Part shown: positions 1-64,000 of the stretch, one piece after another
How the letters are laid out: every line of letters starts with the position of its first letter
Position numbering within the stretch: the stretch's first letter is position 1
Assembly (NCBI RefSeq): GCF_000230555.1
Contig: NC_016078.1
Coordinates: 3,867,001 to 3,931,000, forward strand
Reading direction: 5' to 3'
DNA: 64,000 bases
Source: Pelagibacterium halotolerans B2
GTDB taxonomy: Bacteria > Pseudomonadota > Alphaproteobacteria > Rhizobiales > Devosiaceae
Position numbers and translations under genes: made by a program
Notes under the pieces: model-generated
The model's database searches: none
What the model was told of the DNA's origin: nothing
Seen by the model: only the letters and a program-made list of their open reading frames with translations

Positions 1-308
1 TCGCTCATCTGCTGCAAAGCCTTGGCTTTTTCCTCAAGCATCTCCACATGAGACAGTGCGATGGCCTTCACGTCAGAACTGGCACGACTGCGATCACGCC
101 ATAACGCCAACAGCTCGCGCATTTGATCGACAGAAAAGCCGAGGTCCCTTGCTCGGCTGATGAATCGCAAGGCGTGAACATCCTGATCATCATAGATCCG
201 ATAGCCTGCTTCGGTTCGATGGACCGGCGCGATTAGTCCAATGGACTCATAGTAGCGGATCATCTTGGCCGAAACGGCCGAGGCTTTGGCTGCCTGCCCG
301 ATGTTCAT
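1..308 (-). CDS. cueR: CueR-like MerR-family copper-responsive regulator (3' end outside window)
   Basis: MerR-family activator, predicted to sense cytosolic Cu(I) and switch on the neighbouring efflux genes by untwisting promoters with long spacers. The N-terminus [21 protein letters not shown] is the classic MerR winged helix-turn-helix, followed by the family IGLI..RTEAGYR segment and a long helix. About 102 residues are visible; the C-terminal Cys metal-binding loop, which would prove copper rather than another metal, lies beyond base 1. Its ATG overlaps the copA stop (ATGA, 305-308), so the two genes are translationally coupled. The context of copA, copZ and paired CueR-type promoters supports CueR over HmrR/CadR relatives. 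Confidence 0.88.
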
Positions 309-2842
309 TGTGCATGCTCCATTTTTATCCCAGCACTTTGCTGCCCGAAGGAAGGCTCACGATCGACGGGCCGAGGCGAAAATCGCCTCAGCCGCAGCGC
401 GTTCCCCAACACAAATACGCTTGAGAGTGCCATGGCACCGGCGGCCAGTGCCGGCGACAGCAGAATACTCCCAGAGGGATAGAGAACCCCTGCTGCCACC
501 GGGATCAATATGATGTTGTAGGCAAACGCCCAAAACAGGTTCTGCTTGATGTTACGAATTGTCGCTTTGCTCACGGCAATGGCATCGCCAACTCCCTTGA
601 GGTCACCAGACATCAGAACGACATCTGCACTTTCAATGGCGATATCGGTTCCGGTACCTACGGCAATTCCGACATCGGCTTCGGCAAGCGCGGGTGCATC
701 GTTTATGCCGTCGCCCACGAAGGCAAGACGGTGCCCCGTCCCGCGGAGCGCCTTGATGGCCTCAACCTTGCCACTCGGCAGCACTTCCGCGACCACCTCG
801 TCAATACCAAGTTGTTTGGCGACAGCCTGTGCGGTCCTTTCGTTGTCGCCAGTGATCATCGCAACCTTGAGTCCCAGGCCGTGAAGATAATCGATGGCTG
901 CGCGCGACGTTGGCTTAATCGGATCGGATACCGCGATGATCGCAGCCAACTTGCCATCTATTGCTGCATAAAGCGGGGATTTTCCCGCCTCTGCAAATTG
1001 AATTGCATGATTGGCAAACTGGTCAACGGTGAGACCTGCGCGCTTGATGGCCCGATCGGCTCCGACCAGAATTTGTCGCCCCTCGACCATCCCGGTAATG
1101 CCAAAGCCAGGATCAGCCTCAAAATCCTCTGCACTCAGAAGTCTAATTGAGCGGGCCTTCGCTCCCCGAACGATCGCTTCTGCGATGGGATGCTCGGAGT
1201 GCTGCTCCAGGCTTGCTACAAACTTGAGGAGTTCAGCTTCGTCAAAACCTGGCGCTACGACAAGATCGGTCAGTTCGGGTCGACCCAATGTCAGTGTGCC
1301 GGTCTTGTCCAGCGCGACAATGTGCGCAGAACGCAGGGTTTGCAGCGCCTCGCCCTTGCGGAAGAGAATACCCAATTCCGCCGCTCGACCAGTGCCGACC
1401 ATAATAGAGGTGGGCGTCGCGAGCCCCATGGCGCACGGGCAAGCGATGATCAGAACAGCCACGGCATTGACCAGAGCAAAACTCAATTGTGGCGAAGGCC
1501 CGAAGGTGAGCCAAACCAGAAACGTCAAAGCGGCCACACCGATAACGATTGGAACAAAGACCCCGGTAACTCGGTCGACCAAAGCCTGGATCGGCAGCTT
1601 TGCCCCTTGTGCTGCCTCGACCATGGCAATGATCTGGGCCAGCACCGTATCGCGCCCGACCCGGGTCGCTTCAAACGTGAAGGCACCCGTTTTGTTAATT
1701 GTCCCGCCAACCACTTCGGCACCTGCCGCCTTTTGAACGGGGACCGGTTCGCCGGTGATCATCGCCTCATCGACATAGGAGGATCCTGAGATCACGCGCC
1801 CGTCCACCGGAATTTTGTCGCCGGGGCGAATGTGAACGACATTCCCGGCCACGACCTGATCGAGCGAAACCTCAACGGTTTCTCCGTCGCGTTCGATCCG
1901 CGCCGTCTTCGCCTGCAGTCCGACAAGTCGTTTGATGGCCTGACCAGTCCGGCCCTTGGCCCGCGCCTCAAGATAGCGTCCGAGCAGGATCAGGGTGACG
2001 ATTACCGCTGCGGCCTCGTAATAGACATTGCTCGTGCCGGCCGGCAGCAGTTGCGGTGTGAAGGTTGCAACCACAGAATATCCCCACGCCGCGGAAGCTC
2101 CCAGTGCGACAAGGGAATTCATGTCCGGTGCCCGGCGCCAGAGGTTGGGAAAGCCTTTGACGAGGAACCTGCACCCGGGGCCAAACAATACGATCGACGC
2201 CAAAACGAACTGCAGGTAACGATTGGTCTGCATGCCAATGGTGTCCATGACAAACAAATGCACCGCGGGAATGAAATGGGATCCCATTTCGACAACGAAA
2301 AGCGGAGCGGTGACCAGCGCTGCAAAAAGCGTGGCGTTTCGCAGTGAGACGGCCTCGGCTGCCTTTGCCTCCTCCCGGTCGGGGGCTCCGGCCCCGGTTT
2401 CGATTTTTCGGACAATGTAACCGGCCGCCTCAACGGCGCGTGCCAAATCCTCTTTCGTGGCCGTTCCTGCAAGCACTTCGACTGTTGCACGCTCGGTTGC
2501 AAGATTGACGGCGGCGTCCACGACACCGTCCAGGCGTTTGAGTGCTTTTTCGACACGTCCGACGCAGGAGGCACAGGTCATGCCCTCAATATCGAGTGTA
2601 ATAATCTCCGCGGCCGCGGGGGTGTACCCCGCTTTGTGCACCGCCTCCGCGATCTGCCCGACATCTGTTGGACCCGAAAGTTCAATTCGCGCACGTTCGG
2701 TAGCGAGGTTGACCGAAGCCGATGCGACGCCAGGGACGGCCCGAATAGCTTTTTCAACGCGCGATACGCAGGAGGCGCAAGTCATCCCCTCGATGCTGAA
2801 ATCGAGGCTCTTCATGCCATCAAATTGTTTCACCTGGTTCAT
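305..2842 (-). CDS. copA: Copper-exporting P1B-type ATPase CopA
   Basis: Inner-membrane ATPase pumping Cu(I) from cytosol to periplasm. Of 845 residues, two N-terminal heavy-metal domains each carry GMTCASC (Cys22/25 and Cys90/93). They are followed by the membrane domain, the TGE actuator motif near 364, the transmembrane metal site CPC (468-470), the phosphorylation motif DKTGTLT (512-518) and a C-terminal GDGINDAP hinge. The length is normal for two-HMA CopA. An upstream in-frame TTG at 2890 is possible, but the ATG at 2842 has an AAGGA ribosome site about 9 bases away, so it is chosen. The gene is co-transcribed with cueR and diverges from copZ. Confidence 0.96.
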
Positions 2843-2874
2843 TTTCTGCAGTCCTTGTTCGACAACTGCCCGAT

Positions 2875-2905
2875 GATCTAATCCTTCCAATCATGTTAAG
2901 GTCAA
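2875..2905 (-). promoter_or_regulatory. CueR-type promoter for copA-cueR
   Basis: Read on the minus strand, a -35 TTGACC (2905-2900) is followed by exactly 19 bases and a TAGATC -10. The spacer holds a dyad with CCTT and AAGG arms. A 19-bp spacer with such a dyad is the hallmark of MerR-family activated promoters. The position, 30-60 bases before the copA start, fits. Confidence 0.6.
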
Positions 2906-2919
2906 GAGCAAATTCACGC

Positions 2920-2950
2920 TTGACCTGCCCACCATGGGAAGCTCCATGAT
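2920..2950 (+). promoter_or_regulatory. CueR-type promoter for copZ
   Basis: TTGACC at 2920-2925 is separated by 19 bases from CATGAT at 2945-2950. The spacer reads TGCCCACCATGGGAAGCTC, with a CCCA/TGGG dyad like that of known CueR operators. It ends 30 bases before the copZ start and points away from the copA promoter. Confidence 0.65.
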
Positions 2951-2980
2951 TGTTGCAGTCGAACAAGAAAGGATGAGTCC

Positions 2981-3178
2981 ATGCATGAGTTCAAAGTTCA
3001 GGACATGACCTGCGGCCATTGTGCAGGAACGATCGAAAAGGCGGTAAAAAGTGCTGACCCCGCGGCCACGGTGGATGTCGATCTCAGTACCCACTCTGTC
3101 CGCATCGAAAGTGCTCAGCCGGGTGCCGCCCTAAAACGCGTCATCGCGGACGCAGGATATTCTCCTGAGCCCATTTAA
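2981..3178 (+). CDS. copZ: CopZ-like copper chaperone (HMA domain)
   Basis: A 65-residue cytosolic heavy-metal-associated domain with the Cu(I) motif MTCGHC at residues 9-14. It probably buffers copper and passes it to CopA or to CueR. The length is exactly one HMA domain. The ATG at 2981 follows an AAAGGAT ribosome site. It is monocistronic: a strong hairpin follows the stop, and the gene has its own CueR-type promoter, divergent from copA. Confidence 0.93.
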   Translation: MHEFKVQDMTCGHCAGTIEKAVKSADPAATVDVDLSTHSVRIESAQPGAALKRVIADAGYSPEPI

Positions 3179-3185
3179 GAAAATT

Positions 3186-3217
3186 CCCCCCGGCGCGATA
3201 TGTCGCGGCGGGGGGGG
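3186..3217 (+). terminator. GC-rich hairpin after copZ
   Basis: A run of six C plus GCGCGA pairs with TCGCGGC plus a run of eight G around a TATG loop, directly after the copZ stop. There is no U-tract, so termination may be partial or the hairpin may protect the mRNA 3' end. Confidence 0.5.
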
Positions 3218-3248
3218 CCCATACCCGCCTGTTACCATCCTCGCGCTG

Positions 3249-3569
3249 ATGGTATCGTCAACGGCGATGTCATGGGCGCAAACGTCAAGCGAGATTGACC
3301 TTTTGCAACGCCACAAAGGTCACCAGATAAGCACCGATGCAATGATGTCGGTGATCAATCATGGATCCGAGCACCACAAATCCGGGCAGCACCACGATAC
3401 GCTGTGCGCGAGCGCATGTGCAGTGGCCGGCCCGCTGTACGAGTCGGTGAGCTTGCATTCGCCTCTGGCTATGACACTGAGATCTGTTCCGATTAATGGC
3501 TTGGGTCTAATTTCGTTTGTTCCCGAACCTGGCCAACGCCCTCCCAAATACAATCCGATCCGCGTCTAA
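3249..3569 (+). CDS. Small His-rich putative secreted protein (copper-island family)
   Basis: A 106-residue protein. The N-terminus (MVSSTAMSWAQ) looks like the end of a signal sequence, so the true start may lie upstream, but no upstream start with a ribosome site is visible. The middle has HGSEHH and HHDTLCASAC, plausible metal ligands, and the C-terminus ends in a proline-rich RPPKYNP stretch. The layout resembles DUF2946/CopL-like small copper-resistance proteins. It lies 63 bases upstream of the multicopper oxidase in the same direction and shares its plan with three other small proteins in the island (6124-6438, 9569-9934, 10050-10355). Function unknown; assignment is by layout and context only. 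Confidence 0.5.
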   Translation: MVSSTAMSWAQTSSEIDLLQRHKGHQISTDAMMSVINHGSEHHKSGQHHDTLCASACAVAGPLYESVSLHSPLAMTLRSVPINGLGLISFVPEPGQRPPKYNPIRV

Positions 3570-3632
3570 AGCACCGCCTCACAAGCGGTAACGTGCAGTC
3601 GCGCCTTCGCGCGCATTGATCGGACTATTCAA

Positions 3633-5114
3633 ATGACAAACGTGCTAACCCGCCGTGGCTTTCTCACGGCAACCGCCGCGCTTGCGGCAACCACTGCCCT
3701 TCCTCGCATAGGTCGGGCTCAAGAAGCGTCTCGCCAACTCTCCGTCGCCACTCGCACCATCGAGGTCAAAGGAAAGGCCGCCTCCGTCTACGGTATCGCC
3801 GGTCCCGGGCGCCGTCAGGGCCTTATCCTCGATCCAGGCGAACGATTTAAGCTCATCCTGGAAAACACCCTCGACGTCGAAACAATCGTTCACTGGCACG
3901 GACAGATACCGCCCAATGTCCAGGACGGCGTTCCCGATCTGCCACGCCCCAAGCTGGTATCCGGCGAAACCCGGGACTATGATTTCGAGCCGCTTGCCGG
4001 CACCCACTGGATGCACAGCCACGTACCAACCCAGGAAATGAACCTTCTCGCTGCACCGCTTATCGTGCGCAGCACCGAGGACGTGGCCGAGGACCGCCAG
4101 GAAGTGGTGATGTTCCTGCACGACTTCTCGTTCAAGGATCCACAAGCGATCCTGGATGAGATTACCCAGGGCGCCGGGCATACGGACATGGATCACGGAT
4201 CTTCCGGTGCGACGCCACAAAGTTCGATGCAGATGGACCATGGTGACATGGACATGGGACAGATGACCATGAGCGACATGGCAAACATGTCGACCATGGC
4301 CATGGACCTCAACGACTTCAACTTCGATGCCTATCTCACCAACGACCGCACGCTCGACGACCCCGAAATCATCCGGGTCGAAAGCGGCGGGCGCGTCAAG
4401 TTGCGCATCATCAACGCCTCCTCGGCGACCACCTTCTGGATCGACACCGGCATCGAGGGGCGACTAGTAGCAGTCGATGGCCACAGGATTTCTCCCCTCA
4501 ACGGCAACCGGTTCGGTCTTGCAATGGGACAGCGTCTCGATATCGACCTCGACCTCCCTTCCGAAATGCGCGCCTTCCCCATCCTGGCACTTCGCGAAGG
4601 GGAGCGTGAACGCACCGGTATGATCCTTGCACCGGCAGGGGCGGTAGTATCGAAAATATCCGGCATGGCGGAGACGTCATCACGCGCCTTCGACGTCGAT
4701 CTCTCCCAAGAGGGAAGGCTTCGCGCGATCGATGCTCTCCCTGACAAGGAGGTGACCAACAGCCAGATGATCATGCTGGACGGGTCGATGTCGCCCTACG
4801 TCTGGACCATCGATGGTCGCGGCTGGGGTGAGCATACGCCGATCGTAGCCAAGAGCGGTGAACGTGTTGAGCTGATGTTTCACAACATGTCGATGATGGG
4901 CCACCCCATGCATTTGCACGGCCATGCCTTCCAGGTGGTCGGCGTCAACGCCCGCCGAGTTTCCGGGGCTATCCGCGACACCGTCTATGTCCCCCCGATG
5001 GCCAGCGTAACAATTGCCATGGACGCAGGTGAGGCGGCTCGGTGGATGCTGCACTGCCATCACATGCCGCACCTGTCGACCGGAATGATGACCGAATTTC
5101 GGGTCCAGGCCTGA
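3633..5114 (+). CDS. Periplasmic multicopper oxidase (CueO/CopA-type), Met-rich
   Basis: Likely oxidises Cu(I) to less toxic Cu(II) in the periplasm. Of 493 residues, the N-terminus carries a twin-arginine signal (TRRGFLTATA, cleavage probably after GRAQ near 30), as expected for a folded cupredoxin. Copper ligands are visible: HWHG (87-90), HWMHSH (125-130), HPMHLHGH in the C-terminal domain and HCHHMPH from 474. A Met/His-rich insert (about 186-224, many MDM/MDH repeats) resembles the CueO methionine-rich segment that supplies Cu(I). A hairpin terminator follows. The sequence does not separate CueO from short CopA-type oxidases; laccase activity on organics is possible. Confidence 0.93.
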   Translation: MTNVLTRRGFLTATAALAATTALPRIGRAQEASRQLSVATRTIEVKGKAASVYGIAGPGRRQGLILDPGERFKLILENTLDVETIVHWHGQIPPNVQDGVPDLPRPKLVSGETRDYDFEPLAGTHWMHSHVPTQEMNLLAAPLIVRSTEDVAEDRQEVVMFLHDFSFKDPQAILDEITQGAGHTDMDHGSSGATPQSSMQMDHGDMDMGQMTMSDMANMSTMAMDLNDFNFDAYLTNDRTLDDPEIIRVESGGRVKLRIINASSATTFWIDTGIEGRLVAVDGHRISPLNGNRFGLAMGQRLDIDLDLPSEMRAFPILALREGERERTGMILAPAGAVVSKISGMAETSSRAFDVDLSQEGRLRAIDALPDKEVTNSQMIMLDGSMSPYVWTIDGRGWGEHTPIVAKSGERVELMFHNMSMMGHPMHLHGHAFQVVGVNARRVSGAIRDTVYVPPMASVTIAMDAGEAARWMLHCHHMPHLSTGMMTEFRVQA

Positions 5115-5123
5115 ACCAAGACT

Positions 5124-5150
5124 GACCGGCCCCGTCGAGCGGGGCTGGTC
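5124..5150 (+). terminator. Intrinsic terminator after the multicopper oxidase
   Basis: Eleven-base arms (GACCGGCCCCG and CGGGGCTGGTC, one mismatch) around a short loop, followed by TACCAATTTT. It may only attenuate, because the next gene starts 20 bases later on the same strand. Confidence 0.75.
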
Positions 5151-5170
5151 TACCAATTTTGGAGACAATC

Positions 5171-6037
5171 ATGATCACGAACCGCCGCATGGCCGCAATT
5201 CTGATAGCCACGTCCGCAATGCTCTCTCAGGCCGCGATGGGACAGGAGCTTCGGCCGCTGAGCGACGTTCTGGCCACCACGCACATCCACGGTCTGGCGT
5301 CCCAGGAGAATGCCAGCAACGTTTTGATGGCGACCCACCATGGACTGTGGAGCGTAGATCTCGAAAACGAGACTGCCCAGCTTTTGGGAGACAGCCGTGA
5401 CGATTTCATGGGGTTCTCGACCCACCCTACGGAAAACGAACGATACTGGGCCAGCGGTCATCCGATCGCGGGCGGCAATATAGGTGTCATCGAGAGCGTC
5501 GACGGAGGCCAGACCTGGTCCAAGATCGCTGAAGGCGTCGGTGGGCCGGTCGATTTCCACCAGATGACGGTCAGCGGCGCCAATCCGGAAGTCCTTTATG
5601 GCGTACATCACGGCGCCTCCCTTCAAACGAGCACGGACGCCGGCCGCAGTTGGGAGGAGATTGGTCTGCTGCCGGACGGCATTATCGATCTTGCCGCATC
5701 GGGCATCTCTCCGGATGCCCTATATGCCGCGACCAGTTCTGGTCTTTTCAAAAGTGAGGACACGGGCAGAACCTGGGTCAGGATATATGAAACAAGCGTA
5801 CCGGTTTCTTCTGTCCATGTGGACGTGAACGGGGTTCATGCCTTCGTTCTTGGGGTTGGTGTGGTGCATTCACCTGAGACTGAACTCGACTTCGCCGTGG
5901 TCGCCGACGATTTCGAAGATACCTATCTACTTCATCTCACATCCATGCCTGAAGGCGGGTATGTAGCGGCAACCGATGGAGGTGGACTCGTTCTCCTTTC
6001 GTCGGATGGGACGGTCGATATTTCGGTTCCGCAATGA
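5171..6037 (+). CDS. BNR/sialidase-like repeat protein (F510_1955-type)
   Basis: A 288-residue secreted protein with a signal peptide ending near AMGQ. It has several Asp-box-like BNR repeats (SVDGGQTWSK, STDAGRSWEE, SEDTGRTWVR), which predict a beta-propeller. The family is annotated as glycosylhydrolase-like from the fold, but it commonly accompanies copper genes and no catalytic sialidase residues are evident, so enzymatic activity is doubtful. The start is the ATG at 5171, with GGAG six bases upstream; a TTG at 5159 in the same frame is less likely. It is probably part of the copper-oxidase transcription unit. Confidence 0.75.
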   Translation: MITNRRMAAILIATSAMLSQAAMGQELRPLSDVLATTHIHGLASQENASNVLMATHHGLWSVDLENETAQLLGDSRDDFMGFSTHPTENERYWASGHPIAGGNIGVIESVDGGQTWSKIAEGVGGPVDFHQMTVSGANPEVLYGVHHGASLQTSTDAGRSWEEIGLLPDGIIDLAASGISPDALYAATSSGLFKSEDTGRTWVRIYETSVPVSSVHVDVNGVHAFVLGVGVVHSPETELDFAVVADDFEDTYLLHLTSMPEGGYVAATDGGGLVLLSSDGTVDISVPQ

Positions 6038-6123
6038 GCTGCGATTGGGGCCGACGGCCCCAATCAAACCATCATCGTTGGTATCAATGGGCCATTAGGT
6101 TGGTGATTCGTGAAGGCTCGAGT

Positions 6124-6438
6124 TTGAAGGCGCTGGGAAACATTTTGCTGGCACTTGTGTTGATGGTCGCCTCGACTGCTCACATCCACGCAGCGCAAAA
6201 TGTAGAGATCAGTGACCACGTCCACACGTCATCGTCGCTTGACCAATCGACACCCGACGATACCCATTCGGGCCACGGATCAAAACACTGCGGCCCTCTG
6301 CTGCTGTCTCACCCATTAGCGACAGCGCTCCATCTCGATACGACCACAACGGTTTGGGCTGGCGCGGCCCTGAAGCTAGCGGTTCATTTATTCGTGGTCG
6401 ATCCTCCTCCTCCTCGGAAGGACACCTTGGCCGTCTGA
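6124..6438 (+). CDS. Small His-rich secreted protein (copper-island family)
   Basis: A 104-residue protein, predicted periplasmic. Taking the TTG at 6124, with GAAGG seven bases upstream, gives a clean signal peptide (KALGNILLALVLMVASTAHIHA). An upstream in-frame GTG would place charged residues before it. The mature part has HVH, THSGHGSKHC and other potential metal ligands, then a second hydrophobic stretch and a C-terminal DPPPPRK. No catalytic motif is seen. It resembles DUF2946-like proteins and the three other small proteins in this island. It sits between the BNR-repeat protein and cytochrome c' on the same strand. Confidence 0.6.
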   Translation: MKALGNILLALVLMVASTAHIHAAQNVEISDHVHTSSSLDQSTPDDTHSGHGSKHCGPLLLSHPLATALHLDTTTTVWAGAALKLAVHLFVVDPPPPRKDTLAV

Positions 6439-6475
6439 TTGACAGCAATTTCGAGATCCAACCGAGAGATATCTT

Positions 6476-7045
6476 ATGAAACGAGCATATTTGTATGCGC
6501 TGGCTTTTGCCGGCGCAGCAACGGGCTGTGCGTCCGCATTTGCGCACAACGGCGCCACCGGTATCGTCGCCGACAGGATGATGGGCATGATGATGTTGGG
6601 CGAGCAGATGCAGGCCCTGACGCCAATCATCAACGGCTCATCCGATCCAAGCCCCGGGGCAATTGAGGAGGCCGCAGCGATGATTGCGGCTCACTCCGGT
6701 AACGCAATGACTGAGTTGTTCCCTGAAGGCACTACGGAATTCCCTTCGGAAGCGCGTCCGGAAATATGGGAGGACTGGGCTCTTTTCGCTCAGTATGCCC
6801 AGCAACTGGAGAGCCTGGCCCAAGAGTTAGGAAGGACCACTGACCAACCGACGCAGGAGACCGCTCGGGTGGCGCGAAATGACTGGACAAGCATGGATAC
6901 CTCGGTGCTGCTCGGACTGGCGCCGAAATCTGACCCCGAAAATTCACGCTCTGACCCGGAAACACAATCGATCAGAAGCGCTGCCGCGGTTGCAACCGAT
7001 ATCGCCGGCACCTGCTCGGCCTGCCACACGGTGTTTCGCAAGTGA
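6476..7045 (+). CDS. Cytochrome c'-family periplasmic c-type cytochrome
   Basis: A 189-residue protein with a signal peptide ending near AFAHN. The single heme-attachment motif CSACH lies almost at the C-terminus (followed by TVFRK), as in cytochrome c' and c-556 four-helix bundles. Near the mature N-terminus is a methionine-rich patch (RMMGMMMLGEQM) that could supply an axial heme or copper ligand. The stop overlaps the GTG start of the next cytochrome (GTGA), so the two are co-translated and probably form an electron-transfer pair. A role in copper or nitrosative stress is inferred from context. Confidence 0.85.
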   Translation: MKRAYLYALAFAGAATGCASAFAHNGATGIVADRMMGMMMLGEQMQALTPIINGSSDPSPGAIEEAAAMIAAHSGNAMTELFPEGTTEFPSEARPEIWEDWALFAQYAQQLESLAQELGRTTDQPTQETARVARNDWTSMDTSVLLGLAPKSDPENSRSDPETQSIRSAAAVATDIAGTCSACHTVFRK

Positions 7046-7938
7046 CCTGGCCAAGAATCGATCGCAAATGGCCCGTTGTAACCGCGGTGCTCTTGGGCGG
7101 CTTGGGCCTGGGCTTGGTGATCTGGATGCTCATCCCCACCTCCACTCCCGAATTGCCGCAGCAGATCACCGGTGACGCCAAGCGTGGTGCCTACCTGGCC
7201 CGCCTCTCGGGCTGCGTAACCTGCCACACGAGCGAAAACGGTGAGCCTTGGGCCGGTGGAGTTGCTTTGGCGTCTGACTTCGGCACCTTCATATCCCCAA
7301 ACATTACCCCTAATCCTGAGATCGGCATCGGCGATTGGAGCTTCCAGGAATTCGTTCGGGCGGTAAGACACGGAGTCGCGCCCGATGGAACTCCATACTA
7401 CCCGGCATTTCCGTTCGAATTTTATGCCACGCTTACAGATCGGGACCTGGCCGACATGTGGGCCGCTGTCCAGGAAGTTCCTCCATCCAATTTTGTGCCT
7501 GAAGAGAACGAGGTCCCTCTACCATTCAGCATTCGTCAGGGCGTGAAGCTCTGGCGCACCTTTTTCTACGAGCCTGTTGACTTCGTGGTCGACGAGACCA
7601 AATCGACATCGTGGAATCGTGGACGGTTTATGGTGGAGGGACCGGCCCATTGCGCTGCCTGTCACACGCCGAGAAACATTGCTGGCGGCTTGGATACTGA
7701 CGCTCAGTTCGCTGGTGCCTCTGGGGGAGCTGCGGGTTGGACTGCACCCCCGATCACCACCGAGGCGCTTGCCGAGGCGGGCTGGACCAAGGAAAGCCTG
7801 ATTGCGGCGCTACGCACCGGGCTTACCCCGACTGGCGATGCTTTTGGAGGTGCGATGGCTGAAGTCGTCCACCTCTCCACAAGCTATTTGATGGATCAGC
7901 ATATCGAGGACATGGCTGAATTTTTGATGGATCAATGA
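7042..7938 (+). CDS. Membrane-anchored diheme c-type cytochrome
   Basis: A 298-residue protein. One N-terminal membrane anchor (about 10-31) is followed by two heme c domains with CVTCH (about residue 57) and CAACH (about residue 203). Motifs such as SPNITP and FVRAVRHGVAPDG are typical of the cytochrome subunits of alcohol/aldehyde dehydrogenases and related diheme cytochromes. The GTG start overlaps the previous stop. No dehydrogenase subunit is nearby, so it more likely relays electrons between cytochrome c' or the periplasm and the respiratory chain. This is inference. Confidence 0.85.
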   Translation: MTWPRIDRKWPVVTAVLLGGLGLGLVIWMLIPTSTPELPQQITGDAKRGAYLARLSGCVTCHTSENGEPWAGGVALASDFGTFISPNITPNPEIGIGDWSFQEFVRAVRHGVAPDGTPYYPAFPFEFYATLTDRDLADMWAAVQEVPPSNFVPEENEVPLPFSIRQGVKLWRTFFYEPVDFVVDETKSTSWNRGRFMVEGPAHCAACHTPRNIAGGLDTDAQFAGASGGAAGWTAPPITTEALAEAGWTKESLIAALRTGLTPTGDAFGGAMAEVVHLSTSYLMDQHIEDMAEFLMDQ

Positions 7939-7958
7939 AGTGATGTTAGCTTCGGTGG

Positions 7959-8402
7959 CTACAGGCCAGCCGGGTTCGCATCGACCGGCAGTCGTACGAT
8001 CTCATCGCCGATGCCGACCTGCACCTCCCACTGCCCGGCCATCGGAAGCATCGCACTGGCTTGATAGGCTCCGGGACCTGCCGATAAGACGTTGGCTGGC
8101 ACAGTCATCTGATGTCCAGTCATCACAATTTGAACCCGTGGATCGATGATATCGGCTCGATCCACGGGCAACCTGATGAATACGGTAAGGGTTCTATCGT
8201 CCGCCAAGCTGGCACTGACATTGACCGTGATGCCGGACGTATCGAGGGTGGCTACACTGGGCGTTCGCTGTGCGGGCTTGAAAACGAGTGGAATGCTCGC
8301 AAGGATCAGGACAAGGCCAAAAAACAAGGTCCCGACTGTCCACACCATCACCAACGAGACTCCGCTCGCCTTCTGGCGTCGGCTATTTCCTTTCGCTTTC
8401 AC
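7959..8402 (-). CDS. FixH/YtkA-like membrane-anchored protein
   Basis: A 147-residue protein with one N-terminal transmembrane segment (WTVGTLFFGLVLILASIPLVF) and a periplasmic beta-sandwich-like domain containing MTGHQM and ASAMLPMAGQWEV. This pattern is seen in FixH and YtkA-like proteins. FixH-type proteins are linked to maturation of copper oxidases through the CcoI/FixI copper pump. YtkA-like domains occur in copper loci. The GTG start overlaps the acyltransferase stop (GTGA). It is convergent with the diheme cytochrome gene, 20 bases away. The precise role is not determinable from sequence. Confidence 0.6.
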   Translation of the reverse strand: MKAKGNSRRQKASGVSLVMVWTVGTLFFGLVLILASIPLVFKPAQRTPSVATLDTSGITVNVSASLADDRTLTVFIRLPVDRADIIDPRVQIVMTGHQMTVPANVLSAGPGAYQASAMLPMAGQWEVQVGIGDEIVRLPVDANPAGL

Positions 8403-9493
8403 GATTCTTTCTCCGACACCGGCGCTTTGCGGCGAAGGGTTGGCCTCTCTACGAAATTCCAAGAAAGATACGCCAGGCTTCCGGCAATGATGCTCGACAG
8501 CAAGAAAAGCACTGCGACCTGCGGCCCAAGCCAGATGGGCTCCCGCGTCAGGACCTGTTGGACCGGCCATGCCATGAGGTAGATGCCGTAAGAGAGGTCG
8601 TGTCGCCGGGCGAATTTGGCGATGCGCCCCCAATTTTTGGCGCCTATATAGAGCGCTGCGTACCCAATCCCAATGATCCAGGTCACCTCCCCAAACCGGG
8701 TTCCCGTGCCAGCCACCGCCAAGGCAAGCGCCGCAATTGCCCAACCAAACCGTAGGGGTGTTATTTCCCCAAAACGCCGCGCCAGCACCCCGGTGAGAAA
8801 GGCAAATGCGAAACGGAAAAGGCTCTCGAGGGGCGTTTCACCAGTGGGATCGACCCCGACATCGGTGAACAGGGCAAGTCCGAACACCGCCCAAGCAATG
8901 GTGACGGCGGCCCGGTATCGTAAAAAGCCGAAAGCTGCTGCAGTGCCAAAGACGATATAACTCAGGATTTCATATTTGATGGTCCAGAGTGGCACGTTAA
9001 CATTGCCTGGATATCGGCCGTGTTCGAACATGGACGGCAGGGCGGCCCCCTCGAAATTCCACGCTACGTTGAGAGGATAGAACCAGGTCTGGGAGTAGGA
9101 ATAATACTCCCATAGAGAGGCATCCGTTGCGAAAGGACCGATAAGGAGGGCAACGAATGCGGCGCTGACGATCAGCGCGGGATAAATTCGCAGGAATCTA
9201 TTCCGGACAAACCGGCCGAGTCCCCGCTCCAACACGCTGTGCGTGAGCATCGCGCCCGATATGACAAAGAACACGTTTACTGCTGTTGCCCCCAGATCGT
9301 AGGCGGCCCAGCTCAAGGGATCGTAACTCGGTGAGTTTAGGCCCAAAAGCAGCGAATGGGAGAGCACCACACTCAACGCAGCGATCAAGCGCACGGCATT
9401 GTAACTGTTGTGGGGGGGGCCGAAGGCGGTCGAAAGCATAATGGGCGTGCCCGCGCCAGAAGCTGACGCCGGCCCATCGACGGGTCGGTTCAT
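8399..9493 (-). CDS. Acyltransferase family 3 membrane protein
   Basis: A 364-residue integral membrane protein of the Acyl_transf_3 family (OafA/NodX-like O-acyltransferases), with about ten hydrophobic segments. The family N-terminal pattern is present: NSYNAVRLIAALSVVLSH with the catalytic-type His, then FFVISGAML and RNRFLRIYPAL. It probably acetylates a surface polysaccharide or periplasmic glycan, substrate unknown. The first ATG is used; ATG at residue 19 (MLSTAFGPPHNS) is also plausible. It is coupled to the downstream FixH-like gene. An acyltransferase in copper cargo is unexpected. Confidence 0.82.
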   Translation of the reverse strand: MNRPVDGPASASGAGTPIMLSTAFGPPHNSYNAVRLIAALSVVLSHSLLLGLNSPSYDPLSWAAYDLGATAVNVFFVISGAMLTHSVLERGLGRFVRNRFLRIYPALIVSAAFVALLIGPFATDASLWEYYSYSQTWFYPLNVAWNFEGAALPSMFEHGRYPGNVNVPLWTIKYEILSYIVFGTAAAFGFLRYRAAVTIAWAVFGLALFTDVGVDPTGETPLESLFRFAFAFLTGVLARRFGEITPLRFGWAIAALALAVAGTGTRFGEVTWIIGIGYAALYIGAKNWGRIAKFARRHDLSYGIYLMAWPVQQVLTREPIWLGPQVAVLFLLSSIIAGSLAYLSWNFVERPTLRRKAPVSEKES

Positions 9494-9568
9494 TGGTCAT
9501 ACCGGAATCTGATGTTGGATTACATCTCGTCACCGCTGAACCGATGTTCGGCGGGTCAGAAAACAGAG

Positions 9569-9934
9569 TTATGCGCTCTGTTCCGGTCTCGGGGGCTGAT
9601 CAATTGGTGCAGGACGGTCTGATATCTGTGTCCTGACATAAGAATGTTTCCACGACCGCAGCCAGTCGGGTGGGCTCACCCAGCGGACGTTCACGATTAT
9701 GGGCGTTTCATGGACGTGGTCGGTGTTGTCGTGCTGGCCAGAGCCAAATGTGCTGGCCTTTTCGATCTGCGGATCTGGATTCCAGTCGATTGCGGTCAAA
9801 AGAGTTTCCGAACTGGGACCATGCAGTGGGGCATGGGCCGCCTGCAGAGGCAGCGCGACAACGATTACCCATGCCACAACAAGGAGGCGCAGGAACGATT
9901 GCCAGGAAATGTCTTTCGCCTCTGGACCGATCAC
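9569..9934 (-). CDS. Small secreted protein (copper-island family)
   Basis: A 121-residue protein beginning at GTG. One hydrophobic segment (SFLRLLVVAWVIVVALPLQAAHA) fits a signal peptide. The mature part holds HDNTDHVHE, a plausible metal site, and a C-terminal proline-rich end (DQPPRPEQ). No good ribosome site is seen, so the start is uncertain. It is divergent from another member of the same loose family at 10050 across a 115-bp spacer. No enzymatic motif is seen; role unknown, copper binding or sensing inferred from context. Confidence 0.5.
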   Translation of the reverse strand: MIGPEAKDISWQSFLRLLVVAWVIVVALPLQAAHAPLHGPSSETLLTAIDWNPDPQIEKASTFGSGQHDNTDHVHETPIIVNVRWVSPPDWLRSWKHSYVRTQISDRPAPIDQPPRPEQSA

Positions 9935-10049
9935 TGCCGCAATTTACACCAATATCCTGAATACCTTTGCCAGCATAGTGAACCGAATCGATCAGGTCCA
10001 CCCGCCCACCTGCTGAAACGCCGACCATGGAAGATTTCTCATCAGTCTG

Positions 10050-10355
10050 ATGCCGCAATTTGCGAAATTGATCCTTCTTCCATTCTTGGTCGTGCTCAGC
10101 CTTCTGGCTGCGCCGAGCGCCATGAGTTCGCCTCCGCAAGATGGGCATCATACGGCTGCGCACCACAACGACGTGGAGCACGATTTAAATGGCCACGAGG
10201 AGTGTGCAGCGATTGCCTGCTGCCTGATGCCTGCCAACACAGCTCGCCTGACACTCTTGGAACGAACGGCTGTTCTGGTTGATGCCTATCCTTTCCTGCA
10301 CAGAAGCGGCGAATATCCGCAAGTTCCTGCCCCTCCTCCAAAGCCACTGGTTTGA
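10050..10355 (+). CDS. Small His/Cys-rich secreted protein (copper-island family)
   Basis: A 101-residue protein with a clear signal peptide (KLILLPFLVVLSLLAAPSAMS). The mature region has GHHTAAHHNDVEHDLNGHEEC and AIACC, potentially many metal ligands, and ends in a proline-rich tail (APPPKPLV). It lies 37 bases upstream of the DUF305 copper-binding protein gene on the same strand, so the two are probably one transcription unit. It resembles DUF2946-like proteins by layout. Function unknown. Confidence 0.62.
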   Translation: MPQFAKLILLPFLVVLSLLAAPSAMSSPPQDGHHTAAHHNDVEHDLNGHEECAAIACCLMPANTARLTLLERTAVLVDAYPFLHRSGEYPQVPAPPPKPLV

Positions 10356-10392
10356 GCCGCGATATCGATCAATTTCAAACCGGAGAATACCA

Positions 10393-10875
10393 ATGAAGAC
10401 GTTCAAAACCCTCGGCCTCGCCATCCTCTTTGCCAGCACTGCGTCCATTGCGATGGCGCAGGGCATGGATCATTCCAACATGGATGGCATGTCCATGGAC
10501 GGGATGAGCATGGATGCCGATGCCAATGAAAGCTCGGATTTACCCGAAATCTGTCTCGAGAACTCCGACCACATGGCCGGCATGTCGATGGACATGGATA
10601 TGGGTGCAATGATGGAAGGCATGAGCGAGGGCCACCAGGCCATGATGGCCGATATGGGCGCTATGCATAACGATATGATGGCGGCCATGATGGCCGAAGA
10701 TTTCGATGTCGCCTTCATTTGCGGCATGATCCCACACCATCAAGGTGCTCTCGCGATGGCCAACGCGGCGCTCGAATATGCCGAGGACGAATGGGTAAAG
10801 GAAATCGCCCAGGAGATCGTCGACGCCCAAGAGCGTGAAATTTCCGAAATGCTTGAATGGCTTGAGGCCCGATAA
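10393..10875 (+). CDS. DUF305-family Met/His-rich periplasmic protein
   Basis: A 160-residue protein with a signal peptide ending near AMAQG, followed by a striking methionine-rich segment (repeated MDGMSMDG and MDMDMGAMM) and the DUF305 ferritin-like helical domain with its conserved MIPHHQGAL and AQEREI motifs. DUF305 proteins such as CopM bind copper in the periplasm and contribute to copper tolerance. The ATG at 10393 follows GGAGAA. A textbook terminator follows the stop. Confidence 0.88.
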   Translation: MKTFKTLGLAILFASTASIAMAQGMDHSNMDGMSMDGMSMDADANESSDLPEICLENSDHMAGMSMDMDMGAMMEGMSEGHQAMMADMGAMHNDMMAAMMAEDFDVAFICGMIPHHQGALAMANAALEYAEDEWVKEIAQEIVDAQEREISEMLEWLEAR

Positions 10876-10883
10876 GTCTTTGA

Positions 10884-10906
10884 TGGCCGGGGTGCCTCCC
10901 CGGCCA
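10884..10906 (+). terminator. Intrinsic terminator after the DUF305 gene
   Basis: Perfect nine-base arms TGGCCGGGG and CCCCGGCCA around a five-base loop, followed by TTTA. It lies 8 bases after the DUF305 stop. Confidence 0.75.
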
Positions 10907-11005
10907 TTTACTTGCCACCCGAGGTTCATTCGTCGTTAAGGGCGGCGCATTTGCGGCGACATGAAGCGTCCGAATCTATTTTTGACCGTTGTTCGCCTTC
11001 GGTAC

Positions 11006-12928
11006 TTACATTAGCGTCGAGATCGGCGTTTCCAGTTGATCGCTTCGGGCCCCGCAGCAGCGCTCCCCCAGACTCTTCTGAAGTTCACTCCCCGAAATTA
11101 CACTTTCTTTGACCAATTTATCGGCGAGCCGGAGTACGGCGTCACGCTCCCTACCCACAATATCGATGGCACGATCGAGCAAACGTTTGAGTTCCATTTC
11201 AATGGTGGTCACGAGAGATTCAGAGCGAAGGTCGCGATAAGCTATGCGTCGTGACACCAAAGTCTCGCCGAGGCCTTGGTTTTCAATGGCTGCTAGTAAA
11301 AGGTCTGTGGCACAGGCCAGGTCTCTCTCGGCTCCCGCGTTGGGGCCGGCTCCCACGACCATATCAGCGGCTCTGCCACCCAACATGACAGTGGCGACAT
11401 CCTCGAGCACTTCGCGTGTCGGCACGAGGCTCGGCACGCTGGTCCGCGTGTAACCACCCACGGACCCATTAGGCACAATCGTGATGGTGTCGACCGTATG
11501 GCCAAGCCGATGGGCGACGAGAGCATGACCGATTTCGTGAATGGCAATTGCTCGCACGTCTTGAGGAGAGCGATTGTCAGGTGGCAGCATGTGAGCGACA
11601 AGGTCGGCCAATACCATCGGCCGACCTTCGATCCGTGCCGTGGCACGCGCCGCATTGACCCAGCCTTCAATCATCGCCGGCGTTGCCCCCCGACCAAGCT
11701 GCACGATCTTCTGGAGATCGACGTCCGCCAAATCACTGCCGAGCCAGTATCGAAAGACGGCAAGAATCTCTTCTTCGGTGGAGGGCGGCAGAATGCTGAT
11801 GCGTTGTTGCAGTCTACCGGGACGGATCAGCGCGGCATCGAGACGGTCGTAGTAATTGGTGGCACCGATCAGCAAAACATTGCGCCCCGATTTGCGAAGT
11901 CTATCGATTTCCATCAGAAACAGGGTGATGACTGGGGTCCACCAGTCGCGGCCCTTGGCGTCCATGGTTTCCCGATCAGGCAGCGCGTCGAGCTCGTCGA
12001 GGAAACCAATGGCCGGTTCGGAAGCAAGGATTTGGTCGACAAACGCTTTAACATTGCGGGCCACACCGCCAAGAGCACCGTCCCCGGTAGTAAACCAGCC
12101 GCCAATGCTGCTGGATACAAAAGTCCAACCGGCGGTCGCCGCAAGGCTGTTGGCAATCAACGTCTTGCCTGTCCCCGGCGGTCCCTCAAGCGTAATGAAA
12201 GGCACTTGACCGATATCAAGGTCACCGGCCTGGACAGCGGAGAGATTACTGAGCACCTGATCCGACCATTGTCGGACCGGGCGCGTCACAGGCAGCACGT
12301 CCAGCCGTGGCACGTCGGGCGCCATTATAGTTTTCTCGCGGTCGACCGCACGCTGCAGTTTGGCAACGCATTCACCGGCAACTAAACCGCGCCGAATCGA
12401 AGCTAGGATAATATCGAGTTTCAGCCGCGCCATCTCCGGTGTTACCCCTCTGGCTATTCCGCCGGTCACACGCCGAATGGTCTTGCGCAGCAGCGGCGCT
12501 GTCATTTGAGGAAGCTTTACCACGACGTCGGCAACCGCCAGAACGGCATCGTCGAGCAGTCCGTCCGGGTCATGGGTAATAAACATTAGGCTATGGTCGC
12601 TCTGCAGCATGCCGAGTTCATCCCTGCCCGCCCGACACCGAATGCCACCGGACTTTTTGAGTTCGGTCACCTGAACAACTACGGGCGCGCGGTCCATCGC
12701 CTTGACGACATCGGCCACAGGATGAACCCAGTCGGCACTAGGCACGCACAGAACAAAGACGCCGGGATGCTGTTTGAGTTGGGAGCGCATAGGTCGGCTC
12801 AGGGCCGTTTCGAGCGCCATTTTTGCCAGCGCCGTTTCGGCGTCCTCACGCTGCGGTTCTTTGGGGCTGGGCTTGAACCGCTGCGGAATCTCATCGGCGA
12901 ACTCATCGATATTGGGAAGGTCGATCAC
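11006..12928 (-). CDS. Soluble FtsH-like AAA+ ATPase / M41 zinc metalloprotease
   Basis: A 640-residue protein. Residues 1 to about 215 form an uncharacterised N-terminal region with no membrane segment, unlike housekeeping FtsH. The AAA+ module has Walker A GPPGTGKT (249-256), a pore-loop-like GGWFTTGDGALGG, Walker B FLDELD (309-314) and an arginine-finger region TNYYDRLDAALIRPGR. The C-terminal M41 protease has HEIGH (464-468), GGYT, GGRAAD and the third zinc ligand in AERDLACAT (Asp about 536). All catalytic elements look intact, so an active ATP-dependent protease is expected. The GTG at 12928 has GGAGG seven bases upstream and is preferred over an ATG at 12970. It is the second gene of an operon with a GIY-YIG-like protein. 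Substrate unknown. Confidence 0.88.
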   Translation of the reverse strand: MIDLPNIDEFADEIPQRFKPSPKEPQREDAETALAKMALETALSRPMRSQLKQHPGVFVLCVPSADWVHPVADVVKAMDRAPVVVQVTELKKSGGIRCRAGRDELGMLQSDHSLMFITHDPDGLLDDAVLAVADVVVKLPQMTAPLLRKTIRRVTGGIARGVTPEMARLKLDIILASIRRGLVAGECVAKLQRAVDREKTIMAPDVPRLDVLPVTRPVRQWSDQVLSNLSAVQAGDLDIGQVPFITLEGPPGTGKTLIANSLAATAGWTFVSSSIGGWFTTGDGALGGVARNVKAFVDQILASEPAIGFLDELDALPDRETMDAKGRDWWTPVITLFLMEIDRLRKSGRNVLLIGATNYYDRLDAALIRPGRLQQRISILPPSTEEEILAVFRYWLGSDLADVDLQKIVQLGRGATPAMIEGWVNAARATARIEGRPMVLADLVAHMLPPDNRSPQDVRAIAIHEIGHALVAHRLGHTVDTITIVPNGSVGGYTRTSVPSLVPTREVLEDVATVMLGGRAADMVVGAGPNAGAERDLACATDLLLAAIENQGLGETLVSRRIAYRDLRSESLVTTIEMELKRLLDRAIDIVGRERDAVLRLADKLVKESVISGSELQKSLGERCCGARSDQLETPISTLM

Positions 12929-13007
12929 AGGAATACCTCCGCGCCGCGAGCAGGACTCGCTCGCGCGCAAGAAAGAGAAAAGGAAAGTGAATACGATCGG
13001 TGCCGCG

Positions 13008-14258
13008 TCAGGAGACGATCAGCACCGGTGTGTCCGGGTCGTAGCCGCCGTCCGGATCGATTGGCTGCCACCCGGCAAGGCCCCTGCCTTTCGAGCCACA
13101 GCAGAACTGGGCCGCAGCGCTTCCCGATCCGAAGACAAGGTCACGCATTACAGTGTAACTCTTGCCATCGGGCGCCAGGGTCAGCAGCCCGGAATGCAGC
13201 CATGCCGACCGCAGATAGCCTACCGATGCACTGGCCGAAGCAGCTGAAACCATCCGTATATCGGATCCGCGCAGCAGCACCCAGAGGTCATCGGCCTGCT
13301 TTGCGGCGAGCGCCACCAGGCCCGCGCCAAAGTTCATCTCAAAGACTTCGCCATCCGGCGCCGCGTTGAAGGGCCGAACAGACCCCATGCGCTGGGGCTC
13401 CGCACGAGGGCCGGAAAGGACCGAACGCATGCTACCTTGAGTGAAGAGAATGCCGCGGTGACGCAGGGCAAGACAAGCCTGCGCCACCATGGCGTCAAGA
13501 ATGTTGTAGCGTTCGGGATCAATTTCGTATCCGTCCGGCACGCCATTGATTAGCCTCCGTTCACCGGATCCGGCAAGCCGGGACCACATGATCCGTTCGA
13601 GAGCCTTGGCGTCGTCGGCAGTAAGCGCGCAATTGGCATCGACAATCGCGACGACTGTATCCACAGATACGATCGGCTGGCGCCCATTGGCAACGCGAGC
13701 GCCAACGTCCGCTCCTGTGCCCACGTAGGCCCAAATATCATTCATCAGGACATAGATACCCGGCCGCCGCACGGCCTCAAGGCGCGCGAAGTCTCGGCGC
13801 TGGTCACCAGCACCGACAAAGACGGCGGCTGAGAAAGGGTTCATATTCACAGCCTCAATGCCAGGTTCGCCACCGATGGAACTGCTGATGTCTACCGATG
13901 ACATAGACGCCTCCGGTCCGTCATCGTGAGGCTCACCGTCGATCGGGTTTCGAGGTCCCGAGCGACGCACAAGTGTAAACGCGTCAATGACGCCTGCGAC
14001 CTCGGCCGTCAGAATGCCAGCATCCACCATCAACAACACCGCGCCAACAGGATCGGGATGATCAGGCAATTCGATGACGATGTCACCGAGCGTGGCGCTA
14101 CCGGTCGCATCGACAACGCTCAGGATCTGCACCTGCGTCGAAGGCGAAATCAGCGCATGCTGGACCAAGCCGTTGACGAGCGGCGAGCCTTCGGAGGGGA
14201 AAGTGACGGAAAGGGACTTGTGCGGCGCACTAGCACCGGTAGAAGAAAAGATAGCCAT
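13008..14258 (-). CDS. Winged-helix / GIY-YIG-like / DUF4357-like protein
   Basis: A 416-residue protein with three parts. Residues about 40-95 look like a winged helix-turn-helix (VQILSVVDATGSATLGDIV then GAVLLMVDAGILT). Residues 166-240 match a GIY-YIG nuclease fold: PGIYVL (166-171), AYVGTGADVGARV (177-189) and a helix with a possible catalytic Glu (ERIMWSRL, 221-228). The C-terminal 90 residues resemble DUF4357 (GSGSAAAQF then GWQ). In the motif Tyr, Ile-Tyr and Tyr-Val replace canonical GIY and YIG, as is common. The start at 14258 has AGAGG five bases upstream. The gene precedes the FtsH-like protease by 79 bases on the same strand. Domain calls are by eye. Confidence 0.65.
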   Translation of the reverse strand: MAIFSSTGASAPHKSLSVTFPSEGSPLVNGLVQHALISPSTQVQILSVVDATGSATLGDIVIELPDHPDPVGAVLLMVDAGILTAEVAGVIDAFTLVRRSGPRNPIDGEPHDDGPEASMSSVDISSSIGGEPGIEAVNMNPFSAAVFVGAGDQRRDFARLEAVRRPGIYVLMNDIWAYVGTGADVGARVANGRQPIVSVDTVVAIVDANCALTADDAKALERIMWSRLAGSGERRLINGVPDGYEIDPERYNILDAMVAQACLALRHRGILFTQGSMRSVLSGPRAEPQRMGSVRPFNAAPDGEVFEMNFGAGLVALAAKQADDLWVLLRGSDIRMVSAASASASVGYLRSAWLHSGLLTLAPDGKSYTVMRDLVFGSGSAAAQFCCGSKGRGLAGWQPIDPDGGYDPDTPVLIVS

Positions 14259-14739
14259 GTTAGCCTCTGCACATTCAGGGGTTTCATGGTCAGGTCGACG
14301 GCGGGTTTGCAGACCTTCCGTCGGCCGCCTGTTGCAGCAGGGGGTTCCGACCAGACGCGCCATTGGGCACGACGCTCTTAGAAGTCGGGATCCATTTCGA
14401 AAAGTCAAGGCGCCCCCAAGGCCGCCTTGAGGCTATCTCGCCATAAGGTTAACGCTGGATTTTTTCGCTGATTTTTCCTTTGGCTGGCAAGGACTTGCGG
14501 TGCTCTCGGTTTAAGTCAACAATCCCGCCATGGTCTCCGGCAAAGGATTCGACAAGCGGCATACTTGCCAACATGCGTAAGAATTCCGAGAACTCGCCAT
14601 GTAGTTTTCAGTAAAGCAGCACAACGACTCGCCTCAATGGGTTAAGTGGTGCTGCCCTGTCGACAGCACCGTTTGGCGATGGCGGCAGCCCAATCGGCAG
14701 ACCCTTTGCAGCAAGCTTGCATGACATCATGCTAGCAAT
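14259..14739. other. Intergenic region with two hairpins
   Basis: No convincing coding sequence. It holds an 8-bp perfect hairpin at 14405-14430 (TCAAGGCG and CGCCTTGA), upstream of the GIY-YIG/protease operon, and another at 14648-14670 (GGTGCTG and CAGCACC), about 70 bases beyond the stop of the ParA operon. The second may terminate that operon. Promoter elements for the protease operon presumably lie at 14270-14500, but none is clear. Confidence 0.5.
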
Positions 14740-14985
14740 TTAGCTCTGGTCTAAGTCGTCGTCTTTAAGGCGAGGGGATGTCGGGATATCGCGTCCGTAG
14801 TGCCGAAGAAGCAGAACAAGCGCCTCGTGCATCAGAGTTTCCGCTGGCTTTTCGGTATCGAGAGCAAGTTGCTTGAGGGCGCGACGCTGAGGCTTGGTAA
14901 AGCGAACCAGCACCTTTCCCAAAGTGGTCTCGTCCTCATTGTCCGGCAGATCGGATCCCGATAGACTAGGTGCAAACCGGTTCAT
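14740..14985 (-). CDS. Small ParA-partner protein (putative ribbon-helix-helix)
   Basis: An 81-residue, basic-centred protein. The segment GKVLVRFTKPQRRALKQLALDTEKPAETLMHEALVLLLRHYG (shown here in pieces: a beta strand, then two helices) fits a ribbon-helix-helix DNA-binding fold. The start ATG overlaps the parA stop (ATGA at 14982-14985), and small RHH proteins commonly serve as the centromere-binding partner of plasmid ParA. A longer ORF start at 15030 lies inside parA and is rejected. Confidence 0.7.
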   Translation of the reverse strand: MNRFAPSLSGSDLPDNEDETTLGKVLVRFTKPQRRALKQLALDTEKPAETLMHEALVLLLRHYGRDIPTSPRLKDDDLDQS

Positions 14986-15827
14986 TGCGGCGCTCCATTC
15001 GTAACAAGCCGATCCCACAAACGATGCCACAGAACGAGATACTCTGCCGACGCCGCACCAACCGGCTCGTATTCGATGACGCCTTTCCCTTGGGCCGTCG
15101 CCAGCACGATCGATTGTCGCGTGCTGATCTGACCGCGCCAGACATGGGGTGTCCGGGTCTGAAGGATCTCACGGGCATCTCGCACTGTAGGCGCATCGAT
15201 CATGCTCCGCCGAGGCTGGGCTGCGGTGATGGCGGTCAGGAAGGGTGCTCTGCCGGCATCGAGCTGTCGGATCCAGGCCTGCGCCGTGGAAAGGTCGAAG
15301 ACGCTGGGCCGCGCCAGCAAGACAAACAGGTCGGTGGCGCGCACGAGCGCTGGCCAAGCCTCCCCCGGTTGCTGGGGGTGATCGATGAGGATGAGATCGA
15401 ATCCAGCTTTGCGGCCCGTTTGGCATTCCAGTTCGAGATGATTGTAGGCGCACTGTTTGACGGTGATGCCAGGATCCGATCCACGGATCCGCTTCCATCC
15501 CGAGACTGACCGTTGCCGGTCACAATCGAGGATGAGCACATGCATCCCCTTCTTTGCGGCAATGACCGCCAACTGACTGGTTGTGGTGCTTTTTCCGGCC
15601 CCGCCCTTGCCCACGCAGCACAAAGTCTTGCATGCGCCAAACCGGCGGTCGCGTCGGAACAGGGTCCGCAATCCGGCGCGAAGCCATACGCGGTCCACGC
15701 CGGGATCAACTGCTCCTTCAGCCAGCAACAAGGTTTGAGCGGCCTTGGCGCCCAGCACTTTCGCGTGCGCCGCAACGGGCAACACAGTGCGCGAGTGTGA
15801 GTGGAAAAGATCCAGACTGAGCTTCAT
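14982..15827 (-). CDS. parA: ParA-family partition ATPase
   Basis: A 281-residue ATPase expected to segregate or stabilise the element's DNA. An N-terminal extension of about 65 residues precedes the deviant Walker A motif KGGAGKST (74-81), with LILDCD (98-103) and a DLILIDHPQQ Walker B-like strand. The signature matches plasmid ParA/MinD ATPases. The start MKLSLD at 15827 has GGAGA seven bases upstream; a tandem ATG two codons earlier is nearly as good. It is first in an operon with a small RHH-like partner. A palindrome lies 57 bases upstream and may be its autoregulatory operator. Confidence 0.88.
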   Translation of the reverse strand: MKLSLDLFHSHSRTVLPVAAHAKVLGAKAAQTLLLAEGAVDPGVDRVWLRAGLRTLFRRDRRFGACKTLCCVGKGGAGKSTTTSQLAVIAAKKGMHVLILDCDRQRSVSGWKRIRGSDPGITVKQCAYNHLELECQTGRKAGFDLILIDHPQQPGEAWPALVRATDLFVLLARPSVFDLSTAQAWIRQLDAGRAPFLTAITAAQPRRSMIDAPTVRDAREILQTRTPHVWRGQISTRQSIVLATAQGKGVIEYEPVGAASAEYLVLWHRLWDRLVTNGAPQ

Positions 15828-15883
15828 CGGCATTCTCCGTGCCTTTGACCATGAGTCTAAAGGGTAGCGGAGAGGCGATCGGA

Positions 15884-15901
15884 ACAAAAACGTATTTTTG
15901 T
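15884..15901. promoter_or_regulatory. Palindrome upstream of parA
   Basis: ACAAAAA and TTTTTGT form perfect 7-bp arms around CGTA, 57 bases upstream of the parA start. An autoregulatory operator or partition site is plausible. The remainder of the 15828-16194 spacer holds AT-rich sequence and the KfrA-type palindrome, and no gene. Confidence 0.45.
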
Positions 15902-16141
15902 AGAAGAAATCAAAAGGTTGATCTCACCAATCAGAAAGCTCGGTGCAGCCTGTCATAAGGTAGGGCGAACTGGCAATCAGGTATTTTGCTAGCATTATAG
16001 CTTTATCTACCCTCATCAGCACGGTTGATGTTGGAGTTTTCAGATCGTTCGTCCCTCTTTCCTTGCTTCCTGCCGCAAGACGTTCGTTACCTTGCGTTAA
16101 GCACGCAGCTAGGCCGAGCTTGCGCAAAATAGCAGAACAGG

Positions 16142-16173
16142 TATGGTACGGTTTAGTAATATACCGTACCATA
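16142..16173. promoter_or_regulatory. Perfect inverted repeat upstream of the KfrA-like gene
   Basis: Eleven-base perfect arms TATGGTACGGT (16142-16152) and ACCGTACCATA (16163-16173), separated by ten AT-rich bases, end 21 bases before the KfrA-like start. KfrA proteins are autoregulators that bind palindromes overlapping their own promoter, so this is a strong candidate operator. Confidence 0.7.
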
Positions 16174-16194
16174 AGTTCAGAGTTGGAGGATGAA

Positions 16195-16830
16195 TTGAGC
16201 GCAGAAATTGCCACACTTGAAAAAGTGAAGGACGCCGTCGAACGTTTGCACCGCGAGGGCAGAAAGGCAACGGCCAACGCCGTGATCTCAGCCATCGGCG
16301 GAGGATCAAAACCCACCGTGCTCAAACATCTCCAGACCCTGCGGAAACCGGCTGAAGCGGCAGACGACCAGATGCCGTCATCGGTCCTCGATCTCGCCAA
16401 GCCGGTCATTGCGGAAATTTTTGCGCAAGGGATCAAGGCCGAAGAATTGCGCCAACGCGAGAGCCAAGAGCGGTTCCATCGCGTGATGGGGGACCTCGAA
16501 GCCCAGATTGAAGAGATCGCGGAAGCAGGCGAAGTCCTGGAAACAGCAAATGGCAGACTGACGCAAAAGTTGGAGGAAAGGACCTCAAATCTCGCCACCG
16601 CGCGTCGCACCATTGCCGAGCAGCAAACCCATATCGAGCGTCTGCAATCCGATCTCACCCGGCTCCAGTCCGACCTTGCCCAGCGCAATGCCGCTGCCAC
16701 CGAGCAGATCACCGGACTTCTGGATGATCTTGGCACAAAGATCGCCGGGATTGCCGGGCGGCTGGAAAGCGCTCCCCCGGTTCAAGCCGACGACAAGGTG
16801 AAGAAAGAGAATAAGGAGCAGGAGGGCTAA
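16195..16830 (+). CDS. KfrA-like DNA-binding coiled-coil protein
   Basis: A 211-residue protein. Residues about 1-50 match the plasmid replication-region DNA-binding N-terminal domain (KfrA_N): VKDAVERLHREGRKATANAVIS then GGGSKPTVLKHLQTL. Residues about 95-190 are a long Glu/Gln/Arg-rich coiled coil, as in KfrA, which forms filaments and supports partition on IncP/IncU-type plasmids. The tail is highly charged. The TTG at 16195, five bases after GGAGG, gives a start right at the domain boundary; the upstream in-frame ATG at 16063 would include the operator. It points away from parA and is convergent (4-bp overlap) with the next gene. Confidence 0.8.
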   Translation: MSAEIATLEKVKDAVERLHREGRKATANAVISAIGGGSKPTVLKHLQTLRKPAEAADDQMPSSVLDLAKPVIAEIFAQGIKAEELRQRESQERFHRVMGDLEAQIEEIAEAGEVLETANGRLTQKLEERTSNLATARRTIAEQQTHIERLQSDLTRLQSDLAQRNAAATEQITGLLDDLGTKIAGIAGRLESAPPVQADDKVKKENKEQEG

Positions 16831-17138
16831 GTCTCTCCCGAGTCGCTCTGCGACGACAAAGCGGCGTCGATCCAATCTCGACAAAGATCGAGGGCAAACC
16901 GGTCCCGGTCGCCGCTGCGACATTCCAGTTCTTTCAACAGGGCGGTAATGGTGACGGTCCCCTGCCGCGACAAGAGCGCCAAGGTCGCCTCGGTCATTAG
17001 GCATCGCGCTCGGCTTTGGGTTGGAGGCGAGGTTTCTCGGACCCGTCGTTCCAATTGATGCTTTTCCGCGACAAGCAGCGCCTGCTGGGTTTGGATCGCG
17101 CTCAAAGCCCGCAGATTGTTAAGAAGCGCCGAGGTCAT
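16827..17138 (-). CDS. Hypothetical protein downstream of the relaxase
   Basis: A 103-residue protein, not recognised. It is largely helical, with an N-terminal leucine/glutamine-rich stretch (LLNNLRALSAIQTQQALLV) and a second helical half (TEATLALLSRQGTVTITALLKEL) that could be a winged helix-like region. Its ATG overlaps the relaxase stop (17135-17138), so it is translationally coupled and may be a mobilisation accessory protein. Its stop overlaps that of the KfrA-like gene in convergent orientation. Confidence 0.65.
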   Translation of the reverse strand: MTSALLNNLRALSAIQTQQALLVAEKHQLERRVRETSPPTQSRARCLMTEATLALLSRQGTVTITALLKELECRSGDRDRFALDLCRDWIDAALSSQSDSGET

Positions 17139-18685
17139 TGCGCGGCCTCTTTGCCGGGGTGCCCCACGCTAAACTGAGCGTCCTGGCTCCCGGGATAGAT
17201 ATCGTAGAAATTTCGGTGGGGGCGAAAAGGGCGCGACAACGCATTGCCCGGGACAACCATCGCTTCAAGATCCTTTTCAAGAACATGGCGACGCCACAGA
17301 TCGCTGTCTTCGCCCATGGCCATATCTATCAAATCCAGAACAATCTCGGTCGATAGACTCTCGTCCTGATAGCGTCCGGCAAAAGGCATAAGTTGTGCGA
17401 CGAGTCGCTCGAGGCGCGGATTGCTCCAATCGGCAACCCGCTTGAGGATATCCCGCCGCTCGTCTGGAGACGCCTCGTGGAGTATGGCGACCACCTCCCG
17501 CGCCGCGCTGACGACGCCACTCCGACCCATAAGATCAAGGCGCGAGCGCTTTGCATTAAGGCGTTCACGCAACCAAGAGCGCTCCGGCTCGGGCGGTACC
17601 GGTATGGGCATACCGTCGGCATCGACGAGGCTGAGGTCGCGCCACCCCTTGCATCGGGTAAGATAGTATAGCGCCCTTAAAGCCTCCCCCTCGAGCTCCC
17701 CATCGATCAGGATTGCGGTGCCGATATCGACCAGTATTGCGGTGCCGACTTTGAAAACGACGCCGACCCCCTCCACCGAGACACGGTCCTGCACGGCAAT
17801 CCCCGCGCCCATCAACGCCGTCAGTGAGATTTCGAGCGATAGCGGGTTGGCGTGCTGATTGGCCTGCCACGACGTCAGGTTCGACATGGATTCCAGCTCA
17901 ACATCAATCTCGTACTGCAGTTCACCAGCTCGCCGCTCAAGCGCGACAATTTCATCGACGATCTGCTCATGCGCGCGGCGCACCTGGCGCTGCCCATCAC
18001 GGCGGTCCCTCAAAAGCTGCGCACCAGGAGTTCGGGATCCACGCAAGGTCTGCCGTGACAATTGGATTTCGGGTGGCAATGTGTCGTCGCGCAAGACATT
18101 CGGGCGGGGATCAAATGTCACATCTACCCCGCAGTCGGTTGCAATGGCGTTGAACAGCTCTGCTACGTGCTGCCGCACGCCAGCGCGAAACCACGTATCG
18201 ACCTCGCGGCATTTCCCCTCGGAAAAGCCTGTATCGCTAAGAATTCGTGTCGCGATCAGACCGTGAATATGGTCGTTGGCCAACCCGTCGTCCGCCGACG
18301 AGGTTTCCCAGTCGACCTGAACAGGAAGCCCCAGTTCAACAAACGGACGATAGAGATTCTGCACAAATTTCGCGATCCGTTCGGTAGGCAAGTTTCGTGG
18401 CCATGTAATATCGAAGTACCGCGCTTCTCGCGCATCCTTGCGCTTCTCGGCTATACTGGCCGCCTCCCAAACGGTTTCGCGCGTCCAGACCGAGGAGTCG
18501 ACTTCCTCGGGCAGCATCAGCCAGTGCTGCACATGGTTTACCCGATGGCCGTTCCGGTGTTTATCGCCGCGAATACCATCATGAATATCCGTTCCCATTT
18601 GGTAGGTGGAGCGCCCCGTTGCGCTCCAACCCTCGCGGCGCGAAACACCGCCAAAACTCACCCCAAGCAATCCCAAACTGACCAT
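17135..18685 (-). CDS. Putative MobA/MobL-type (MobQ) relaxase
   Basis: A 516-residue protein expected to nick DNA at an origin of transfer. Motif I resembles MobA/MobL: SRREGWSATGRSTYQ with a candidate catalytic Tyr at 28. The metal-binding motif III is NDHIHG (His139, His141), preceded by the helix ARYFDITWPRNLP that resembles the family LP-containing segment. The C-terminal half is unassigned and contains a coiled-coil-like segment near 225-260. The ATG at 18685 has GAGG four bases upstream; the ORF extends to 18718 without a ribosome site. No type IV secretion genes are in the window, so transfer would need a helper or genes further left. Confidence 0.68.
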   Translation of the reverse strand: MVSLGLLGVSFGGVSRREGWSATGRSTYQMGTDIHDGIRGDKHRNGHRVNHVQHWLMLPEEVDSSVWTRETVWEAASIAEKRKDAREARYFDITWPRNLPTERIAKFVQNLYRPFVELGLPVQVDWETSSADDGLANDHIHGLIATRILSDTGFSEGKCREVDTWFRAGVRQHVAELFNAIATDCGVDVTFDPRPNVLRDDTLPPEIQLSRQTLRGSRTPGAQLLRDRRDGQRQVRRAHEQIVDEIVALERRAGELQYEIDVELESMSNLTSWQANQHANPLSLEISLTALMGAGIAVQDRVSVEGVGVVFKVGTAILVDIGTAILIDGELEGEALRALYYLTRCKGWRDLSLVDADGMPIPVPPEPERSWLRERLNAKRSRLDLMGRSGVVSAAREVVAILHEASPDERRDILKRVADWSNPRLERLVAQLMPFAGRYQDESLSTEIVLDLIDMAMGEDSDLWRRHVLEKDLEAMVVPGNALSRPFRPHRNFYDIYPGSQDAQFSVGHPGKEAAQ

Positions 18686-18779
18686 GACGCCTCGCAACGT
18701 GTTAGTGAATGAACACATTGCGAGGGTGCCCGACAGGTGTGAAAGTTACCAGATCACGACCGCGTGAACGCAGTCGAAT

Positions 18780-20579
18780 TTAGCGGCGGGACTTGAGCCA
18801 ATCAGCGAAGGACTTCACACGTCCGATTGGCACCTGGACCGCGTCGATGGCTTCCACTTCTTCAGAGGTCAGATCGTCGCTCATGTAGCCACGATGCACC
18901 TCTGAGGTTCGAGCTTCAGTATCGTCATCATGACCGACCCATTTGAGGATCGTATAGGGGTTCACGCCCGCGCTGTGACAGGCCTGGATGAAAAAGCCTC
19001 TAAAGGAATGAAAGCTGAGCTTGTGCTGACGGTGGGCGGGGACATCCCATTTGAGACGATGGGCATTGAAGAAATCCGCCTCGAAATGGATCTCGGGTTC
19101 TCCGACCGACCCTCCTTTGACATGCTGCGTCCAAGCTGGAAACGGACGATCATGGAGGGCCTTCTGATGGTTCCAGAAATCGAGAAAGCCAATCTCGACA
19201 AGTTGGCGGTGAAGCGGAATTCGCCGCAATGCGTTGCCGGTCTTGTATCCGACGATACCGTTTGTGTTTTCCTCCGCCTCAGCGATTTCGAGCACGAAAG
19301 TCTGACGCCCGAACCAGGTCTGCATTTGCTCAAACCGCAAAAGCCCGACCTCTGTCACGCGCATACCGGTATGCGCCGCGATCAAGGGTGCCCAATAGAT
19401 ATGGTCATCGGCAAAGATCTCGTGGCCGGGCGAATAGCGAAGGCGGCGTGAAGCACTGCCGGTATAAACCGGGCACGACATGACCGCGGCCACTTCTTCG
19501 GGTGAAAATGGGGCCTTTCCCTTGCTCTTTGTTGCCCGTTTCGATTGCGGAATGATCAGCGGCGGAGCTTGCCAGCTATATAGCCGTTTCTTCTGACCGT
19601 ATCGCGCGATACGCGTGATGGCGCCAAGGTAGTTCGAATTGAGCGTCGTACGGGAAAGCCTGCGATAGTTGGCACCCTCTGCCTGCACCGCTCGGGTAAA
19701 TTTAACAATATTGTCCGGTGTGGCGCGACCCTGCGCCTTGGGAATCTCCTGAACAAACTCATAGAGCCGGTCCCAGAACGTCAGGGGTATTCTAGGGGCC
19801 GCCAGTGTCCTTACTTCTGGACATAGATCCTCAAACAACTTCACAGCACGTTCGATATTGGACCTGTTGTCCGCCCCCGTGTTCTTGCCATCGTGTTTGA
19901 AATAATGCTCCATGAGGTAGCGCAGTGTGTAGATCGGATGCCCATCGTCAGAGGCTATCGCCTCATCAGAGGTCGTCGCCTTGATTGCTGCCGACCGGGG
20001 CTGCGAAGGTTCGGTAGGGACAGGTTTTCCAGGAACAGGTTTGCTCAATACGGTGCCGCCGAGCTCATCGAGCACAGCTTGGAACCCTGAAACATCGATC
20101 TCGGCAAGCTTACGGATCGTGGCGCTATCTTGCGTCTTTCTGTCGTCCGGCAGCCGGTCGTAATACGCTTCGCCTTCGACCGTGGCACGGTTGAGATGGA
20201 CCAGTTCGGCATAGATTCCATCGAGGTTTTCGCCCAACCTCAATTCTTCGCGGGCACGGCGGATGATTTTGGATCCAACGCTTCCCAGCGCCCGACGGCG
20301 GACCAGATCCGCTCCGGTCATCTCCTCGGGCCGCAGCATCTGCTCGTCGATCAGCCGTTGCGTGAGATGCTTGAGCGCCTCCTCGGGCGCCATCCGCAGC
20401 AAGTCTTCAAACACTGCCAAGGCCTCCAGACCCCATTTGAGCGCCTCGGCCCGATCCTTGGTTCGCAACGACAGGCGCAAGACGTCACCTCTCACCTGGC
20501 CTATCCAGGCCCGGGGGATTCGCTTGCGCACATAATAGACCGCTCCGACCTTTTCCACATAGGCGCATTTGGCTGCCAT
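18780..20579 (-). CDS. Tyrosine-recombinase integrase of the island
   Basis: A 599-residue site-specific recombinase. An N-terminal DUF6538-like/SAM-like arm-binding part is followed by a long core-binding region and a C-terminal catalytic domain with HTGMRVTEVG (first Arg), HSFRGFF (His-x-x-Arg), WVGHDD and a C-terminal Tyr in HRGYMSD. It is larger than phage integrases, as is common for tRNA-targeted island integrases. The ATG at 20579 follows GGAGA. It sits 123 bases from the 3' end of tRNA-Ser, the expected attachment site, and reads away from it. Confidence 0.92.
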   Translation of the reverse strand: MAAKCAYVEKVGAVYYVRKRIPRAWIGQVRGDVLRLSLRTKDRAEALKWGLEALAVFEDLLRMAPEEALKHLTQRLIDEQMLRPEEMTGADLVRRRALGSVGSKIIRRAREELRLGENLDGIYAELVHLNRATVEGEAYYDRLPDDRKTQDSATIRKLAEIDVSGFQAVLDELGGTVLSKPVPGKPVPTEPSQPRSAAIKATTSDEAIASDDGHPIYTLRYLMEHYFKHDGKNTGADNRSNIERAVKLFEDLCPEVRTLAAPRIPLTFWDRLYEFVQEIPKAQGRATPDNIVKFTRAVQAEGANYRRLSRTTLNSNYLGAITRIARYGQKKRLYSWQAPPLIIPQSKRATKSKGKAPFSPEEVAAVMSCPVYTGSASRRLRYSPGHEIFADDHIYWAPLIAAHTGMRVTEVGLLRFEQMQTWFGRQTFVLEIAEAEENTNGIVGYKTGNALRRIPLHRQLVEIGFLDFWNHQKALHDRPFPAWTQHVKGGSVGEPEIHFEADFFNAHRLKWDVPAHRQHKLSFHSFRGFFIQACHSAGVNPYTILKWVGHDDDTEARTSEVHRGYMSDDLTSEEVEAIDAVQVPIGRVKSFADWLKSRR

Positions 20580-20701
20580 GATTGTCTCCGACTCGCAAAA
20601 GCAAAACCGGAACGCCAAACGACACGTGCATCAGGCATGTGCACTAGTCGTCCGGATTCTCCGGGAGCTTAAGTCCTTGAAATCACTGGAATTTGGAACT
20701 G

Positions 20702-20725
20702 TGGCGGAGAGAGAGGGATTCGAAC
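20702..20725. other. Predicted attachment site (att) of the island
   Basis: The 3' end of tRNA-Ser next to an integrase gene is the usual attachment core. I looked for a second copy of this segment inside 1-20,700 and did not find one; the partner copy should lie left of the window. Confidence 0.5.
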
Positions 20726-20791
20726 CCTCGAGACGGTTCCCCGCCTACACACTTTCCAGGCGTGCGCCTTCGACCACTCGGCCATCTCTCC
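20702..20791 (-). tRNA. tRNA-Ser (anticodon GGA)
   Basis: Ninety bases read on the minus strand: acceptor arm GGAGAGA pairs with TCTCTCC, the anticodon loop is CTGGAAA, there is a long variable arm as in type II tRNAs, the T-loop is GGTTCGAATCC, and CCA is encoded. The 3' end faces the integrase, so the island probably recombined into this 3' end and kept the tRNA intact. Confidence 0.97.
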
Positions 20792-21136
20792 GCGTGGGTG
20801 CCCGATTATCCGGCTTTGCGGTCGCTGCCAAGGGGCGTGGGGCAAAAAAGCTGCAAAACTTTTCTCCTGCGGTGTTTTGGGTATGGGAGAACCGCTTGGC
20901 CGGGTCCGCCACCAGGGCCCTGCCGGCACTTGGCGCCGGGCGGACAATTCGCGCAAACGTGAAAGCGCTCCAAGGGATCGTTCCGGCCTCCGGTGCGTTC
21001 AATCCGGGCAGATTAAGCAAGTTTTGAGATTCCGATTGCGCATCCCCCGGTCCTCCATGCTATTGTTAACAAAGCCTTTCGGAATGACAAAAACCCAATA
21101 AGGGGCCACGGACCGGAAGGAACAGGGACGAGTATC
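20792..21136. other. Spacer between tRNA-Ser and a membrane protein gene
   Basis: No convincing gene. It must contain the tRNA promoter on the minus strand and that of the 21137 gene on the plus strand (AAGGAACAGGGACGAG precedes its start), but no clear -35/-10 pair stands out. Base composition returns here to the high GC of the chromosome. Confidence 0.4.
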
Positions 21137-21460
21137 ATGCGTGCTGTATTGAGAATATTGGCGGCGGCCTTTCTGGCCCTTGCGGTCGTGCTTCTGGTTG
21201 CCGATGGAACGGCCATGCTGGCCGCGAACGCCTTCATAGCGACCCCATTGGCGGCGACCATAGCCAGCCTGTTTCCGGGCACGCTCGAATCCATGCAACT
21301 GGCCGTTCAAGATAATGTGCATCCCTTGCTCTGGGAGCCCACGCTCACCACATTGCTGGCATGGCCCGGCTGGGCCGTGATCGGCGCTGTGGGGCTCGTG
21401 CTTGCCCTGCTGGGGCGCTCGCGGTCGCGCCGGCGCATGGTCAGCATCGACCAGTTCTGA
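21137..21460 (+). CDS. Small two-pass membrane protein, unknown
   Basis: A 107-residue protein with two hydrophobic segments (about 5-35 and 72-95) separated by a polar loop, and a basic C-terminal tail (GRSRSRRRM). The shape resembles conserved hypothetical membrane proteins of Hyphomicrobiales. No motif suggests a function. It is the first chromosomal gene past the island and lies 88 bases upstream of msrA on the same strand. Confidence 0.7.
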
Positions 21461-21548
21461 TGAGCCTCGCCGTCCCGGCCCCAAGGCCGAGGGGGCGCCA
21501 GGCGTGCAGAACCGGGCCGGGCATTTCACCTCCATGGGGAGTTCGCGC

Positions 21549-22199
21549 ATGATCTTTTCGCTGTTTTCCAAGCCGTCCACCGTTCCCGCCCCCGGCACCG
21601 CTTTGCCCGGTCGCTCCGCGCAGATGGATGTGGCGGCCGACCATTTCGTCAATGGCAATCCGCTCAAGGGACCCTATCCGGAGGGCAGCGAGATCATCTA
21701 TTTCGGTCTGGGGTGCTTCTGGGGCGCAGAGCGGCTGTTCTGGCAATTGCCGGGCGTTTATGTAACCGCCGTGGGCTACCAGGGCGGGGAAACGCAAAAC
21801 CCCACCTATGAGGAAGTCTGTTCGGGCGGCACCGGCCACACAGAGGCGGTGATGGTGGTCTATGAGCCGCAAAAGATTTCCCTCGATACCCTGCTCAAAA
21901 CCTTCTGGGAGGAGCACGACCCCACCCAGGGCATGCGGCAGGGCAATGATGTGGGCACCCAGTACCGCTCGGCCATCTACACCACGTCCCAGGCGCAGGC
22001 CGAGGCGGTGGGCATCAGCCGCGACCGTTATGCCGCCGAGCTCAAGGCCGCGGGCAGGGGAGAGATCACCACCGAAATCGAGCCCGCCGGTCCGTTCTAT
22101 TTCGCCGAAACCTACCACCAGCAATATCTGGCCAAGAACCCCAACGGCTATTGCGGCCTCAAGGGCACCGGCGTCTCCTGCCCGCTGCCGGCCGCTTGA
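21549..22199 (+). CDS. msrA: Peptide methionine-S-sulfoxide reductase MsrA
   Basis: A 216-residue cytosolic repair enzyme reducing methionine (S)-sulfoxide, using thioredoxin. The catalytic motif GCFWGAE is present near residue 56, followed by the family signatures [25 protein letters not shown] and GTQYRSAI, and C-terminal resolving cysteines ([13 protein letters not shown]). The length with an N-terminal extension of about 40 residues is typical of alphaproteobacterial MsrA. The ATG at 21549 follows GGGGAG seven bases away; the ORF extends upstream without support. Confidence 0.96.
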
Positions 22200-22205
22200 C
22201 CCAGA

Positions 22206-22404
22206 GCGCTTCCAGCAAAAGTGGGTACCACTTTTGCGGTTCGGAAGCGCGACCAGCAAAGCACCGGCGCTTCCAGCAAAAGTGGGTACCACTTTTGCGT
22301 TCGGAAGCGCGACCAGCAAAGCACCGGCGCTTCCAGCAAAAGCATGTCCTCGGCCCGATCGGGGATGGGCACCACTTTTGCGGTCCGGAAGCGCGACCGG
22401 CAAA
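22206..22404. repeat. Three tandem copies of a palindromic RIME-like repeat
   Basis: A roughly 60-base unit begins at 22206, 22267 and 22327. Each has outer arms GCGCTTCC and GGAAGCGC and inner arms GCAAAAGTGG and CCACTTTTGC. The first two copies are nearly identical; the third carries a replaced centre. Related single elements occur at 29763, 35620 and 43781. It is a dispersed intergenic mosaic element of the kind known from Rhizobiales. Confidence 0.85.
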
Positions 22405-22425
22405 AGGTTTATTGCCAATTCCCTC

Positions 22426-22456
22426 AGGCCCGACTTATGGTCGGGCCTGTTTTTTG
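22426..22456 (+). terminator. Intrinsic terminator upstream of the DUF2799 gene
   Basis: AGGCCCGAC and GTCGGGCCT arms around TTATG, followed by GTTTTTTGG. It ends 11 bases before the next start, so it may act as an attenuator of the DUF2799 gene or as the msrA terminator beyond the repeats. Confidence 0.7.
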
Positions 22457-22467
22457 GGAGACGGGAA

Positions 22468-23055
22468 ATGCTGCGTCTGTTGCTGGTCTGTGCCGCGCTT
22501 TTGGGAGCGCTTGTCCTTGCTTCCTGCGCAACCCTTTCCCAGGAACAGTGCGAGGCCGGAGATTGGCGCGCCATCGGCTTTAACGATGGTGCCGATGGCC
22601 GTCCGGCCGATCGCATATCGAGCCATGCCGAGGCCTGTTCGGAATATGGAATTGCGGTCGACAGCGCCTTGTATCAGACCGGCCGCGCCGAGGGCCTGGG
22701 CGTCTATTGCCGCCTCGGCAATGCCGAGCGGCAGGGGCGGTCGGGCGATCGCTACTATGGGGTGTGCGAGGGCGAACTGGGCGTTGCCTTTGCCCGCGTC
22801 CATGCCGCCGCCGGCGAGATCTACGATCGCCAGGCCGAGCTCAACAGCCTCGATAGCGAAATAGACGCCAAACTGGCCGAACTGCGAGGCGGCAATCCAA
22901 CCCCTGAGCAGGTCGCGGCCCTGACGCGGGAACTGACGATCCTGCAGACCGAACGCCGCATGCTCGAGTTGCGCCTGCGCTCGGCCGAACAGCACCTCTC
23001 GGCGCTCCGCCGCCAGGAGGAAATCCGTCTCGCCCAGACCGGTATCGCCTACTGA
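22468..23055 (+). CDS. DUF2799-domain lipoprotein
   Basis: A 195-residue protein with a lipoprotein signal: a hydrophobic stretch ending LVLASC, so Cys20 would be lipidated. The DUF2799 region follows, with QCEAGDWRAIGFNDGADG, paired cysteines and YRLG-like GVYCRLGNAERQGRSG. The last third is a helical coiled coil (Glu/Leu/Arg-rich). The family function is unknown; an envelope role is expected. The ATG at 22468 lies just after GGGAGACGGGAA. A strong terminator follows. Confidence 0.82.
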   Translation: MLRLLLVCAALLGALVLASCATLSQEQCEAGDWRAIGFNDGADGRPADRISSHAEACSEYGIAVDSALYQTGRAEGLGVYCRLGNAERQGRSGDRYYGVCEGELGVAFARVHAAAGEIYDRQAELNSLDSEIDAKLAELRGGNPTPEQVAALTRELTILQTERRMLELRLRSAEQHLSALRRQEEIRLAQTGIAY

Positions 23056-23059
23056 ACGA

Positions 23060-23086
23060 AAAAAAGGGGCTGAGGAGCCCCTTTTT
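23060..23086 (+). terminator. Intrinsic terminator after the DUF2799 gene
   Basis: A-rich tract, AGGGGCT, GAGG loop, AGCCCCT and TTTTT immediately after the stop. Confidence 0.9.
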
Positions 23087-23130
23087 GCCGGTTTCGGATT
23101 TTGATGGGGAACGCTGGCGGTTCCCTTCTT

Positions 23131-23230
23131 TCGCTTCCCCGGTGAAAACCGGGGTCCAGCAGTATGGCCTCTTGCGCCGACGCCCGAAAAGTACGCCCAT
23201 GGGCTCCGGCTTTCGCCGGAGAAGCGAAGG
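23131..23230. repeat. Intergenic palindromic repeat pair
   Basis: TTCCCCGGTGAAAACCGGGG near 23135 and an inverted related copy CTCCGGCTTTCGCCGGAG near 23202. This CCGG-GAAA-CCGG stem-loop motif recurs in spacers at 33709 and 46091. Confidence 0.65.
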
Positions 23231-23288
23231 AAACAAATCCAATTCCAGATAACGCCAAACGGCTCTATTGTTTGCTCACGCCTGAAAC

Positions 23289-23921
23289 TCAGGCGCCCGG
23301 CTGCTTGACGATACGCAGATAGGGTTTGACCTCGTTCCAGCCTTCGGGGAATTTTTCCTTGGCCTGCTCATTGGTCACGGCCGGGACGATGATCACGTCT
23401 TCGCCGTTCTTCCAGTTGACCGGGGTCGCCACCTGATGGTTGGCGGTCAGTTGCAAACTGTCGATAACCCGCAGGATCTCGTCGAAATTGCGGCCCGTCG
23501 AGGCGGGATATTCGAGCTTGAGCTTGACCTTCTTGTCCGGTCCGACAACGAACACCGAGCGCACCGTCAGCGTGTTGTCGGCATTGGGATGGATCATGTC
23601 GTACTGGCGGGCGATTGTGCCGTCATCGGCAATCAGCGGGAAATTGAGGGCCGCCCCCTGCGTCTCCTCGATATCGCGCGCCCAACCCTCATGGTCCTCG
23701 ATCTTGTCGACCGACAAGCCCAGAACCTTGACGCCGCGTTTTTCAAATTCGGGTTTCAGCTTGGCGGTATAGCCCAGTTCGGTCGTGCAGACCGGGGTGT
23801 AGTTCTTGGGGTGCGAAAACAGCACCGCCCAGCTTCCATCGATGTAATCGTGAAACCGGATTTCCCCTTCCGTGGTCTGCGCGGTGAAATCGGGCGCCGT
23901 ATCGCCGATCAGAATAGCCAT
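23289..23921 (-). CDS. 1-Cys peroxiredoxin (Prx6 family)
   Basis: A 210-residue thiol peroxidase reducing hydrogen peroxide and organic hydroperoxides in the cytosol. The N-terminus has GDTAPDFTAQTTEG and the peroxidatic motif PVCTTELG (catalytic Cys near residue 45). The C-terminal Prx6-type segment contains TPVNWKNGEDVIIVP and PYLRIVKQP. Length and lack of a conserved resolving cysteine fit the 1-Cys class. It has its own promoter region of about 110 bases and is convergent with the DUF2799 gene. Confidence 0.95.
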   Translation of the reverse strand: MAILIGDTAPDFTAQTTEGEIRFHDYIDGSWAVLFSHPKNYTPVCTTELGYTAKLKPEFEKRGVKVLGLSVDKIEDHEGWARDIEETQGAALNFPLIADDGTIARQYDMIHPNADNTLTVRSVFVVGPDKKVKLKLEYPASTGRNFDEILRVIDSLQLTANHQVATPVNWKNGEDVIIVPAVTNEQAKEKFPEGWNEVKPYLRIVKQPGA

Positions 23922-24080
23922 TTGCCTGTCTCCTTTTCCGTGCCCGAAGATCGGGTGATTGGATCAAAAACCGTCCAATGCAATATGGGCCTTATTGCGT
24001 TGCCATGAACAGTGCGCAGGGGAAATGTTTTGCCCATTTGCCCCGGACCGGGGGCAAGGCTTTGCCTTTGCCCGCACAAC

Positions 24081-24362
24081 CTAACGGTCGAGGTGACCCA
24101 GATCGCGTTCCGGATCAATCAGGTCGCGCACCCTTTGTTTCAGCGTCTTGACGTCGGGAAACCCGCCATCGCGCTTGCGCTCCCAAAGCAGAGTGTCTCC
24201 GGCGGCAATTTCAAAGATCCCGCCCGTCCCTGGCACCAGCGTCACCCCCGCCAGTTCGGTCCCGAAAGTCGAGAGCAACTCCTGGGCCATCCAGCCCGAA
24301 CGCAGCAGCCAGTTGCATTGCGTGCAATAGGTTATGGTTATGGCAGGTCTGCCGGGCTCCAT
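24081..24362 (-). CDS. SelT/SelW/SelH (Rdx)-family thioredoxin-like protein
   Basis: A 93-residue protein with the CxxC redox motif in YCTQCNWLLRSGW and the conserved GGIFEI and KRDGGFPD motifs of the Rdx family. Cys replaces the selenocysteine of animal homologues. It is probably a small cytosolic redox protein of unknown partner. The ATG at 24362 follows AAGGACGAGAC. It is divergent from the SorC regulator, 68 bases away. Confidence 0.9.
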   Translation of the reverse strand: MEPGRPAITITYCTQCNWLLRSGWMAQELLSTFGTELAGVTLVPGTGGIFEIAAGDTLLWERKRDGGFPDVKTLKQRVRDLIDPERDLGHLDR

Positions 24363-24430
24363 GCTGTCTCGTCCTTTCCATGCCAGCCGATGCGGTATAT
24401 CTACACCATGAAAAAGGGGAGACAAACCAG

Positions 24431-25384
24431 GTGCCGCCGCGTTCGGAAGCCACCCGCAACAAGCTCGACGATGCCGCCCGCGCCGGGTGGCTCTATTACG
24501 TTGCCGGCAATACCCAGGACGAAATCGCGCTAAAGCTCGGCGTCTCGCGCCAGAGCGCCCAGCGGCTCGTCTCGCTCGCCATATCCGAAAAGCTCATCAA
24601 GGTCCGCCTCGACCACCCCATCGCCGATTGCCTTGAGCTGTCCGCCCGGCTCAAGGAGCGCTTCGGTCTGCGCCTTGTCGAAATCGTTCCCTCCGATCCC
24701 GGTCATCCCGATACCACCCTGGGGGTTGCCGATGCGGCTGCCCTGGAGATCGAAAAAATTCTCTCCGGCTCCAGCCCCGTCATTCTCGGGGTCGGCACGG
24801 GCCGCACCCTCAAGGCCGCCGTGGATCTGCTCCCGGCCATGGATTGCCCCCAGCACAAGATCGTGTCGCTCACCGGCAATATCGCGCCCGATGGTTCCGC
24901 CGCCTTTTACAACGTCATCTTTTCCATAGCCGACAAGGTTAAGGCGCCGTCCTTTCCCATGCCCCTGCCGGTGATTGCCGCCACCGCGCGCGACAGGCAA
25001 TTGCTGCACAGCCAGGTCGGCATCGAAAAAAACCTCGCCCTCGCCGCGCAGGCCAGCGTGTCCTTCGTGGGTGTTGGCGATCTGGGGCCCAACGCTCCGC
25101 TTTATGAGGATGGCTTCGTCACCCGCGCCGAACTCAAAGCCCTGCAAAAGGCTGGCGCGGTGGGCGAAATGCTCGGCTGGGTTTTCGATGCCGGCGGCGA
25201 GCTGGTCGCGGGCATGACCAATGAGCGCGTGGCCTCGGCCCCCTTGCCCTCGGGCGAGCGGGCGCTTGTCATCGCCGCGGCCCGCGGCCCCAACAAGGTC
25301 GCCGCCATCCGCGCCGCCGTCGCCCGGGGCCTCGTCAATGGCCTCATCACCGACGAAGACACCGCCGCCCAGCTTCTGGCCTGA
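24431..25384 (+). CDS. SorC-family sugar-responsive transcriptional regulator
   Basis: A 317-residue regulator. The N-terminal HTH (AGNTQDEIALKLGVSRQSAQRLVSLA) resembles sigma-70 region 4-type SorC/DeoR HTHs. The C-terminal effector domain shows VGTGRTLKAAVDLL, a GVGDLGPNAPL phosphate-sugar loop and VAAARGPNKVAAI, typical of the SorC sugar-phosphate-binding domain. The GTG at 24431 has GGGGAGA eight bases upstream. It precedes the polyol ABC operon by 274 bases and probably controls it in response to a polyol or phosphorylated sugar. Confidence 0.92.
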   Translation: MPPRSEATRNKLDDAARAGWLYYVAGNTQDEIALKLGVSRQSAQRLVSLAISEKLIKVRLDHPIADCLELSARLKERFGLRLVEIVPSDPGHPDTTLGVADAAALEIEKILSGSSPVILGVGTGRTLKAAVDLLPAMDCPQHKIVSLTGNIAPDGSAAFYNVIFSIADKVKAPSFPMPLPVIAATARDRQLLHSQVGIEKNLALAAQASVSFVGVGDLGPNAPLYEDGFVTRAELKALQKAGAVGEMLGWVFDAGGELVAGMTNERVASAPLPSGERALVIAAARGPNKVAAIRAAVARGLVNGLITDEDTAAQLLA

Positions 25385-25428
25385 CCTCACCGCGCCCAGT
25401 ACGTTCCTGACCTCACCTCCCCACCACC

Positions 25429-25463
25429 GTCATCCCGGGCGAAGACCCGGGACCCAGTACCCC
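25429..25463. repeat. Intergenic palindromic repeat (CATCCCGGGCGAAGACCCGGGA type)
   Basis: CCCGGGCGAAGACCCGGG stem-loop preceded by GTCAT and followed by ACCCAGTA. A near copy lies at 35549-35578. This is a common alphaproteobacterial spacer repeat. Confidence 0.65.
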
Positions 25464-25579
25464 CAGCACCGGCGACCCCGCCTCCGTGTCTTTCCAGAAA
25501 CCATCATGATGCCGCCCCGCAAACGCGACCGCCGTGGCCCTCGTTCTGAGCAATTTCCCCAACCATGAGCAAAAGCCCC

Positions 25580-25635
25580 TTGACATTTCATTCAAGAAAA
25601 TGAGTAATTGCCCATGCGTATAGCAAATGCTCATT
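25580..25635 (+). promoter_or_regulatory. Promoter and palindromic operator of the polyol operon
   Basis: TTGACA (25580-25585), a 17-base spacer and AGTAAT (25603-25608) form a sigma-70-like promoter. Overlapping its -10 and start is an inverted repeat of 13-base arms, AATGAGTAATTGC (25599-25611) and GCAAATGCTCATT (25623-25635), with two mismatches. This is a good candidate SorC operator. Confidence 0.6.
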
Positions 25636-25658
25636 AGAGCATATGGGAGGATTACCAT

Positions 25659-26969
25659 ATGAAATTACGCTCGATCATCATCGGGTCGTGTTCGCTGTTT
25701 GCCCTTGCGGCCGGCGCGCAGGCCCAGTCAATCACCATCGCCACGGTCAACAATGGCGACATGATCCGCATGCAGGGTCTGTCCGATCGGTTCACCGAAC
25801 AGACCGGCATCGCCCTCGAATGGGTGACGCTGGAAGAAAACGTCCTGCGCCAGCGCGTCACCACCGACATCGCCACCGGCGGTGGCCAGTATGACGTCAT
25901 GACAATCGGCGCCTACGAAACCCCCATCTGGGCCGCTCAGGGCTGGCTTGCCCCGCTCGACGATCTGGGTGACGACTACAACGCCGACGATCTGATCCCC
26001 GCCGTGCGCGAGGCTCTTTCGGTCGATGGCACCCAGTATGCCTCTCCGTTCTATGCGGAAAGCGCAATGATCATGTACCGCACCGACCTCTTCGAAGAGG
26101 CCGGTCTGGAAATGCCGCAGGAACCCACCTGGGAATTCATCGGCGAAGCGGCCCGGGCCATCACCGACCGCGACAATGAAATCTACGGCATCTGCCTGCG
26201 TGGCAAGGCCGGCTGGGGCGAGAACATGGCGTTCATCACCGCCCTTGCCAATTCCATGGGCGGCCGTTGGTTCGATATGGATTGGGAACCCCAGTTCGAA
26301 AGCCCCGAATGGAACGAAGCGCTCACCTATTACGTCGACCTGATGACCGATGCGGGCCCTCCGGGTGCCTCGTCCAACGGGTTCAACGAAAATCTGGCGC
26401 TGTTCCAGCAGGGCAAGTGCGGCATGTGGATGGATGCCACCGTCGCCGCTTCCTTCGTCTCCAACCCCGATGAAAGCCAGGTCGCAGACAGCGTCGGTTA
26501 CGCGCTGTTCCCGACCAATGGCGAGTTCGACAACCACGGCAACTGGCTGTGGGTCTGGTCGCTGGCCGTCCCGGCAAGCTCGCAGAACGTCGACGAAGCC
26601 AAGCAGTTCATCGAATGGGCGACCTCGGAAGCCTATCTCGAAATGGTTGCCGAGGAAGAGGGCTGGGCCAACGTTCCCCCGGGAACCCGCACCTCTCTCT
26701 ATGAAAACCCGGCCTATATCGAAGCGGCCCCGTTTGCCGAAATCACCCTTGAGGCAATCGAGGCGGCCAACACCACCAACTCCTCGGTACAGGATGTGCC
26801 CTATGCCGGCGGCCAGTTCGTGGCGATCCCCGAATTCCAGGGCATCGGCACTTCGGTCGGCCAGATCTTCTCGGCGGCTCTCGCCGGACAGGTCAATGTC
26901 GACCAGGCCCTCCAGCAGGCCCAGCAGTCCGCCCGCATGGAAATGGACCGCGCCGGTTACTACCGTTAG
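25659..26969 (+). CDS. Polyol/sugar ABC transporter periplasmic binding protein (SmoE-like)
   Basis: A 436-residue extracellular solute-binding protein (family 1) with a cleaved signal ending AGAQAQ. Features of the sorbitol/mannitol group include MTIGAYETPIWA, RGKAGWGENMAF and a late MDRAGYYR end. It binds the polyol in the periplasm and delivers it to the two permeases just downstream. The ATG follows GGGAGG eight bases upstream. A stable hairpin lies between this gene and the next, consistent with the binding protein being made in excess. Confidence 0.93.
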   Translation: MKLRSIIIGSCSLFALAAGAQAQSITIATVNNGDMIRMQGLSDRFTEQTGIALEWVTLEENVLRQRVTTDIATGGGQYDVMTIGAYETPIWAAQGWLAPLDDLGDDYNADDLIPAVREALSVDGTQYASPFYAESAMIMYRTDLFEEAGLEMPQEPTWEFIGEAARAITDRDNEIYGICLRGKAGWGENMAFITALANSMGGRWFDMDWEPQFESPEWNEALTYYVDLMTDAGPPGASSNGFNENLALFQQGKCGMWMDATVAASFVSNPDESQVADSVGYALFPTNGEFDNHGNWLWVWSLAVPASSQNVDEAKQFIEWATSEAYLEMVAEEEGWANVPPGTRTSLYENPAYIEAAPFAEITLEAIEAANTTNSSVQDVPYAGGQFVAIPEFQGIGTSVGQIFSAALAGQVNVDQALQQAQQSARMEMDRAGYYR

Positions 26970-26982
26970 CGCCTAAACTGGA

Positions 26983-27004
26983 GGGGCCGGGCCATACCGG
27001 CCCC
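26983..27004 (+). terminator. Attenuating hairpin between binding-protein and permease genes
   Basis: Perfect eight-base arms GGGGCCGG and CCGGCCCC around a six-base loop, then TTCATTT. It probably allows partial read-through, raising the binding protein over the permeases. Confidence 0.7.
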
Positions 27005-27052
27005 TTCATTTCGCGATCCCCCCAATCGCGCGCCAAGGTCAGGGAGAGGACA

Positions 27053-27919
27053 ATGGCAACAGCTCAAACCCAAACAGCGGCCCGGTTCATGATGGCCCCT
27101 TCGGTCATCGCGCTTTTGATCTGGATGATCGTGCCGCTTTCGATGACCGTCTGGTTCTCGTTCCAGTGGTACACGGCCTTCCGCGCGCCTGAATTCACCG
27201 GCTTTGCCAACTACACCTATTTCTTTGCCAACCCCAACATCTGGACGGTGTTTCTAAACACCCTGATCCTTGTGGGGGGCGTGCTGGCAATCACCCTTGT
27301 CGGCGGCACCTTGCTGGCGCTGCTGCTCGATCAGCCCATGTTCGGGCAGGGCATCGTGCGCCTTCTGGTCATCGCCCCGTTCTTTGTCATGCCCACCGTG
27401 TCCGCGCTGGTGTGGAAGAACATGCTCATGCACCCGGTCAACGGGCTCTTCGCCTGGATCGCGCGAACCTTCGGCCTCCAGCCGGTCGATTGGTTCGCCC
27501 ACGTGCCGCTGTTTTCGGTCATCATCATCGTTGCCTGGCAATGGCTGCCCTTTGCAACGCTCATCCTTCTGACCGCGCTGCAATCGCTCGATGAGGAACA
27601 GCGCGAGGCCGCCGGCATGGACGGCGCGGGACCCATATCGCTGTTTTTCTACATAATCCTGCCCCACATGAGCCGCGCGCTCACCGTGGTCATGCTCATC
27701 CAGACAATCTTCCTGCTCTCGGTGTTTGCCGAAATCTTCGTCACCACCAATGGCGGGCCGGGCGTCGCCACCACCAATCTGCCGTTCCTGATCTATCTCC
27801 AGGCCCAGTTCCAGTATGATTTCGGTCTGGCCTCGGCCGGCGGCATCGTCGCCGTCATCCTCGCCAATATCGTCGCGATCTTCCTGCTTCGCGTCGTCGG
27901 CAAGAATCTGGAGGCTTGA
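27053..27919 (+). CDS. Polyol ABC transporter permease 1 (SmoF-like)
   Basis: A 288-residue inner-membrane permease of the MalF type with six predicted transmembrane helices. The cytoplasmic EAA loop is clear (QREAAGMDGAGPISLFFYIILPHM, given here as the region around residues 182-205), where the ATPase docks. GGRGDF-like FGQGIVR and MPTVSALVWK match the sorbitol/mannitol group. It starts after GGGAGAGGAC and is followed three bases later by the second permease. Confidence 0.93.
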   Translation: MATAQTQTAARFMMAPSVIALLIWMIVPLSMTVWFSFQWYTAFRAPEFTGFANYTYFFANPNIWTVFLNTLILVGGVLAITLVGGTLLALLLDQPMFGQGIVRLLVIAPFFVMPTVSALVWKNMLMHPVNGLFAWIARTFGLQPVDWFAHVPLFSVIIIVAWQWLPFATLILLTALQSLDEEQREAAGMDGAGPISLFFYIILPHMSRALTVVMLIQTIFLLSVFAEIFVTTNGGPGVATTNLPFLIYLQAQFQYDFGLASAGGIVAVILANIVAIFLLRVVGKNLEA

Positions 27920-27922
27920 GAC

Positions 27923-28753
27923 ATGGCCCGTGCTATTTCAACCCAAAGGAAGATCGGCTTCACGGCCTTTGCCTGGCTCATCGCCTTTGTGATCTTTTTC
28001 CCGATCCTCTGGACGTTCCTGACCAGCTTCAAGACCGAGGGCACCGCGATTGCCACCCCGCCCCAGTTCCTGTTTTTCAACTGGACGACGGAAAACTACG
28101 CGACGGTCCTCGAGCGCTCGAACTATTTCCGCTTTCTGGGCAATTCGATCATCACCGCGGTCGGCTCGACCCTTTTAGGTCTGGTGATCGCCATTCCCGC
28201 CGCCTGGGCCATGGCGTTTTCGCCGACAAAGCGCACCAAGGACATCCTGATGTGGATGTTATCGACCAAGATGCTGCCCGCCGTCGGCGTTCTGGTGCCC
28301 ATCACCATGCTGTTCCGCATGGCCGGGCTCACAGACACCCATCTGGGGCTCACCCTGGTCCTCACCCTCATCAATCTGCCCATTATCGTCTGGATGCTGT
28401 TCACCTATTTCAAGGAAATCCCCGTCGATATCCTCGAGGCCGCCCGCATGGATGGCGCGTCCCTCCGTCAGGAGGTGATCTATGTCCTCACCCCCATGGC
28501 CATCCCCGGCATCGCGTCCACAATGCTGCTCAACATCATCCTGGCCTGGAATGAATCGTTCTGGACCATCGTCCTGACCACCACCCAGGCAACCCCGCTG
28601 CCCGCGTTCATCGCGGCTTATTCTTCGCCCGAGGGCCTGTTCTGGGCCAAGCTTTCGGCAGCATCGATGATGGCCATTGCGCCCATCCTCATCATGGGCT
28701 GGTTCAGCCAGAAACAATTGGTCCGCGGCCTGACCTTCGGCGCGGTTAAGTAG
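27923..28753 (+). CDS. Polyol ABC transporter permease 2 (SmoG-like)
   Basis: A 276-residue MalG-type permease with six helices. The EAA loop reads ILEAARMDGASLRQEVIYV near residues 172-190. The N-terminal LTSFKTEG and C-terminal FSQKQLVRGLTFGAVK are typical of the second permease in carbohydrate importers. It pairs with the preceding permease; the ATPase gene follows 12 bases later, after a strong AGGGAGGT ribosome site. Confidence 0.93.
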   Translation: MARAISTQRKIGFTAFAWLIAFVIFFPILWTFLTSFKTEGTAIATPPQFLFFNWTTENYATVLERSNYFRFLGNSIITAVGSTLLGLVIAIPAAWAMAFSPTKRTKDILMWMLSTKMLPAVGVLVPITMLFRMAGLTDTHLGLTLVLTLINLPIIVWMLFTYFKEIPVDILEAARMDGASLRQEVIYVLTPMAIPGIASTMLLNIILAWNESFWTIVLTTTQATPLPAFIAAYSSPEGLFWAKLSAASMMAIAPILIMGWFSQKQLVRGLTFGAVK

Positions 28754-28765
28754 GGAGGTAAGGAA

Positions 28766-29762
<997 letters not shown>

Positions 29763-29764
<2 letters not shown>

Positions 29765-29870
29765 AGCGTGTCCAGCAAAAGTGGAAACGGTTTTGCGGTT
29801 CGGACACGCGACAAAACAAAGGTTAAGAGCCGAGGATTTGATCCAATCAAATCCTGAACGGCTCTAACGC
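29763..29870. repeat. RIME-like mosaic palindromic repeat
   Basis: Module one has arms AGAGCGTGTCC and GGACACGCG with an inner GCAAAAGTGG/GGTTTTGC stem. Module two (29826-29865) has outer arms AGAGCCG and CGGCTCT and inner AGGATTTGAT and ATCAAATCCT. The element starts at the stop codon of the ATPase gene and fills the spacer before the dehydrogenase gene. Confidence 0.8.
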
Positions 29871-29900
29871 AAAGAACACCATTCGAGGATCAGCGGCAAT

Positions 29901-31376
29901 ATGAGTGTCAGACTAGCGGCAAACTCTCTCTCCTCCTTGCCCGGTTCGGTCGCCGTGCCGCGCTATGATCGCTCGGATCTCGCGGCGGGGATCGTCCATT
30001 TCGGCGTTGGCAATTTCCATCGCGCCCACCAGGCCGTCTATCTCGATGATCTTTTCAATCTCGGGAAGGACCACGATTGGGGAATCGTGGGGGCTGGCGT
30101 GCGCGCCAATGATGCCGAAATGAAAAAGATCCTCGCCGCGCAGGATTACCTCTCGACCATTGTCGAACAGGAAGCCTCGGGCACTTCGGCCCGCGTTACC
30201 GCCCCCATGGTCGATTTCCTCGATCCGGGCGACCCGGTCGCGATAATCGCCAAACTCGCCGATCCCGCCATTCGCATCGTCTCGCTCACCATCACCGAGG
30301 GCGGGTACTATCTCGACGCCGCCGGTGCGTTTAACCCCACCCATCCCGATATCGTCGCCGACGCCGCAAACCCCGCAGCGCCCAGAACCGTTTTCGGTCT
30401 CATCCTGGCCGGTCTCAAGGCGCGCCGCGAAGCAGGGGTCGAACCCTTCACCATAATGTGCTGCGACAACATCCCCCACAACGGCAAGGTGACGCTGAAC
30501 GCCGTGGCGGGCTTGGCCGATCTGTTCGACAGCGAAATGGCCGATTGGGTCCGCCGCTCAGTCGCCTTCCCCAATGGCATGGTGGACCGGATCACCCCGG
30601 CAACCTCGGATCGAGAACGCGCCATGGTCTCCGACGAATACGGCATCGCCGATGCCTGGCCGGTGTTTTGTGAAACCTTCAGGCAATGGGTCCTCGAAGA
30701 CAATTTCCCCACGGGCCGCCCCGCGCTGGAAAAGGCCGGCGTCACCTTTGTCGATGACGTCTCCCCATGGGAGCTGATGAAGATTCGCATTCTGAACGGC
30801 GGCCACGCCGCCATCGCCTATCCGTCGGCGCTCATGGACATCCACTTTGTCCATGAGGCCATGGAACACCCCCTGGTTGCCGCCTATCTCGAAAAGCTCA
30901 CCAAAGACGAGATCATCCCCGTCGTCCCCCCGGTGCCCGATACCGATCTCGACGACTACCGGCGCCTTATCGCCGGGCGCTTCGCCAATCCAAGGATCGG
31001 CGATACCATCCAGCGCCTGTGCCTGGATGGCTCCAACCGACAGCCCAAATTCATCCTGCCCTCGGTCGAGGATCGCCTCAATTCGGGTGCCTCGGTCAAA
31101 GGGCTGGCGCTGGTTTCGGCCTTCTGGTGCCGCTATTGCTACGGCGTCACCGATTCAGGAACCCCCATCGCGCCCAACGATCCGAACTGGGACCGTCTCC
31201 AGGCCGCCGCCATCCGCGCCAAGGACGATGCAAAGGCGTTTCTCGGCATGGACGATATTTTCGGCGCCGCTGCGGACCATCCAACCTATGTCGCGGCCTT
31301 TACCAACGCGCTGCGCACAATCTGGGAATTTGGCGCGCGCGAAACCCTCACCCGCTACATCCAGGGCAAGCTTTGA
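29901..31376 (+). CDS. mtlK: Mannitol/polyol 2-dehydrogenase (long-chain, NAD-dependent)
   Basis: A 491-residue polyol-specific long-chain dehydrogenase that oxidises D-mannitol, D-arabinitol or a related polyol to the 2-ketose. The nucleotide-binding strand IVHFGVGNFHRAHQ lies near 31-44, and the zinc-independent active-site signature K-x4-N-x2-H is intact (Lys294, Asn299, His302). The ATG follows GAGGAT. The stop overlaps the next start by one base, coupling it to the HAD phosphatase. Which polyol is used cannot be told from sequence; the ketose would feed the FGGY kinase downstream. Confidence 0.93.
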   Translation: MSVRLAANSLSSLPGSVAVPRYDRSDLAAGIVHFGVGNFHRAHQAVYLDDLFNLGKDHDWGIVGAGVRANDAEMKKILAAQDYLSTIVEQEASGTSARVTAPMVDFLDPGDPVAIIAKLADPAIRIVSLTITEGGYYLDAAGAFNPTHPDIVADAANPAAPRTVFGLILAGLKARREAGVEPFTIMCCDNIPHNGKVTLNAVAGLADLFDSEMADWVRRSVAFPNGMVDRITPATSDRERAMVSDEYGIADAWPVFCETFRQWVLEDNFPTGRPALEKAGVTFVDDVSPWELMKIRILNGGHAAIAYPSALMDIHFVHEAMEHPLVAAYLEKLTKDEIIPVVPPVPDTDLDDYRRLIAGRFANPRIGDTIQRLCLDGSNRQPKFILPSVEDRLNSGASVKGLALVSAFWCRYCYGVTDSGTPIAPNDPNWDRLQAAAIRAKDDAKAFLGMDDIFGAAADHPTYVAAFTNALRTIWEFGARETLTRYIQGKL

Positions 31377-32092
31377 TGGAGGGTGCGCCGGCCCGCCGAT
31401 CTGAAGGGCCCGGGCCCGCGCTCGTCATCTTCGATTGCGACGGCGTTCTCGTCGATTCCGAACCCATCGCCATCGACGTTCTTGTCGAAACCGTCGCCGC
31501 CCTTGGCGTTCACATTTCCACCAACATCGCCTATCGCGATTTTCTCGGCCGCACGCTCAAGACGGTCTCGGCCTCCCTGGCCGCCGATCACGGCGTCACG
31601 ATGGACGACACCGCGCTCGAAGATATGCGCCATCGTCTCTATGCCCGCTACAAGAGCGCGCTCAAGCCCATGCCCGGCATCGCCGATGTCCTCGATACCC
31701 TCGATATCCCTGCCTGCGTCGCCTCATCGAGCGTTTACGAGCGCATCGAAATCAGCCTCAAACTGACCGGGCTTTACGACAGATTTGCCCCCGACATTTA
31801 TTCGGCCACCATGGTCGCGCGCGGCAAACCCGCCCCCGATCTCTTCCTTTTTGCCGCAGAGCAGATGGGTTTTGCCCCCGCCGAGTGCGTGGTCATCGAA
31901 GATAGCCCCGCCGGCGTTGCTGCCGCCAAGGCAGCGGGCATGGCCGTCATCGCCTTTACCGGCGGCAGCCATATCGGCCCCGCTGGTCTCAAGACGCAAC
32001 TGGCCGCATTGTCCCCCGACGCCCTGATCGACGATTTGCACAATCTCCCCGGTGCTCTAAGGTCGCTCCCGAGGAAGATTTCGCGTATCTAG
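31376..32092 (+). CDS. HAD-family phosphatase/phosphomutase-like hydrolase
   Basis: A 238-residue HAD hydrolase, subfamily IA. Motif I is FDCDGVLVDSEP (catalytic Asp pair), motif II is VASSSVYERI, motif III the Lys in GKPAPDLF, and motif IV VIEDSPAGVAAAKAAGM. A helical cap lies after motif I. Homologues sit in sorbitol/mannitol operons and may dephosphorylate sugar or polyol phosphates. It is coupled to the dehydrogenase (TGATG overlap) and lies 10 bases before the kinase gene. Substrate not determinable. Confidence 0.9.
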   Translation: MEGAPARRSEGPGPALVIFDCDGVLVDSEPIAIDVLVETVAALGVHISTNIAYRDFLGRTLKTVSASLAADHGVTMDDTALEDMRHRLYARYKSALKPMPGIADVLDTLDIPACVASSSVYERIEISLKLTGLYDRFAPDIYSATMVARGKPAPDLFLFAAEQMGFAPAECVVIEDSPAGVAAAKAAGMAVIAFTGGSHIGPAGLKTQLAALSPDALIDDLHNLPGALRSLPRKISRI

Positions 32093-32102
32093 AGGCCATT
32101 GC

Positions 32103-33683
32103 ATGACCGCCCTTCTGGTTGCCGTCGATGTGGGAACGACCAGCGCAAGGGCCGGGGTGGTGACCGCGCAGGGCGATATTTTGGGCCGCGCCCAAGCGCC
32201 CATCGATATTCGCCGCGAAGGCGCCATCCGCGCCGAGCACCGCTCGGACAACATCTGGTCCGCCGTTTGCACCGCAGTGCGCGAGGCCATCGCCACCGCC
32301 AATGCCGATCCGCTTTCGGTCAGGGCCATCGCCTTTGCCGCCACCTGCTCGCTTGTCGTTCTGGGCAGGGACGGGGGCTCTTTGCCCGTCGGCCCCGATG
32401 GCGAAGAGGGTTGGGACACGATCGTCTGGCTCGATCACCGCGCCATGGCCGAAACGACCGAGATCAACGCCACCGGCCATAAGGTCCTGCAATTTTCCGG
32501 CGGCGCGCTCAGCCCGGAAATGGAAATTCCCAAACTGCTCTGGCTCAAGCGCAACCTGCCTGCTATCTGGCAAAAGACCGGCTACATGTTCGACCTCGCC
32601 GATTTCCTCGCCTGGAAATCGAGCGGCTCGCTTGAACGCTCCCAATCGACCCTCACCAGCAAATGGAGCTTTCTCGCTCACGAGCCCGATGGGTGGCCCA
32701 CCGATTTTCACTCCGCCATCGGACTTGACGATCTGCTCACCCGCGCCAGCCTGCCGCGCACCGCGTCCCCCATCGGCGCCCCGCTCGGAACCCTGACCGC
32801 AAAGGCCGCGCGCGAGCTTGGCCTGCCCCGTTCGGTCGTCGTGGGCACCGGAATGGTCGATGCGCACGCCGGTGCTTTGGGCGTGCTGGGTGAGTACACC
32901 GAGGATCCATTGGGCGTCGATCGGCATCTGGGGCTGGTCGCGGGCACCTCCAGCGCCGTCACCGCTCTGGCCAAAGATCCCCGCCCGACCCCCGGCCTGT
33001 GGGGACCATACCATGGCGCAGTTCTCCCCGGCTTCTGGCTCACCGAAGGCGGACAATCCGCATCGGGCGCCGCGCTCGATTACATAATCCGCGTCCACGC
33101 CTCGGGCGCCGCGCCCACCCCCATCATGCACGCTGAAATCATCAACCGCATCAAGCGCTTGCGCGAGACCGACCCCGACCTCGCCCCACGCCTCCACATC
33201 CTCCCCGATTTCCACGGCAACCGCTCCCCCTTCGCCAATCCCGCCGCGCTCGGGGTCATTTCCGGCATGAATCTCGATTCCTCTTTCGACGGGCTCTGCA
33301 AGCTCTATTGGCGCACCGCCGTCGCCATAGCGCTGGGCGTCCGCCATATCCTGGAAACCCTCAACGCCACCGGCTATGCCATTGATACGCTGCACGTCAC
33401 CGGCGGCCACACCCGCAATCCGCTCTTGATGGAACTCTACGCCGACGCCACCGGCTGCACCGTGCATGAACTCCCCGACGCCGACGCCATGATCCTTGGC
33501 ACCGCCATGGCCGCCGCCACCGCGGCCGGCCTCTACCCCCACCTCACCGCCGCCGCCCACACCATGCGCCACGCCTCGGTCACCCGCACCCCGGACCCCA
33601 CCCGCAAGGCGCGCTACGACACCGATTACGCGGTGTTCTTGAAAATGCACGCCCACCGGCGCGAGATTGAATCGATGTTGTGA
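32103..33683 (+). CDS. FGGY-family carbohydrate kinase (pentulose/ribulokinase-like)
   Basis: A 526-residue ATP-dependent sugar kinase. N-terminal phosphate-1 motif VAVDVGTTSARAGV, central GTSSAVTAL region, GGQSASGAALDYI and C-terminal adenosine motif VTGGHTRNPLLMEL match the FGGY-type D-ribulokinase (YDR109C/FGGY) group better than xylulokinase or glycerol kinase. It would phosphorylate the ketose made by the dehydrogenase, consistent with a pentitol or hexitol pathway. Last gene of the operon. Confidence 0.9.
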   Translation: MTALLVAVDVGTTSARAGVVTAQGDILGRAQAPIDIRREGAIRAEHRSDNIWSAVCTAVREAIATANADPLSVRAIAFAATCSLVVLGRDGGSLPVGPDGEEGWDTIVWLDHRAMAETTEINATGHKVLQFSGGALSPEMEIPKLLWLKRNLPAIWQKTGYMFDLADFLAWKSSGSLERSQSTLTSKWSFLAHEPDGWPTDFHSAIGLDDLLTRASLPRTASPIGAPLGTLTAKAARELGLPRSVVVGTGMVDAHAGALGVLGEYTEDPLGVDRHLGLVAGTSSAVTALAKDPRPTPGLWGPYHGAVLPGFWLTEGGQSASGAALDYIIRVHASGAAPTPIMHAEIINRIKRLRETDPDLAPRLHILPDFHGNRSPFANPAALGVISGMNLDSSFDGLCKLYWRTAVAIALGVRHILETLNATGYAIDTLHVTGGHTRNPLLMELYADATGCTVHELPDADAMILGTAMAAATAAGLYPHLTAAAHTMRHASVTRTPDPTRKARYDTDYAVFLKMHAHRREIESML

Positions 33684-33708
33684 GCGGGATTCTGGCTTTA
33701 TCCGCACC

Positions 33709-33744
33709 CATCGCTGCTCCGGCGAAAGCCGGAGTCCAGCAGCC
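33709..33744. repeat. Intergenic palindromic repeat (CTCCGGCGAAAGCCGGAG type)
   Basis: GCTCCGGCGAAAGCCGGAGTCCAGCAG, a stem-loop related to the repeats at 23131 and 46091. Confidence 0.65.
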
Positions 33745-33769
33745 CCAGAATATTCGCTGACACCGACGA

Positions 33770-33810
33770 ATGTCAAAAAAGTACGTCATCATGTCAAAAA
33801 TCATTGACAT
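33770..33810. promoter_or_regulatory. ATGTCAA repeats upstream of the membrane protein/XRE pair
   Basis: ATGTCAAAAAA at 33770 is repeated directly at 33791, and the second copy forms a perfect palindrome ATGTCAA-N6-TTGACAT (33791-33810). It lies 54 bases upstream of the operon that encodes a small XRE regulator, a plausible autoregulatory operator. Confidence 0.5.
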
Positions 33811-33863
33811 AAAGCCAAAATTGTCCCACACAGAGCCAACAATATCTTCCATTGGGGCGCGTG

Positions 33864-34328
33864 ATGAGCTTTCGGGAAAAGAACGCATGGATTGCGGTGG
33901 TGACCACGCTGGTCATCTGGACGGTCTATTTCTGGCAGGTGGGCAACGCGGCGCTGTCTGGCACGCTCGATGGCGATGCAATCTTCTGGCTTTTCGTCTG
34001 GTGCCTTGGCATTTCCATCGCCATCATGCTGCCCATAAACATCGTCGCCGCAATCCTTGCCCGCCAGAACATGGACGCCCCGCCCGATGAGCGTGAGCGC
34101 GAAATCGATGCCAGGGCCAACCGGGCCGGCCTGATCCTGCTTGAAATCCTTATGGTCGGGATCATTCTTTCAAGCGGTTTCGTCAGCGATTTCGCCCGGC
34201 AGACCTATCAAGCCGATCCGGCCGGCGCGACGGCGATCATCTTGATAAATCTCACGCTTTTTGCCCTGGCCTTCTCGGCGCTGGTCCGCGAGATCATCCA
34301 GATCGTCCATTTCAGGATGCTCGACTGA
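33864..34328 (+). CDS. Four-helix membrane protein paired with an XRE regulator
   Basis: A 154-residue protein with four predicted transmembrane segments (about 11-30, 40-62, 85-105, 120-142) and a charged loop DERERE in the middle. This is the layout of DUF2178-type proteins that accompany small XRE-family regulators. The ATG at 33864 is used, though a GTG one codon earlier is possible. It overlaps the regulator gene by one base (TGATG). Function unknown; a membrane partner sensing a signal for the regulator is inference. Confidence 0.72.
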   Translation: MSFREKNAWIAVVTTLVIWTVYFWQVGNAALSGTLDGDAIFWLFVWCLGISIAIMLPINIVAAILARQNMDAPPDEREREIDARANRAGLILLEILMVGIILSSGFVSDFARQTYQADPAGATAIILINLTLFALAFSALVREIIQIVHFRMLD

Positions 34329-34555
34329 TGGCCCGCCCTCCGATCACCAACCAGATCCGCCGCCTGCGTTTCGAGCACAACGAGATGACCCAGCAGGAAC
34401 TGGCCGACCGCATCGGCATGACCCGCCAGACAGTGGCGTCCATCGAACACAACAAATATTCCCCCTCCCTCGAAGCGGCCTTCCGCATCGCCGAAACCTT
34501 CGGCGTGCCCATTGGCGAGGTGTTTTTCTGGAAGGCCGGGGAGAGCGAAAAATGA
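34328..34555 (+). CDS. Small XRE-family transcriptional regulator
   Basis: A 75-residue protein that is almost entirely a lambda-repressor-like HTH: MTQQELADRIGMTRQTVASIEHNKYSPSLEAAFRIAETF in its central part, with the YSPSLE turn typical of the YozG/PlzA-like group. There is no effector domain. It is encoded with a membrane protein upstream, and its stop overlaps the ATG of the MDR oxidoreductase (ATGA). Confidence 0.9.
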   Translation: MARPPITNQIRRLRFEHNEMTQQELADRIGMTRQTVASIEHNKYSPSLEAAFRIAETFGVPIGEVFFWKAGESEK

Positions 34556-35532
34556 CGATTCCCACCACCATGAAAGCCGCCATCGTCACCGCTTATGGCG
34601 GGGCGCAAATGGTCGAAATCCAGTCCCGCCCGGTCCCGGCACCGCGCGAGGATGAAATCCTTATCAAAACAATCGTCACCACCGTCAATTCCGGCGATGC
34701 CCGCATGCGCGCCCTCGATGCGCCGGCGGGCATGAAAACCCTCATGCGCCTCGCCATCGGCATCACCCGCCCGCGCCAGCCGATCTTCGGCACCGAGATC
34801 GCCGGAACCGTCGTCGCCATCGGCCCCAAGGTTGCGCGCTTCGCCATCGGCGACGACGTGATCGCCTTCCCCGGCACCGGGCTCAGATGTCACGCCGAAT
34901 ATGTCGCCGTCTCCGAGCGCAAACCCATCGTCAAAAAGCCGCAAAACCTTTCCTTCGAAGAGGCTGCAGGCCTGTGCTTCGGCGGCACGACAGCCTTGCA
35001 CTTCCTCCGCAAGGCAGACCTCAAACCCGGCGAGCATATCCTCGTCATCGGCGCCTCGGGCGCCGTCGGCTCGGCCATGGCGCAACTGGCAAGCCATTTC
35101 GGCGCCAGTGTCACGGCCGTAACAAGCGCCGCCAACGCCGATCTGGCCTTGAGCCTTGGCGCCGACACCGTCATCGATTACGCGACCACCGATTATACAG
35201 CCGTCTCGTCGGTCTATGATGTGATCGCCGACACCGTCGGCGCCTTCGATTTCCAGCGCTGCCTGAAAGCGCTCAAGCCCGGCGGGCGCTATCTGGGCAT
35301 TGCCGGAGGGATCGGCGACATGCTGGCCCGCCCAAAGGACGGAAAGCGCCCCATCGCCGGCATGGCCGCCGAACGCCCCGAAGACGTCGCCTTTCTCGCC
35401 GATCTGGCGGCGAAAGGCGAGTACCGCGCCCTCGTCGATCAGGTCTTCTCCTTCGCCGATATCGCCCGGGCTCACGCCCGCGTCGACAGCAAACGCAAGC
35501 GCGGCAGCGTCGTGGTTCGTGTCGCCGAATAG
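34552..35532 (+). CDS. MDR-superfamily NAD(P)-dependent oxidoreductase
   Basis: A 326-residue medium-chain dehydrogenase/reductase of the zinc-free quinone-reductase-like type. It has an N-terminal GroES-like domain (FGTEIAGTVVAIGPKV), a Rossmann motif VIGASGAVGSAMAQLA near 165-180 and a C-terminal GRYLGIAGG. No zinc-ligand cluster is seen. Substrate unknown (quinones, enones or alcohols). Its ATG overlaps the XRE stop, so it is a likely target of that regulator. Confidence 0.88.
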   Translation: MTIPTTMKAAIVTAYGGAQMVEIQSRPVPAPREDEILIKTIVTTVNSGDARMRALDAPAGMKTLMRLAIGITRPRQPIFGTEIAGTVVAIGPKVARFAIGDDVIAFPGTGLRCHAEYVAVSERKPIVKKPQNLSFEEAAGLCFGGTTALHFLRKADLKPGEHILVIGASGAVGSAMAQLASHFGASVTAVTSAANADLALSLGADTVIDYATTDYTAVSSVYDVIADTVGAFDFQRCLKALKPGGRYLGIAGGIGDMLARPKDGKRPIAGMAAERPEDVAFLADLAAKGEYRALVDQVFSFADIARAHARVDSKRKRGSVVVRVAE

Positions 35533-35548
35533 AATGTCCCGCTCCTTG

Positions 35549-35578
35549 CGTCATCCCGGGCGAAGTCCCGGGAACCGG
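35549..35578. repeat. Intergenic palindromic repeat
   Basis: CGTCATCCCGGGCGAAGTCCCGGGA, a near copy of the element at 25429. Confidence 0.6.
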
Positions 35579-35619
35579 TAACCGGCAGCGCCGGCAGTTC
35601 TGTCTCATGGCCAAGGTCT

Positions 35620-35641
35620 AGAGCGCGTCCAGCAAAAGTGG
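35620..35641. repeat. Truncated RIME-like element
   Basis: AGAGCGCGTCCAGCAAAAGTGG matches the first half of the element at 29763; the second arm is missing. Confidence 0.6.
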
Positions 35642-35743
35642 ACTTGATCTCGTCTCCAGCCCCTGCCGATTTCCACTTGGCTATCCCTGCCTTGACAGAA
35701 CAAAATAAGAACGACATGCTGCCCGCACCAAAGGAGGTGCACA

Positions 35744-36304
35744 ATGGCCCATGTCGTTCTGTTTCATTCCATCCTCGGCCTGCGGCCCGTCGAAGGCGAA
35801 ATCGCCGCCGTGTTCGAGGCCGACGGCCACACCGTCACGCTGCCCGATCTTTACAACGGCAAGTCGGCTGACGATTACGACGCCGGTTTCGCGATCAAGC
35901 GCGAGATAAGCGACGAGGAGATTTCTGCGCGCGCCACGGCCGCGCTCGAAAGCGTCCCCGACGATGCCGTGCTCTCGGGCGTGTCCTTCGGTACCATGAT
36001 GGCCAGCCGCTTCGCCGCCCAACGGCCTCAGACTGCTGGGCTGCTGTTTTTTGCAGGCGTCGCGCCCTGGTTTGCCCAGCCGCGCGCCGGTCTGCCCGTG
36101 TCGGCGCACGTTGCCAGGCCCGATCCGTTCGACGATGAGGACTATTTTTCCGACTGGCTCAAAACATCAGGCGATGCCGATGTCGCGCTGCACCGCTACG
36201 AGGGCGCCGGCCACTATTTCCTTGACCCAAGCCTCGACGATTACAACGAAGCCGCCGCCAAACTCTGCCTCGACCGCTCGCGGGACTTTTTAAAAAGCCT
36301 TTAA
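35744..36304 (+). CDS. Dienelactone hydrolase-family protein
   Basis: A 186-residue short alpha/beta hydrolase of the dienelactone hydrolase type. The nucleophile-elbow position reads SGVSFGTMMASRF (Ser in place of the usual Cys), with candidate Asp in DPFDDEDY and His in GAGHYFLDP. The ATG follows AAAGGAGGT, an excellent ribosome site. A TTGACA box lies at 35692. It is monocistronic; substrate unknown. Confidence 0.85.
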   Translation: MAHVVLFHSILGLRPVEGEIAAVFEADGHTVTLPDLYNGKSADDYDAGFAIKREISDEEISARATAALESVPDDAVLSGVSFGTMMASRFAAQRPQTAGLLFFAGVAPWFAQPRAGLPVSAHVARPDPFDDEDYFSDWLKTSGDADVALHRYEGAGHYFLDPSLDDYNEAAAKLCLDRSRDFLKSL

Positions 36305-36370
36305 CCGAGGCAGGGCAGGCTGGACCAAAACGCCATGCACAAAGGCGGCGACACCGCTCTACCCTCCCAC

Positions 36371-36405
36371 CATCGTCATCTTCGGGCTCGACCCGGAGAT
36401 CCGCA
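36371..36405. repeat. Intergenic palindromic repeat (TCNTCGGGCTCGACCCG type)
   Basis: CATCGTCATCTTCGGGCTCGACCCGGAGATC. A related element is at 56625, after znuA. Confidence 0.55.
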
Positions 36406-36449
36406 CCGCCGCCCATCTCGAACGGAAATGGGGTTAGCCCAGTCCTCTC

Positions 36450-37460
36450 TCAAACCACGGCCTGCACCGCTTTGCCCGCATCATCAAACAAATGCCGCTT
36501 GGCCGCCTCGAACGTCACGAACACCTTTGAGCCCGGCGCGAAATAGTGCTCCCCGAACAGCCGTGCCGTCAAAAGCCCGGCCTTTTCGTTGCGCAGATAA
36601 AGGTTGGTGTCCGCCCCGAGCTGTTCGATATGGATCACCTCGCAGGCCAGATCGCCGGCGGTTTCCGAAACGCTCATATGCTCGGGCCGGATGCCGATGG
36701 TTTTGGCCGCGGTTTCCCCCAGCGCCGCCGCATCGAGAAAGTTCATCTGCGGCGAGCCGATAAACCCGGCAACGAACATATTGGCCGGGCGGTTATAAAG
36801 CTCCATGGGCGTGCCGATCTGCTCGATCCGCCCCGCATTCATCACAACGATCTTGTCGGCCAGCGTCATGGCCTCGACCTGGTCGTGCGTCACATAGACC
36901 ATGGTGGCCGAAAGCTCGCGATGCAGCCGGGCGATTTCGAGCCTTGTGTTGACCCGCAGCGCCGCGTCGAGATTGGAGAGCGGCTCGTCGAACAAAAACA
37001 GCTTCGGCTTGCGCACCACGGCCCGCCCGATGGCCACACGCTGGCGCTGTCCGCCCGACAATTCGGCCGGCCGCCGCTCGAGCAGCGGATCGAGCCCCAG
37101 CATCTTGGATGCCACGCCCACCCGATCCTCGATTTCCGATTTCGCCGCGCCTTCCTGTTTCATGGCGAGGCTCATATTCCCCTTCACCGTCAAATGCGGA
37201 TAGAGCGCATAGGATTGAAACACCATGGCGATGCCGCGCTTGGCGGGCGGGGTGGCGTTGACCACGGTGCCATCGATCTTGACCGTCCCCGCGCTGGCGT
37301 CTTCCAGACCTGCGATGATCCGCAAAAGCGTCGATTTCCCGCAGCCCGACGGCCCCACGAAAATGACGAACTCGCCCTCATCGACCGAAAGATCGATCCC
37401 GTGCAGAACGTCGGTGGACCCGAAGGTCTTCTTGATGCCGGAAAGTTCCAGAGCGGTCAT
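36450..37460 (-). CDS. Amino-sugar locus ABC transporter ATPase (UgpC/MsmK-like)
   Basis: A 336-residue MalK-type ATPase with Walker [18 protein letters not shown] signature, [12 protein letters not shown]alker B and YVTHDQ switch, followed by a C-terminal OB-fold regulatory part (GSPQMNFLDA, then IGIRPEH). It is last in an operon of binding protein, two permeases and an oxidoreductase. The ATG at 37460 with GAGG upstream is preferred over a GTG at 37478. It is about the same type as the polyol ATPase at 28766. Confidence 0.94.
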   Translation of the reverse strand: MTALELSGIKKTFGSTDVLHGIDLSVDEGEFVIFVGPSGCGKSTLLRIIAGLEDASAGTVKIDGTVVNATPPAKRGIAMVFQSYALYPHLTVKGNMSLAMKQEGAAKSEIEDRVGVASKMLGLDPLLERRPAELSGGQRQRVAIGRAVVRKPKLFLFDEPLSNLDAALRVNTRLEIARLHRELSATMVYVTHDQVEAMTLADKIVVMNAGRIEQIGTPMELYNRPANMFVAGFIGSPQMNFLDAAALGETAAKTIGIRPEHMSVSETAGDLACEVIHIEQLGADTNLYLRNEKAGLLTARLFGEHYFAPGSKVFVTFEAAKRHLFDDAGKAVQAVV

Positions 37461-37474
37461 TGTTGATCCTCGTT

Positions 37475-38530
37475 TCACAAATCCACCGGCTTGCCGGTCT
37501 TAATCGATTCATCGGCGGCCAGGCAGATGCGCAGCGATTGGATCGCATCGCTCATGTGCCGGCTCAGATCGACATCCTCGACAATAGCCCGATAGACATA
37601 ATCCTGTTCCCGCGCGCACAGCGCGTCATGCCCCGGCTCGCCCTCCATCGACAACATCTCGTCCTCATGGACGAATTCCCCATCGCCGCCCAGATCGGCG
37701 CGATGAATGCGGATGCGGTCGGTCTTGGTGTGGGTCTCGTGATCTGACGATTTCGCGCCCTCGTCCATAACGATCGACACCGAGCCTTTCGGGGTCATGA
37801 TGTCCTTGACGAAAAACGCGGTTTCCGAAATCATCGGCCCCCAGGCGGCTTCATACCAGCCCACCGACCCGTCATCGAACATCACCTGCAAATGCCCGTA
37901 ATTATACATCTCGGGCGCAATCTCGTCGGTCAGCCGCACCCCCATGCCGCGCACCTGCACCGGCTTGGCGTCGGTGATCTGGCACATCACATCCACATAA
38001 TGCACCCCGCAATCAACGATCGGAGATGTCGTTTCCATCAGCGTCTTGTGCGTGCGCCAGAACCGGCCCGCCGATTGCTGGTTGAGATTCATGCGAAACA
38101 CATACGGCCCGCCCAGCGCCCGCGCCTCGGCAATCAGCCGCACCCATGAAGGGTGGTGGCGCAGGATGTAGCCGACGACGAGTTTTTTGTTCAGCCGCTT
38201 GGCGGTTTCGACCACACGCTCGGCATCGGCCACCGTGGTGGCCAGCGGCTTTTCGATAAACACATGCGCGCCCGCCTCCATGGCGGCGACGGCGTAATCG
38301 GCATGGGTGTCCGAATAGGTGTTGATCGAGGCCAGGTCCGGCTTGGTCGCAGAGAGGGCCTCGGAATAGTCGGTCCAGTGCGGATAGGATTCCAGTCCGT
38401 CGGGGACGCTGTCTTTCGAGCGCGTCACCACCCCGACAATCTCGTATCCGGGATGGTTGTGATAGGCCATGGCATGCGCCCGGCCCATATTGCCCAGCCC
38501 GGCAACGAGCACGCGAATGGGTTGGCTCAT
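37475..38530 (-). CDS. Gfo/Idh/MocA-family oxidoreductase
   Basis: A 351-residue NAD(P)-dependent sugar oxidoreductase. The N-terminal Rossmann motif VLVAGLGNMGRAH is at residues 7-19, the family EKPLATT motif near 99, and a GVHYVDVMCQITDA segment holds the catalytic-type His/Asp. It may oxidise the imported sugar, for example at C3, before cytosolic processing. The ATG overlaps the upstream permease stop (ATGA), and 14 bases separate it from the ATPase gene, so it is an integral part of the transport operon. Confidence 0.92.
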   Translation of the reverse strand: MSQPIRVLVAGLGNMGRAHAMAYHNHPGYEIVGVVTRSKDSVPDGLESYPHWTDYSEALSATKPDLASINTYSDTHADYAVAAMEAGAHVFIEKPLATTVADAERVVETAKRLNKKLVVGYILRHHPSWVRLIAEARALGGPYVFRMNLNQQSAGRFWRTHKTLMETTSPIVDCGVHYVDVMCQITDAKPVQVRGMGVRLTDEIAPEMYNYGHLQVMFDDGSVGWYEAAWGPMISETAFFVKDIMTPKGSVSIVMDEGAKSSDHETHTKTDRIRIHRADLGGDGEFVHEDEMLSMEGEPGHDALCAREQDYVYRAIVEDVDLSRHMSDAIQSLRICLAADESIKTGKPVDL

Positions 38531-39366
38531 TTGACGGCTCCCGAAGTGATGCCGCGGATCAATTGCCGCGAGAAGATGAGATAGAGAACCAGAACCGGGA
38601 TGATGGCGAGGGTGAGCGCCGCCAGCACCGCGTTCCAGTTGGTCACGAACTGCCCGATGAACACCTGCGCCCCCAGCGTCACTGTCTTTGTCGCCTCGGC
38701 CGGCGCCAGGATCAGCGGAAACCACAGATCGTTCCAGATCGGGATCATCGTGAACACCGCCACCGTCGCCATGGCCGGGCGCACCAGCGGCAGCACCAGC
38801 GTGAAAAAGATCCGGTATTCCGATAGCCCGTCCACCCGCCCGGCGTTCTTGAGATCGGCGGAAACCGTGCGCATGAATTCCGAAAGAATGAAGATCGCCA
38901 GCGGCAGCCCCTGCGCCGTGTAAACAAGGATCAGCGCCGTATGGGTGTTGACCAGCCCGGTCGCCACCATGATCTGCAGGATCGCGACAGTCCCCAGCCT
39001 TATGGGGATCATGATCCCCAGCGCCAGATAGAGCGCCATCAGCGGATTGCCCTTGAAGCGATATTCCGAGAGCGCAAACGCCGCCATGGCGCCAAACAGC
39101 AACACGCAGAACAGCGACGCCACCGTCACGATCAGCGAATTCTGGAAATAGAGCAGGAAATCGCCCTGGTTGGTCACCGTTTCGAACCCGATCAGCGAAA
39201 AGCTTTCCGGGCCGGGCAGGGCCAGCGGATCGGAAAAGATCGCCCGCCGGTCCTTGAAGGCGTTGATGACCACGACAAACACAGGAAACAGCGCGATCAG
39301 CGTATATCCGATCAAAACCGCATGGGCGGCAAAAGCGCGGGGCAGGGAGGCTCGGGCCGTATTCAT
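38527..39366 (-). CDS. Amino-sugar locus ABC permease 2 (MalG-type)
   Basis: A 279-residue inner-membrane permease with six helices. The EAA-type docking loop (LKNAGRVDGLSEYRIFFTL) lies near 185-203, and the C-terminus ends RQLIRGITSGAVK. The start overlaps the previous permease stop by one base and its own stop overlaps the oxidoreductase start, showing tight translational coupling. Confidence 0.93.
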   Translation of the reverse strand: MNTARASLPRAFAAHAVLIGYTLIALFPVFVVVINAFKDRRAIFSDPLALPGPESFSLIGFETVTNQGDFLLYFQNSLIVTVASLFCVLLFGAMAAFALSEYRFKGNPLMALYLALGIMIPIRLGTVAILQIMVATGLVNTHTALILVYTAQGLPLAIFILSEFMRTVSADLKNAGRVDGLSEYRIFFTLVLPLVRPAMATVAVFTMIPIWNDLWFPLILAPAEATKTVTLGAQVFIGQFVTNWNAVLAALTLAIIPVLVLYLIFSRQLIRGITSGAVK

Positions 39367-40301
39367 CAGAACTGATACCTCCGCAGCCGCGTCTGGATAC
39401 CGAACAGATAGATCGAAACTCCAACGAGAATGATCAGGAACATCATCGTCGCAATCGCCGAACCCATATTGGGGTCGCCCTGCTGGAGCTGGAACCCGAA
39501 GAAGGTGCGATAGAGCAGCGTGCCCAGAATGTCGGTCGATCCGTTCGGCCCCGCCTGCGCCCCCTGGCTGACATAGATCAGATCGAAGGCGTTGAAATTG
39601 CCAACGAAGGTCAGGATCGAAATGATGCCGATGGTCGGCAGGATCAGCGGAAGCTGGATCTTGAAGAACTGCTTGGCCCCCGTCACCCCGTCGATTTCTG
39701 CCGCCTCGATCACCTCGTCGGGGATCGAGAGCAGCGCCGCATAAATCAGCATCATGGGAATGCCCACGAACTGCCAGACCGAAACCAGCGCCAGCGTGGT
39801 CAGCGCCGCGCCTTCCTGGCCCAGCCATGGCGAAAACAGGCTCCGCAGCCCGATGGCATCGAGCATGTTGGGCGCGATGCCCCACAGCGGCGACAGGATC
39901 AGCTTCCACACGAACCCCACGATCACGAAGGACAGGATCGTGGGGATAAAGATCGCCGTGCGATAAAAACCCCGCAGCCGCAGATTGGGATTGGACAGGA
40001 TCGCCGCCAGCAACACCCCGATGGGGTTCTGCACGATCATGTGGATGACAAAGAACCAGAAATTGTTGGCCAGCGCGTTCCAGAAGCTTTGCGCCCACCG
40101 CGGATCGAAAAACAGCGTTATGAAATTGCCCAGCCCCACAAAGGCGCGCTCGCCATCCACAGTGTTGAACAGCGACTGGAACAGCGTCGAAAACAGCGGG
40201 ATGATCATGATGGCGGTATAGACAAGCACCGCCGGCGCCAGAAAAACGACGATATGCCAGCGCCGCGCCGGTTTGTGCTCTGTGGGAGCGGAAGCCGCCA
40301 T
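39366..40301 (-). CDS. Amino-sugar locus ABC permease 1 (MalF-type)
   Basis: A 311-residue permease with six predicted helices and the EAA loop EVIEAAEIDGVTGAKQFFKI near residue 205. The ATG at 40301 follows GGGAAC; upstream codons are unsupported. It follows the binding-protein gene across a 185-bp spacer filled by repeats, which may reduce permease expression relative to the binding protein. Confidence 0.92.
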   Translation of the reverse strand: MAASAPTEHKPARRWHIVVFLAPAVLVYTAIMIIPLFSTLFQSLFNTVDGERAFVGLGNFITLFFDPRWAQSFWNALANNFWFFVIHMIVQNPIGVLLAAILSNPNLRLRGFYRTAIFIPTILSFVIVGFVWKLILSPLWGIAPNMLDAIGLRSLFSPWLGQEGAALTTLALVSVWQFVGIPMMLIYAALLSIPDEVIEAAEIDGVTGAKQFFKIQLPLILPTIGIISILTFVGNFNAFDLIYVSQGAQAGPNGSTDILGTLLYRTFFGFQLQQGDPNMGSAIATMMFLIILVGVSIYLFGIQTRLRRYQF

Positions 40302-40360
40302 GATGGTTGTTCCCTTGCAAGGTCGGGCAGCGTTGCTGCCCGAAACAGGCACTGAGTTTG

Positions 40361-40480
40361 TGGCGCCCCTTCACCCCAGCCCTCTCCCCAAGGGGAGAGG
40401 GAGCGGTCGCGCCCGGGGTCCGGCTTAACCCTCGCCCCTTGGGGGAGAGGGTGGCCGGCAGGCCGGTGAGGGGGCGCCGA
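40361..40480. repeat. Spacer repeat with nested palindromes
   Basis: CTCTCCCCAAGGGGAGAGGG, then a GCCCCTTGGGGGAGAGGGTGG segment and CCGGCAGGCCGG. This C/G-rich Hyphomicrobiales spacer repeat separates the binding-protein and permease genes. Confidence 0.65.
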
Positions 40481-40486
40481 AGGCGT

Positions 40487-41758
40487 TTACTCGTCGAACA
40501 TGCCCGGCGTGTACCAGCTTTCGAGCCCGGACTGGATCGCAGCCGCCGCCTCTTCCGGCGTCTCGGTGCCGGCCAGAACGTTGGACGCATGCAGCCAGTT
40601 GTCGTTTTCCAGGTTCGGCGTGCCGCGCGACAGGATCGCGTAGGTCGGGCGGATCGTCGATTCACAGGTCTCGCGCCAGGAAACGAACTCGTTGGCAAGT
40701 TCGTTCTCGATGGTCACAGGATCGCTCGACAGCCCGAAGAACCCGGGAAGCGCATTGGCATAAAGGCTGGCAAATTCGGCCGAGGCCACCCAGTTGAGGA
40801 AGGCGCGCGCCTCCTCGGGGTGTTCGGTCGCAGCGTTCATCCCGATCCCGATATCGTTGTGATCGGAAATATAGCAGGTGTCGCCTTCAGCCGGCACCGG
40901 GGGCGGGAAGGCGCCCAGCTCGAAATCGGCCTGTTCTTCAAACAGCGCGATTTCCCACGAACCGGCCGGGAAGATCGCCGCACGGCCAAGCGTGAAGAGG
41001 TTCTGGCTGTCGGGATAGGTCTGGGCCAGATAGCCGTCGCCGGCATATTCGCCCCAGCGGGCCAGAACGCGCAGCGGCTCGGTCCATTCCTCGTCGGTGA
41101 ATTTGGCCTCGCCCGAAATCAGCGCCAGGCGCCCTTCTTCACCCGCCCAATAGGCTGGGCCGATATTGTGATAGCCCATCGAGGCCGATTCCCACTGATC
41201 CACAGCGCCGATGGCCAGCGGAATATAGGTCCCGTCTTCCTTGATGGCGTCGAGAACCGCGAAGAATTCCTCCTCGGTCGTGGGTTCTTCCAGCCCCAGT
41301 TCGGCAAACGCATCGGCATTGTAGATAAAGCCGTGGATCACCGAAGCCATGGGCACGCAGAACGGGGTCGAGCCATCGTCCGTGTTCCAGGCCGATTTGG
41401 CGACGTCCGAAAAGTTCGAAATGCCTTCCAGATCGTCGAGCGGGGCCAGATAGCCCGCTTCGAACAGCGCCAGCGAGGCATCGAACGGCCGGCAGGTAAT
41501 CAGATCGCCCGCCGAGCCCGCATCGAGCTTGGCGTTGAGCGCCGCATTGTATTCGGTCGGCGCCGTGGGGGCGAAATTGAGCGTGATGCCCGGATTGGCT
41601 TCCTCGAAGGCCGGGATCAGCGTGTTCTGCCAGATGGTCAGATCGTCATTGCGCCAGCTTTCGATGGTCAGCGTCACGTCCTGGGCCAGCAACGGCGTTG
41701 CGGTCAGGGCGAGGGCTAAACCGGCGCTTGTGCATAGCAGTCTCGATTTCGAGATCAT
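40487..41758 (-). CDS. Amino-sugar locus ABC binding protein
   Basis: A 423-residue extracellular solute-binding protein, family 1, with a signal peptide ending PLLAQD. It resembles binding proteins for oligo- or amino sugars; the ligand is inferred from murQ, nagA and the SIS gene next door and could be a GlcNAc- or MurNAc-containing sugar. AGAGGAAC precedes the ATG. It lies 68 bases downstream of murQ, across a hairpin-forming spacer. Confidence 0.88.
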   Translation of the reverse strand: MISKSRLLCTSAGLALALTATPLLAQDVTLTIESWRNDDLTIWQNTLIPAFEEANPGITLNFAPTAPTEYNAALNAKLDAGSAGDLITCRPFDASLALFEAGYLAPLDDLEGISNFSDVAKSAWNTDDGSTPFCVPMASVIHGFIYNADAFAELGLEEPTTEEEFFAVLDAIKEDGTYIPLAIGAVDQWESASMGYHNIGPAYWAGEEGRLALISGEAKFTDEEWTEPLRVLARWGEYAGDGYLAQTYPDSQNLFTLGRAAIFPAGSWEIALFEEQADFELGAFPPPVPAEGDTCYISDHNDIGIGMNAATEHPEEARAFLNWVASAEFASLYANALPGFFGLSSDPVTIENELANEFVSWRETCESTIRPTYAILSRGTPNLENDNWLHASNVLAGTETPEEAAAAIQSGLESWYTPGMFDE

Positions 41759-41826
41759 GATGGTTCCTCTCTTGTTGAACCCGTCCGGAAAGCCTCCGGG
41801 CGGGCGTTCCCTCGTCGGGCAAGGCT

Positions 41827-42729
41827 TTATGGGCGGCCCAAAAGGGCCAGTGCCTTGCGTACGACACCGCCCGATTGCGCAAGCACTTGCTGCGCCTCGG
41901 ACAGATCTTTTGCGCCCGCCGCCAGAAGGATAGCGGGCTTGACTTCGTTGTGAGCCGTTTGCATGGCCTTTGCCGCCACATCGGGTCCAACCCCCGCGAT
42001 GCGCGCCACGATGCCGGTGGCTCGGAGCACCAACTTGTCATTGTCGGCTGTGACATTGACCATGAAATTGTCGTGCACATGCCCCATTCGCACCCCGATC
42101 AGGGTGGAGAGCATGTTGAGCGCCGCTTTCTGCGCGGTGCCCGCCGCCATCCGCGTGGAGCCCGAAATCACTTCCGCGCCGCTTGCCAGAAGGATCGAAA
42201 CATCGGCATCGGCCAGCAGCGGCGCGCCGCCATTTCCCGCAATGCCCACGGTTTTCGCACCGGCCCGCTTTGCCGCCCGCAACGCGGCGACCGTATAGCG
42301 CGTCGTCCCGCTCGCCGAAATGCAGATCGCGCAATCCTTGGGCCCGATATCGAGCGCGCCGACATCGGCCCCGCCCTGCGCCGCATCGTCTTCGGGCCCG
42401 CCAAGCAATTCCTGCGTCATCGCCAGCCCGCCCGCCATGACGATCACGATGCGGTCGCGCGCAATGCCATAGGTCTGGGGAATTTCCAGCGCATCGGTTA
42501 GCGCGATCAGCCCGGGGCTACCCGCGCCCACATAGATCAGCCGCCCGCCCGCCTTGAGCGCTTGGACACCCAGTTCGGCGGCTTTGGCAATGTCCGGAAT
42601 GGCCGCGGTAACGGCATTGAGGCCGCGTTTCTGGCCGTCGAGCAGGGCGGAAAGAATGGCGGCATCGTCCCAGCCGTCCAGCCCGGCATAGAGGGGATCG
42701 GCATGTTCGGTGGGCACGAGCGCACTCAT
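41827..42729 (-). CDS. murQ: N-acetylmuramic acid 6-phosphate etherase-like protein MurQ
   Basis: A 300-residue SIS-domain protein that should cleave the lactyl ether of MurNAc-6-phosphate, giving GlcNAc-6-phosphate and lactate. Family motifs include LIYVGAG, ALEIPQTYG (first catalytic Glu), GPEDD (second catalytic acid region), ISASGTTRYTV and GSTRMAAGTAQKAALNMLST. The phosphate loop reads GAGSPGL where most MurQ have GAGTSGR, an unusual change. The ATG at 42729 begins MSALVPTEH. It is first in the import operon and diverges from the GntR regulator. Confidence 0.85.
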   Translation of the reverse strand: MSALVPTEHADPLYAGLDGWDDAAILSALLDGQKRGLNAVTAAIPDIAKAAELGVQALKAGGRLIYVGAGSPGLIALTDALEIPQTYGIARDRIVIVMAGGLAMTQELLGGPEDDAAQGGADVGALDIGPKDCAICISASGTTRYTVAALRAAKRAGAKTVGIAGNGGAPLLADADVSILLASGAEVISGSTRMAAGTAQKAALNMLSTLIGVRMGHVHDNFMVNVTADNDKLVLRATGIVARIAGVGPDVAAKAMQTAHNEVKPAILLAAGAKDLSEAQQVLAQSGGVVRKALALLGRP

Positions 42730-42815
42730 GACCGCCCTCGCGCGCCGGTTCCGATCAGCATGTCGCCCCTTCGTGGCATGCACAATCCTCCTGTTGCCTC
42801 GATAATGCCAAAAAA

Positions 42816-42837
42816 GTACCACTTGTCCAGTGGGGTA
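42816..42837. promoter_or_regulatory. Candidate GntR operator near murQ
   Basis: Imperfect palindrome TACCACTTGTCCAGTGGGGTA with perfect inner arms CCACT and AGTGG, 90 bases upstream of murQ in the divergent control region. It is plausible for the adjacent GntR/HutC regulator. Confidence 0.45.
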
Positions 42838-42932
42838 TTACGAAATTGTCTTGAACGGCCATCCGAGCTCTCGCCAACCTCCCCTGTATCGGGGCGTTTC
42901 GTCACTTTTTACAAAATTTCCGATCTGCCAGC

Positions 42933-42960
42933 TTGGCCAATGGTCTATTATTGGTATTAT
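42933..42960 (+). promoter_or_regulatory. Possible promoter of the GntR operon
   Basis: TTGGCC, a 16-base spacer, TATTAT. The spacer carries TGGTCTA and TGGTATT half-site-like repeats that recall NagR/DasR-type GntR boxes. The start lies about 60 bases before the GntR ATG. Confidence 0.4.
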
Positions 42961-43022
42961 ATCCGCAAAAAGGGGTGCCGGCGTCGGGCCGGACGAGGGA
43001 GCCGGCCCATGAGTGCCAGTCA

Positions 43023-43781
43023 ATGAGTGCCACCATCGAGGATATTTTCAGAAAGACCGCAGGCGCCCCCAGCGGCGGTCCGCTCTATATGCGCCTGCGC
43101 CGTTCCATAGAGGATGCGGTCAAATCGGGCCTCATCAATCCCGGCGATGCGCTGCCCTCCGAGCGCGACATCGCCGCCACCGCCGAGATTTCCCGTGTCA
43201 CCGTGCGCAAGGCCGTCCAGCACCTCGTGGCCGATGGCATCCTGATCCAGCGCCATGGATCGGGCACCTTCGTCGCGCCCACCGTCCAGCGCGTCGAACA
43301 ATCGCTCTCCAGCCTCACCTCGTTCACCGAGGACATGGCGCGGCGCGGCATGACGCTCAGTTCCCAATGGCTCGATCGGGGCCTTTACGATCCCTCCAAC
43401 GAGGAAACCGTCATTCTGGGCCTTGGCGCCGGCGAAAAGGTCGCCCGCATCGCCCGCCTGCGCGTTGCCGATGGCAACCCCCTGGCCATCGAGCGCGCCT
43501 CGCTCGCCGCCTCTGTGCTGCCCGATCCCGACGCCGTCGAAAATTCGCTCTACGCCAAGCTCGACCAGACGGGCAACCGCCCGGTGCGCGCCATCCAGCG
43601 CATAGCCGCGGTCAATCTGGGCAAAAACGATGCCGAATTGCTCGATGTCGCCCCCGGCGCCGCCAGCCTGCGCATCGAGCGCACCTCCTATCTCGCTTCG
43701 GGCAGGATCGTTGAATTCACCCGCTCCATCTATCGCGGCGACGCCTATGATTTCGTCGCCGAACTGCGCCTTCAAACGTGA
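43023..43781 (+). CDS. GntR/HutC-family regulator of the amino-sugar locus
   Basis: A 252-residue regulator with an N-terminal winged helix (PLYMRLRRSIEDAVKSGLINPGDALPSERDIA region, residues 18-50) and a C-terminal UTRA effector domain (SLTSFTEDMARRGM, then LRIERTSYLASGRIVEFTRSIYRGD). NagR/DasR relatives sense GlcNAc-6-P or GlcN-6-P. The ATG at 43023 is preferred; a nearby ATG at 43009 leads to a stop. It diverges from murQ and leads the SIS and nagA genes. Confidence 0.92.
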   Translation: MSATIEDIFRKTAGAPSGGPLYMRLRRSIEDAVKSGLINPGDALPSERDIAATAEISRVTVRKAVQHLVADGILIQRHGSGTFVAPTVQRVEQSLSSLTSFTEDMARRGMTLSSQWLDRGLYDPSNEETVILGLGAGEKVARIARLRVADGNPLAIERASLAASVLPDPDAVENSLYAKLDQTGNRPVRAIQRIAAVNLGKNDAELLDVAPGAASLRIERTSYLASGRIVEFTRSIYRGDAYDFVAELRLQT

Positions 43782-43860
43782 GCGCGGTCAGAAAAAGTTG
43801 CAGACTTTTTCGGTTCGACCGCGCGACCAAACAAGAAGCACCGTGCGACAAAACAGGAAG
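43781..43860. repeat. RIME-like palindromic repeat between gntR and the SIS gene
   Basis: Arms GCGCGGTC (43782-43789) and GACCGCGC (43817-43824) enclose AAAAAGTTGCAGACTTTTT. It begins in the stop codon of the regulator gene and is a diverged member of the family at 29763. Confidence 0.7.
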
Positions 43861-43878
43861 TTAGGATTTATTGCCGGC

Positions 43879-44904
43879 ATGACCCAGACCCATATGAAGC
43901 GCGAAATCGCCGAGATCCCCGCCGCCGTTTCCCGCCTGCTCGGCGAGGGCCGCCCGGCGCTCGATGCGGCCGCCAAGGCGCTGGCCGGTGCCGATCCGCG
44001 CCTCGTCATAACCATCGCCCGCGGCTCGTCCGATCATGCGGCGAGCTATTTCAAATATGCTTGCGAGCTTGCCACCGGCACCCCCGTCGCCTCGGTCGGC
44101 CCCTCCATCGCCTCGATCTATGGCGTCGATCTCAAGCTCGACCGCGCCGCCGCCATCGGCATTTCCCAGTCCGGCAAAAGCCCCGACATCGTCGCCATGC
44201 TGCAAAGCGCCTCGCGCTCGGGCGCAACCGCCATCGCCATCACCAACACCCCGGCCTCCCCATTGGCCGAGGCGGCTCATCACGTCATCGACATTTGCGC
44301 CGGAACCGAGCAATCGGTGGCCGCCACCAAGACCTTCGTGACCTCCGCGGTCGCCGGTCTGGCTCTCGTTGCCGGCTGGACGGGCGACAGGGCCCTGCTC
44401 GGTGCCCTCGACGCCCTTCCCGAAGCGCTCGAAAATGCGCTTTCCTGCGACTGGTCGCCCCTTGTCGAAGCCACGGCCAATGCCAATTCGCTTTACGTGC
44501 TCGGCCGCGGCCCGGGCGCCGCCATCGCCCACGAAGCGGCGCTCAAATTCAAGGAAACCTCGGGCCTGCATGCCGAGGCCTATTCCACCGCCGAAGTGCT
44601 GCACGGCCCCGCCGCCATCGTCCAGAAAGGGTTCCCCGTCCTTGCGCTCAGCGCGGCGGACAAGGCCCGTTCCTCGATCCTTGAAACCTGCGCCCTTCTG
44701 GCCGGGCAGGGTGGTTCGGTTTTCGTCACCGATTCCCAACCCGGCGCCGGTATTGCGCTTCCCGTTGCCCGCACCGGCCATCCGCTGACCGATCCAATCG
44801 CGCTGGTCGTCTCGTTTTACGGCTTCATCGAAGCGCTGGCCCGCCATCGCGGCTTTAACCCCGACGAGCCCCCGCATCTGCGCAAGGTAACCTCGACCCT
44901 ATGA
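43879..44904 (+). CDS. Double-SIS-domain protein, glucosamine-6-phosphate deaminase-like (NagB-II type)
   Basis: A 341-residue protein with two SIS domains, matching the isomerase half of GlmS without the glutaminase part. ARGSSDHAA and ISQSGKSPD (phosphate-binding Ser/Thr loops), EQSVAATKTF and GRGPGAAIAHEAALKFKET are all GlmS-like. In nag loci such proteins act as GlcN-6-P deaminase (NagB-II) or related isomerases; that role is inferred from nagA immediately downstream. The ATG at 43879 is used; a second ATG five codons later is possible. Its stop overlaps the nagA start. Confidence 0.88.
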   Translation: MTQTHMKREIAEIPAAVSRLLGEGRPALDAAAKALAGADPRLVITIARGSSDHAASYFKYACELATGTPVASVGPSIASIYGVDLKLDRAAAIGISQSGKSPDIVAMLQSASRSGATAIAITNTPASPLAEAAHHVIDICAGTEQSVAATKTFVTSAVAGLALVAGWTGDRALLGALDALPEALENALSCDWSPLVEATANANSLYVLGRGPGAAIAHEAALKFKETSGLHAEAYSTAEVLHGPAAIVQKGFPVLALSAADKARSSILETCALLAGQGGSVFVTDSQPGAGIALPVARTGHPLTDPIALVVSFYGFIEALARHRGFNPDEPPHLRKVTSTL

Positions 44905-46052
44905 CAATGTTTTCGCTCTCGGCACCGAAAATCTTTGATGGCCAGTCCTGGCACGAAGGTCGCGTCGTCCTGGTCGAGGACGACCGCGTCAAAGCCATTC
45001 TTCACCCCGCCGACGTCCCGGACGGCACCGCCGAAATCGATCTTGGCCACGGCATGCTGGTGCCCGGCTTCATCGATCTGCAGGTCAACGGCGCCGGCGG
45101 CGTCCTGTTCAATGAGGACCGCAGCGTGGGTGGCCTGCAAGAACTCTGCGCCGCCAATTTCCAGTTCGGCACCACGGCCCTGCTGCCCACCCTCGTCACC
45201 GATACGCGCGAGGTCACGCGCCAGGCCCTTGATGCCGGCATGGCCGCCAGCGCGCAAAAAGTGCCAGGCTTTATCGGCCTTCATATCGAAGGGCCGCACC
45301 TCTCGGTCGCCCGCAAGGGCGCCCATAATCCCGATTATGTCCGCCCCATGGACGAAGCGGATTTGCTCGCGCTCCTGAAAGCCCGGCAGGCCATGCCCGC
45401 GCTTCTGACCACTGTTGCGGTGGAATCGGTTGGCCCCGACCAGATCGCCCGGCTGGCTCAGGCAGGCGTCACCGTTTCGCTCGGCCATTCCGATACCGGC
45501 ATTGCCGGCGCGGTGCTGGCCTTTGAAGCGGGTGCAACCATGGTCACCCACCTGTTCAACGCCATGAGCCAGCTTGGCAACCGCGAACCGGGCCTTGTTG
45601 GCGCCGCGCTCGCCAATGGCGTCTGGGCCGGCCTCATCGCCGATGGCATCCATGTCGATCCGGCAACCATCGGCATCGCGCTGCGCGCCAAGAGAGGACC
45701 GGGAAAGGTCTTTCTCGTCACCGATGCCATGTCCCCCATGGGCACCGACATGACCGGCTTTACCCTCAATGGCCGCGACATCGTCCGCGCCGATGGTGCG
45801 CTGCGGCTGGCCGATGGCACCCTGGCCGGAGCCGATCTCACCATGATCGACGCCGTCGCCTATATGCACAGGACCATCGGGCTCGATCTGGCCGAGGTCC
45901 TGCGCATGGCCTCGCTTTACCCCGCCCGGGCCATCGGGCTCGCCGAAACGATCGGGCATCTGGGCTCGGGCGCCGCGGCGTCCATGGTGCACCTGTCTGA
46001 TGATTTGGGTGTTGAGGGCGTCTGGGTCGAAGGCGACAAGGTTTTTGGCTGA
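44901..46052 (+). CDS. nagA: N-acetylglucosamine-6-phosphate deacetylase
   Basis: A 383-residue amidohydrolase turning GlcNAc-6-P into GlcN-6-P and acetate. Metal and catalytic motifs are intact: PGFIDLQVNG, HIEGPHLS (metal Glu), LGHSDTG and THLFNAMSQ (metal His), IADGIHVDP and VTDAMSPMG (catalytic Asp). The ATG overlaps the SIS stop (ATGA), so both are co-translated. Together they convert the MurQ product to fructose-6-phosphate. Confidence 0.96.
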   Translation: MTMFSLSAPKIFDGQSWHEGRVVLVEDDRVKAILHPADVPDGTAEIDLGHGMLVPGFIDLQVNGAGGVLFNEDRSVGGLQELCAANFQFGTTALLPTLVTDTREVTRQALDAGMAASAQKVPGFIGLHIEGPHLSVARKGAHNPDYVRPMDEADLLALLKARQAMPALLTTVAVESVGPDQIARLAQAGVTVSLGHSDTGIAGAVLAFEAGATMVTHLFNAMSQLGNREPGLVGAALANGVWAGLIADGIHVDPATIGIALRAKRGPGKVFLVTDAMSPMGTDMTGFTLNGRDIVRADGALRLADGTLAGADLTMIDAVAYMHRTIGLDLAEVLRMASLYPARAIGLAETIGHLGSGAAASMVHLSDDLGVEGVWVEGDKVFG

Positions 46053-46090
46053 AGCCGTTAAGGTCTGACCCCATCCGTTCGCTGACCCCC

Positions 46091-46200
46091 AGCCCTTCGC
46101 TTCCCCGGCGAAAGCCGGGGCCGAGCAGCGCTGCCCTAAGCGCCGGCGCCCGAGGCAAAGCACATAGACCCCGGCTTTGGCCGGGGAAGCGCTGGAAGCA
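46091..46200. repeat. Intergenic palindromic repeat pair
   Basis: TTCCCCGGCGAAAGCCGGGG near 46099 and its inverted copy CCCCGGCTTTGGCCGGGGAAGCG near 46169, related to the elements at 23131 and 33709. Confidence 0.65.
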
Positions 46201-46229
46201 AAATCGATGCTGTGTAAACTCAGCGCGCC

Positions 46230-46667
46230 CTAGCTCGCCTTTTCCAGCAGGTCCACTTCCCCGATGGCGTCGGCCAAAGTCGTGCGGTCGAGCACGGCGC
46301 GCGTTGCGTCGGTCACCTTGGAAAACACGTGCCGGATTTCGCAATCGTCCTCGCTGCGGCAGTCGATGCACCGCCGATAGGCGATTTTCGAGAGGCAGGG
46401 CAGGGGCGCGATCGGCCCATCGATGATGCGCAGCACCTCCCCGAAGCTCACTTCGCCCGGGGCTTTAAGCAACAGATATCCGCCCGCCTTGCCGCGCTTG
46501 GACATCACGATGCCGCTGCGCTTGAGTTCGAGCAGGATCTGTTCGAGAAATTTTTTCGGAATGTCCTGCCCGGCGGCGATTTCCGAGATCATCAGGCTTT
46601 CGCCTTCGCCGGCGCGCGTCAGCGCCACAAGGGCGCGCAGGGCGTAGCGGGCTTTTTGCGAAATCAT
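46230..46667 (-). CDS. Rrf2-family regulator with a cysteine cluster
   Basis: A 145-residue winged-helix regulator of the Rrf2/IscR superfamily: ISQKARYALRALVAL, SEIAAGQDIPKKFLEQILLEL recognition helices and GKAGGYLL wing. A cysteine cluster PCLSKIAYRRCIDCRSEDDC (four Cys) is placed where IscR/NsrR bind an Fe-S cluster, but spacing differs from IscR. It may sense iron, sulfur or redox state. The ATG at 46667 starts the family motif; upstream codons overlap the divergent gene's control region. Confidence 0.88.
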   Translation of the reverse strand: MISQKARYALRALVALTRAGEGESLMISEIAAGQDIPKKFLEQILLELKRSGIVMSKRGKAGGYLLLKAPGEVSFGEVLRIIDGPIAPLPCLSKIAYRRCIDCRSEDDCEIRHVFSKVTDATRAVLDRTTLADAIGEVDLLEKAS

Positions 46668-46794
46668 CGACACGAGAGGCAGGCGCTCCTCATAAAAGGC
46701 GGTTATGTCATAATTGGCCTTGGCCCGCGGCGCAACCTCTTGACCTTTGTCACAACTCGTATGCCAATATCGCCAGAGCGCGGGGAGGCTGGAA

Positions 46795-47142
46795 ATGGCG
46801 CAGGCGACGGGTATAGGCGGGGTGTTCTTTCGTTCGCGCGACCCCGAGGCGCTGGCCAGATGGTATGAAACCCATCTCGGCGTCCCCGGCTTCTGGGAGC
46901 AGGAGACCGGCATGACGGTCTTTGCCCCCTTCAAGCGCGAAACCGACTATTTCCCTGCCGACAGGCAGTGGATGATAAATTTCCGCGTCGACGATCTTTC
47001 GGCCCTCATGGCCGACCTCGGACAGGCCGGAATTGAGATCGAAACCCGCGCCGAGTGGGACACCCCCGAAACCGGCCGCTTCGCCCGCATTCACGACCCC
47101 GAAGGCAATCCCATCGAATTGTGGGAACCACCCGCAGGCTGA
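46795..47142 (+). CDS. VOC-superfamily (glyoxalase-like) protein
   Basis: A 115-residue single vicinal-oxygen-chelate domain: GGVFFRSRDPEALARWYETHLG, a central strand VDDL and the C-terminal HDPEGNPIELWEP motif with a metal-ligand Glu. Such small proteins may be glyoxalase-, dioxygenase- or resistance-type; no substrate is evident. The ATG at 46795 follows GGGGAGG. It is divergent from the Rrf2 regulator across 127 bases and could be its target. Confidence 0.88.
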   Translation: MAQATGIGGVFFRSRDPEALARWYETHLGVPGFWEQETGMTVFAPFKRETDYFPADRQWMINFRVDDLSALMADLGQAGIEIETRAEWDTPETGRFARIHDPEGNPIELWEPPAG

Positions 47143-47340
47143 CACAGCGCGGCGGCCTACCCGGCAATTCGTTCTGATTTCCCCTTGGGCGGCACTCAGC
47201 CCGTTGCCGTGATTCAGGCGTGTTCGCCGCCGCTTTCATGGGGGAGAAAGCTGTGCAGCAATCGCGCACAAAAATTTTTTTGCCAATATTTTCAGCAAAT
47301 CGTACCCTCAAGTACGCCGGAGCAGCCCGGAATTTGGCAG

Positions 47341-47364
47341 TTTTTTGACCGGATAGTCAAAAAA
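47341..47364. promoter_or_regulatory. Perfect palindrome TTTTTTGAC-N6-GTCAAAAAA
   Basis: Nine-base perfect arms around CGGATA, in the long spacer upstream of the peptide importer. It may be a regulator-binding site or a bidirectional transcription barrier after the VOC gene. Confidence 0.45.
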
Positions 47365-47506
47365 GGACAGCATATCTGACGTAAACGTCCGCCACATACC
47401 CATTGCGCGATCAAACAAAAGACGCTTTGTTGCGGCTTCGGCGCGCAACGCCCCGGGTGCAAAACCCTTACGCGTTGCTGGCCCCAAGTCGCAGGGAGGG
47501 ATCGTC

Positions 47507-47554
47507 ATGCAAAAAAAGATAATCCCTGCACATCGATCAACAGAAAGAGCTTAA
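47507..47554 (+). CDS. Possible 15-residue leader peptide
   Basis: ATG CAA AAA AAG opens a 15-residue ORF (MQKKIIPAHRSTERA) preceded by a strong GGGAGGGAT ribosome site six bases upstream. It lies 156 bases before the oligopeptide-binding protein gene. It may be a leader peptide or chance; no regulatory codon run is evident. Confidence 0.2.
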   Translation: MQKKIIPAHRSTERA

Positions 47555-47710
47555 TCGTCTGACCGTGCCGTTTCGACATATTCGACCCCAAAGTCAGTAT
47601 CTCGTTCCGGCCCAACAGGCGGGGGCGTTTTCTGGATGATGGCTTCCGCCATCGGCGTCCGGCAAAGGGCGCCGATGGCGGGTAATTTTTGTCAAGGGGA
47701 TTAACTCGAT

Positions 47711-49288
47711 ATGCGAAACACGCTCTCCGGCATTGCGGTGGCACTTTTTGCCTCCACCATGCTTGTTGGCGCGGCCAGCGCCGAAACGCTGCGCTGGGCC
47801 CGTCAGTCCGATGCTCTCACGCTCGATCCGCACTCCCAGAACCAGGGCGTGACCCACACCTTCAACCACCACATCTACGAGACCCTTCTCGACCGCGATG
47901 TGGAGGGCAATCTTCAGGCGCGCCTGGCGACCGATTGGTACGTCAAGGAAGGCGACGAAACCGTCTGGGTCTTCGAGCTCCGTGAAGGCGTGACCTTCCA
48001 CGGTGGCGAAGAGTTCACCGCCGAGGACGTGGTGTTCTCCATCGAGCGCGCCAAGTCCGAAAATTCCAACATGCGTCAGCTTCACGCCGACGTGGAAAGC
48101 GTGGCTGCCGTCGACGACTACACTGTCGAATTCCAGATGGCCGGCCCGTCCCCGCTCTATCCCAACAACATCACCAACACCTTCATCATGGACAAGGGCT
48201 GGTCGGAAGAAAACGACCTTACCGAAGTCCAGGATTTTGCTGCCGGTGAGGAAAACTTCGCCGTCCGCAACACCAACGGCACCGGCCCCTATGTCCTCGC
48301 CGAACGCGACCCCGACGTCCGCTCGGTGTTGACGGTGAACGAAGATTGGTGGGGCGATGCTCCTGCCGTCACCGAGATCGTCTACACCCCGATCGCCGAC
48401 AACGCGACCCGCGTCGCTGCCCTGCTTTCGGGTGAAGTCGATCTGGTGCAGGACGTTCCCGTCCAGGATATCGAGCGCCTCGCGGGCACCGACGGCATCA
48501 AGGTCGAGACCGGCCCTGAAAACCGCACGATCTATTTCGGCTACGCCATGGATGACGAGCCGCTCATCAGCTCCAACATCACCGACGAAAACCCCTTCGC
48601 CAACCCGCTGGTGCGCGAAGCCATGTCGCTGGTCATCGACCGCGAGGCCATTCGTCAGGTCGTGATGCGCGGCCAGTCGCTGCCCACTTGCGTCAACATG
48701 CCTCCGTTCGTGAACGGCTGGACCGAAGAGCTCGACGCCTGCCCGGCGGTCGATGTCGAACGCGCAACCGAGCTGATGGCTGAAGCCGGCTATCCCGATG
48801 GCTTCTCGGTCACCCTCGACACCCCCAATGACCGCTACGTCAACGACGAAGCGATCGCTCAGGCTGTCGTGGGCATGCTCGGCCAGATCGGCATCGATGT
48901 GACCCTGGCCTCGCGCCCGGTCGCCCAGCACTCTCCGCTCATCCTCAACAACGAGACGGATTTCTATCTCCTGGGCTGGGGCGTTCCCACCTTCGATTCC
49001 GCTTACAACTTCAACGATCTGGTTCACACCAAGGACGATGAATACGGCACCTACAACATCGGTCTCTATTCCAACCCGGAAGTCGATGAAATGATCGAAT
49101 CGCTGGGCACCATGACCGATCTCGATGCCCGTAACGCGGTGATCGCCGACATCTGGGCCCAGGTTCAGGAAGATCGCGTCTTCATCCCGGTCCACAATCA
49201 GGTGCTGGCCTACGCCATGCGCGGTGACATGACCCTCGCCGTGCATCCGGAAAACCAGCCCTCCATGACAGGGGTCGTCTTCGAGTAA
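47711..49288 (+). CDS. Peptide/nickel-type ABC transporter binding protein (SBP family 5)
   Basis: A 525-residue periplasmic binding protein with a signal peptide ending ASAETL. Family 5 features are present: LRWARQSDALTLDPH, VWVFELREGVTFHGGEEFTAEDVVFSIERA and a C-terminal dual-lobe motif. Family members bind di/oligopeptides, opines, or other compounds, so the ligand is undetermined. A large hairpin after the stop separates it from the permeases. Confidence 0.93.
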   Translation: MRNTLSGIAVALFASTMLVGAASAETLRWARQSDALTLDPHSQNQGVTHTFNHHIYETLLDRDVEGNLQARLATDWYVKEGDETVWVFELREGVTFHGGEEFTAEDVVFSIERAKSENSNMRQLHADVESVAAVDDYTVEFQMAGPSPLYPNNITNTFIMDKGWSEENDLTEVQDFAAGEENFAVRNTNGTGPYVLAERDPDVRSVLTVNEDWWGDAPAVTEIVYTPIADNATRVAALLSGEVDLVQDVPVQDIERLAGTDGIKVETGPENRTIYFGYAMDDEPLISSNITDENPFANPLVREAMSLVIDREAIRQVVMRGQSLPTCVNMPPFVNGWTEELDACPAVDVERATELMAEAGYPDGFSVTLDTPNDRYVNDEAIAQAVVGMLGQIGIDVTLASRPVAQHSPLILNNETDFYLLGWGVPTFDSAYNFNDLVHTKDDEYGTYNIGLYSNPEVDEMIESLGTMTDLDARNAVIADIWAQVQEDRVFIPVHNQVLAYAMRGDMTLAVHPENQPSMTGVVFE

Positions 49289-49309
49289 GACGGTTGTTCT
49301 GACAGGGCG

Positions 49310-49349
49310 CCGCGCCACGACTTTAGGTTTAAAGTGGTGGCGCGGCGTT
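49310..49349 (+). terminator. Long hairpin between binding-protein and permease genes
   Basis: Eleven-base perfect arms CGCCGCGCCAC and GTGGCGCGGCG enclose a second ACTTTA/TAAAGT stem, followed by TTTCG. It probably attenuates transcription into the permease genes. Confidence 0.75.
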
Positions 49350-49491
49350 TCGTATTCCTCGCCCCATCCGGCCGCCCCGCCCGGCCGCGATTGTAGTCGG
49401 CGAATTTTCCGATAAAGTCCAAGACGCACACGCCGACAGATACGGGATGCTCCCGGTCCGCCGCGCAAAAGCGTTCACGGAGACCACGTCA

Positions 49492-50472
49492 ATGCTGGCC
49501 TTCATTTTCAAACGGCTCGGGCAATCGATATTGGTGATGCTCGCCGTCGCCCTGATTGCATTCATCATGTTCCGCTATGTGGGCGATCCCGTCGCCTCCA
49601 TGGTGTCCCAGGAAGCCTCGATCGCCGATCAGGAGCTCCTGCGCGAGCGCCTTGGCTTGAACGATCCGTTCTACGAGCAGTTCTTCCGCTTCATCGTCAA
49701 CGCTGTGCAAGGCAATTTCGGAATCTCGTACCGCCTGCAAACACCGGTTGCCGAACTCGTCATGTCGCGCCTGCCCGCCACAATCGAGCTGGCGCTCACC
49801 TCGGCCACCATCGCCCTGGTCTTCGGCATTCTGGCCGGCGTCTTTACCGCGCTCAACCGCAAGAATCCGGCAGCCGCCGCCATCATGGCGTTTTCGCTGA
49901 TCGGGGTGTCGCTGCCCACCTTCCTGATCGGCATCGGGCTCATCTACATTTTTGCCGTCGAGCTGCAATGGCTGCCCAGTTTCGGGCGCGGCCAGGTCAT
50001 CGATTTCGGCTGGTGGACCACCGGCTTTTTCACCGAAACCGGCCTGCGCTCGATCATTTTGCCCGCCATCACCCTCTCGCTGTTCCAGATGACGCTCATC
50101 ATGCGCCTGGTGCGCGCGGAAATGCTCGAGGTGCTGCGCCAGGATTATATAAAGTTCGCCCGCGCCCGCGGCCTTTCCAAGCGCGCCATCAACTTCTCGC
50201 ACGCTTTGAAAAACACGATGGTCCCCGTCATCACCATCGCCGGGTTGCAACTGGGCTCGATCATCACCGGGGCCCTGATCACCGAAACCGTGTTCCAGTG
50301 GCCCGGCATCGGATCGCTGTTTTTATCCTCGGTCGCCGTGGTCGACGTGCCGGTCATGGCCGCCTATCTGATCTTTGTCGGCTTCGTGTTCGTCGTCGTC
50401 AATCTCATCGTCGACATACTCTATTACGTCGTGGACCCGCGCCTGCGGGTCGGCGCGGCAAAGGGGCATTGA
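49492..50472 (+). CDS. Peptide ABC transporter permease 1 (DppB-like)
   Basis: A 326-residue permease of the DppB/OppB class with six helices: an N-terminal helix, FRYVGDPV, LRERLGLNDPFYEQF and the EAA-type loop (FARARGLSKRAINFSHALKN near 228-248). The ATG at 49492 follows GGAG; codons upstream to 49447 lack support. It precedes the second permease by three bases. Confidence 0.94.
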   Translation: MLAFIFKRLGQSILVMLAVALIAFIMFRYVGDPVASMVSQEASIADQELLRERLGLNDPFYEQFFRFIVNAVQGNFGISYRLQTPVAELVMSRLPATIELALTSATIALVFGILAGVFTALNRKNPAAAAIMAFSLIGVSLPTFLIGIGLIYIFAVELQWLPSFGRGQVIDFGWWTTGFFTETGLRSIILPAITLSLFQMTLIMRLVRAEMLEVLRQDYIKFARARGLSKRAINFSHALKNTMVPVITIAGLQLGSIITGALITETVFQWPGIGSLFLSSVAVVDVPVMAAYLIFVGFVFVVVNLIVDILYYVVDPRLRVGAAKGH

Positions 50473-50475
50473 GCC

Positions 50476-51413
50476 ATGAACGACATCACCCCCACAGCCC
50501 CCAAAAGCCGTTTTGCCCGCATCGTCGATTCCGACATTTTCTATTCCTACCGCACCTCGCCGGTGGCCATCGTCTCCTCGATCGTTGCGACGGTGCTGAT
50601 CCTCGCTGCGATTTTCGCGCCCTTTATCGCGCCCTATGACCCTTTCAACCCGCGCACCCTCAACCTCATGAACGGGTTTACCCCGCCCATGAGCGAGAGT
50701 TTCTCGGGCAGCTTCTTCATGCTCGGGTCGGACCATCAGGGGCGCGACGTGTTCTCGGCCATTCTCTATGGCTCGCGCGTTTCGCTCATGGTGGGCCTGT
50801 CGGCCATCCTTTTCGCCATGGTGCTCGGCGTCACTTTGGGCCTGATCGCCGGCTATCGCGGCGGGCTGACCGATACCATCATCATGCGCGTCGCCGACGT
50901 GCAGCTTTCCTTCCCCTCCATCCTGATCGCGCTTTTGATCTTCGGCATCGCCCGCGGCATCATTCCGCCCAACCAGCGCGAATCCATGGCGATTTTCGTC
51001 CTGATCTTTTCCATCGGACTGTCGGACTGGGCCCAGTTCGCCCGCACCGTGCGCGGCACCACAATGGTCGAGCGGCAAAAGGATTATGTTTCCGCCGCCC
51101 GCATCATCGGGGTCAAGCCGGTGTTCATCCTCATCCGCCACATCCTGCCCAACGTCCTCGGCCCGGTGCTGGTCATCGGCACCATTGGCCTGGCCCTCGC
51201 CATCATCGCCGAAGCCACGCTCTCGTTCCTGGGCGTCGGCGTTCCGCCCACCCAGCCCTCGCTGGGCACGCTGATCCGCATCGGCCAGCAATTCCTGTTC
51301 TCGGGCGAGTGGTGGATCCTGTTTTTCCCTGCCATCACGCTTGTGCTCCTGGCCCTGTCGGTCAACCTTCTTGGTGACTGGCTGCGTGACGCCCTGAACC
51401 CGAGGCTGCGCTG

Positions 51414-51414
<1 letters not shown>
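50476..51414 (+). CDS. Peptide ABC transporter permease 2 (DppC-like)
   Basis: A 312-residue DppC/OppC-type permease. It has a cytoplasmic N-terminal tail before the first helix, FMLGSDHQGRDVFSAILYGSRVSL typical of this class near residues 77-100, and a docking loop (YVSAARIIGVKPVFILIRHILPN region). It ends GDWLRDALNPRLR. The stop overlaps the ATPase start by one base. Confidence 0.95.
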
Positions 51415-53072
<1,658 letters not shown>

Positions 53073-53391
53073 CATCCGGCGTTCCGGCCGTAGCGCCTGC
53101 CGCGCCACCCTCTCTCATCCTCCCCCGTCGAGGGGGAGGTGTTGCATTGGGGATTTGGAACCGCTTGCACGCCGTCTTGGCAGTCCCTTCCCGTAATGGT
53201 GAGGGTCGGTGCGATTGGCACCAACGCCGCACCATCCCTGGAAGCACCCTATGCTGCGCTAATTATGGGCACGCCTGGACGAGCCCTTGGCGAGGACCCC
53301 GGCGAACGTTTTCGCCGCCCCGAGGGGCAGCATTTTTCACAGTGCGGTTTTAGCGCGTCATGAAAAATGCGGTGCGCCCCGTGAGGCAAAA
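53073..53391. other. Spacer between the peptide importer and zur
   Basis: No gene supported. It contains the spacer repeat CCTCCCCCGTCGAGGGGGAGG (53117-53138) and an inverted repeat with ten-base perfect arms GCATTTTTCA (53330-53339) and TGAAAAATGC (53361-53370), close to the 3' end of zur. Transcription is convergent here, so the inverted repeat may act as a two-way terminator. Confidence 0.5.
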
Positions 53392-53790
53392 CTAAGCCGC
53401 AGCGCAAACCCTGCACTCCCCGCGTATTTCCATCGTCGTGCGCTTGACCACAAACCCCTCCCGGTCCGCCCATCCGGTCAGCCTTTCGCGCACCACGTCG
53501 TCGGAAAACTCGCTCACCTGCCCGCATTTCTCGCAGATCGCAAAGGCGATCAGTCCGGAATCATGGCAGTGCGGCTGCGCGCAGGCAACGAAGGCGTTCA
53601 TCGATTCCAGCCGGTGCGCTAGTCCCATGTCGAGCAGCTTGTCGAGCGCCCGATAGACCTGCAGCGGCGCCCGCAACCCGTCATCGCGCAACTGGTCGAG
53701 GATCGCGTAGGCGCTCATGGGCGCATGGGCCTTTCCCAGCCGGTCGAGCACCAGCGACTGGTTGCGGGTGAGATCGGAATGCGCACTCAT
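53392..53790 (-). CDS. zur: Fur-family zinc-responsive repressor Zur
   Basis: A 132-residue Fur-family repressor. A winged-helix DNA-binding part (SAYAILDQLRDDGLRAPLQVYRALDKLLDMG) is followed by a C-terminal dimerisation domain with two CxxC structural zinc pairs (CEKCG and CRVC) and His/Cys ligands in CAQPHCHDSG. This pattern and the znu genes favour Zur over Fur or PerR. It lies three bases downstream of znuB, so it is encoded in the operon it controls. Confidence 0.92.
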   Translation of the reverse strand: MSAHSDLTRNQSLVLDRLGKAHAPMSAYAILDQLRDDGLRAPLQVYRALDKLLDMGLAHRLESMNAFVACAQPHCHDSGLIAFAICEKCGQVSEFSDDVVRERLTGWADREGFVVKRTTMEIRGECRVCAAA

Positions 53791-53793
53791 GTC

Positions 53794-54594
53794 TCAGGCG
53801 GCTCCCTTGTTGCCCAGCGGAACGATCGAGGTGACGGCAAAAACGCAAAGCGCCGCCACCACGATCGAGGGTCCCGATGGCGTATCGAAATGTAGCGATG
53901 CCCACAAGCCCGCAAGAACGGCGGCGATCCCGCCCAGCCCGGCATAGATCGCCATCTGCTCGGGCGTATTGGCCAGCCGCCGCGCGGCGGTGGCGGGAAT
54001 GATAAGCATTGCGGTAATCAGCAATACCCCCAGAATCTTCATCGATATGGCGATCAGCCCGGCCAGCAGCACCATGAAGATCAGCCGCGTTCGCTCGGGG
54101 TTCAGCCCTTCGGCCTGCGCGATATCCTCGGACACCGTCCCCGCCAGCATCGGCCGCCACAACCACGCCAGAACCCCCAGCACCACGATCCCCCCGCCAT
54201 AGATGACGGCCAGATCGCCCACCGAAACCGCAAGAATGTCGCCGAACAGCAACCCCATCAGATCGATCCGCACATTGGGCATCAGCGACACCAGCACCAG
54301 CCCCAGCGCCAGCGCCGAATGGCTCAAAAGCCCCAAGAGCGAATCGGCGGACAGCGTGCCCCGGCGCTGCAAAAACGCCAGGATCAGTGCCACCGTCACC
54401 GCGATGGCAAACACCCCCACAACCGGCGAAAACGAAAAGAACAGCGCCAGCGCCACCCCCAGAATGGCCGAATGAGCCATCGTGTCGCCGAAATAGGCCA
54501 TGCGCCGCCAGACGATGAAGCTCCCCAGCGGCCCCGTCACCGCCGCCAGCCCCACCCCGGCGACCAGCGCGCGGGTGAAAAAACTCTCAAGCAT
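53794..54594 (-). CDS. znuB: Zinc ABC transporter permease ZnuB
   Basis: A 266-residue ABC-3 family metal permease with about eight hydrophobic helices. GSFIVWRRMAYFGDTMAHSAILGVAL near residues 22-48 and the C-terminal ILGVLLITAMLIIPAATA-type segment are hallmarks of ZnuB/TroC permeases. The ATG at 54594 overlaps the znuC end by 8 bases; upstream codons are within znuC. It imports zinc with ZnuC and ZnuA. Confidence 0.94.
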   Translation of the reverse strand: MLESFFTRALVAGVGLAAVTGPLGSFIVWRRMAYFGDTMAHSAILGVALALFFSFSPVVGVFAIAVTVALILAFLQRRGTLSADSLLGLLSHSALALGLVLVSLMPNVRIDLMGLLFGDILAVSVGDLAVIYGGGIVVLGVLAWLWRPMLAGTVSEDIAQAEGLNPERTRLIFMVLLAGLIAISMKILGVLLITAMLIIPATAARRLANTPEQMAIYAGLGGIAAVLAGLWASLHFDTPSGPSIVVAALCVFAVTSIVPLGNKGAA

Positions 54595-55417
54595 CCTTAC
54601 GCACCTCATGCTCGCAATGGGGCCCATGCGCGTGATGGTCGAAATGGAGCTGCCCCTTGGCGTCGCGCACCGTCCCGTCCGGCAGATGGGAATGATCGTG
54701 CTCATGGCGATAGATCGCCAGCGTTTCCGCCGCGCGCGGCCCGAACAGTGCCGCATATTCCCCGCTCGCCGCCACGCTGTCGGGCGTGCCCTGGCAGCAC
54801 ACATGCCCATTGAGGCAGATCACCGTATCGGTGCGCGCCATCACCACATGCAGATCGTGCGAAATCAAAATCACCCCGCACCCGGTCTCGTCGCGAATCC
54901 GCCCGATCAGGTCGTAAAGCGCCACCTCGCCGGAAAAATCGACCCCCTGCACGGGTTCGTCGAGCACCAACAGGTCGGGCCGCCCGATCACCGCGCGGGC
55001 GATCAGCGCGCGCTGAAATTCCCCGCCCGAAAGCGAATGCACCTGCGCCCGTGCCAGATGGGAAATCCCCACCATCTCCAGCGTTGCCGCGATCTCGGCC
55101 TTTGTCCGCCGCCCCGTCAGCGCCATCAACCGGTCCACGGTCATCGGCAGCGAGCGGTCCATGGCGATCTTTTGCGGCACATAGCCGATGGCAAGGTCTT
55201 TCGCGCGCCAGACGCTCCCTTCATCGGGCTTGATGATGCCCAGAGCGGTCTTGACCGTGGTCGATTTGCCCGATCCGTTCGGCCCGATCAGCGTCACGAT
55301 TTCCCCGCGCGCGATGGCCATATCCACCCCGCGCACCAGCCAGCGGCCGTCGCGTTTCACCCCGACGCCTTCAACCCTGACGATGTCGTCGCGCTCGGGT
55401 GCGCTGAAATTTTTCAT
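54587..55417 (-). CDS. znuC: Zinc ABC transporter ATPase ZnuC
   Basis: A 276-residue metal-type ABC ATPase: Walker A GPNGSGKST (44-52), IGYVPQ Q-loop, SLSGGEFQRALIARA signature and LDEPVQGVD. A His-rich C-terminal tail (HEHDHSH, then HHAHGPHCEHE) is common in ZnuC and may sense zinc. It is first in the znuC-znuB-zur operon and diverges from znuA across a 98-bp spacer with Zur-box-like palindromes. Confidence 0.95.
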   Translation of the reverse strand: MKNFSAPERDDIVRVEGVGVKRDGRWLVRGVDMAIARGEIVTLIGPNGSGKSTTVKTALGIIKPDEGSVWRAKDLAIGYVPQKIAMDRSLPMTVDRLMALTGRRTKAEIAATLEMVGISHLARAQVHSLSGGEFQRALIARAVIGRPDLLVLDEPVQGVDFSGEVALYDLIGRIRDETGCGVILISHDLHVVMARTDTVICLNGHVCCQGTPDSVAASGEYAALFGPRAAETLAIYRHEHDHSHLPDGTVRDAKGQLHFDHHAHGPHCEHEVRKDA

Positions 55418-55453
55418 GCCCTATCCTGCCAGATGTGCATTGACTCAAGTCGC

Positions 55454-55472
55454 AATGTTATAGCATTACATT
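55454..55472. promoter_or_regulatory. Zur box 1 (divergent znuC/znuA region)
   Basis: AATGTTATAGCATTACATT: arms AATGTTAT and ATTACATT with one mismatch. AT-rich TGTTATA palindromes of this kind are the zinc-repressor operators of alphaproteobacteria. It is close to znuC. Confidence 0.75.
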
Positions 55473-55478
55473 GCTGTG

Positions 55479-55495
55479 TAATGTCATAACATAAT
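55479..55495. promoter_or_regulatory. Zur box 2 (znuA-proximal)
   Basis: TAATGTCATAACATAAT, sharing the AATGTNATAACAT core with boxes 1 and 3, 20 bases upstream of the znuA start. Confidence 0.7.
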
Positions 55496-55515
55496 CGTCC
55501 GGAGCCGTCCCGACA

Positions 55516-56502
55516 ATGCCCAATAAAGCCGTTGCCCTTCTCGCGCCCGCCGCCGTCGCGCTGTTTGCCGCCGCCCCCGCGCTCGCCGCGCCCAATGTGG
55601 TTGCCACCATAAAGCCGCTGCATTCGCTGGTCGCCGGGGTCATGGATGGCGTAGGCGCGCCCGAGCTGCTCATCGAAGGCGCGGCAAGCCCGCACGGCTT
55701 TTCCCTGCGCCCCTCCGATGCCGGCAAGCTCGAAAGCGCCGATCTGGTCTTCTGGATCGGCGAGGACCTCGAAACCTTCCTCGACGGCCCTCTCGATACG
55801 CTTGCCGCTGACGCGACGAAAATAGAGATGATGGATGTCGAGGGCATGAATATCCTCGAGTTGCGCGAAGGGGGCCTCTTCGAAGCCCACAGCCATGGCG
55901 ATGAGGACCATGAAGCGCACGACGAACACGCCCATGAGGACGATCACGACGATCATGACGATCACGCGGAAGACCACGATCACGAACACGGCGATGCCCA
56001 TATCTGGCTCGATCCGGACAATGCTCGCCTCATGGTCGCCGCCATCGCCGACGCGCTGATAGCCGCCGACCCGGAAAACGCCGAGACCTACAACGCCAAC
56101 GGCCAGGCCCTCGTCGCCCGCCTCGATGCGCTGCAGGCCGAAATCGATGCCCGTCTCGCCCCCGCGCGCGGCAAATCCTTCTTTGTCTTCCACGACGCCT
56201 ATCACGGCTTCGAGCAGAGCTTCGATATCGAGGCGACCGGCTCGTTCACGGTCAATCCCGAGATCGCGCCGGGGGCAGGGCGGCTGACCGAAATCCGCGC
56301 CGTCGTCGAACAGGAAGGCGCCGCCTGCCTTTTCGCCGAACCCCAGTTTTCCCCCCAGGTCATCGAAACCATCGCCGAAGGCACCGGCGCCCGCATCGGC
56401 ACCCTTGACCCTCTGGGCGCCGACATCGCCGATGGCCCCGAACTCTATTTCACGCTGATGAACACCATGGCCGACAATCTTCTCGATTGCCTCGTTGACT
56501 GA
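55516..56502 (+). CDS. znuA: High-affinity zinc-binding protein ZnuA
   Basis: A 328-residue periplasmic cluster A-I metal-binding protein with a signal peptide ending PALAAP. Zinc ligands expected: His in ASPHGFSL, His in HIWLDPDN and His in FVFHDAYHGF. A long His/Asp/Glu-rich loop (about 127-160, many HDDH/HEH repeats) is the classic ZnuA zinc-capture loop. It is controlled from the Zur boxes in the spacer shared with znuC. Confidence 0.95.
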   Translation: MPNKAVALLAPAAVALFAAAPALAAPNVVATIKPLHSLVAGVMDGVGAPELLIEGAASPHGFSLRPSDAGKLESADLVFWIGEDLETFLDGPLDTLAADATKIEMMDVEGMNILELREGGLFEAHSHGDEDHEAHDEHAHEDDHDDHDDHAEDHDHEHGDAHIWLDPDNARLMVAAIADALIAADPENAETYNANGQALVARLDALQAEIDARLAPARGKSFFVFHDAYHGFEQSFDIEATGSFTVNPEIAPGAGRLTEIRAVVEQEGAACLFAEPQFSPQVIETIAEGTGARIGTLDPLGADIADGPELYFTLMNTMADNLLDCLVD

Positions 56503-56537
56503 GCCGGTTTGCCTGCCGGACCCGGTTGCCGGGCAAA

Positions 56538-56568
56538 GGGGCGGGGTGCCTTCAGGCACCCGCCCCAC
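56538..56568 (+). terminator. Hairpin after znuA
   Basis: GGGGCGGGGTGCC and GGCACCCGCCCC pair around TTCA. There is no U-run, so termination strength is uncertain. Confidence 0.5.
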
Positions 56569-56624
56569 CCCGAAATAGCCCCCTTGAGCGGCGCTTCAGC
56601 AATGCTGGCACGCTGGCCCTGCCA

Positions 56625-56665
56625 CCTTCGTCGTCCTCGGGCTCGACCCGAGGACCTGCACCGCG
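56625..56665. repeat. Intergenic palindromic repeat
   Basis: TTCGTCGTCCTCGGGCTCGACCCGAGGACCTGCACC, related to the element at 36371. Confidence 0.6.
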
Positions 56666-56725
56666 CCCGAACCCCCGACCTCCGCTGATCCCCCTTCCGT
56701 TCCCACAATCGCAAATCTCAATTCG

Positions 56726-56746
56726 TAATGTTACGTTATAACATAA
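56726..56746. promoter_or_regulatory. Zur box 3 (aztD promoter)
   Basis: TAATGTTACGTTATAACATAA with ATGTTA and TAACAT arms, sharing half-sites with the boxes near znuA, 14 bases before the aztD start. It ties aztD to the zinc regulon. Confidence 0.7.
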
Positions 56747-56759
56747 AGGACAAATTCCC

Positions 56760-57950
56760 ATGAACCTGAACCCCCCTCTCTTCCGCGCCCTCCTTCTGGC
56801 CGGCATCGCACTCCCCGGCATGGCGAATGCCGACGAGGTCTCGATCTGGCGCGCCTTCGTCTCCGATCAGGCCCAGGGCACCGTCAGCGTCATCGACCTT
56901 CAAGCCGGCGAAATCGCCGACACTTTCACGCTTAACGGTCCCGCCAGCCTCTATGTCACCTCCAGCGGCGAACATGTCTTTGCCGTTCAGGGCAATGCCA
57001 ACATCGTTCAGGCCATCGATACCGGCATCGCCATCGACGATCACGGCGACCATGGCGATATCGAAATCACCGACCCGGCCCTCCTCGACGGGGCCATCGA
57101 GGGCGAATATCCGGTCCACTTCGTCGAACATCACGGCCAGATCGCCCTGTTCTTCGACGATGAAGGCGTTGCCAAAATCATCGATGAAGCCGATTTCGAC
57201 AGTGCCGACCCGCGCATCGTGGAGGCCGGCGCCCCCCATCACGGCGTTGCCGCCGCCTATGGCGATTACGTCCTCATCACCGAACCGCACCCAGAAGACC
57301 CATCGAACCTCCCCGTCGGCATCAACGTCCTTGATGCCAACGACCAGCCGATCGGCGATACCCACGCCTGCCCCGGCCTGCACGGCGAGGCCAACTCCGG
57401 CAATCTGCTCGCCATCGCCTGCGATACGGGCCTGCTCCTTGTCACCGACAGCGCCGAGGGACCGCAGATCACCCATCTGCCCTATGACGAGGCATTGCCC
57501 GAAGGCAAAAGCTCGACCCTTCTCGGCGGCGTCGGAATCCAGTATTTCCTCGGCAATTACGGCGCCGACCACGTCGTGCTGATCGATCCCCATCAGGAAA
57601 CCTTCCGCCTCGTCGATCTGCCCACCCGCCGCGTGCATTTCGCGCGCGATTCCGTCCGGCCGCAATTCGCCTACATCTTCACCGAGGACGGCAATCTGCA
57701 CCGCCTCAACACCCTCTCGGGCGAGATAAGCGCAACCCTGGCGCTCACCGAACCCTATTCCATGGACGGCCACTGGTCCGACCCGCGCCCCCGCATCGCG
57801 GTCGCCGGCGATGAGATCCTCGTGACCGATCCCAACGCTTCGCAGATCCACCGGATCGATGCGAACGCCTTCGAGCTTGCCGGCACCATCCCCGTCGATG
57901 GCCTCCCCATGGGCATCGTCGTCGCCGGCGGCTCGGGCACCGTCCACTGA
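56760..57950 (+). CDS. aztD: Periplasmic zinc metallochaperone AztD-like
   Basis: A 396-residue secreted protein with a signal peptide ending GMANAD. The even beta-rich repeats (GTVSVIDLQAG, GNLHRLNTLSG, SQIHRIDANAF) predict a beta-propeller, and His pairs recur (DDHGDHGD, EHHGQ, APHHGV, GDTHACPGLHGE). AztD of Paracoccus is such a propeller that passes zinc to the binding protein of an ABC importer. The Zur box directly upstream and the znuA neighbour support this. A hairpin-like GGGCCGCCC/GGGCGG sequence follows the stop. Confidence 0.82.
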   Translation: MNLNPPLFRALLLAGIALPGMANADEVSIWRAFVSDQAQGTVSVIDLQAGEIADTFTLNGPASLYVTSSGEHVFAVQGNANIVQAIDTGIAIDDHGDHGDIEITDPALLDGAIEGEYPVHFVEHHGQIALFFDDEGVAKIIDEADFDSADPRIVEAGAPHHGVAAAYGDYVLITEPHPEDPSNLPVGINVLDANDQPIGDTHACPGLHGEANSGNLLAIACDTGLLLVTDSAEGPQITHLPYDEALPEGKSSTLLGGVGIQYFLGNYGADHVVLIDPHQETFRLVDLPTRRVHFARDSVRPQFAYIFTEDGNLHRLNTLSGEISATLALTEPYSMDGHWSDPRPRIAVAGDEILVTDPNASQIHRIDANAFELAGTIPVDGLPMGIVVAGGSGTVH

Positions 57951-58029
57951 CAAAAAAGGGCCGCCCTCCGGGGCGGTCCCATTCTGCCTATTCGGCAGGG
58001 CGGGCAAAAATCGCGCCGCCGCTTGGCGC

Positions 58030-58075
58030 TTGACACTTCCCAGCCGCTGGGAAATAAACATGACATTTTAAATCA
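58030..58075 (+). promoter_or_regulatory. Promoter with RirA-type iron-responsive operator
   Basis: TTGACA (58030-58035), a 17-base spacer and AATAAA (58053-58058). The spacer contains a perfect palindrome TTCCCAG-CCG-CTGGGAA (58037-58053). Downstream lies TGA-N9-TCA (58061-58075, within ACATGA...TCATGT), which matches the IRO consensus of the Rhizobiales iron regulator RirA. Confidence 0.6.
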
Positions 58076-58127
58076 TGTATTTCCATCGGACCCGTTGCGG
58101 TCCGGCGGACAAAAGGAGATTGCGTCA

Positions 58128-59084
58128 ATGAAACGGTTTGCGATTGTCGTGGGGCTGCTCGCTCTTGTGTCCTCGGGCGCCCCCGCCCAGGACATGCGCA
58201 GCTTTACCGACGATATCGGCCGCGTGGTCGACATTCCGGCCGATCCCCAGCGCATCGTGTCTCTCCACGATCAGTCCATAACCATTCCGCTGCTCGAACT
58301 GGGCGTTGTCCCCGTCGGCAGCCACGGGCGCACCACCGAGGACGGCACGCCCTACATCCGTTCGGCGCGCATGTTGACCGGCGCCGATTTCGACAATTCC
58401 GATATCGCCTTCATGGGCAATTTCCCCGCCGATATCGAAGCGGTGGCGGCGGCAGAACCCGATCTCATCATCACTGTGGATGCCCAGAGCGAAATCCTCG
58501 ACCAGCTTGAAACCATTGCGCCCACCATCGTGCTCGACAATGCCGCCCGCGCCGAATACGGGCTCTATTCGACGCTCGCGGACCTCACCGGCACCCAGCG
58601 CCAGCTCGAAATGCTCGAAGCCCGCTACCGTCACCAGATCGCCGAAATCACCGCATTGGTCGACACCGCCGATGTGACCGTCAACGTCATTCAGGGTTCG
58701 GGGGGCGAGCTGGCCGTCTGGCACTCCTATTTCAATCTCGGCCGCGTCCTGCGCGACGCGGGATTTGCGTTCCCCCGGATCGTCGATGCCATTCCCGAGG
58801 ATGAAAGCGCCCGCTGGAGCGGCGAGGTTCTGCCTCAGCTCGATGCCGACTTCGTCTTCGTGACCTACCCGGCCGAAATCGGCTATACCCCGGCCGATGC
58901 CATCGCCCAGCTTGAAGACATCGTGCCCGGCTTTTGCGATTTCCTCCATGCCTGCCGCACCAACCAGATGGTTGTCATCCCGCGCGATCAGGCGTCGTCA
59001 TGGTCCTATTATGCCCTCGGCCAGATGGCTTACGCCATCATCAGCCAGATTTCCGGCCGTGATTTCGAGCCCATGGTGCCGTAG
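58128..59084 (+). CDS. Orphan iron-siderophore ABC binding protein
   Basis: A 318-residue periplasmic binding protein of the FepB/FecB class III type (helical backbone): signal peptide ending APAQD, then RSFTDDIGRVVDIPADPQRIVSL, and PDLIITVDAQSE. The ATG follows AAGGAGATTG. No permease or ATPase gene follows, so it must work with components elsewhere. Iron or siderophore as ligand is inferred from the family and the TGA-N9-TCA operator; other chelates are possible. Confidence 0.87.
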   Translation: MKRFAIVVGLLALVSSGAPAQDMRSFTDDIGRVVDIPADPQRIVSLHDQSITIPLLELGVVPVGSHGRTTEDGTPYIRSARMLTGADFDNSDIAFMGNFPADIEAVAAAEPDLIITVDAQSEILDQLETIAPTIVLDNAARAEYGLYSTLADLTGTQRQLEMLEARYRHQIAEITALVDTADVTVNVIQGSGGELAVWHSYFNLGRVLRDAGFAFPRIVDAIPEDESARWSGEVLPQLDADFVFVTYPAEIGYTPADAIAQLEDIVPGFCDFLHACRTNQMVVIPRDQASSWSYYALGQMAYAIISQISGRDFEPMVP

Positions 59085-59107
59085 CCGAAAGCGGGCAGGG
59101 GCCGGCC

Positions 59108-59482
59108 CTATCGGATCGGCCCCTTGAAGATGAAAAACGCCCCGACCGCGATAAAGGCGAAGCCCAGCACGTGGTTGAGCGTGAATTTCTCGCCGAGATA
59201 GAAAATCGCAAACAGCGCGAACACCGAAAGCGAGATCACTTCCTGGATCGTCTTGAGCTCCGCCGCGCTATAGGTGCCATACCCGATCCGGTTGGCCGGC
59301 ACCGCCAGCCAGTATTCGAAAAACGCGATCCCCCAGCTCACCAGCACCACCACCCACAGCGCCGCCCCGGGAAATTTCAGGTGCCCATACCAGGCGAAGG
59401 TCATGAAGACGTTCGAGGCAATCAAAAGCAGGATCGGGGCGGCAAGGGAAAAAAGCGAAGGCGCTGCGGCAAGTGCGGTCAT
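59108..59482 (-). CDS. DUF486-family small membrane protein (DMT-like)
   Basis: A 124-residue protein with four transmembrane helices and FMTFAWYGHLKF, SWGIAFFEYWLAVPANRIGYGTYS and LKTIQEVISLSVF motifs typical of DUF486, a half-size DMT-superfamily relative. Transport is assumed from the superfamily; no substrate is known. The ATG at 59482 gives the usual length; eight extra codons upstream are possible. It is convergent with the siderophore-binding gene. Confidence 0.9.
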   Translation of the reverse strand: MTALAAAPSLFSLAAPILLLIASNVFMTFAWYGHLKFPGAALWVVVLVSWGIAFFEYWLAVPANRIGYGTYSAAELKTIQEVISLSVFALFAIFYLGEKFTLNHVLGFAFIAVGAFFIFKGPIR

Positions 59483-59665
59483 GGCTGGGGTCTCGGGTGC
59501 CGCCACGATTGGCGGACCGAAATCGAAAGCGCGCTTGTCGCGCTAAAATCAAGTGCAATCTTTTTTGGCGCGGCGGCCACGACGTCCCGCTGCTCATGCC
59601 CGATGAGCTGGCGGCATTGCTGGAAACGGTCCGACCCTGGTGGCTCCGTGGGGCTGCTGGTTGCC

Positions 59666-60619
59666 TCAGAGCCGCATTCCACCCTGCCGGTCCAGCCAAT
59701 CGAGAATGGCCCGGTTTGTTTCCTCAGGCTTTTCCTGCTGGATCCAGTGGCCGCAATCGAGTGTGACCACCTCCACATTGGGAACGAACGCGGCCAGGCT
59801 CTCGGACTTGGCGATCCCGTCCCGCTCGCCATAGATCATCAGGGCAGGGTGCGCGATGACAGGGTTCACATCCGCCAGCAGGTGCCAGTTGCGGTCGAGG
59901 TTCCTGTACCAGTTTATGCTGGCCGTAAAGCCCGATGTCTCAAAAGAGGCGACGAAAACGGCCAGTTCGCCATCGCTCATCACGGGTTCACCCAGGGGCT
60001 CATCGGCTGTTGCAAGATTGATCATCATCATCCCCGGTTCGGGCGCCGCAAGAGGAACGTTTTTCCGATAGAGGTTGCGCAGGAACCGGACCGTATTTTC
60101 CTCCAATACAGCGTCCGCGACGCCCGGCTGCCGATTGAAGTGAACAAAATAGAAGTCGCCCCCGAGCATCTGTTCCATGACTTCGATCCAGGGCCGTTCT
60201 CCACGCTCCTGGTAGGGCAGGCTCAGATTGATCACAGTGTTGACCCGGCCCGGATGCAGCAGGGTCAGCCCCCAGACCACCATTGCACCCCAATCGTGAC
60301 CGACAAAAATGGCATCGTCGTACCCGTAGTGATCCAGAAGCGCGACGAGATCGCCCGACAGATGTTCGATGTCATAGGCTGTGACCTCGGCCGGGCGGGA
60401 TGAATTGCCATAGCCCCGCTGGTTGGGAACGATCACATGGTAGCCCGCTGCCACAAGGGCGGGCACCTGATGGCGCCAGGAAAAGGCATGTTCGGGCCAG
60501 CCGTGACAGAGCACAATGGGGTTTCCCCTGTTCTCCCGTCCGGCCTCGAAGATTTCGAGGTTCACGCCATTGACCGGGACCAGCGTGGGTTTGGGAAAGT
60601 CGATTGTCTTGAGCATCAT
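59666..60619 (-). CDS. Alpha/beta hydrolase, epoxide hydrolase-like
   Basis: A 317-residue alpha/beta hydrolase. Oxyanion motif LCHGWPEH (HGWP), nucleophile elbow VGHDWGAMV (Asp, as in epoxide hydrolases and haloalkane dehalogenases), acid near ERDGIAKS and catalytic His in DCGHWIQQEKPEE. A lid Tyr is plausible in INWYRN. Epoxide hydrolase is the best guess. The start is MMLKTIDF at 60619, after AGGCGG. It diverges from a WYL regulator with a palindrome between. Confidence 0.9.
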   Translation of the reverse strand: MMLKTIDFPKPTLVPVNGVNLEIFEAGRENRGNPIVLCHGWPEHAFSWRHQVPALVAAGYHVIVPNQRGYGNSSRPAEVTAYDIEHLSGDLVALLDHYGYDDAIFVGHDWGAMVVWGLTLLHPGRVNTVINLSLPYQERGERPWIEVMEQMLGGDFYFVHFNRQPGVADAVLEENTVRFLRNLYRKNVPLAAPEPGMMMINLATADEPLGEPVMSDGELAVFVASFETSGFTASINWYRNLDRNWHLLADVNPVIAHPALMIYGERDGIAKSESLAAFVPNVEVVTLDCGHWIQQEKPEETNRAILDWLDRQGGMRL

Positions 60620-60661
60620 TGTCCGCCTTGCTGATTTGCACGGCGGCTGTCTAGGGGCGAA

Positions 60662-60684
60662 TGGTGCCAGATTCTGACACCATA
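60662..60684. promoter_or_regulatory. Palindrome between the hydrolase and WYL regulator genes
   Basis: TGGTGCCAGATTCTGACACCA: arms GGTGCCA and TGACACC with one mismatch, midway in the 83-base divergent spacer. It is a candidate operator for the WYL regulator. Confidence 0.5.
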
Positions 60685-60702
60685 AAATGGTCAACTCGCC
60701 TC

Positions 60703-61422
60703 ATGACAGCTCGCCTCCGACAAGACGCCATAGTGCGCAGTCTTCGCCGCAACGGGATTTCGACGGTCGCTGATCTGGCCGCCGAGGTCGGTGCCTCCAG
60801 GCGCACCGTGTTGCGTGACATCGGCGCGCTGCGCGATGAGGGCTTTGTCATTCACTCCGAGCCCGGCCGCGGGGGCGGCCTGCAACTGGATCCGCAATCG
60901 GTTCAGGCCACGGCGCGGCTTTCGGTCCCCGAGGTCTTTGCGCTTCTCATCAGCGTTGTTTCGGTGCGTGCATCCGGAGGCCTGCCCTTTTCCGATCTTG
61001 CCGATGCGGCGCTCGCCAGGATCGAGCGCGCTTTGCCCGCCGACAAATTGCGCGATCTGCGCCGCCTCCTCGATTGCCTCTATGTCGGGCACCTTTCACC
61101 GCTGGTGAACATCTCGGATATGGGCACGATGGCCCCCGCGCTGCTGCCGGCATTCGAGACGGCATTTCTCCAGCGGCTCCGCCTGCGTTTCCGATACCGC
61201 GATTCAAAAGGGGCGGTAACCGACCGAAACGTCGAGCCGCAAGCCATGCTCATTCTGCCGCCGCTCTGGTATCTGGTGGCCTGGGATCCGGCGCGCGGAG
61301 CCTTCCGTCATTTCCGTATGGACCGGATCACCCGACCGGAAATCGAAGACGGCGCGGTTTTTCAGCGTCGCCATGTGCCATTCGAGGATCACGTCCGCCC
61401 GGTGCGCGACCTGTCACGCTGA
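60703..61422 (+). CDS. HTH-WYL (YafY-type) transcriptional regulator
   Basis: A 239-residue regulator with an N-terminal HTH (DAIVRSLRRNGISTVADLAAEVGASRRTVLRDIGAL) and a C-terminal WYL domain (LRFRYRDSKG, then LPPLWYLVAWDPARGAFRHFRMDRI), which may bind nucleotides or ligands. ATG at 60703 starts just before the HTH; an ATG at 60661 would overlap the palindrome and is disfavoured. It probably controls the divergent hydrolase gene and itself. Confidence 0.92.
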   Translation: MTARLRQDAIVRSLRRNGISTVADLAAEVGASRRTVLRDIGALRDEGFVIHSEPGRGGGLQLDPQSVQATARLSVPEVFALLISVVSVRASGGLPFSDLADAALARIERALPADKLRDLRRLLDCLYVGHLSPLVNISDMGTMAPALLPAFETAFLQRLRLRFRYRDSKGAVTDRNVEPQAMLILPPLWYLVAWDPARGAFRHFRMDRITRPEIEDGAVFQRRHVPFEDHVRPVRDLSR

Positions 61423-61441
61423 AGGCGCCCCCGCCCGGCGC

Positions 61442-62419
61442 CTATATCTCGCCCCTGATCGCCGGCCGCACCTTTTCGGCATAGAACGCCTTGAGCTTTT
61501 CATGCACCGATTGCGGCAGTTCGGGCAGATCGCCCGCCTCGGCATTCACCCCGATCTGGTCGGGCCGCGAGACCCCGGCAATGATGGTGGAAACCGCCTT
61601 GTGGTCCAAAATCCAGCGCAGCGCGAAAAGGCTCATCCGCTGGCCCTCGGGCACATAGCCGCGCAACTCGTCGGCCAGTTCCACTCCCGTTTCGAACGGA
61701 ATGCCGCCAAATGTCTCGCCCACCGAGAACGCCTGCCCGTCCCGGTTGTAGCCGCGGTGGTCCGTGGGGGAAAACTCCGTCTCGCGCGTATATTTGCCCG
61801 ACAGCAGCCCCGAAGCCAGCGGCAGGCGCACGATCACCCCCACATCGCGTTCCATCGCCTTGTCCAGAAGGCTTTCGGCGGCGTCCTGGCGGAAGATGTT
61901 GAAGATGATCTGCAGCGTCGCCAGTCCCTCGTGCTCGAGGCAGATTTCAGCCTCGGCGATGGTTTCCACGCTCGCGCCCCAGTTCCTGATCAGCCCCTCG
62001 GCCTTGATCTCGTCCATCCAGCCAAAGACCTCGCCCGCCTCGAGCACCTCGCGCGGCACGCAATGGAGCTGCGCCAGGTCGATGCTCTCCACGCACAGCC
62101 GCCGCGCCGATTCTTCAAGGCTCTCGCGCACCCCGCCTTTTGTGTATTTGTCGGGATAGAGCGCCGCCGCCCGGCCCACCTTGGTGGCCACCACAAGCCC
62201 GTCGGGCTTGCCGTAAAACGTACCGATCCGGTGCTCGGACAGCCCGTTGCCATAAACGTCGGCGGTATCCCAGAAATTGACCCCGAGCCGCGCGGCGTTG
62301 GCGAGAATGGTCGAGGCGTCCATATCCTCGATGGGGCCGAAATCGCCGCCCAACTGCCATGTGCCCAATCCGATTTCGGAAACCAGAAAGTCGGTCTTGC
62401 CCAATCGCCGCGTTTTCAT
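61442..62419 (-). CDS. Aldo/keto reductase
   Basis: A 325-residue NAD(P)H-dependent oxidoreductase with a TIM-barrel fold. Family residues are present: NFWDTADVYGNGLSE (catalytic Asp and Tyr), ATKVG (Lys), LAQLHC (His), and a C-terminal VSTIIAGVSRPDQI phosphate-binding segment. It belongs to the YghZ/Gcy-like sugar-aldehyde group. The ATG follows GGCAGGAGAG. It is convergent with the WYL regulator and divergent from the riboswitch. Substrate unknown. Confidence 0.93.
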   Translation of the reverse strand: MKTRRLGKTDFLVSEIGLGTWQLGGDFGPIEDMDASTILANAARLGVNFWDTADVYGNGLSEHRIGTFYGKPDGLVVATKVGRAAALYPDKYTKGGVRESLEESARRLCVESIDLAQLHCVPREVLEAGEVFGWMDEIKAEGLIRNWGASVETIAEAEICLEHEGLATLQIIFNIFRQDAAESLLDKAMERDVGVIVRLPLASGLLSGKYTRETEFSPTDHRGYNRDGQAFSVGETFGGIPFETGVELADELRGYVPEGQRMSLFALRWILDHKAVSTIIAGVSRPDQIGVNAEAGDLPELPQSVHEKLKAFYAEKVRPAIRGEI

Positions 62420-62522
62420 TGCTCTCCTGCCTCTTCCGATTGTCTGGTTCTCTCTGGTGATAAGCGAGCACGCCCTCCGATGCAATTGACGCGGGGTCGT
62501 TGCGCGTGGCACATCTAGAACC

Positions 62523-62719
62523 GTGTTGGTTCCCCTTTCGTTGCAAGAGTCGAAACGGGAAGCAAAAGGGAACACGGTGCGGACGACCCAAAAGGGGCCA
62601 ATGCCGTGGCTGCCCCCGCAACTGTAAGTCGCGATGGATTTCGGAATTATCCACTGGCCCAAGGGCCGGGAAGGCAACCGGAAACCGATAAAGTGACGAG
62701 CCAGGAGACCTGCCAGCAC
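62523..62719 (+). ncRNA. Cobalamin (adenosylcobalamin) riboswitch
   Basis: The B12 box AGCCAGGAGACCTGCC is at 62699-62714. P1 pairs GTGTTGG (62523-62529) with CCAGCAC (62713-62719), and conserved GCCACTG-like CCACTGGCCC and GGGAAGGCAACC segments precede the box. It controls the downstream cobW gene, lowering expression when B12 is plentiful. Confidence 0.93.
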
Positions 62720-62721
62720 AC

Positions 62722-62754
62722 CCGACCGGCCCCATGACGGGGTCGGCATTTTGC
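62722..62754 (+). terminator. Riboswitch expression-platform hairpin
   Basis: CCGACC...CCCC pairs with GGGGTCGG and is followed by CATTTTGC directly after the B12 box and P1. It is a likely ligand-controlled terminator or anti-antiterminator. Confidence 0.6.
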
Positions 62755-62777
62755 GTTCGCACACGGAGGGTGTTGCT

Positions 62778-62846
62778 GTGACGACCAGAAGTTTTCCCGC
62801 GGCCGGCCCGCGTTCCGTCCTTTCCGGTCCGCCCCTTGCCCCTTAG
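62778..62846 (+). CDS. Possible 22-residue leader ORF after the riboswitch
   Basis: GTG at 62778 has a strong GGAGGG seven bases upstream and reads 22 residues (proline/arginine-rich, MTTRSFPAAGPRS then VLSGPPLAP) to TAG. It lies between the riboswitch and cobW. It may be a leader peptide or chance, as no database check is possible. Confidence 0.25.
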   Translation: MTTRSFPAAGPRSVLSGPPLAP

Positions 62847-62973
62847 GGCAGGCAGCGAGCCCGGCATAGGACATGTTAAGGCAACAGCCGCGCCGCGCCC
62901 ATGGCGCCGCCGCCTGCCGTGCCGCAATCCCTTCCTGCTTTAGATTGTTTCCATCCATTTTCTGGAGGGTCCC

Positions 62974-64000
62974 ATGACCTCGAAAATCCCAACAACCGTC
63001 ATCACGGGCTTCCTCGGCGCCGGCAAGACGACCCTGGTTCGCCATCTTCTCGCCCACGCCAAAGGCAAGCGCATCGCACTCATCATCAACGAGTTCGGCG
63101 ATATCGGCGTCGATAAAGACGTCCTGGCCGGGTGCGGTGATGAAACCTGCCGCGAGGAAGACATGATCGAGCTTGCCAATGGCTGCATCTGCTGCACCGT
63201 GGCCGATGATTTCATCCCCACCATGAAGGCCATCCTCGCCCGCCCCGACCGCCCCGATCACATCGTCATTGAAACCTCCGGCCTGGCGCTCCCCCAGCCC
63301 CTGATCCGCGCCTTCAACTGGCCCGAGATCAAGGCCGAGGTCACCATCGATGGCGTGGTGACCGTCGCCGATGCCGCCGCCCTTTCAGAGGGCCGCTTTG
63401 CCGCCAATGAAGAAGCCGTCGACGCCCAGCGCCGGCTCGATGAAATGCTCGATCACGAAACCCCGCTGGGCGAGTTGTTCGAAGACCAGATGGTCGCCGC
63501 CGACATGATCGTTCTCAACAAGACCGACCTTGTCGACCCCGCCGCCCTCGAAGCCGTCGAAACCGAGCTGAAAAAGCACATGCGCCCCGGCACCCGGATC
63601 GTTCGCGCCGCCAATGGCCACGTCGATACGCTCGCGCTCCTTGGCCTCGGCATGTCCACCGAGGACAATCTGGCAGGCCGCGAAAGCCATCACGAGCTCG
63701 AACACGATGGCGAGGGCCATGAGCACGACGATTTCGATTCGTTCTCGCTCACCATCCCCTCCGGCCCCGGCCGCGACCAGCTTCTCGCCGCCATCGCCGA
63801 TACCATCGCCGCCCATGACGTTTTGCGGCTCAAGGGCTTCGCCGCCATCCCCGGCGCCCGCGCCCGCCTCGCCATCCAGGCCGTCGGACCCCGCGTCAAC
63901 GCCTATTTCGACAGGGACTGGGCCGAGGGCGAAACCCGTGAAACCCGGCTCGTCGTCATCGGCGAAAGCCCCCTGGCGCGCGAGACCATCGAGGCGAACC
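62974..64000 (+). CDS. cobW: CobW-type GTPase (3' end outside window)
   Basis: GTPase of the COG0523/CobW family, linked to cobalt delivery to the cobaltochelatase in B12 synthesis. The first 342 residues are visible: P-loop GFLGAGKTT (12-20), LIINEFGDIGVD, the metal-binding CICC (71-74), LNKTDLVD and a His-rich segment (HHELEHDGEGHEHDD, from about 230). The ATG follows TGGAGGG. The B12 riboswitch upstream favours CobW over zinc-related ZigA homologues, which resemble it. Neighbouring cob genes are probably just beyond 64,000. Confidence 0.9.
   Translation, partial: MTSKIPTTVITGFLGAGKTTLVRHLLAHAKGKRIALIINEFGDIGVDKDVLAGCGDETCREEDMIELANGCICCTVADDFIPTMKAILARPDRPDHIVIETSGLALPQPLIRAFNWPEIKAEVTIDGVVTVADAAALSEGRFAANEEAVDAQRRLDEMLDHETPLGELFEDQMVAADMIVLNKTDLVDPAALEAVETELKKHMRPGTRIVRAANGHVDTLALLGLGMSTEDNLAGRESHHELEHDGEGHEHDDFDSFSLTIPSGPGRDQLLAAIADTIAAHDVLRLKGFAAIPGARARLAIQAVGPRVNAYFDRDWAEGETRETRLVVIGESPLARETIEAN

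Follow-up and report, generated by a model that had tools for sequence, protein, structure and literature searches.

Turnover of HsdR by ClpXP is an instance of an AAA+ protease gating a nuclease, with the protease encoded by the host outside the restriction operon. In IetAS the partner of IetA is the subtilase IetS, and defence systems consisting of a nuclease plus an ATPase are numerous. The 'S' code in the name of the PADLOC candidate PDC-S14 suggests a single-protein candidate. Passages of two papers (PMC4619093, PMC11090510) place DUF4357 also in GmrSD homologues and make it an McrB neighbourhood 'alias', and on these passages the Type IV restriction systems GmrSD and McrBC resemble the operon described here in combining a nuclease with an NTPase and in the DUF4357 link.

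The window (the whole 64,000-nucleotide stretch analysed) is from Pelagibacterium and carries, on the minus strand, a gene for a winged-helix/GIY-YIG/DUF4357-like protein (13008..14258; 416 aa) upstream of a gene for a soluble AAA-M41, or FtsH-like, protease (11006..12928; 640 aa, GTG start). IetAS works in a similar way, as an accessory conflict system whose AAA+ ATPase is coupled to a protease, and IetA is the best PADLOC match of the protease (5.5e-18), through its AAA domain only. Here, however, M41 is fused to the ATPase, the partner is a nuclease and there is no subtilase in the operon; nor was an IetS subtilase present among the neighbouring island genes scanned, which sets the operon outside IetAS. 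Two PDC-S14 profiles match the GIY protein (1.2e-16 and 7.6e-16, covering 77–82%), the better one spanning profile positions 38–299 of 320 as judged by E-value and coverage, and a split-form relative matches at 7.7e-25, but the protein here carries a winged helix and shares an operon with a protease. The difference from GmrSD and McrBC is that the ATPase carries a protease, and a profile scan for GmrS, GmrD, McrB and McrC domains found none in the two proteins. ClpXP control of HsdR offers an analogy for the gating of a nuclease by an AAA+ protease. Literature searches yielded no description of this two-protein system, nor of any nuclease joined to a soluble FtsH-like protease, in keeping with the original prediction, in which it was not recognised as a described system.

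The protease

A complete soluble M41 protease had been proposed from the sequence, and this holds. The M41 domain (residues about 455–622; 11063..11566, minus strand; HEIGH motif at 11525–11539) scores 63.7 bits with Pfam PF01434, for which the gathering score is 29.9, and H464, E465, H468 and D536, the HExxH residues and third zinc ligand, are invariant in the protease alignment; the zinc protease is intact. The active AAA ATPase domain occupies residues 202–449 (11582..12325, minus strand). It is preceded by a degenerate AAA-like domain lacking a Walker A motif (residues about 30–199; 12332..12841, minus strand), recognised from a predicted model and from alignment with Rix7, whose tandem AAA domains align with the protease between residues 32 and 449. 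The AAA and M41 parts match FtsH along residues 205–621, and identity to FtsH-type proteins is about 22–33%. What distinguishes the protease from FtsH, besides the extra N-terminal domain, is that it has no transmembrane anchor (its best hydrophobic stretch reaches 1.51, versus 2.37 in the genome's own FtsH), and that it is accessory, found on islands and plasmids and paired with a nuclease gene. It scores 141.7 bits with the FtsH equivalog TIGR01241 against a curated cut-off of 600, and its gene occurs in 51 of 136 Devosiaceae genomes (E≤1e-60). Matches are present in 41 phage records, none of them over 80% of the length of the protease, and the best 12 of the 41 look like host FtsH.

The GIY-YIG protein

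The second protein had been described as a winged-helix/GIY-YIG/DUF4357 protein, and its three parts fared differently. Its winged-helix domain (residues about 28–104; 13947..14177, minus strand) stands. The GIY-YIG nuclease domain (residues about 141–240; 13539..13838, minus strand; catalytic residues up to N238) has Y169, Y178, R188, E221 and N238 invariant in 36 sequences, corresponding to the GIY-YIG catalytic Tyr, Tyr, Arg, Glu and Asn, which we take to be the catalytic set. The refuting checks named in the original prediction, on conserved pairing and on an M41 or GIY-YIG fold, did not go against it, though the fold match for GIY-YIG is weak: a Foldseek search of the PDB turned up nothing with E under 1e-3, and among the 50 structure matches listed 2lwf alone covers the GIY-YIG region. 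The C-terminal domain (residues 351–398; 13065..13208, minus strand) is better called DUF4357-like, at 25.0 bits with PF14267 against a Pfam gathering score of 38.4; a precomputed DUF4357 domain is present in some relatives. The single viral-contig scan with the GIY protein gave 0 matches. Some copies are degraded yet persist, with internal stop codons in one genome (G061) and two pieces in another (G080).

Conservation of the pairing and exchange of partners

An M41 gene lies within 600 nt downstream of 30 of the 32 long GIY-protein matches in the 136 Devosiaceae genomes, which, with the accessory island setting, bears out the idea of a two-protein system conserved beyond this genome. Winged helix and GIY-YIG are fused in some loci and are separate genes in other relatives, and the M41 gene follows both forms. 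The distribution of the pair is accessory, and some genomes have several copies. A scan with the protease only gave 57 loci, and at 44 judgeable protease genes, with a GIY partner defined as at most three same-strand genes and at most 1.6 kb upstream, 31 had a GIY gene; the others had a PD-like partner (4), a winged helix only (3) or none recognised (6). In a count of 83 M41 loci, from which seven fragments, six membrane FtsH (L133–L138) and three contig-end cases had been left out, 25 had no recognised nuclease or winged-helix partner, and the protease may therefore have other roles.

The PD-(D/E)xK-like motif of the alternative partners was judged by eye; one has a weak profile match to Hjc (0.22), another an equally weak-grade match to PDDEXK_5 (0.057), and one PD-like partner has no match in Pfam or PADLOC. 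A CoiA-type nuclease gene with another AAA+ ATPase gene stands behind the same leader as the GIY genes. As read from these sequences, the nuclease part of the module appears to be exchangeable (GIY-YIG, PD-(D/E)xK-like or CoiA-type), as is expected of conflict-system effectors. This exchange goes beyond what had been noted earlier, and so do the structured leader, the links to recombinase and Tn7-like genes, and how far the island extends.

The structured leader

A conserved leader with a main hairpin and a small hairpin (14256..14338, minus strand) ends at the start codon of the GIY gene, and the small hairpin covers the likely Shine-Dalgarno sequence of that gene. The leader hairpin covaries and precedes 31 of the 32 GIY genes, including 15 of 16 outside the training set of the model. 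At protease loci outside that set the model found it at 21 of 54 and missed it at 33, five of these being Microvirga loci with GIY genes. No Rfam family matches above its gathering threshold, the best being R1162 antisense (23.9 versus 55 bits). Its placement points to the mRNA 5′ region rather than a separate transcript. As palindromes covary too, the hairpin may instead be a DNA operator or cruciform. A role as attachment site was also considered, against which the unit shared by two loci (L083 and L084) argues, since its start lies some 250 nt ahead of the hairpin. The leader also heads the AAA+/CoiA-nuclease pairs and lone recombinases; its presence before recombinases is consistent with element control and with defence alike.

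Island, neighbours and recombinases

The operon is on an island of about 66 kb whose attachment site is a tRNA-Ser gene (20702..20791, minus strand), with a 20-bp repeat, one mismatch, at G000:C1:3821481-3821500. Between operon and tRNA gene are genes for a ribbon-helix-helix protein (14740..15030, minus strand), a ParA-type partition ATPase (14982..15887, minus strand), a KfrA-like protein (16063..16830, plus strand), a MobQ-type relaxase (17135..18718, minus strand; below the NCBIfam cut-off, with Pfam MobA_MobL above its own) and the likely tyrosine integrase of the island (18780..20618, minus strand; DUF6538 above cut-off, Phage_integrase below).

Around 41 M41 genes 151 neighbours were chosen, and PADLOC results for 137 of them were set against those for 137 genes taken from 20 control regions; the comparison covers the first 25 families in either set, with names judged by eye. 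Among the 25 of 51 families listed for the M41 neighbours were MkoA, MkoC, HamA, HamB, HmaC, MzaD, MzaE, SspH, SngA, SngB, BrxA, BrxD, SoFic, PDC-M23B, DUF499 and five TnsB, with Hachiman, Shango, Mokosh and BREX proteins thus represented. The control matches, among the 25 of 45 families listed, are housekeeping look-alikes only: GajB and RTasHel (UvrD-like), DndA/SspA, mad2, mad3 (8 members) and WYL. Plasmid copies of the module have CBASS, TIR, SIR2 and methylase genes nearby. Among defence, partition control and a toxin-antitoxin-like role, the three offered in the original prediction, the neighbourhood data favour defence. Defence islands hold passengers too.

A tyrosine-recombinase subfamily of Devosiaceae has 16 of its 27 genes directly after an M41 gene (read from two tables), the gene calls overlapping by 4 nt in several loci (L036, L058, L067 and L070); the remaining 11 have no adjoining M41 at E≤1e-60. 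Counted from the protease side, the recombinase is directly downstream at 12 of the 83 loci. Two copies, 91.5% identical, share exactly the GIY, M41 and recombinase genes, and their flanks differ on both sides. The ends of this unit are putative: the flanks at L083 and L067, compared with 136 genomes, gave flank pieces and no clean joined site. Some M41 genes stand just before Tn7-like genes of the TnsA/TnsB/TniB type; seven of the nine Tn7-adjacent loci are among the partnerless ones, and the other two (L047 and L124) have a winged-helix gene only. Between M41 and TnsA, a direct-repeat array that could mark transposon ends is absent from seven of eight stretches; the eighth has three short direct-repeat families. 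Polysaccharide genes also stand beside the recombinase, in a count that is partly circular, its seeds coming partly from the same loci.

What the operon may do

The operon is a recurring, mobile module, and it is probably defensive. Quite possibly, it is a defence-type module in which the AAA+ protease gates the nuclease. The winged helix and DUF4357-like end would bring the nuclease to invading DNA (of a phage, plasmid or rival element), the AAA-M41 machine would degrade or remodel either the nuclease or an inhibitor, and DNA would be cut only once an invader had been sensed. The leader could keep the first gene poorly translated until its product is required, given that the final small hairpin spans the likely Shine-Dalgarno.

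The pair could instead belong to the life cycle of a mobile element, with the protease turning over the complex of a recombinase or of a relaxase, in the way that ClpX acts on Mu transposase, and the nuclease processing or homing to a target, homing endonucleases being found among GIY-YIG proteins. We consider this rather unlikely, though the 16 recombinases directly after M41 and their 4-nt overlaps, the shared three-gene unit with differing flanks, the M41 genes before Tn7-like genes and the same leader before lone recombinases all speak for it; the window's own pair has no adjoining recombinase of that subfamily, most loci have none, 11 of the 27 recombinases lack an adjoining M41, and defence genes are common as M41 neighbours. 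Stabilisation of the island by an addiction or toxin-antitoxin-like mechanism, with a nuclease toxin checked by proteolysis, by chaperone action of the protease or by the leader RNA, is improbable. A two-gene operon beside ParA, ribbon-helix-helix and KfrA-like genes on a mobilisable island, accessory, multicopy in some genomes and with a structured leader adjoining the nuclease gene, would suit it, yet degraded GIY copies persist, ParA-type genes were recognised in part of the loci only (16 among 1,506 gene calls at 112 loci), the leader seems to be part of the mRNA, and in size the protease greatly exceeds typical antitoxins.

That the protease is an ordinary quality-control enzyme, whose place beside a nuclease gene on islands is coincidental, is already disfavoured and is very improbable: the FtsH match of its AAA and M41 parts would agree with such a role, but the adjacency is conserved with the partner fused or split, the anchor is lacking, the gene is present in 51 of the family's 136 genomes and the score is far below the FtsH equivalog cut-off.

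Beyond the defence reading of this one operon, it is possible, as a more tentative proposal, that AAA+/nuclease conflict operons (GIY-YIG with AAA-M41, PD-like with AAA-M41, and AAA with a CoiA-type nuclease) and recombinases across Hyphomicrobiales form a hidden regulon marked by one structured, non-Rfam RNA leader. The RNA would then be a shared switch turning on mobile defence modules, or a guide or restraint of their nucleases, and AAA-M41 would add a new proteolytic arm to bacterial immunity. If a leader RNA is indeed common to several unrelated nuclease operons and recombinases, the RNA model would be one handle for finding undescribed modules, and the silencing of such modules until invasion would become testable. 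FtsH-type proteases would, in that case, have been recruited from the membrane for conflict.

Conservation of the nuclease-protease pairing

The original prediction that the gene for the soluble FtsH-like AAA-M41 protease (640 aa, 11006–12928, minus strand) forms a two-protein system with the upstream gene for a winged helix (wHTH)/GIY-YIG/DUF4357-like protein (416 aa, 13008–14258, minus strand; here the GIY protein) was supported by a neighbourhood search, in which the pairing proved conserved. Of 136 Devosiaceae genomes, 41 have a match to the GIY protein (E ≤ 1e-3) and 51 one to the protease (E ≤ 1e-60). Thirty-two matches to the GIY protein exceed 300 residues, and the protease is encoded within 600 nt downstream of 30 of them. 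One of the two others is at a contig end and one is a broken copy.

Gene calling of 112 loci gave 114 protease genes (99 distinct sequences), and 83 loci were counted once fragments (7), membrane-type FtsH (6) and cases at a contig end (3) had been removed. The upstream partner is a fused wHTH-GIY protein in 27, GIY and wHTH as separate genes in 10, GIY only in 7, wHTH only in 9 and PD-(D/E)xK-like, as assigned from the motif by eye and weak profile matches, in 5, with none recognised in 25. Since 40 loci of the set were preselected, 20 with a GIY gene and 20 without, the 57 loci obtained by scanning named genomes with the protease alone give a less biased estimate. There, 31 of 44 judgeable protease genes have a GIY partner (17 fused, 9 split, 5 GIY only) and the other 13 have a PD-like partner (4), wHTH only (3) or none (6). 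Winged helix and GIY-YIG are split in Microvirga, in Salinarimonas and on a plasmid of Methylobacterium and fused in Devosiaceae, which by the ‘Rosetta’ argument suggests that winged helix, nuclease and protease act together. Plasmid copies in Bosea, Paracoccus and Rhodobacter again have a GIY-YIG partner, and other plasmid copies have a metallophosphoesterase gene immediately 5′ or 3′ of the protease gene. DUF6634-like genes directly adjoin that for the protease in loci L067, L091, L103, L111, L112, L005 and others, and one is immediately downstream in 7 of the 83 loci.

A structured leader

Directly 5′ of the GIY gene, and ending at its start codon, is a hairpin leader (14256–14338, minus strand) without any Rfam match above threshold. 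In an alignment of 20 sequences with a 21-pair structure, both of our own drawing and based on those same sequences, standard pairs amount to 77.0% versus 71.1 ± 0.9 in shuffles and 29–43% when the structure is slid, and the covariation score is 0.215 versus 0.114 ± 0.013 (reached in 0 of 500 shuffles). Two other measures are unremarkable: 10 double-change pairs (shuffles 8.0 ± 1.4) and 17 further pair types (17.8 ± 1.8). Folding alone of four members gave z values of −2.4, −2.8, −4.5 and −1.3. Covariation in a palindrome could also reflect a DNA operator. We favour the RNA reading, because the leader sits at the start codon and a second hairpin covers the likely Shine-Dalgarno sequence.

Of 54 protease loci that were not used for training, a covariance model detects the leader in 21 (two being the same locus) and misses it in 33; none of 20 control regions gives a match. 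The loci with it extend to GIY genes from other families and, for the PD-like type, to L032 and L033/L098. Long GIY matches lie within 700 nt of it in 31 cases out of 32; leaving aside the 16 used in training, a fair count is 15 of 16. Across the 136 genomes there are 91 full-length matches, in 55 genomes: 45 lie upstream of GIY-type sequences and 5 upstream of a recombinase standing alone, the other 41 being elsewhere. Of these last, 20 were read. In 13 the leader precedes a pair, assigned by eye from translations: an ATPase of the AAA type (all 4 tested matched Pfam AAA, 1e-7 to 2e-12) and a nuclease of the CoiA type (all 3 tested matched, 9e-6 to 1e-10); the ATPase gene is broken in the gene calls at L295 and L301. 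Genes for a small protein and a serine recombinase follow at two sites (Resolvase 4.7e-26 in the one tested), the small-protein gene alone at one and unrelated genes at one, with three sites at contig ends. PADLOC on five proteins of the ATPase-nuclease pairs gave no match beyond one weak IetA match (8.8e-4), and the operon seems to be a separate, undescribed module. Examples are L302:562-3104, L299, L300, L305, L307 and others, with an ATPase of about 350–420 aa and a nuclease of about 460–490 aa. The small proteins behind the leader, alike by eye, are of 114–159 aa (L294:324-2990, L304, L298, L254:13003-13392); the next gene encodes a serine recombinase in L294 and L304 and a tyrosine recombinase in L254.

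Recombinases, transposition genes and the island

A tyrosine recombinase gene directly follows that for the protease in 12 of the 83 loci (the one in L058 has a Phage_integrase match, 1e-13), with a 4-nt overlap in several gene calls. A subfamily search gave 28 rows representing 27 recombinase genes, 16 of them, as counted by reading two tables, immediately 3′ of the protease gene. Two Devosia copies are 91.5% identical over 4.7 kb, from upstream of the GIY gene to the recombinase stop codon, and their flanks differ on either side. At nine loci (L041, L042, L044-L048, L050, L124) the protease gene is just 5′ of a TnsA/TnsB/TniB-type set, with profile support at two (TnsA-like 0.0013, Mu-transpos_C 1.2e-6, TniB 1.7e-15), the remaining assignments being five TnsB by PADLOC and others by gene length and order. 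Several of these have a 70–83-aa gene downstream, and some have BREX-like or other defence-like genes on the opposite side. The recombinase subfamily also borders, on its right side, surface-polysaccharide clusters, with or without the protease (L083, L084, L088, L067, L100, L131, L242, L245, L257); at least one polysaccharide gene is present in 14 of 27 recombinase loci versus 1 of 20 controls, with seeds partly from the same loci and more seen by eye.

In the 3.95-Mb P. halotolerans genome the window spans G000:C1:3867001-3931000. Three genomes of the genus are identical, at their M41 loci, to P. sediminicola (L054=L089), P. luteolum (L035=L100) and P. montanilacus (L033=L098), which places the host in Pelagibacterium, family Devosiaceae. 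The last 20 nt of tRNA-Ser (20702–20791) recur on the same strand with one mismatch at G000:C1:3821481-3821500 (E 0.08 taken alone, followed by base-by-base comparison). This repeat and the integrase adjoining tRNA-Ser mark an island of about 66.2 kb (G000:C1:3821481-3887702), whose integrase-proximal part is window positions 1–20702. Its cargo includes a MobQ-type relaxase, KfrA, ParA and an RHH protein and, in the left part, copper, transport and catabolic genes named by eye. The copper block adjoining the operon (6548–10875) is 90.8% identical to one in another genome of the genus (L040:8544-12879), where the M41 gene beside it is another one, partnered by a winged-helix gene.

Possible role of the module

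The main rival explanation, which the association with recombinase and Tn7-like genes supports, is that the pair controls mobile-element recombination; we think it rather unlikely. The company kept by the protease genes favours, short of proof, a defence role. For 41 Devosiaceae protease genes, the closest two further genes on either side (151 genes, 137 within the size limit) were compared by PADLOC at 1e-12 with 137 genes from 20 control regions, each placed a set fraction of the way along a contig of the same genomes. Among 25 of 51 families listed for the neighbours are MkoA, MkoC, HamA, HamB, HmaC, MzaD, MzaE, SspH, SngA, SngB, BrxA, BrxD, SoFic, PDC-M23B, DUF499 and five TnsB. Among 25 of 45 for the controls are UvrD-like GajB and RTasHel, cysteine-desulphurase-like DndA/SspA, mad2, mad3 (8 members) and WYL, which we judge to be housekeeping look-alikes. 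CBASS, TIR, SIR2 and methylase genes are close to plasmid copies.

A literature search found no paper on the nuclease-protease pair, DUF6634 or the leader. Passages of two papers (PMC4619093, PMC11090510) associate DUF4357 with type IV restriction and with GIY-YIG contexts. Our tentative reading, for which the chances seem not far from even, is that this module, established in its gene content, catalytic residues, pairing, leader and neighbourhood, is a mobile one of defence type. The leader would hold back a DNA-binding, presumably DNA-cutting, nuclease, which an AAA+ protease with two AAA-like domains would gate by proteolysis of the nuclease or of an inhibitor.
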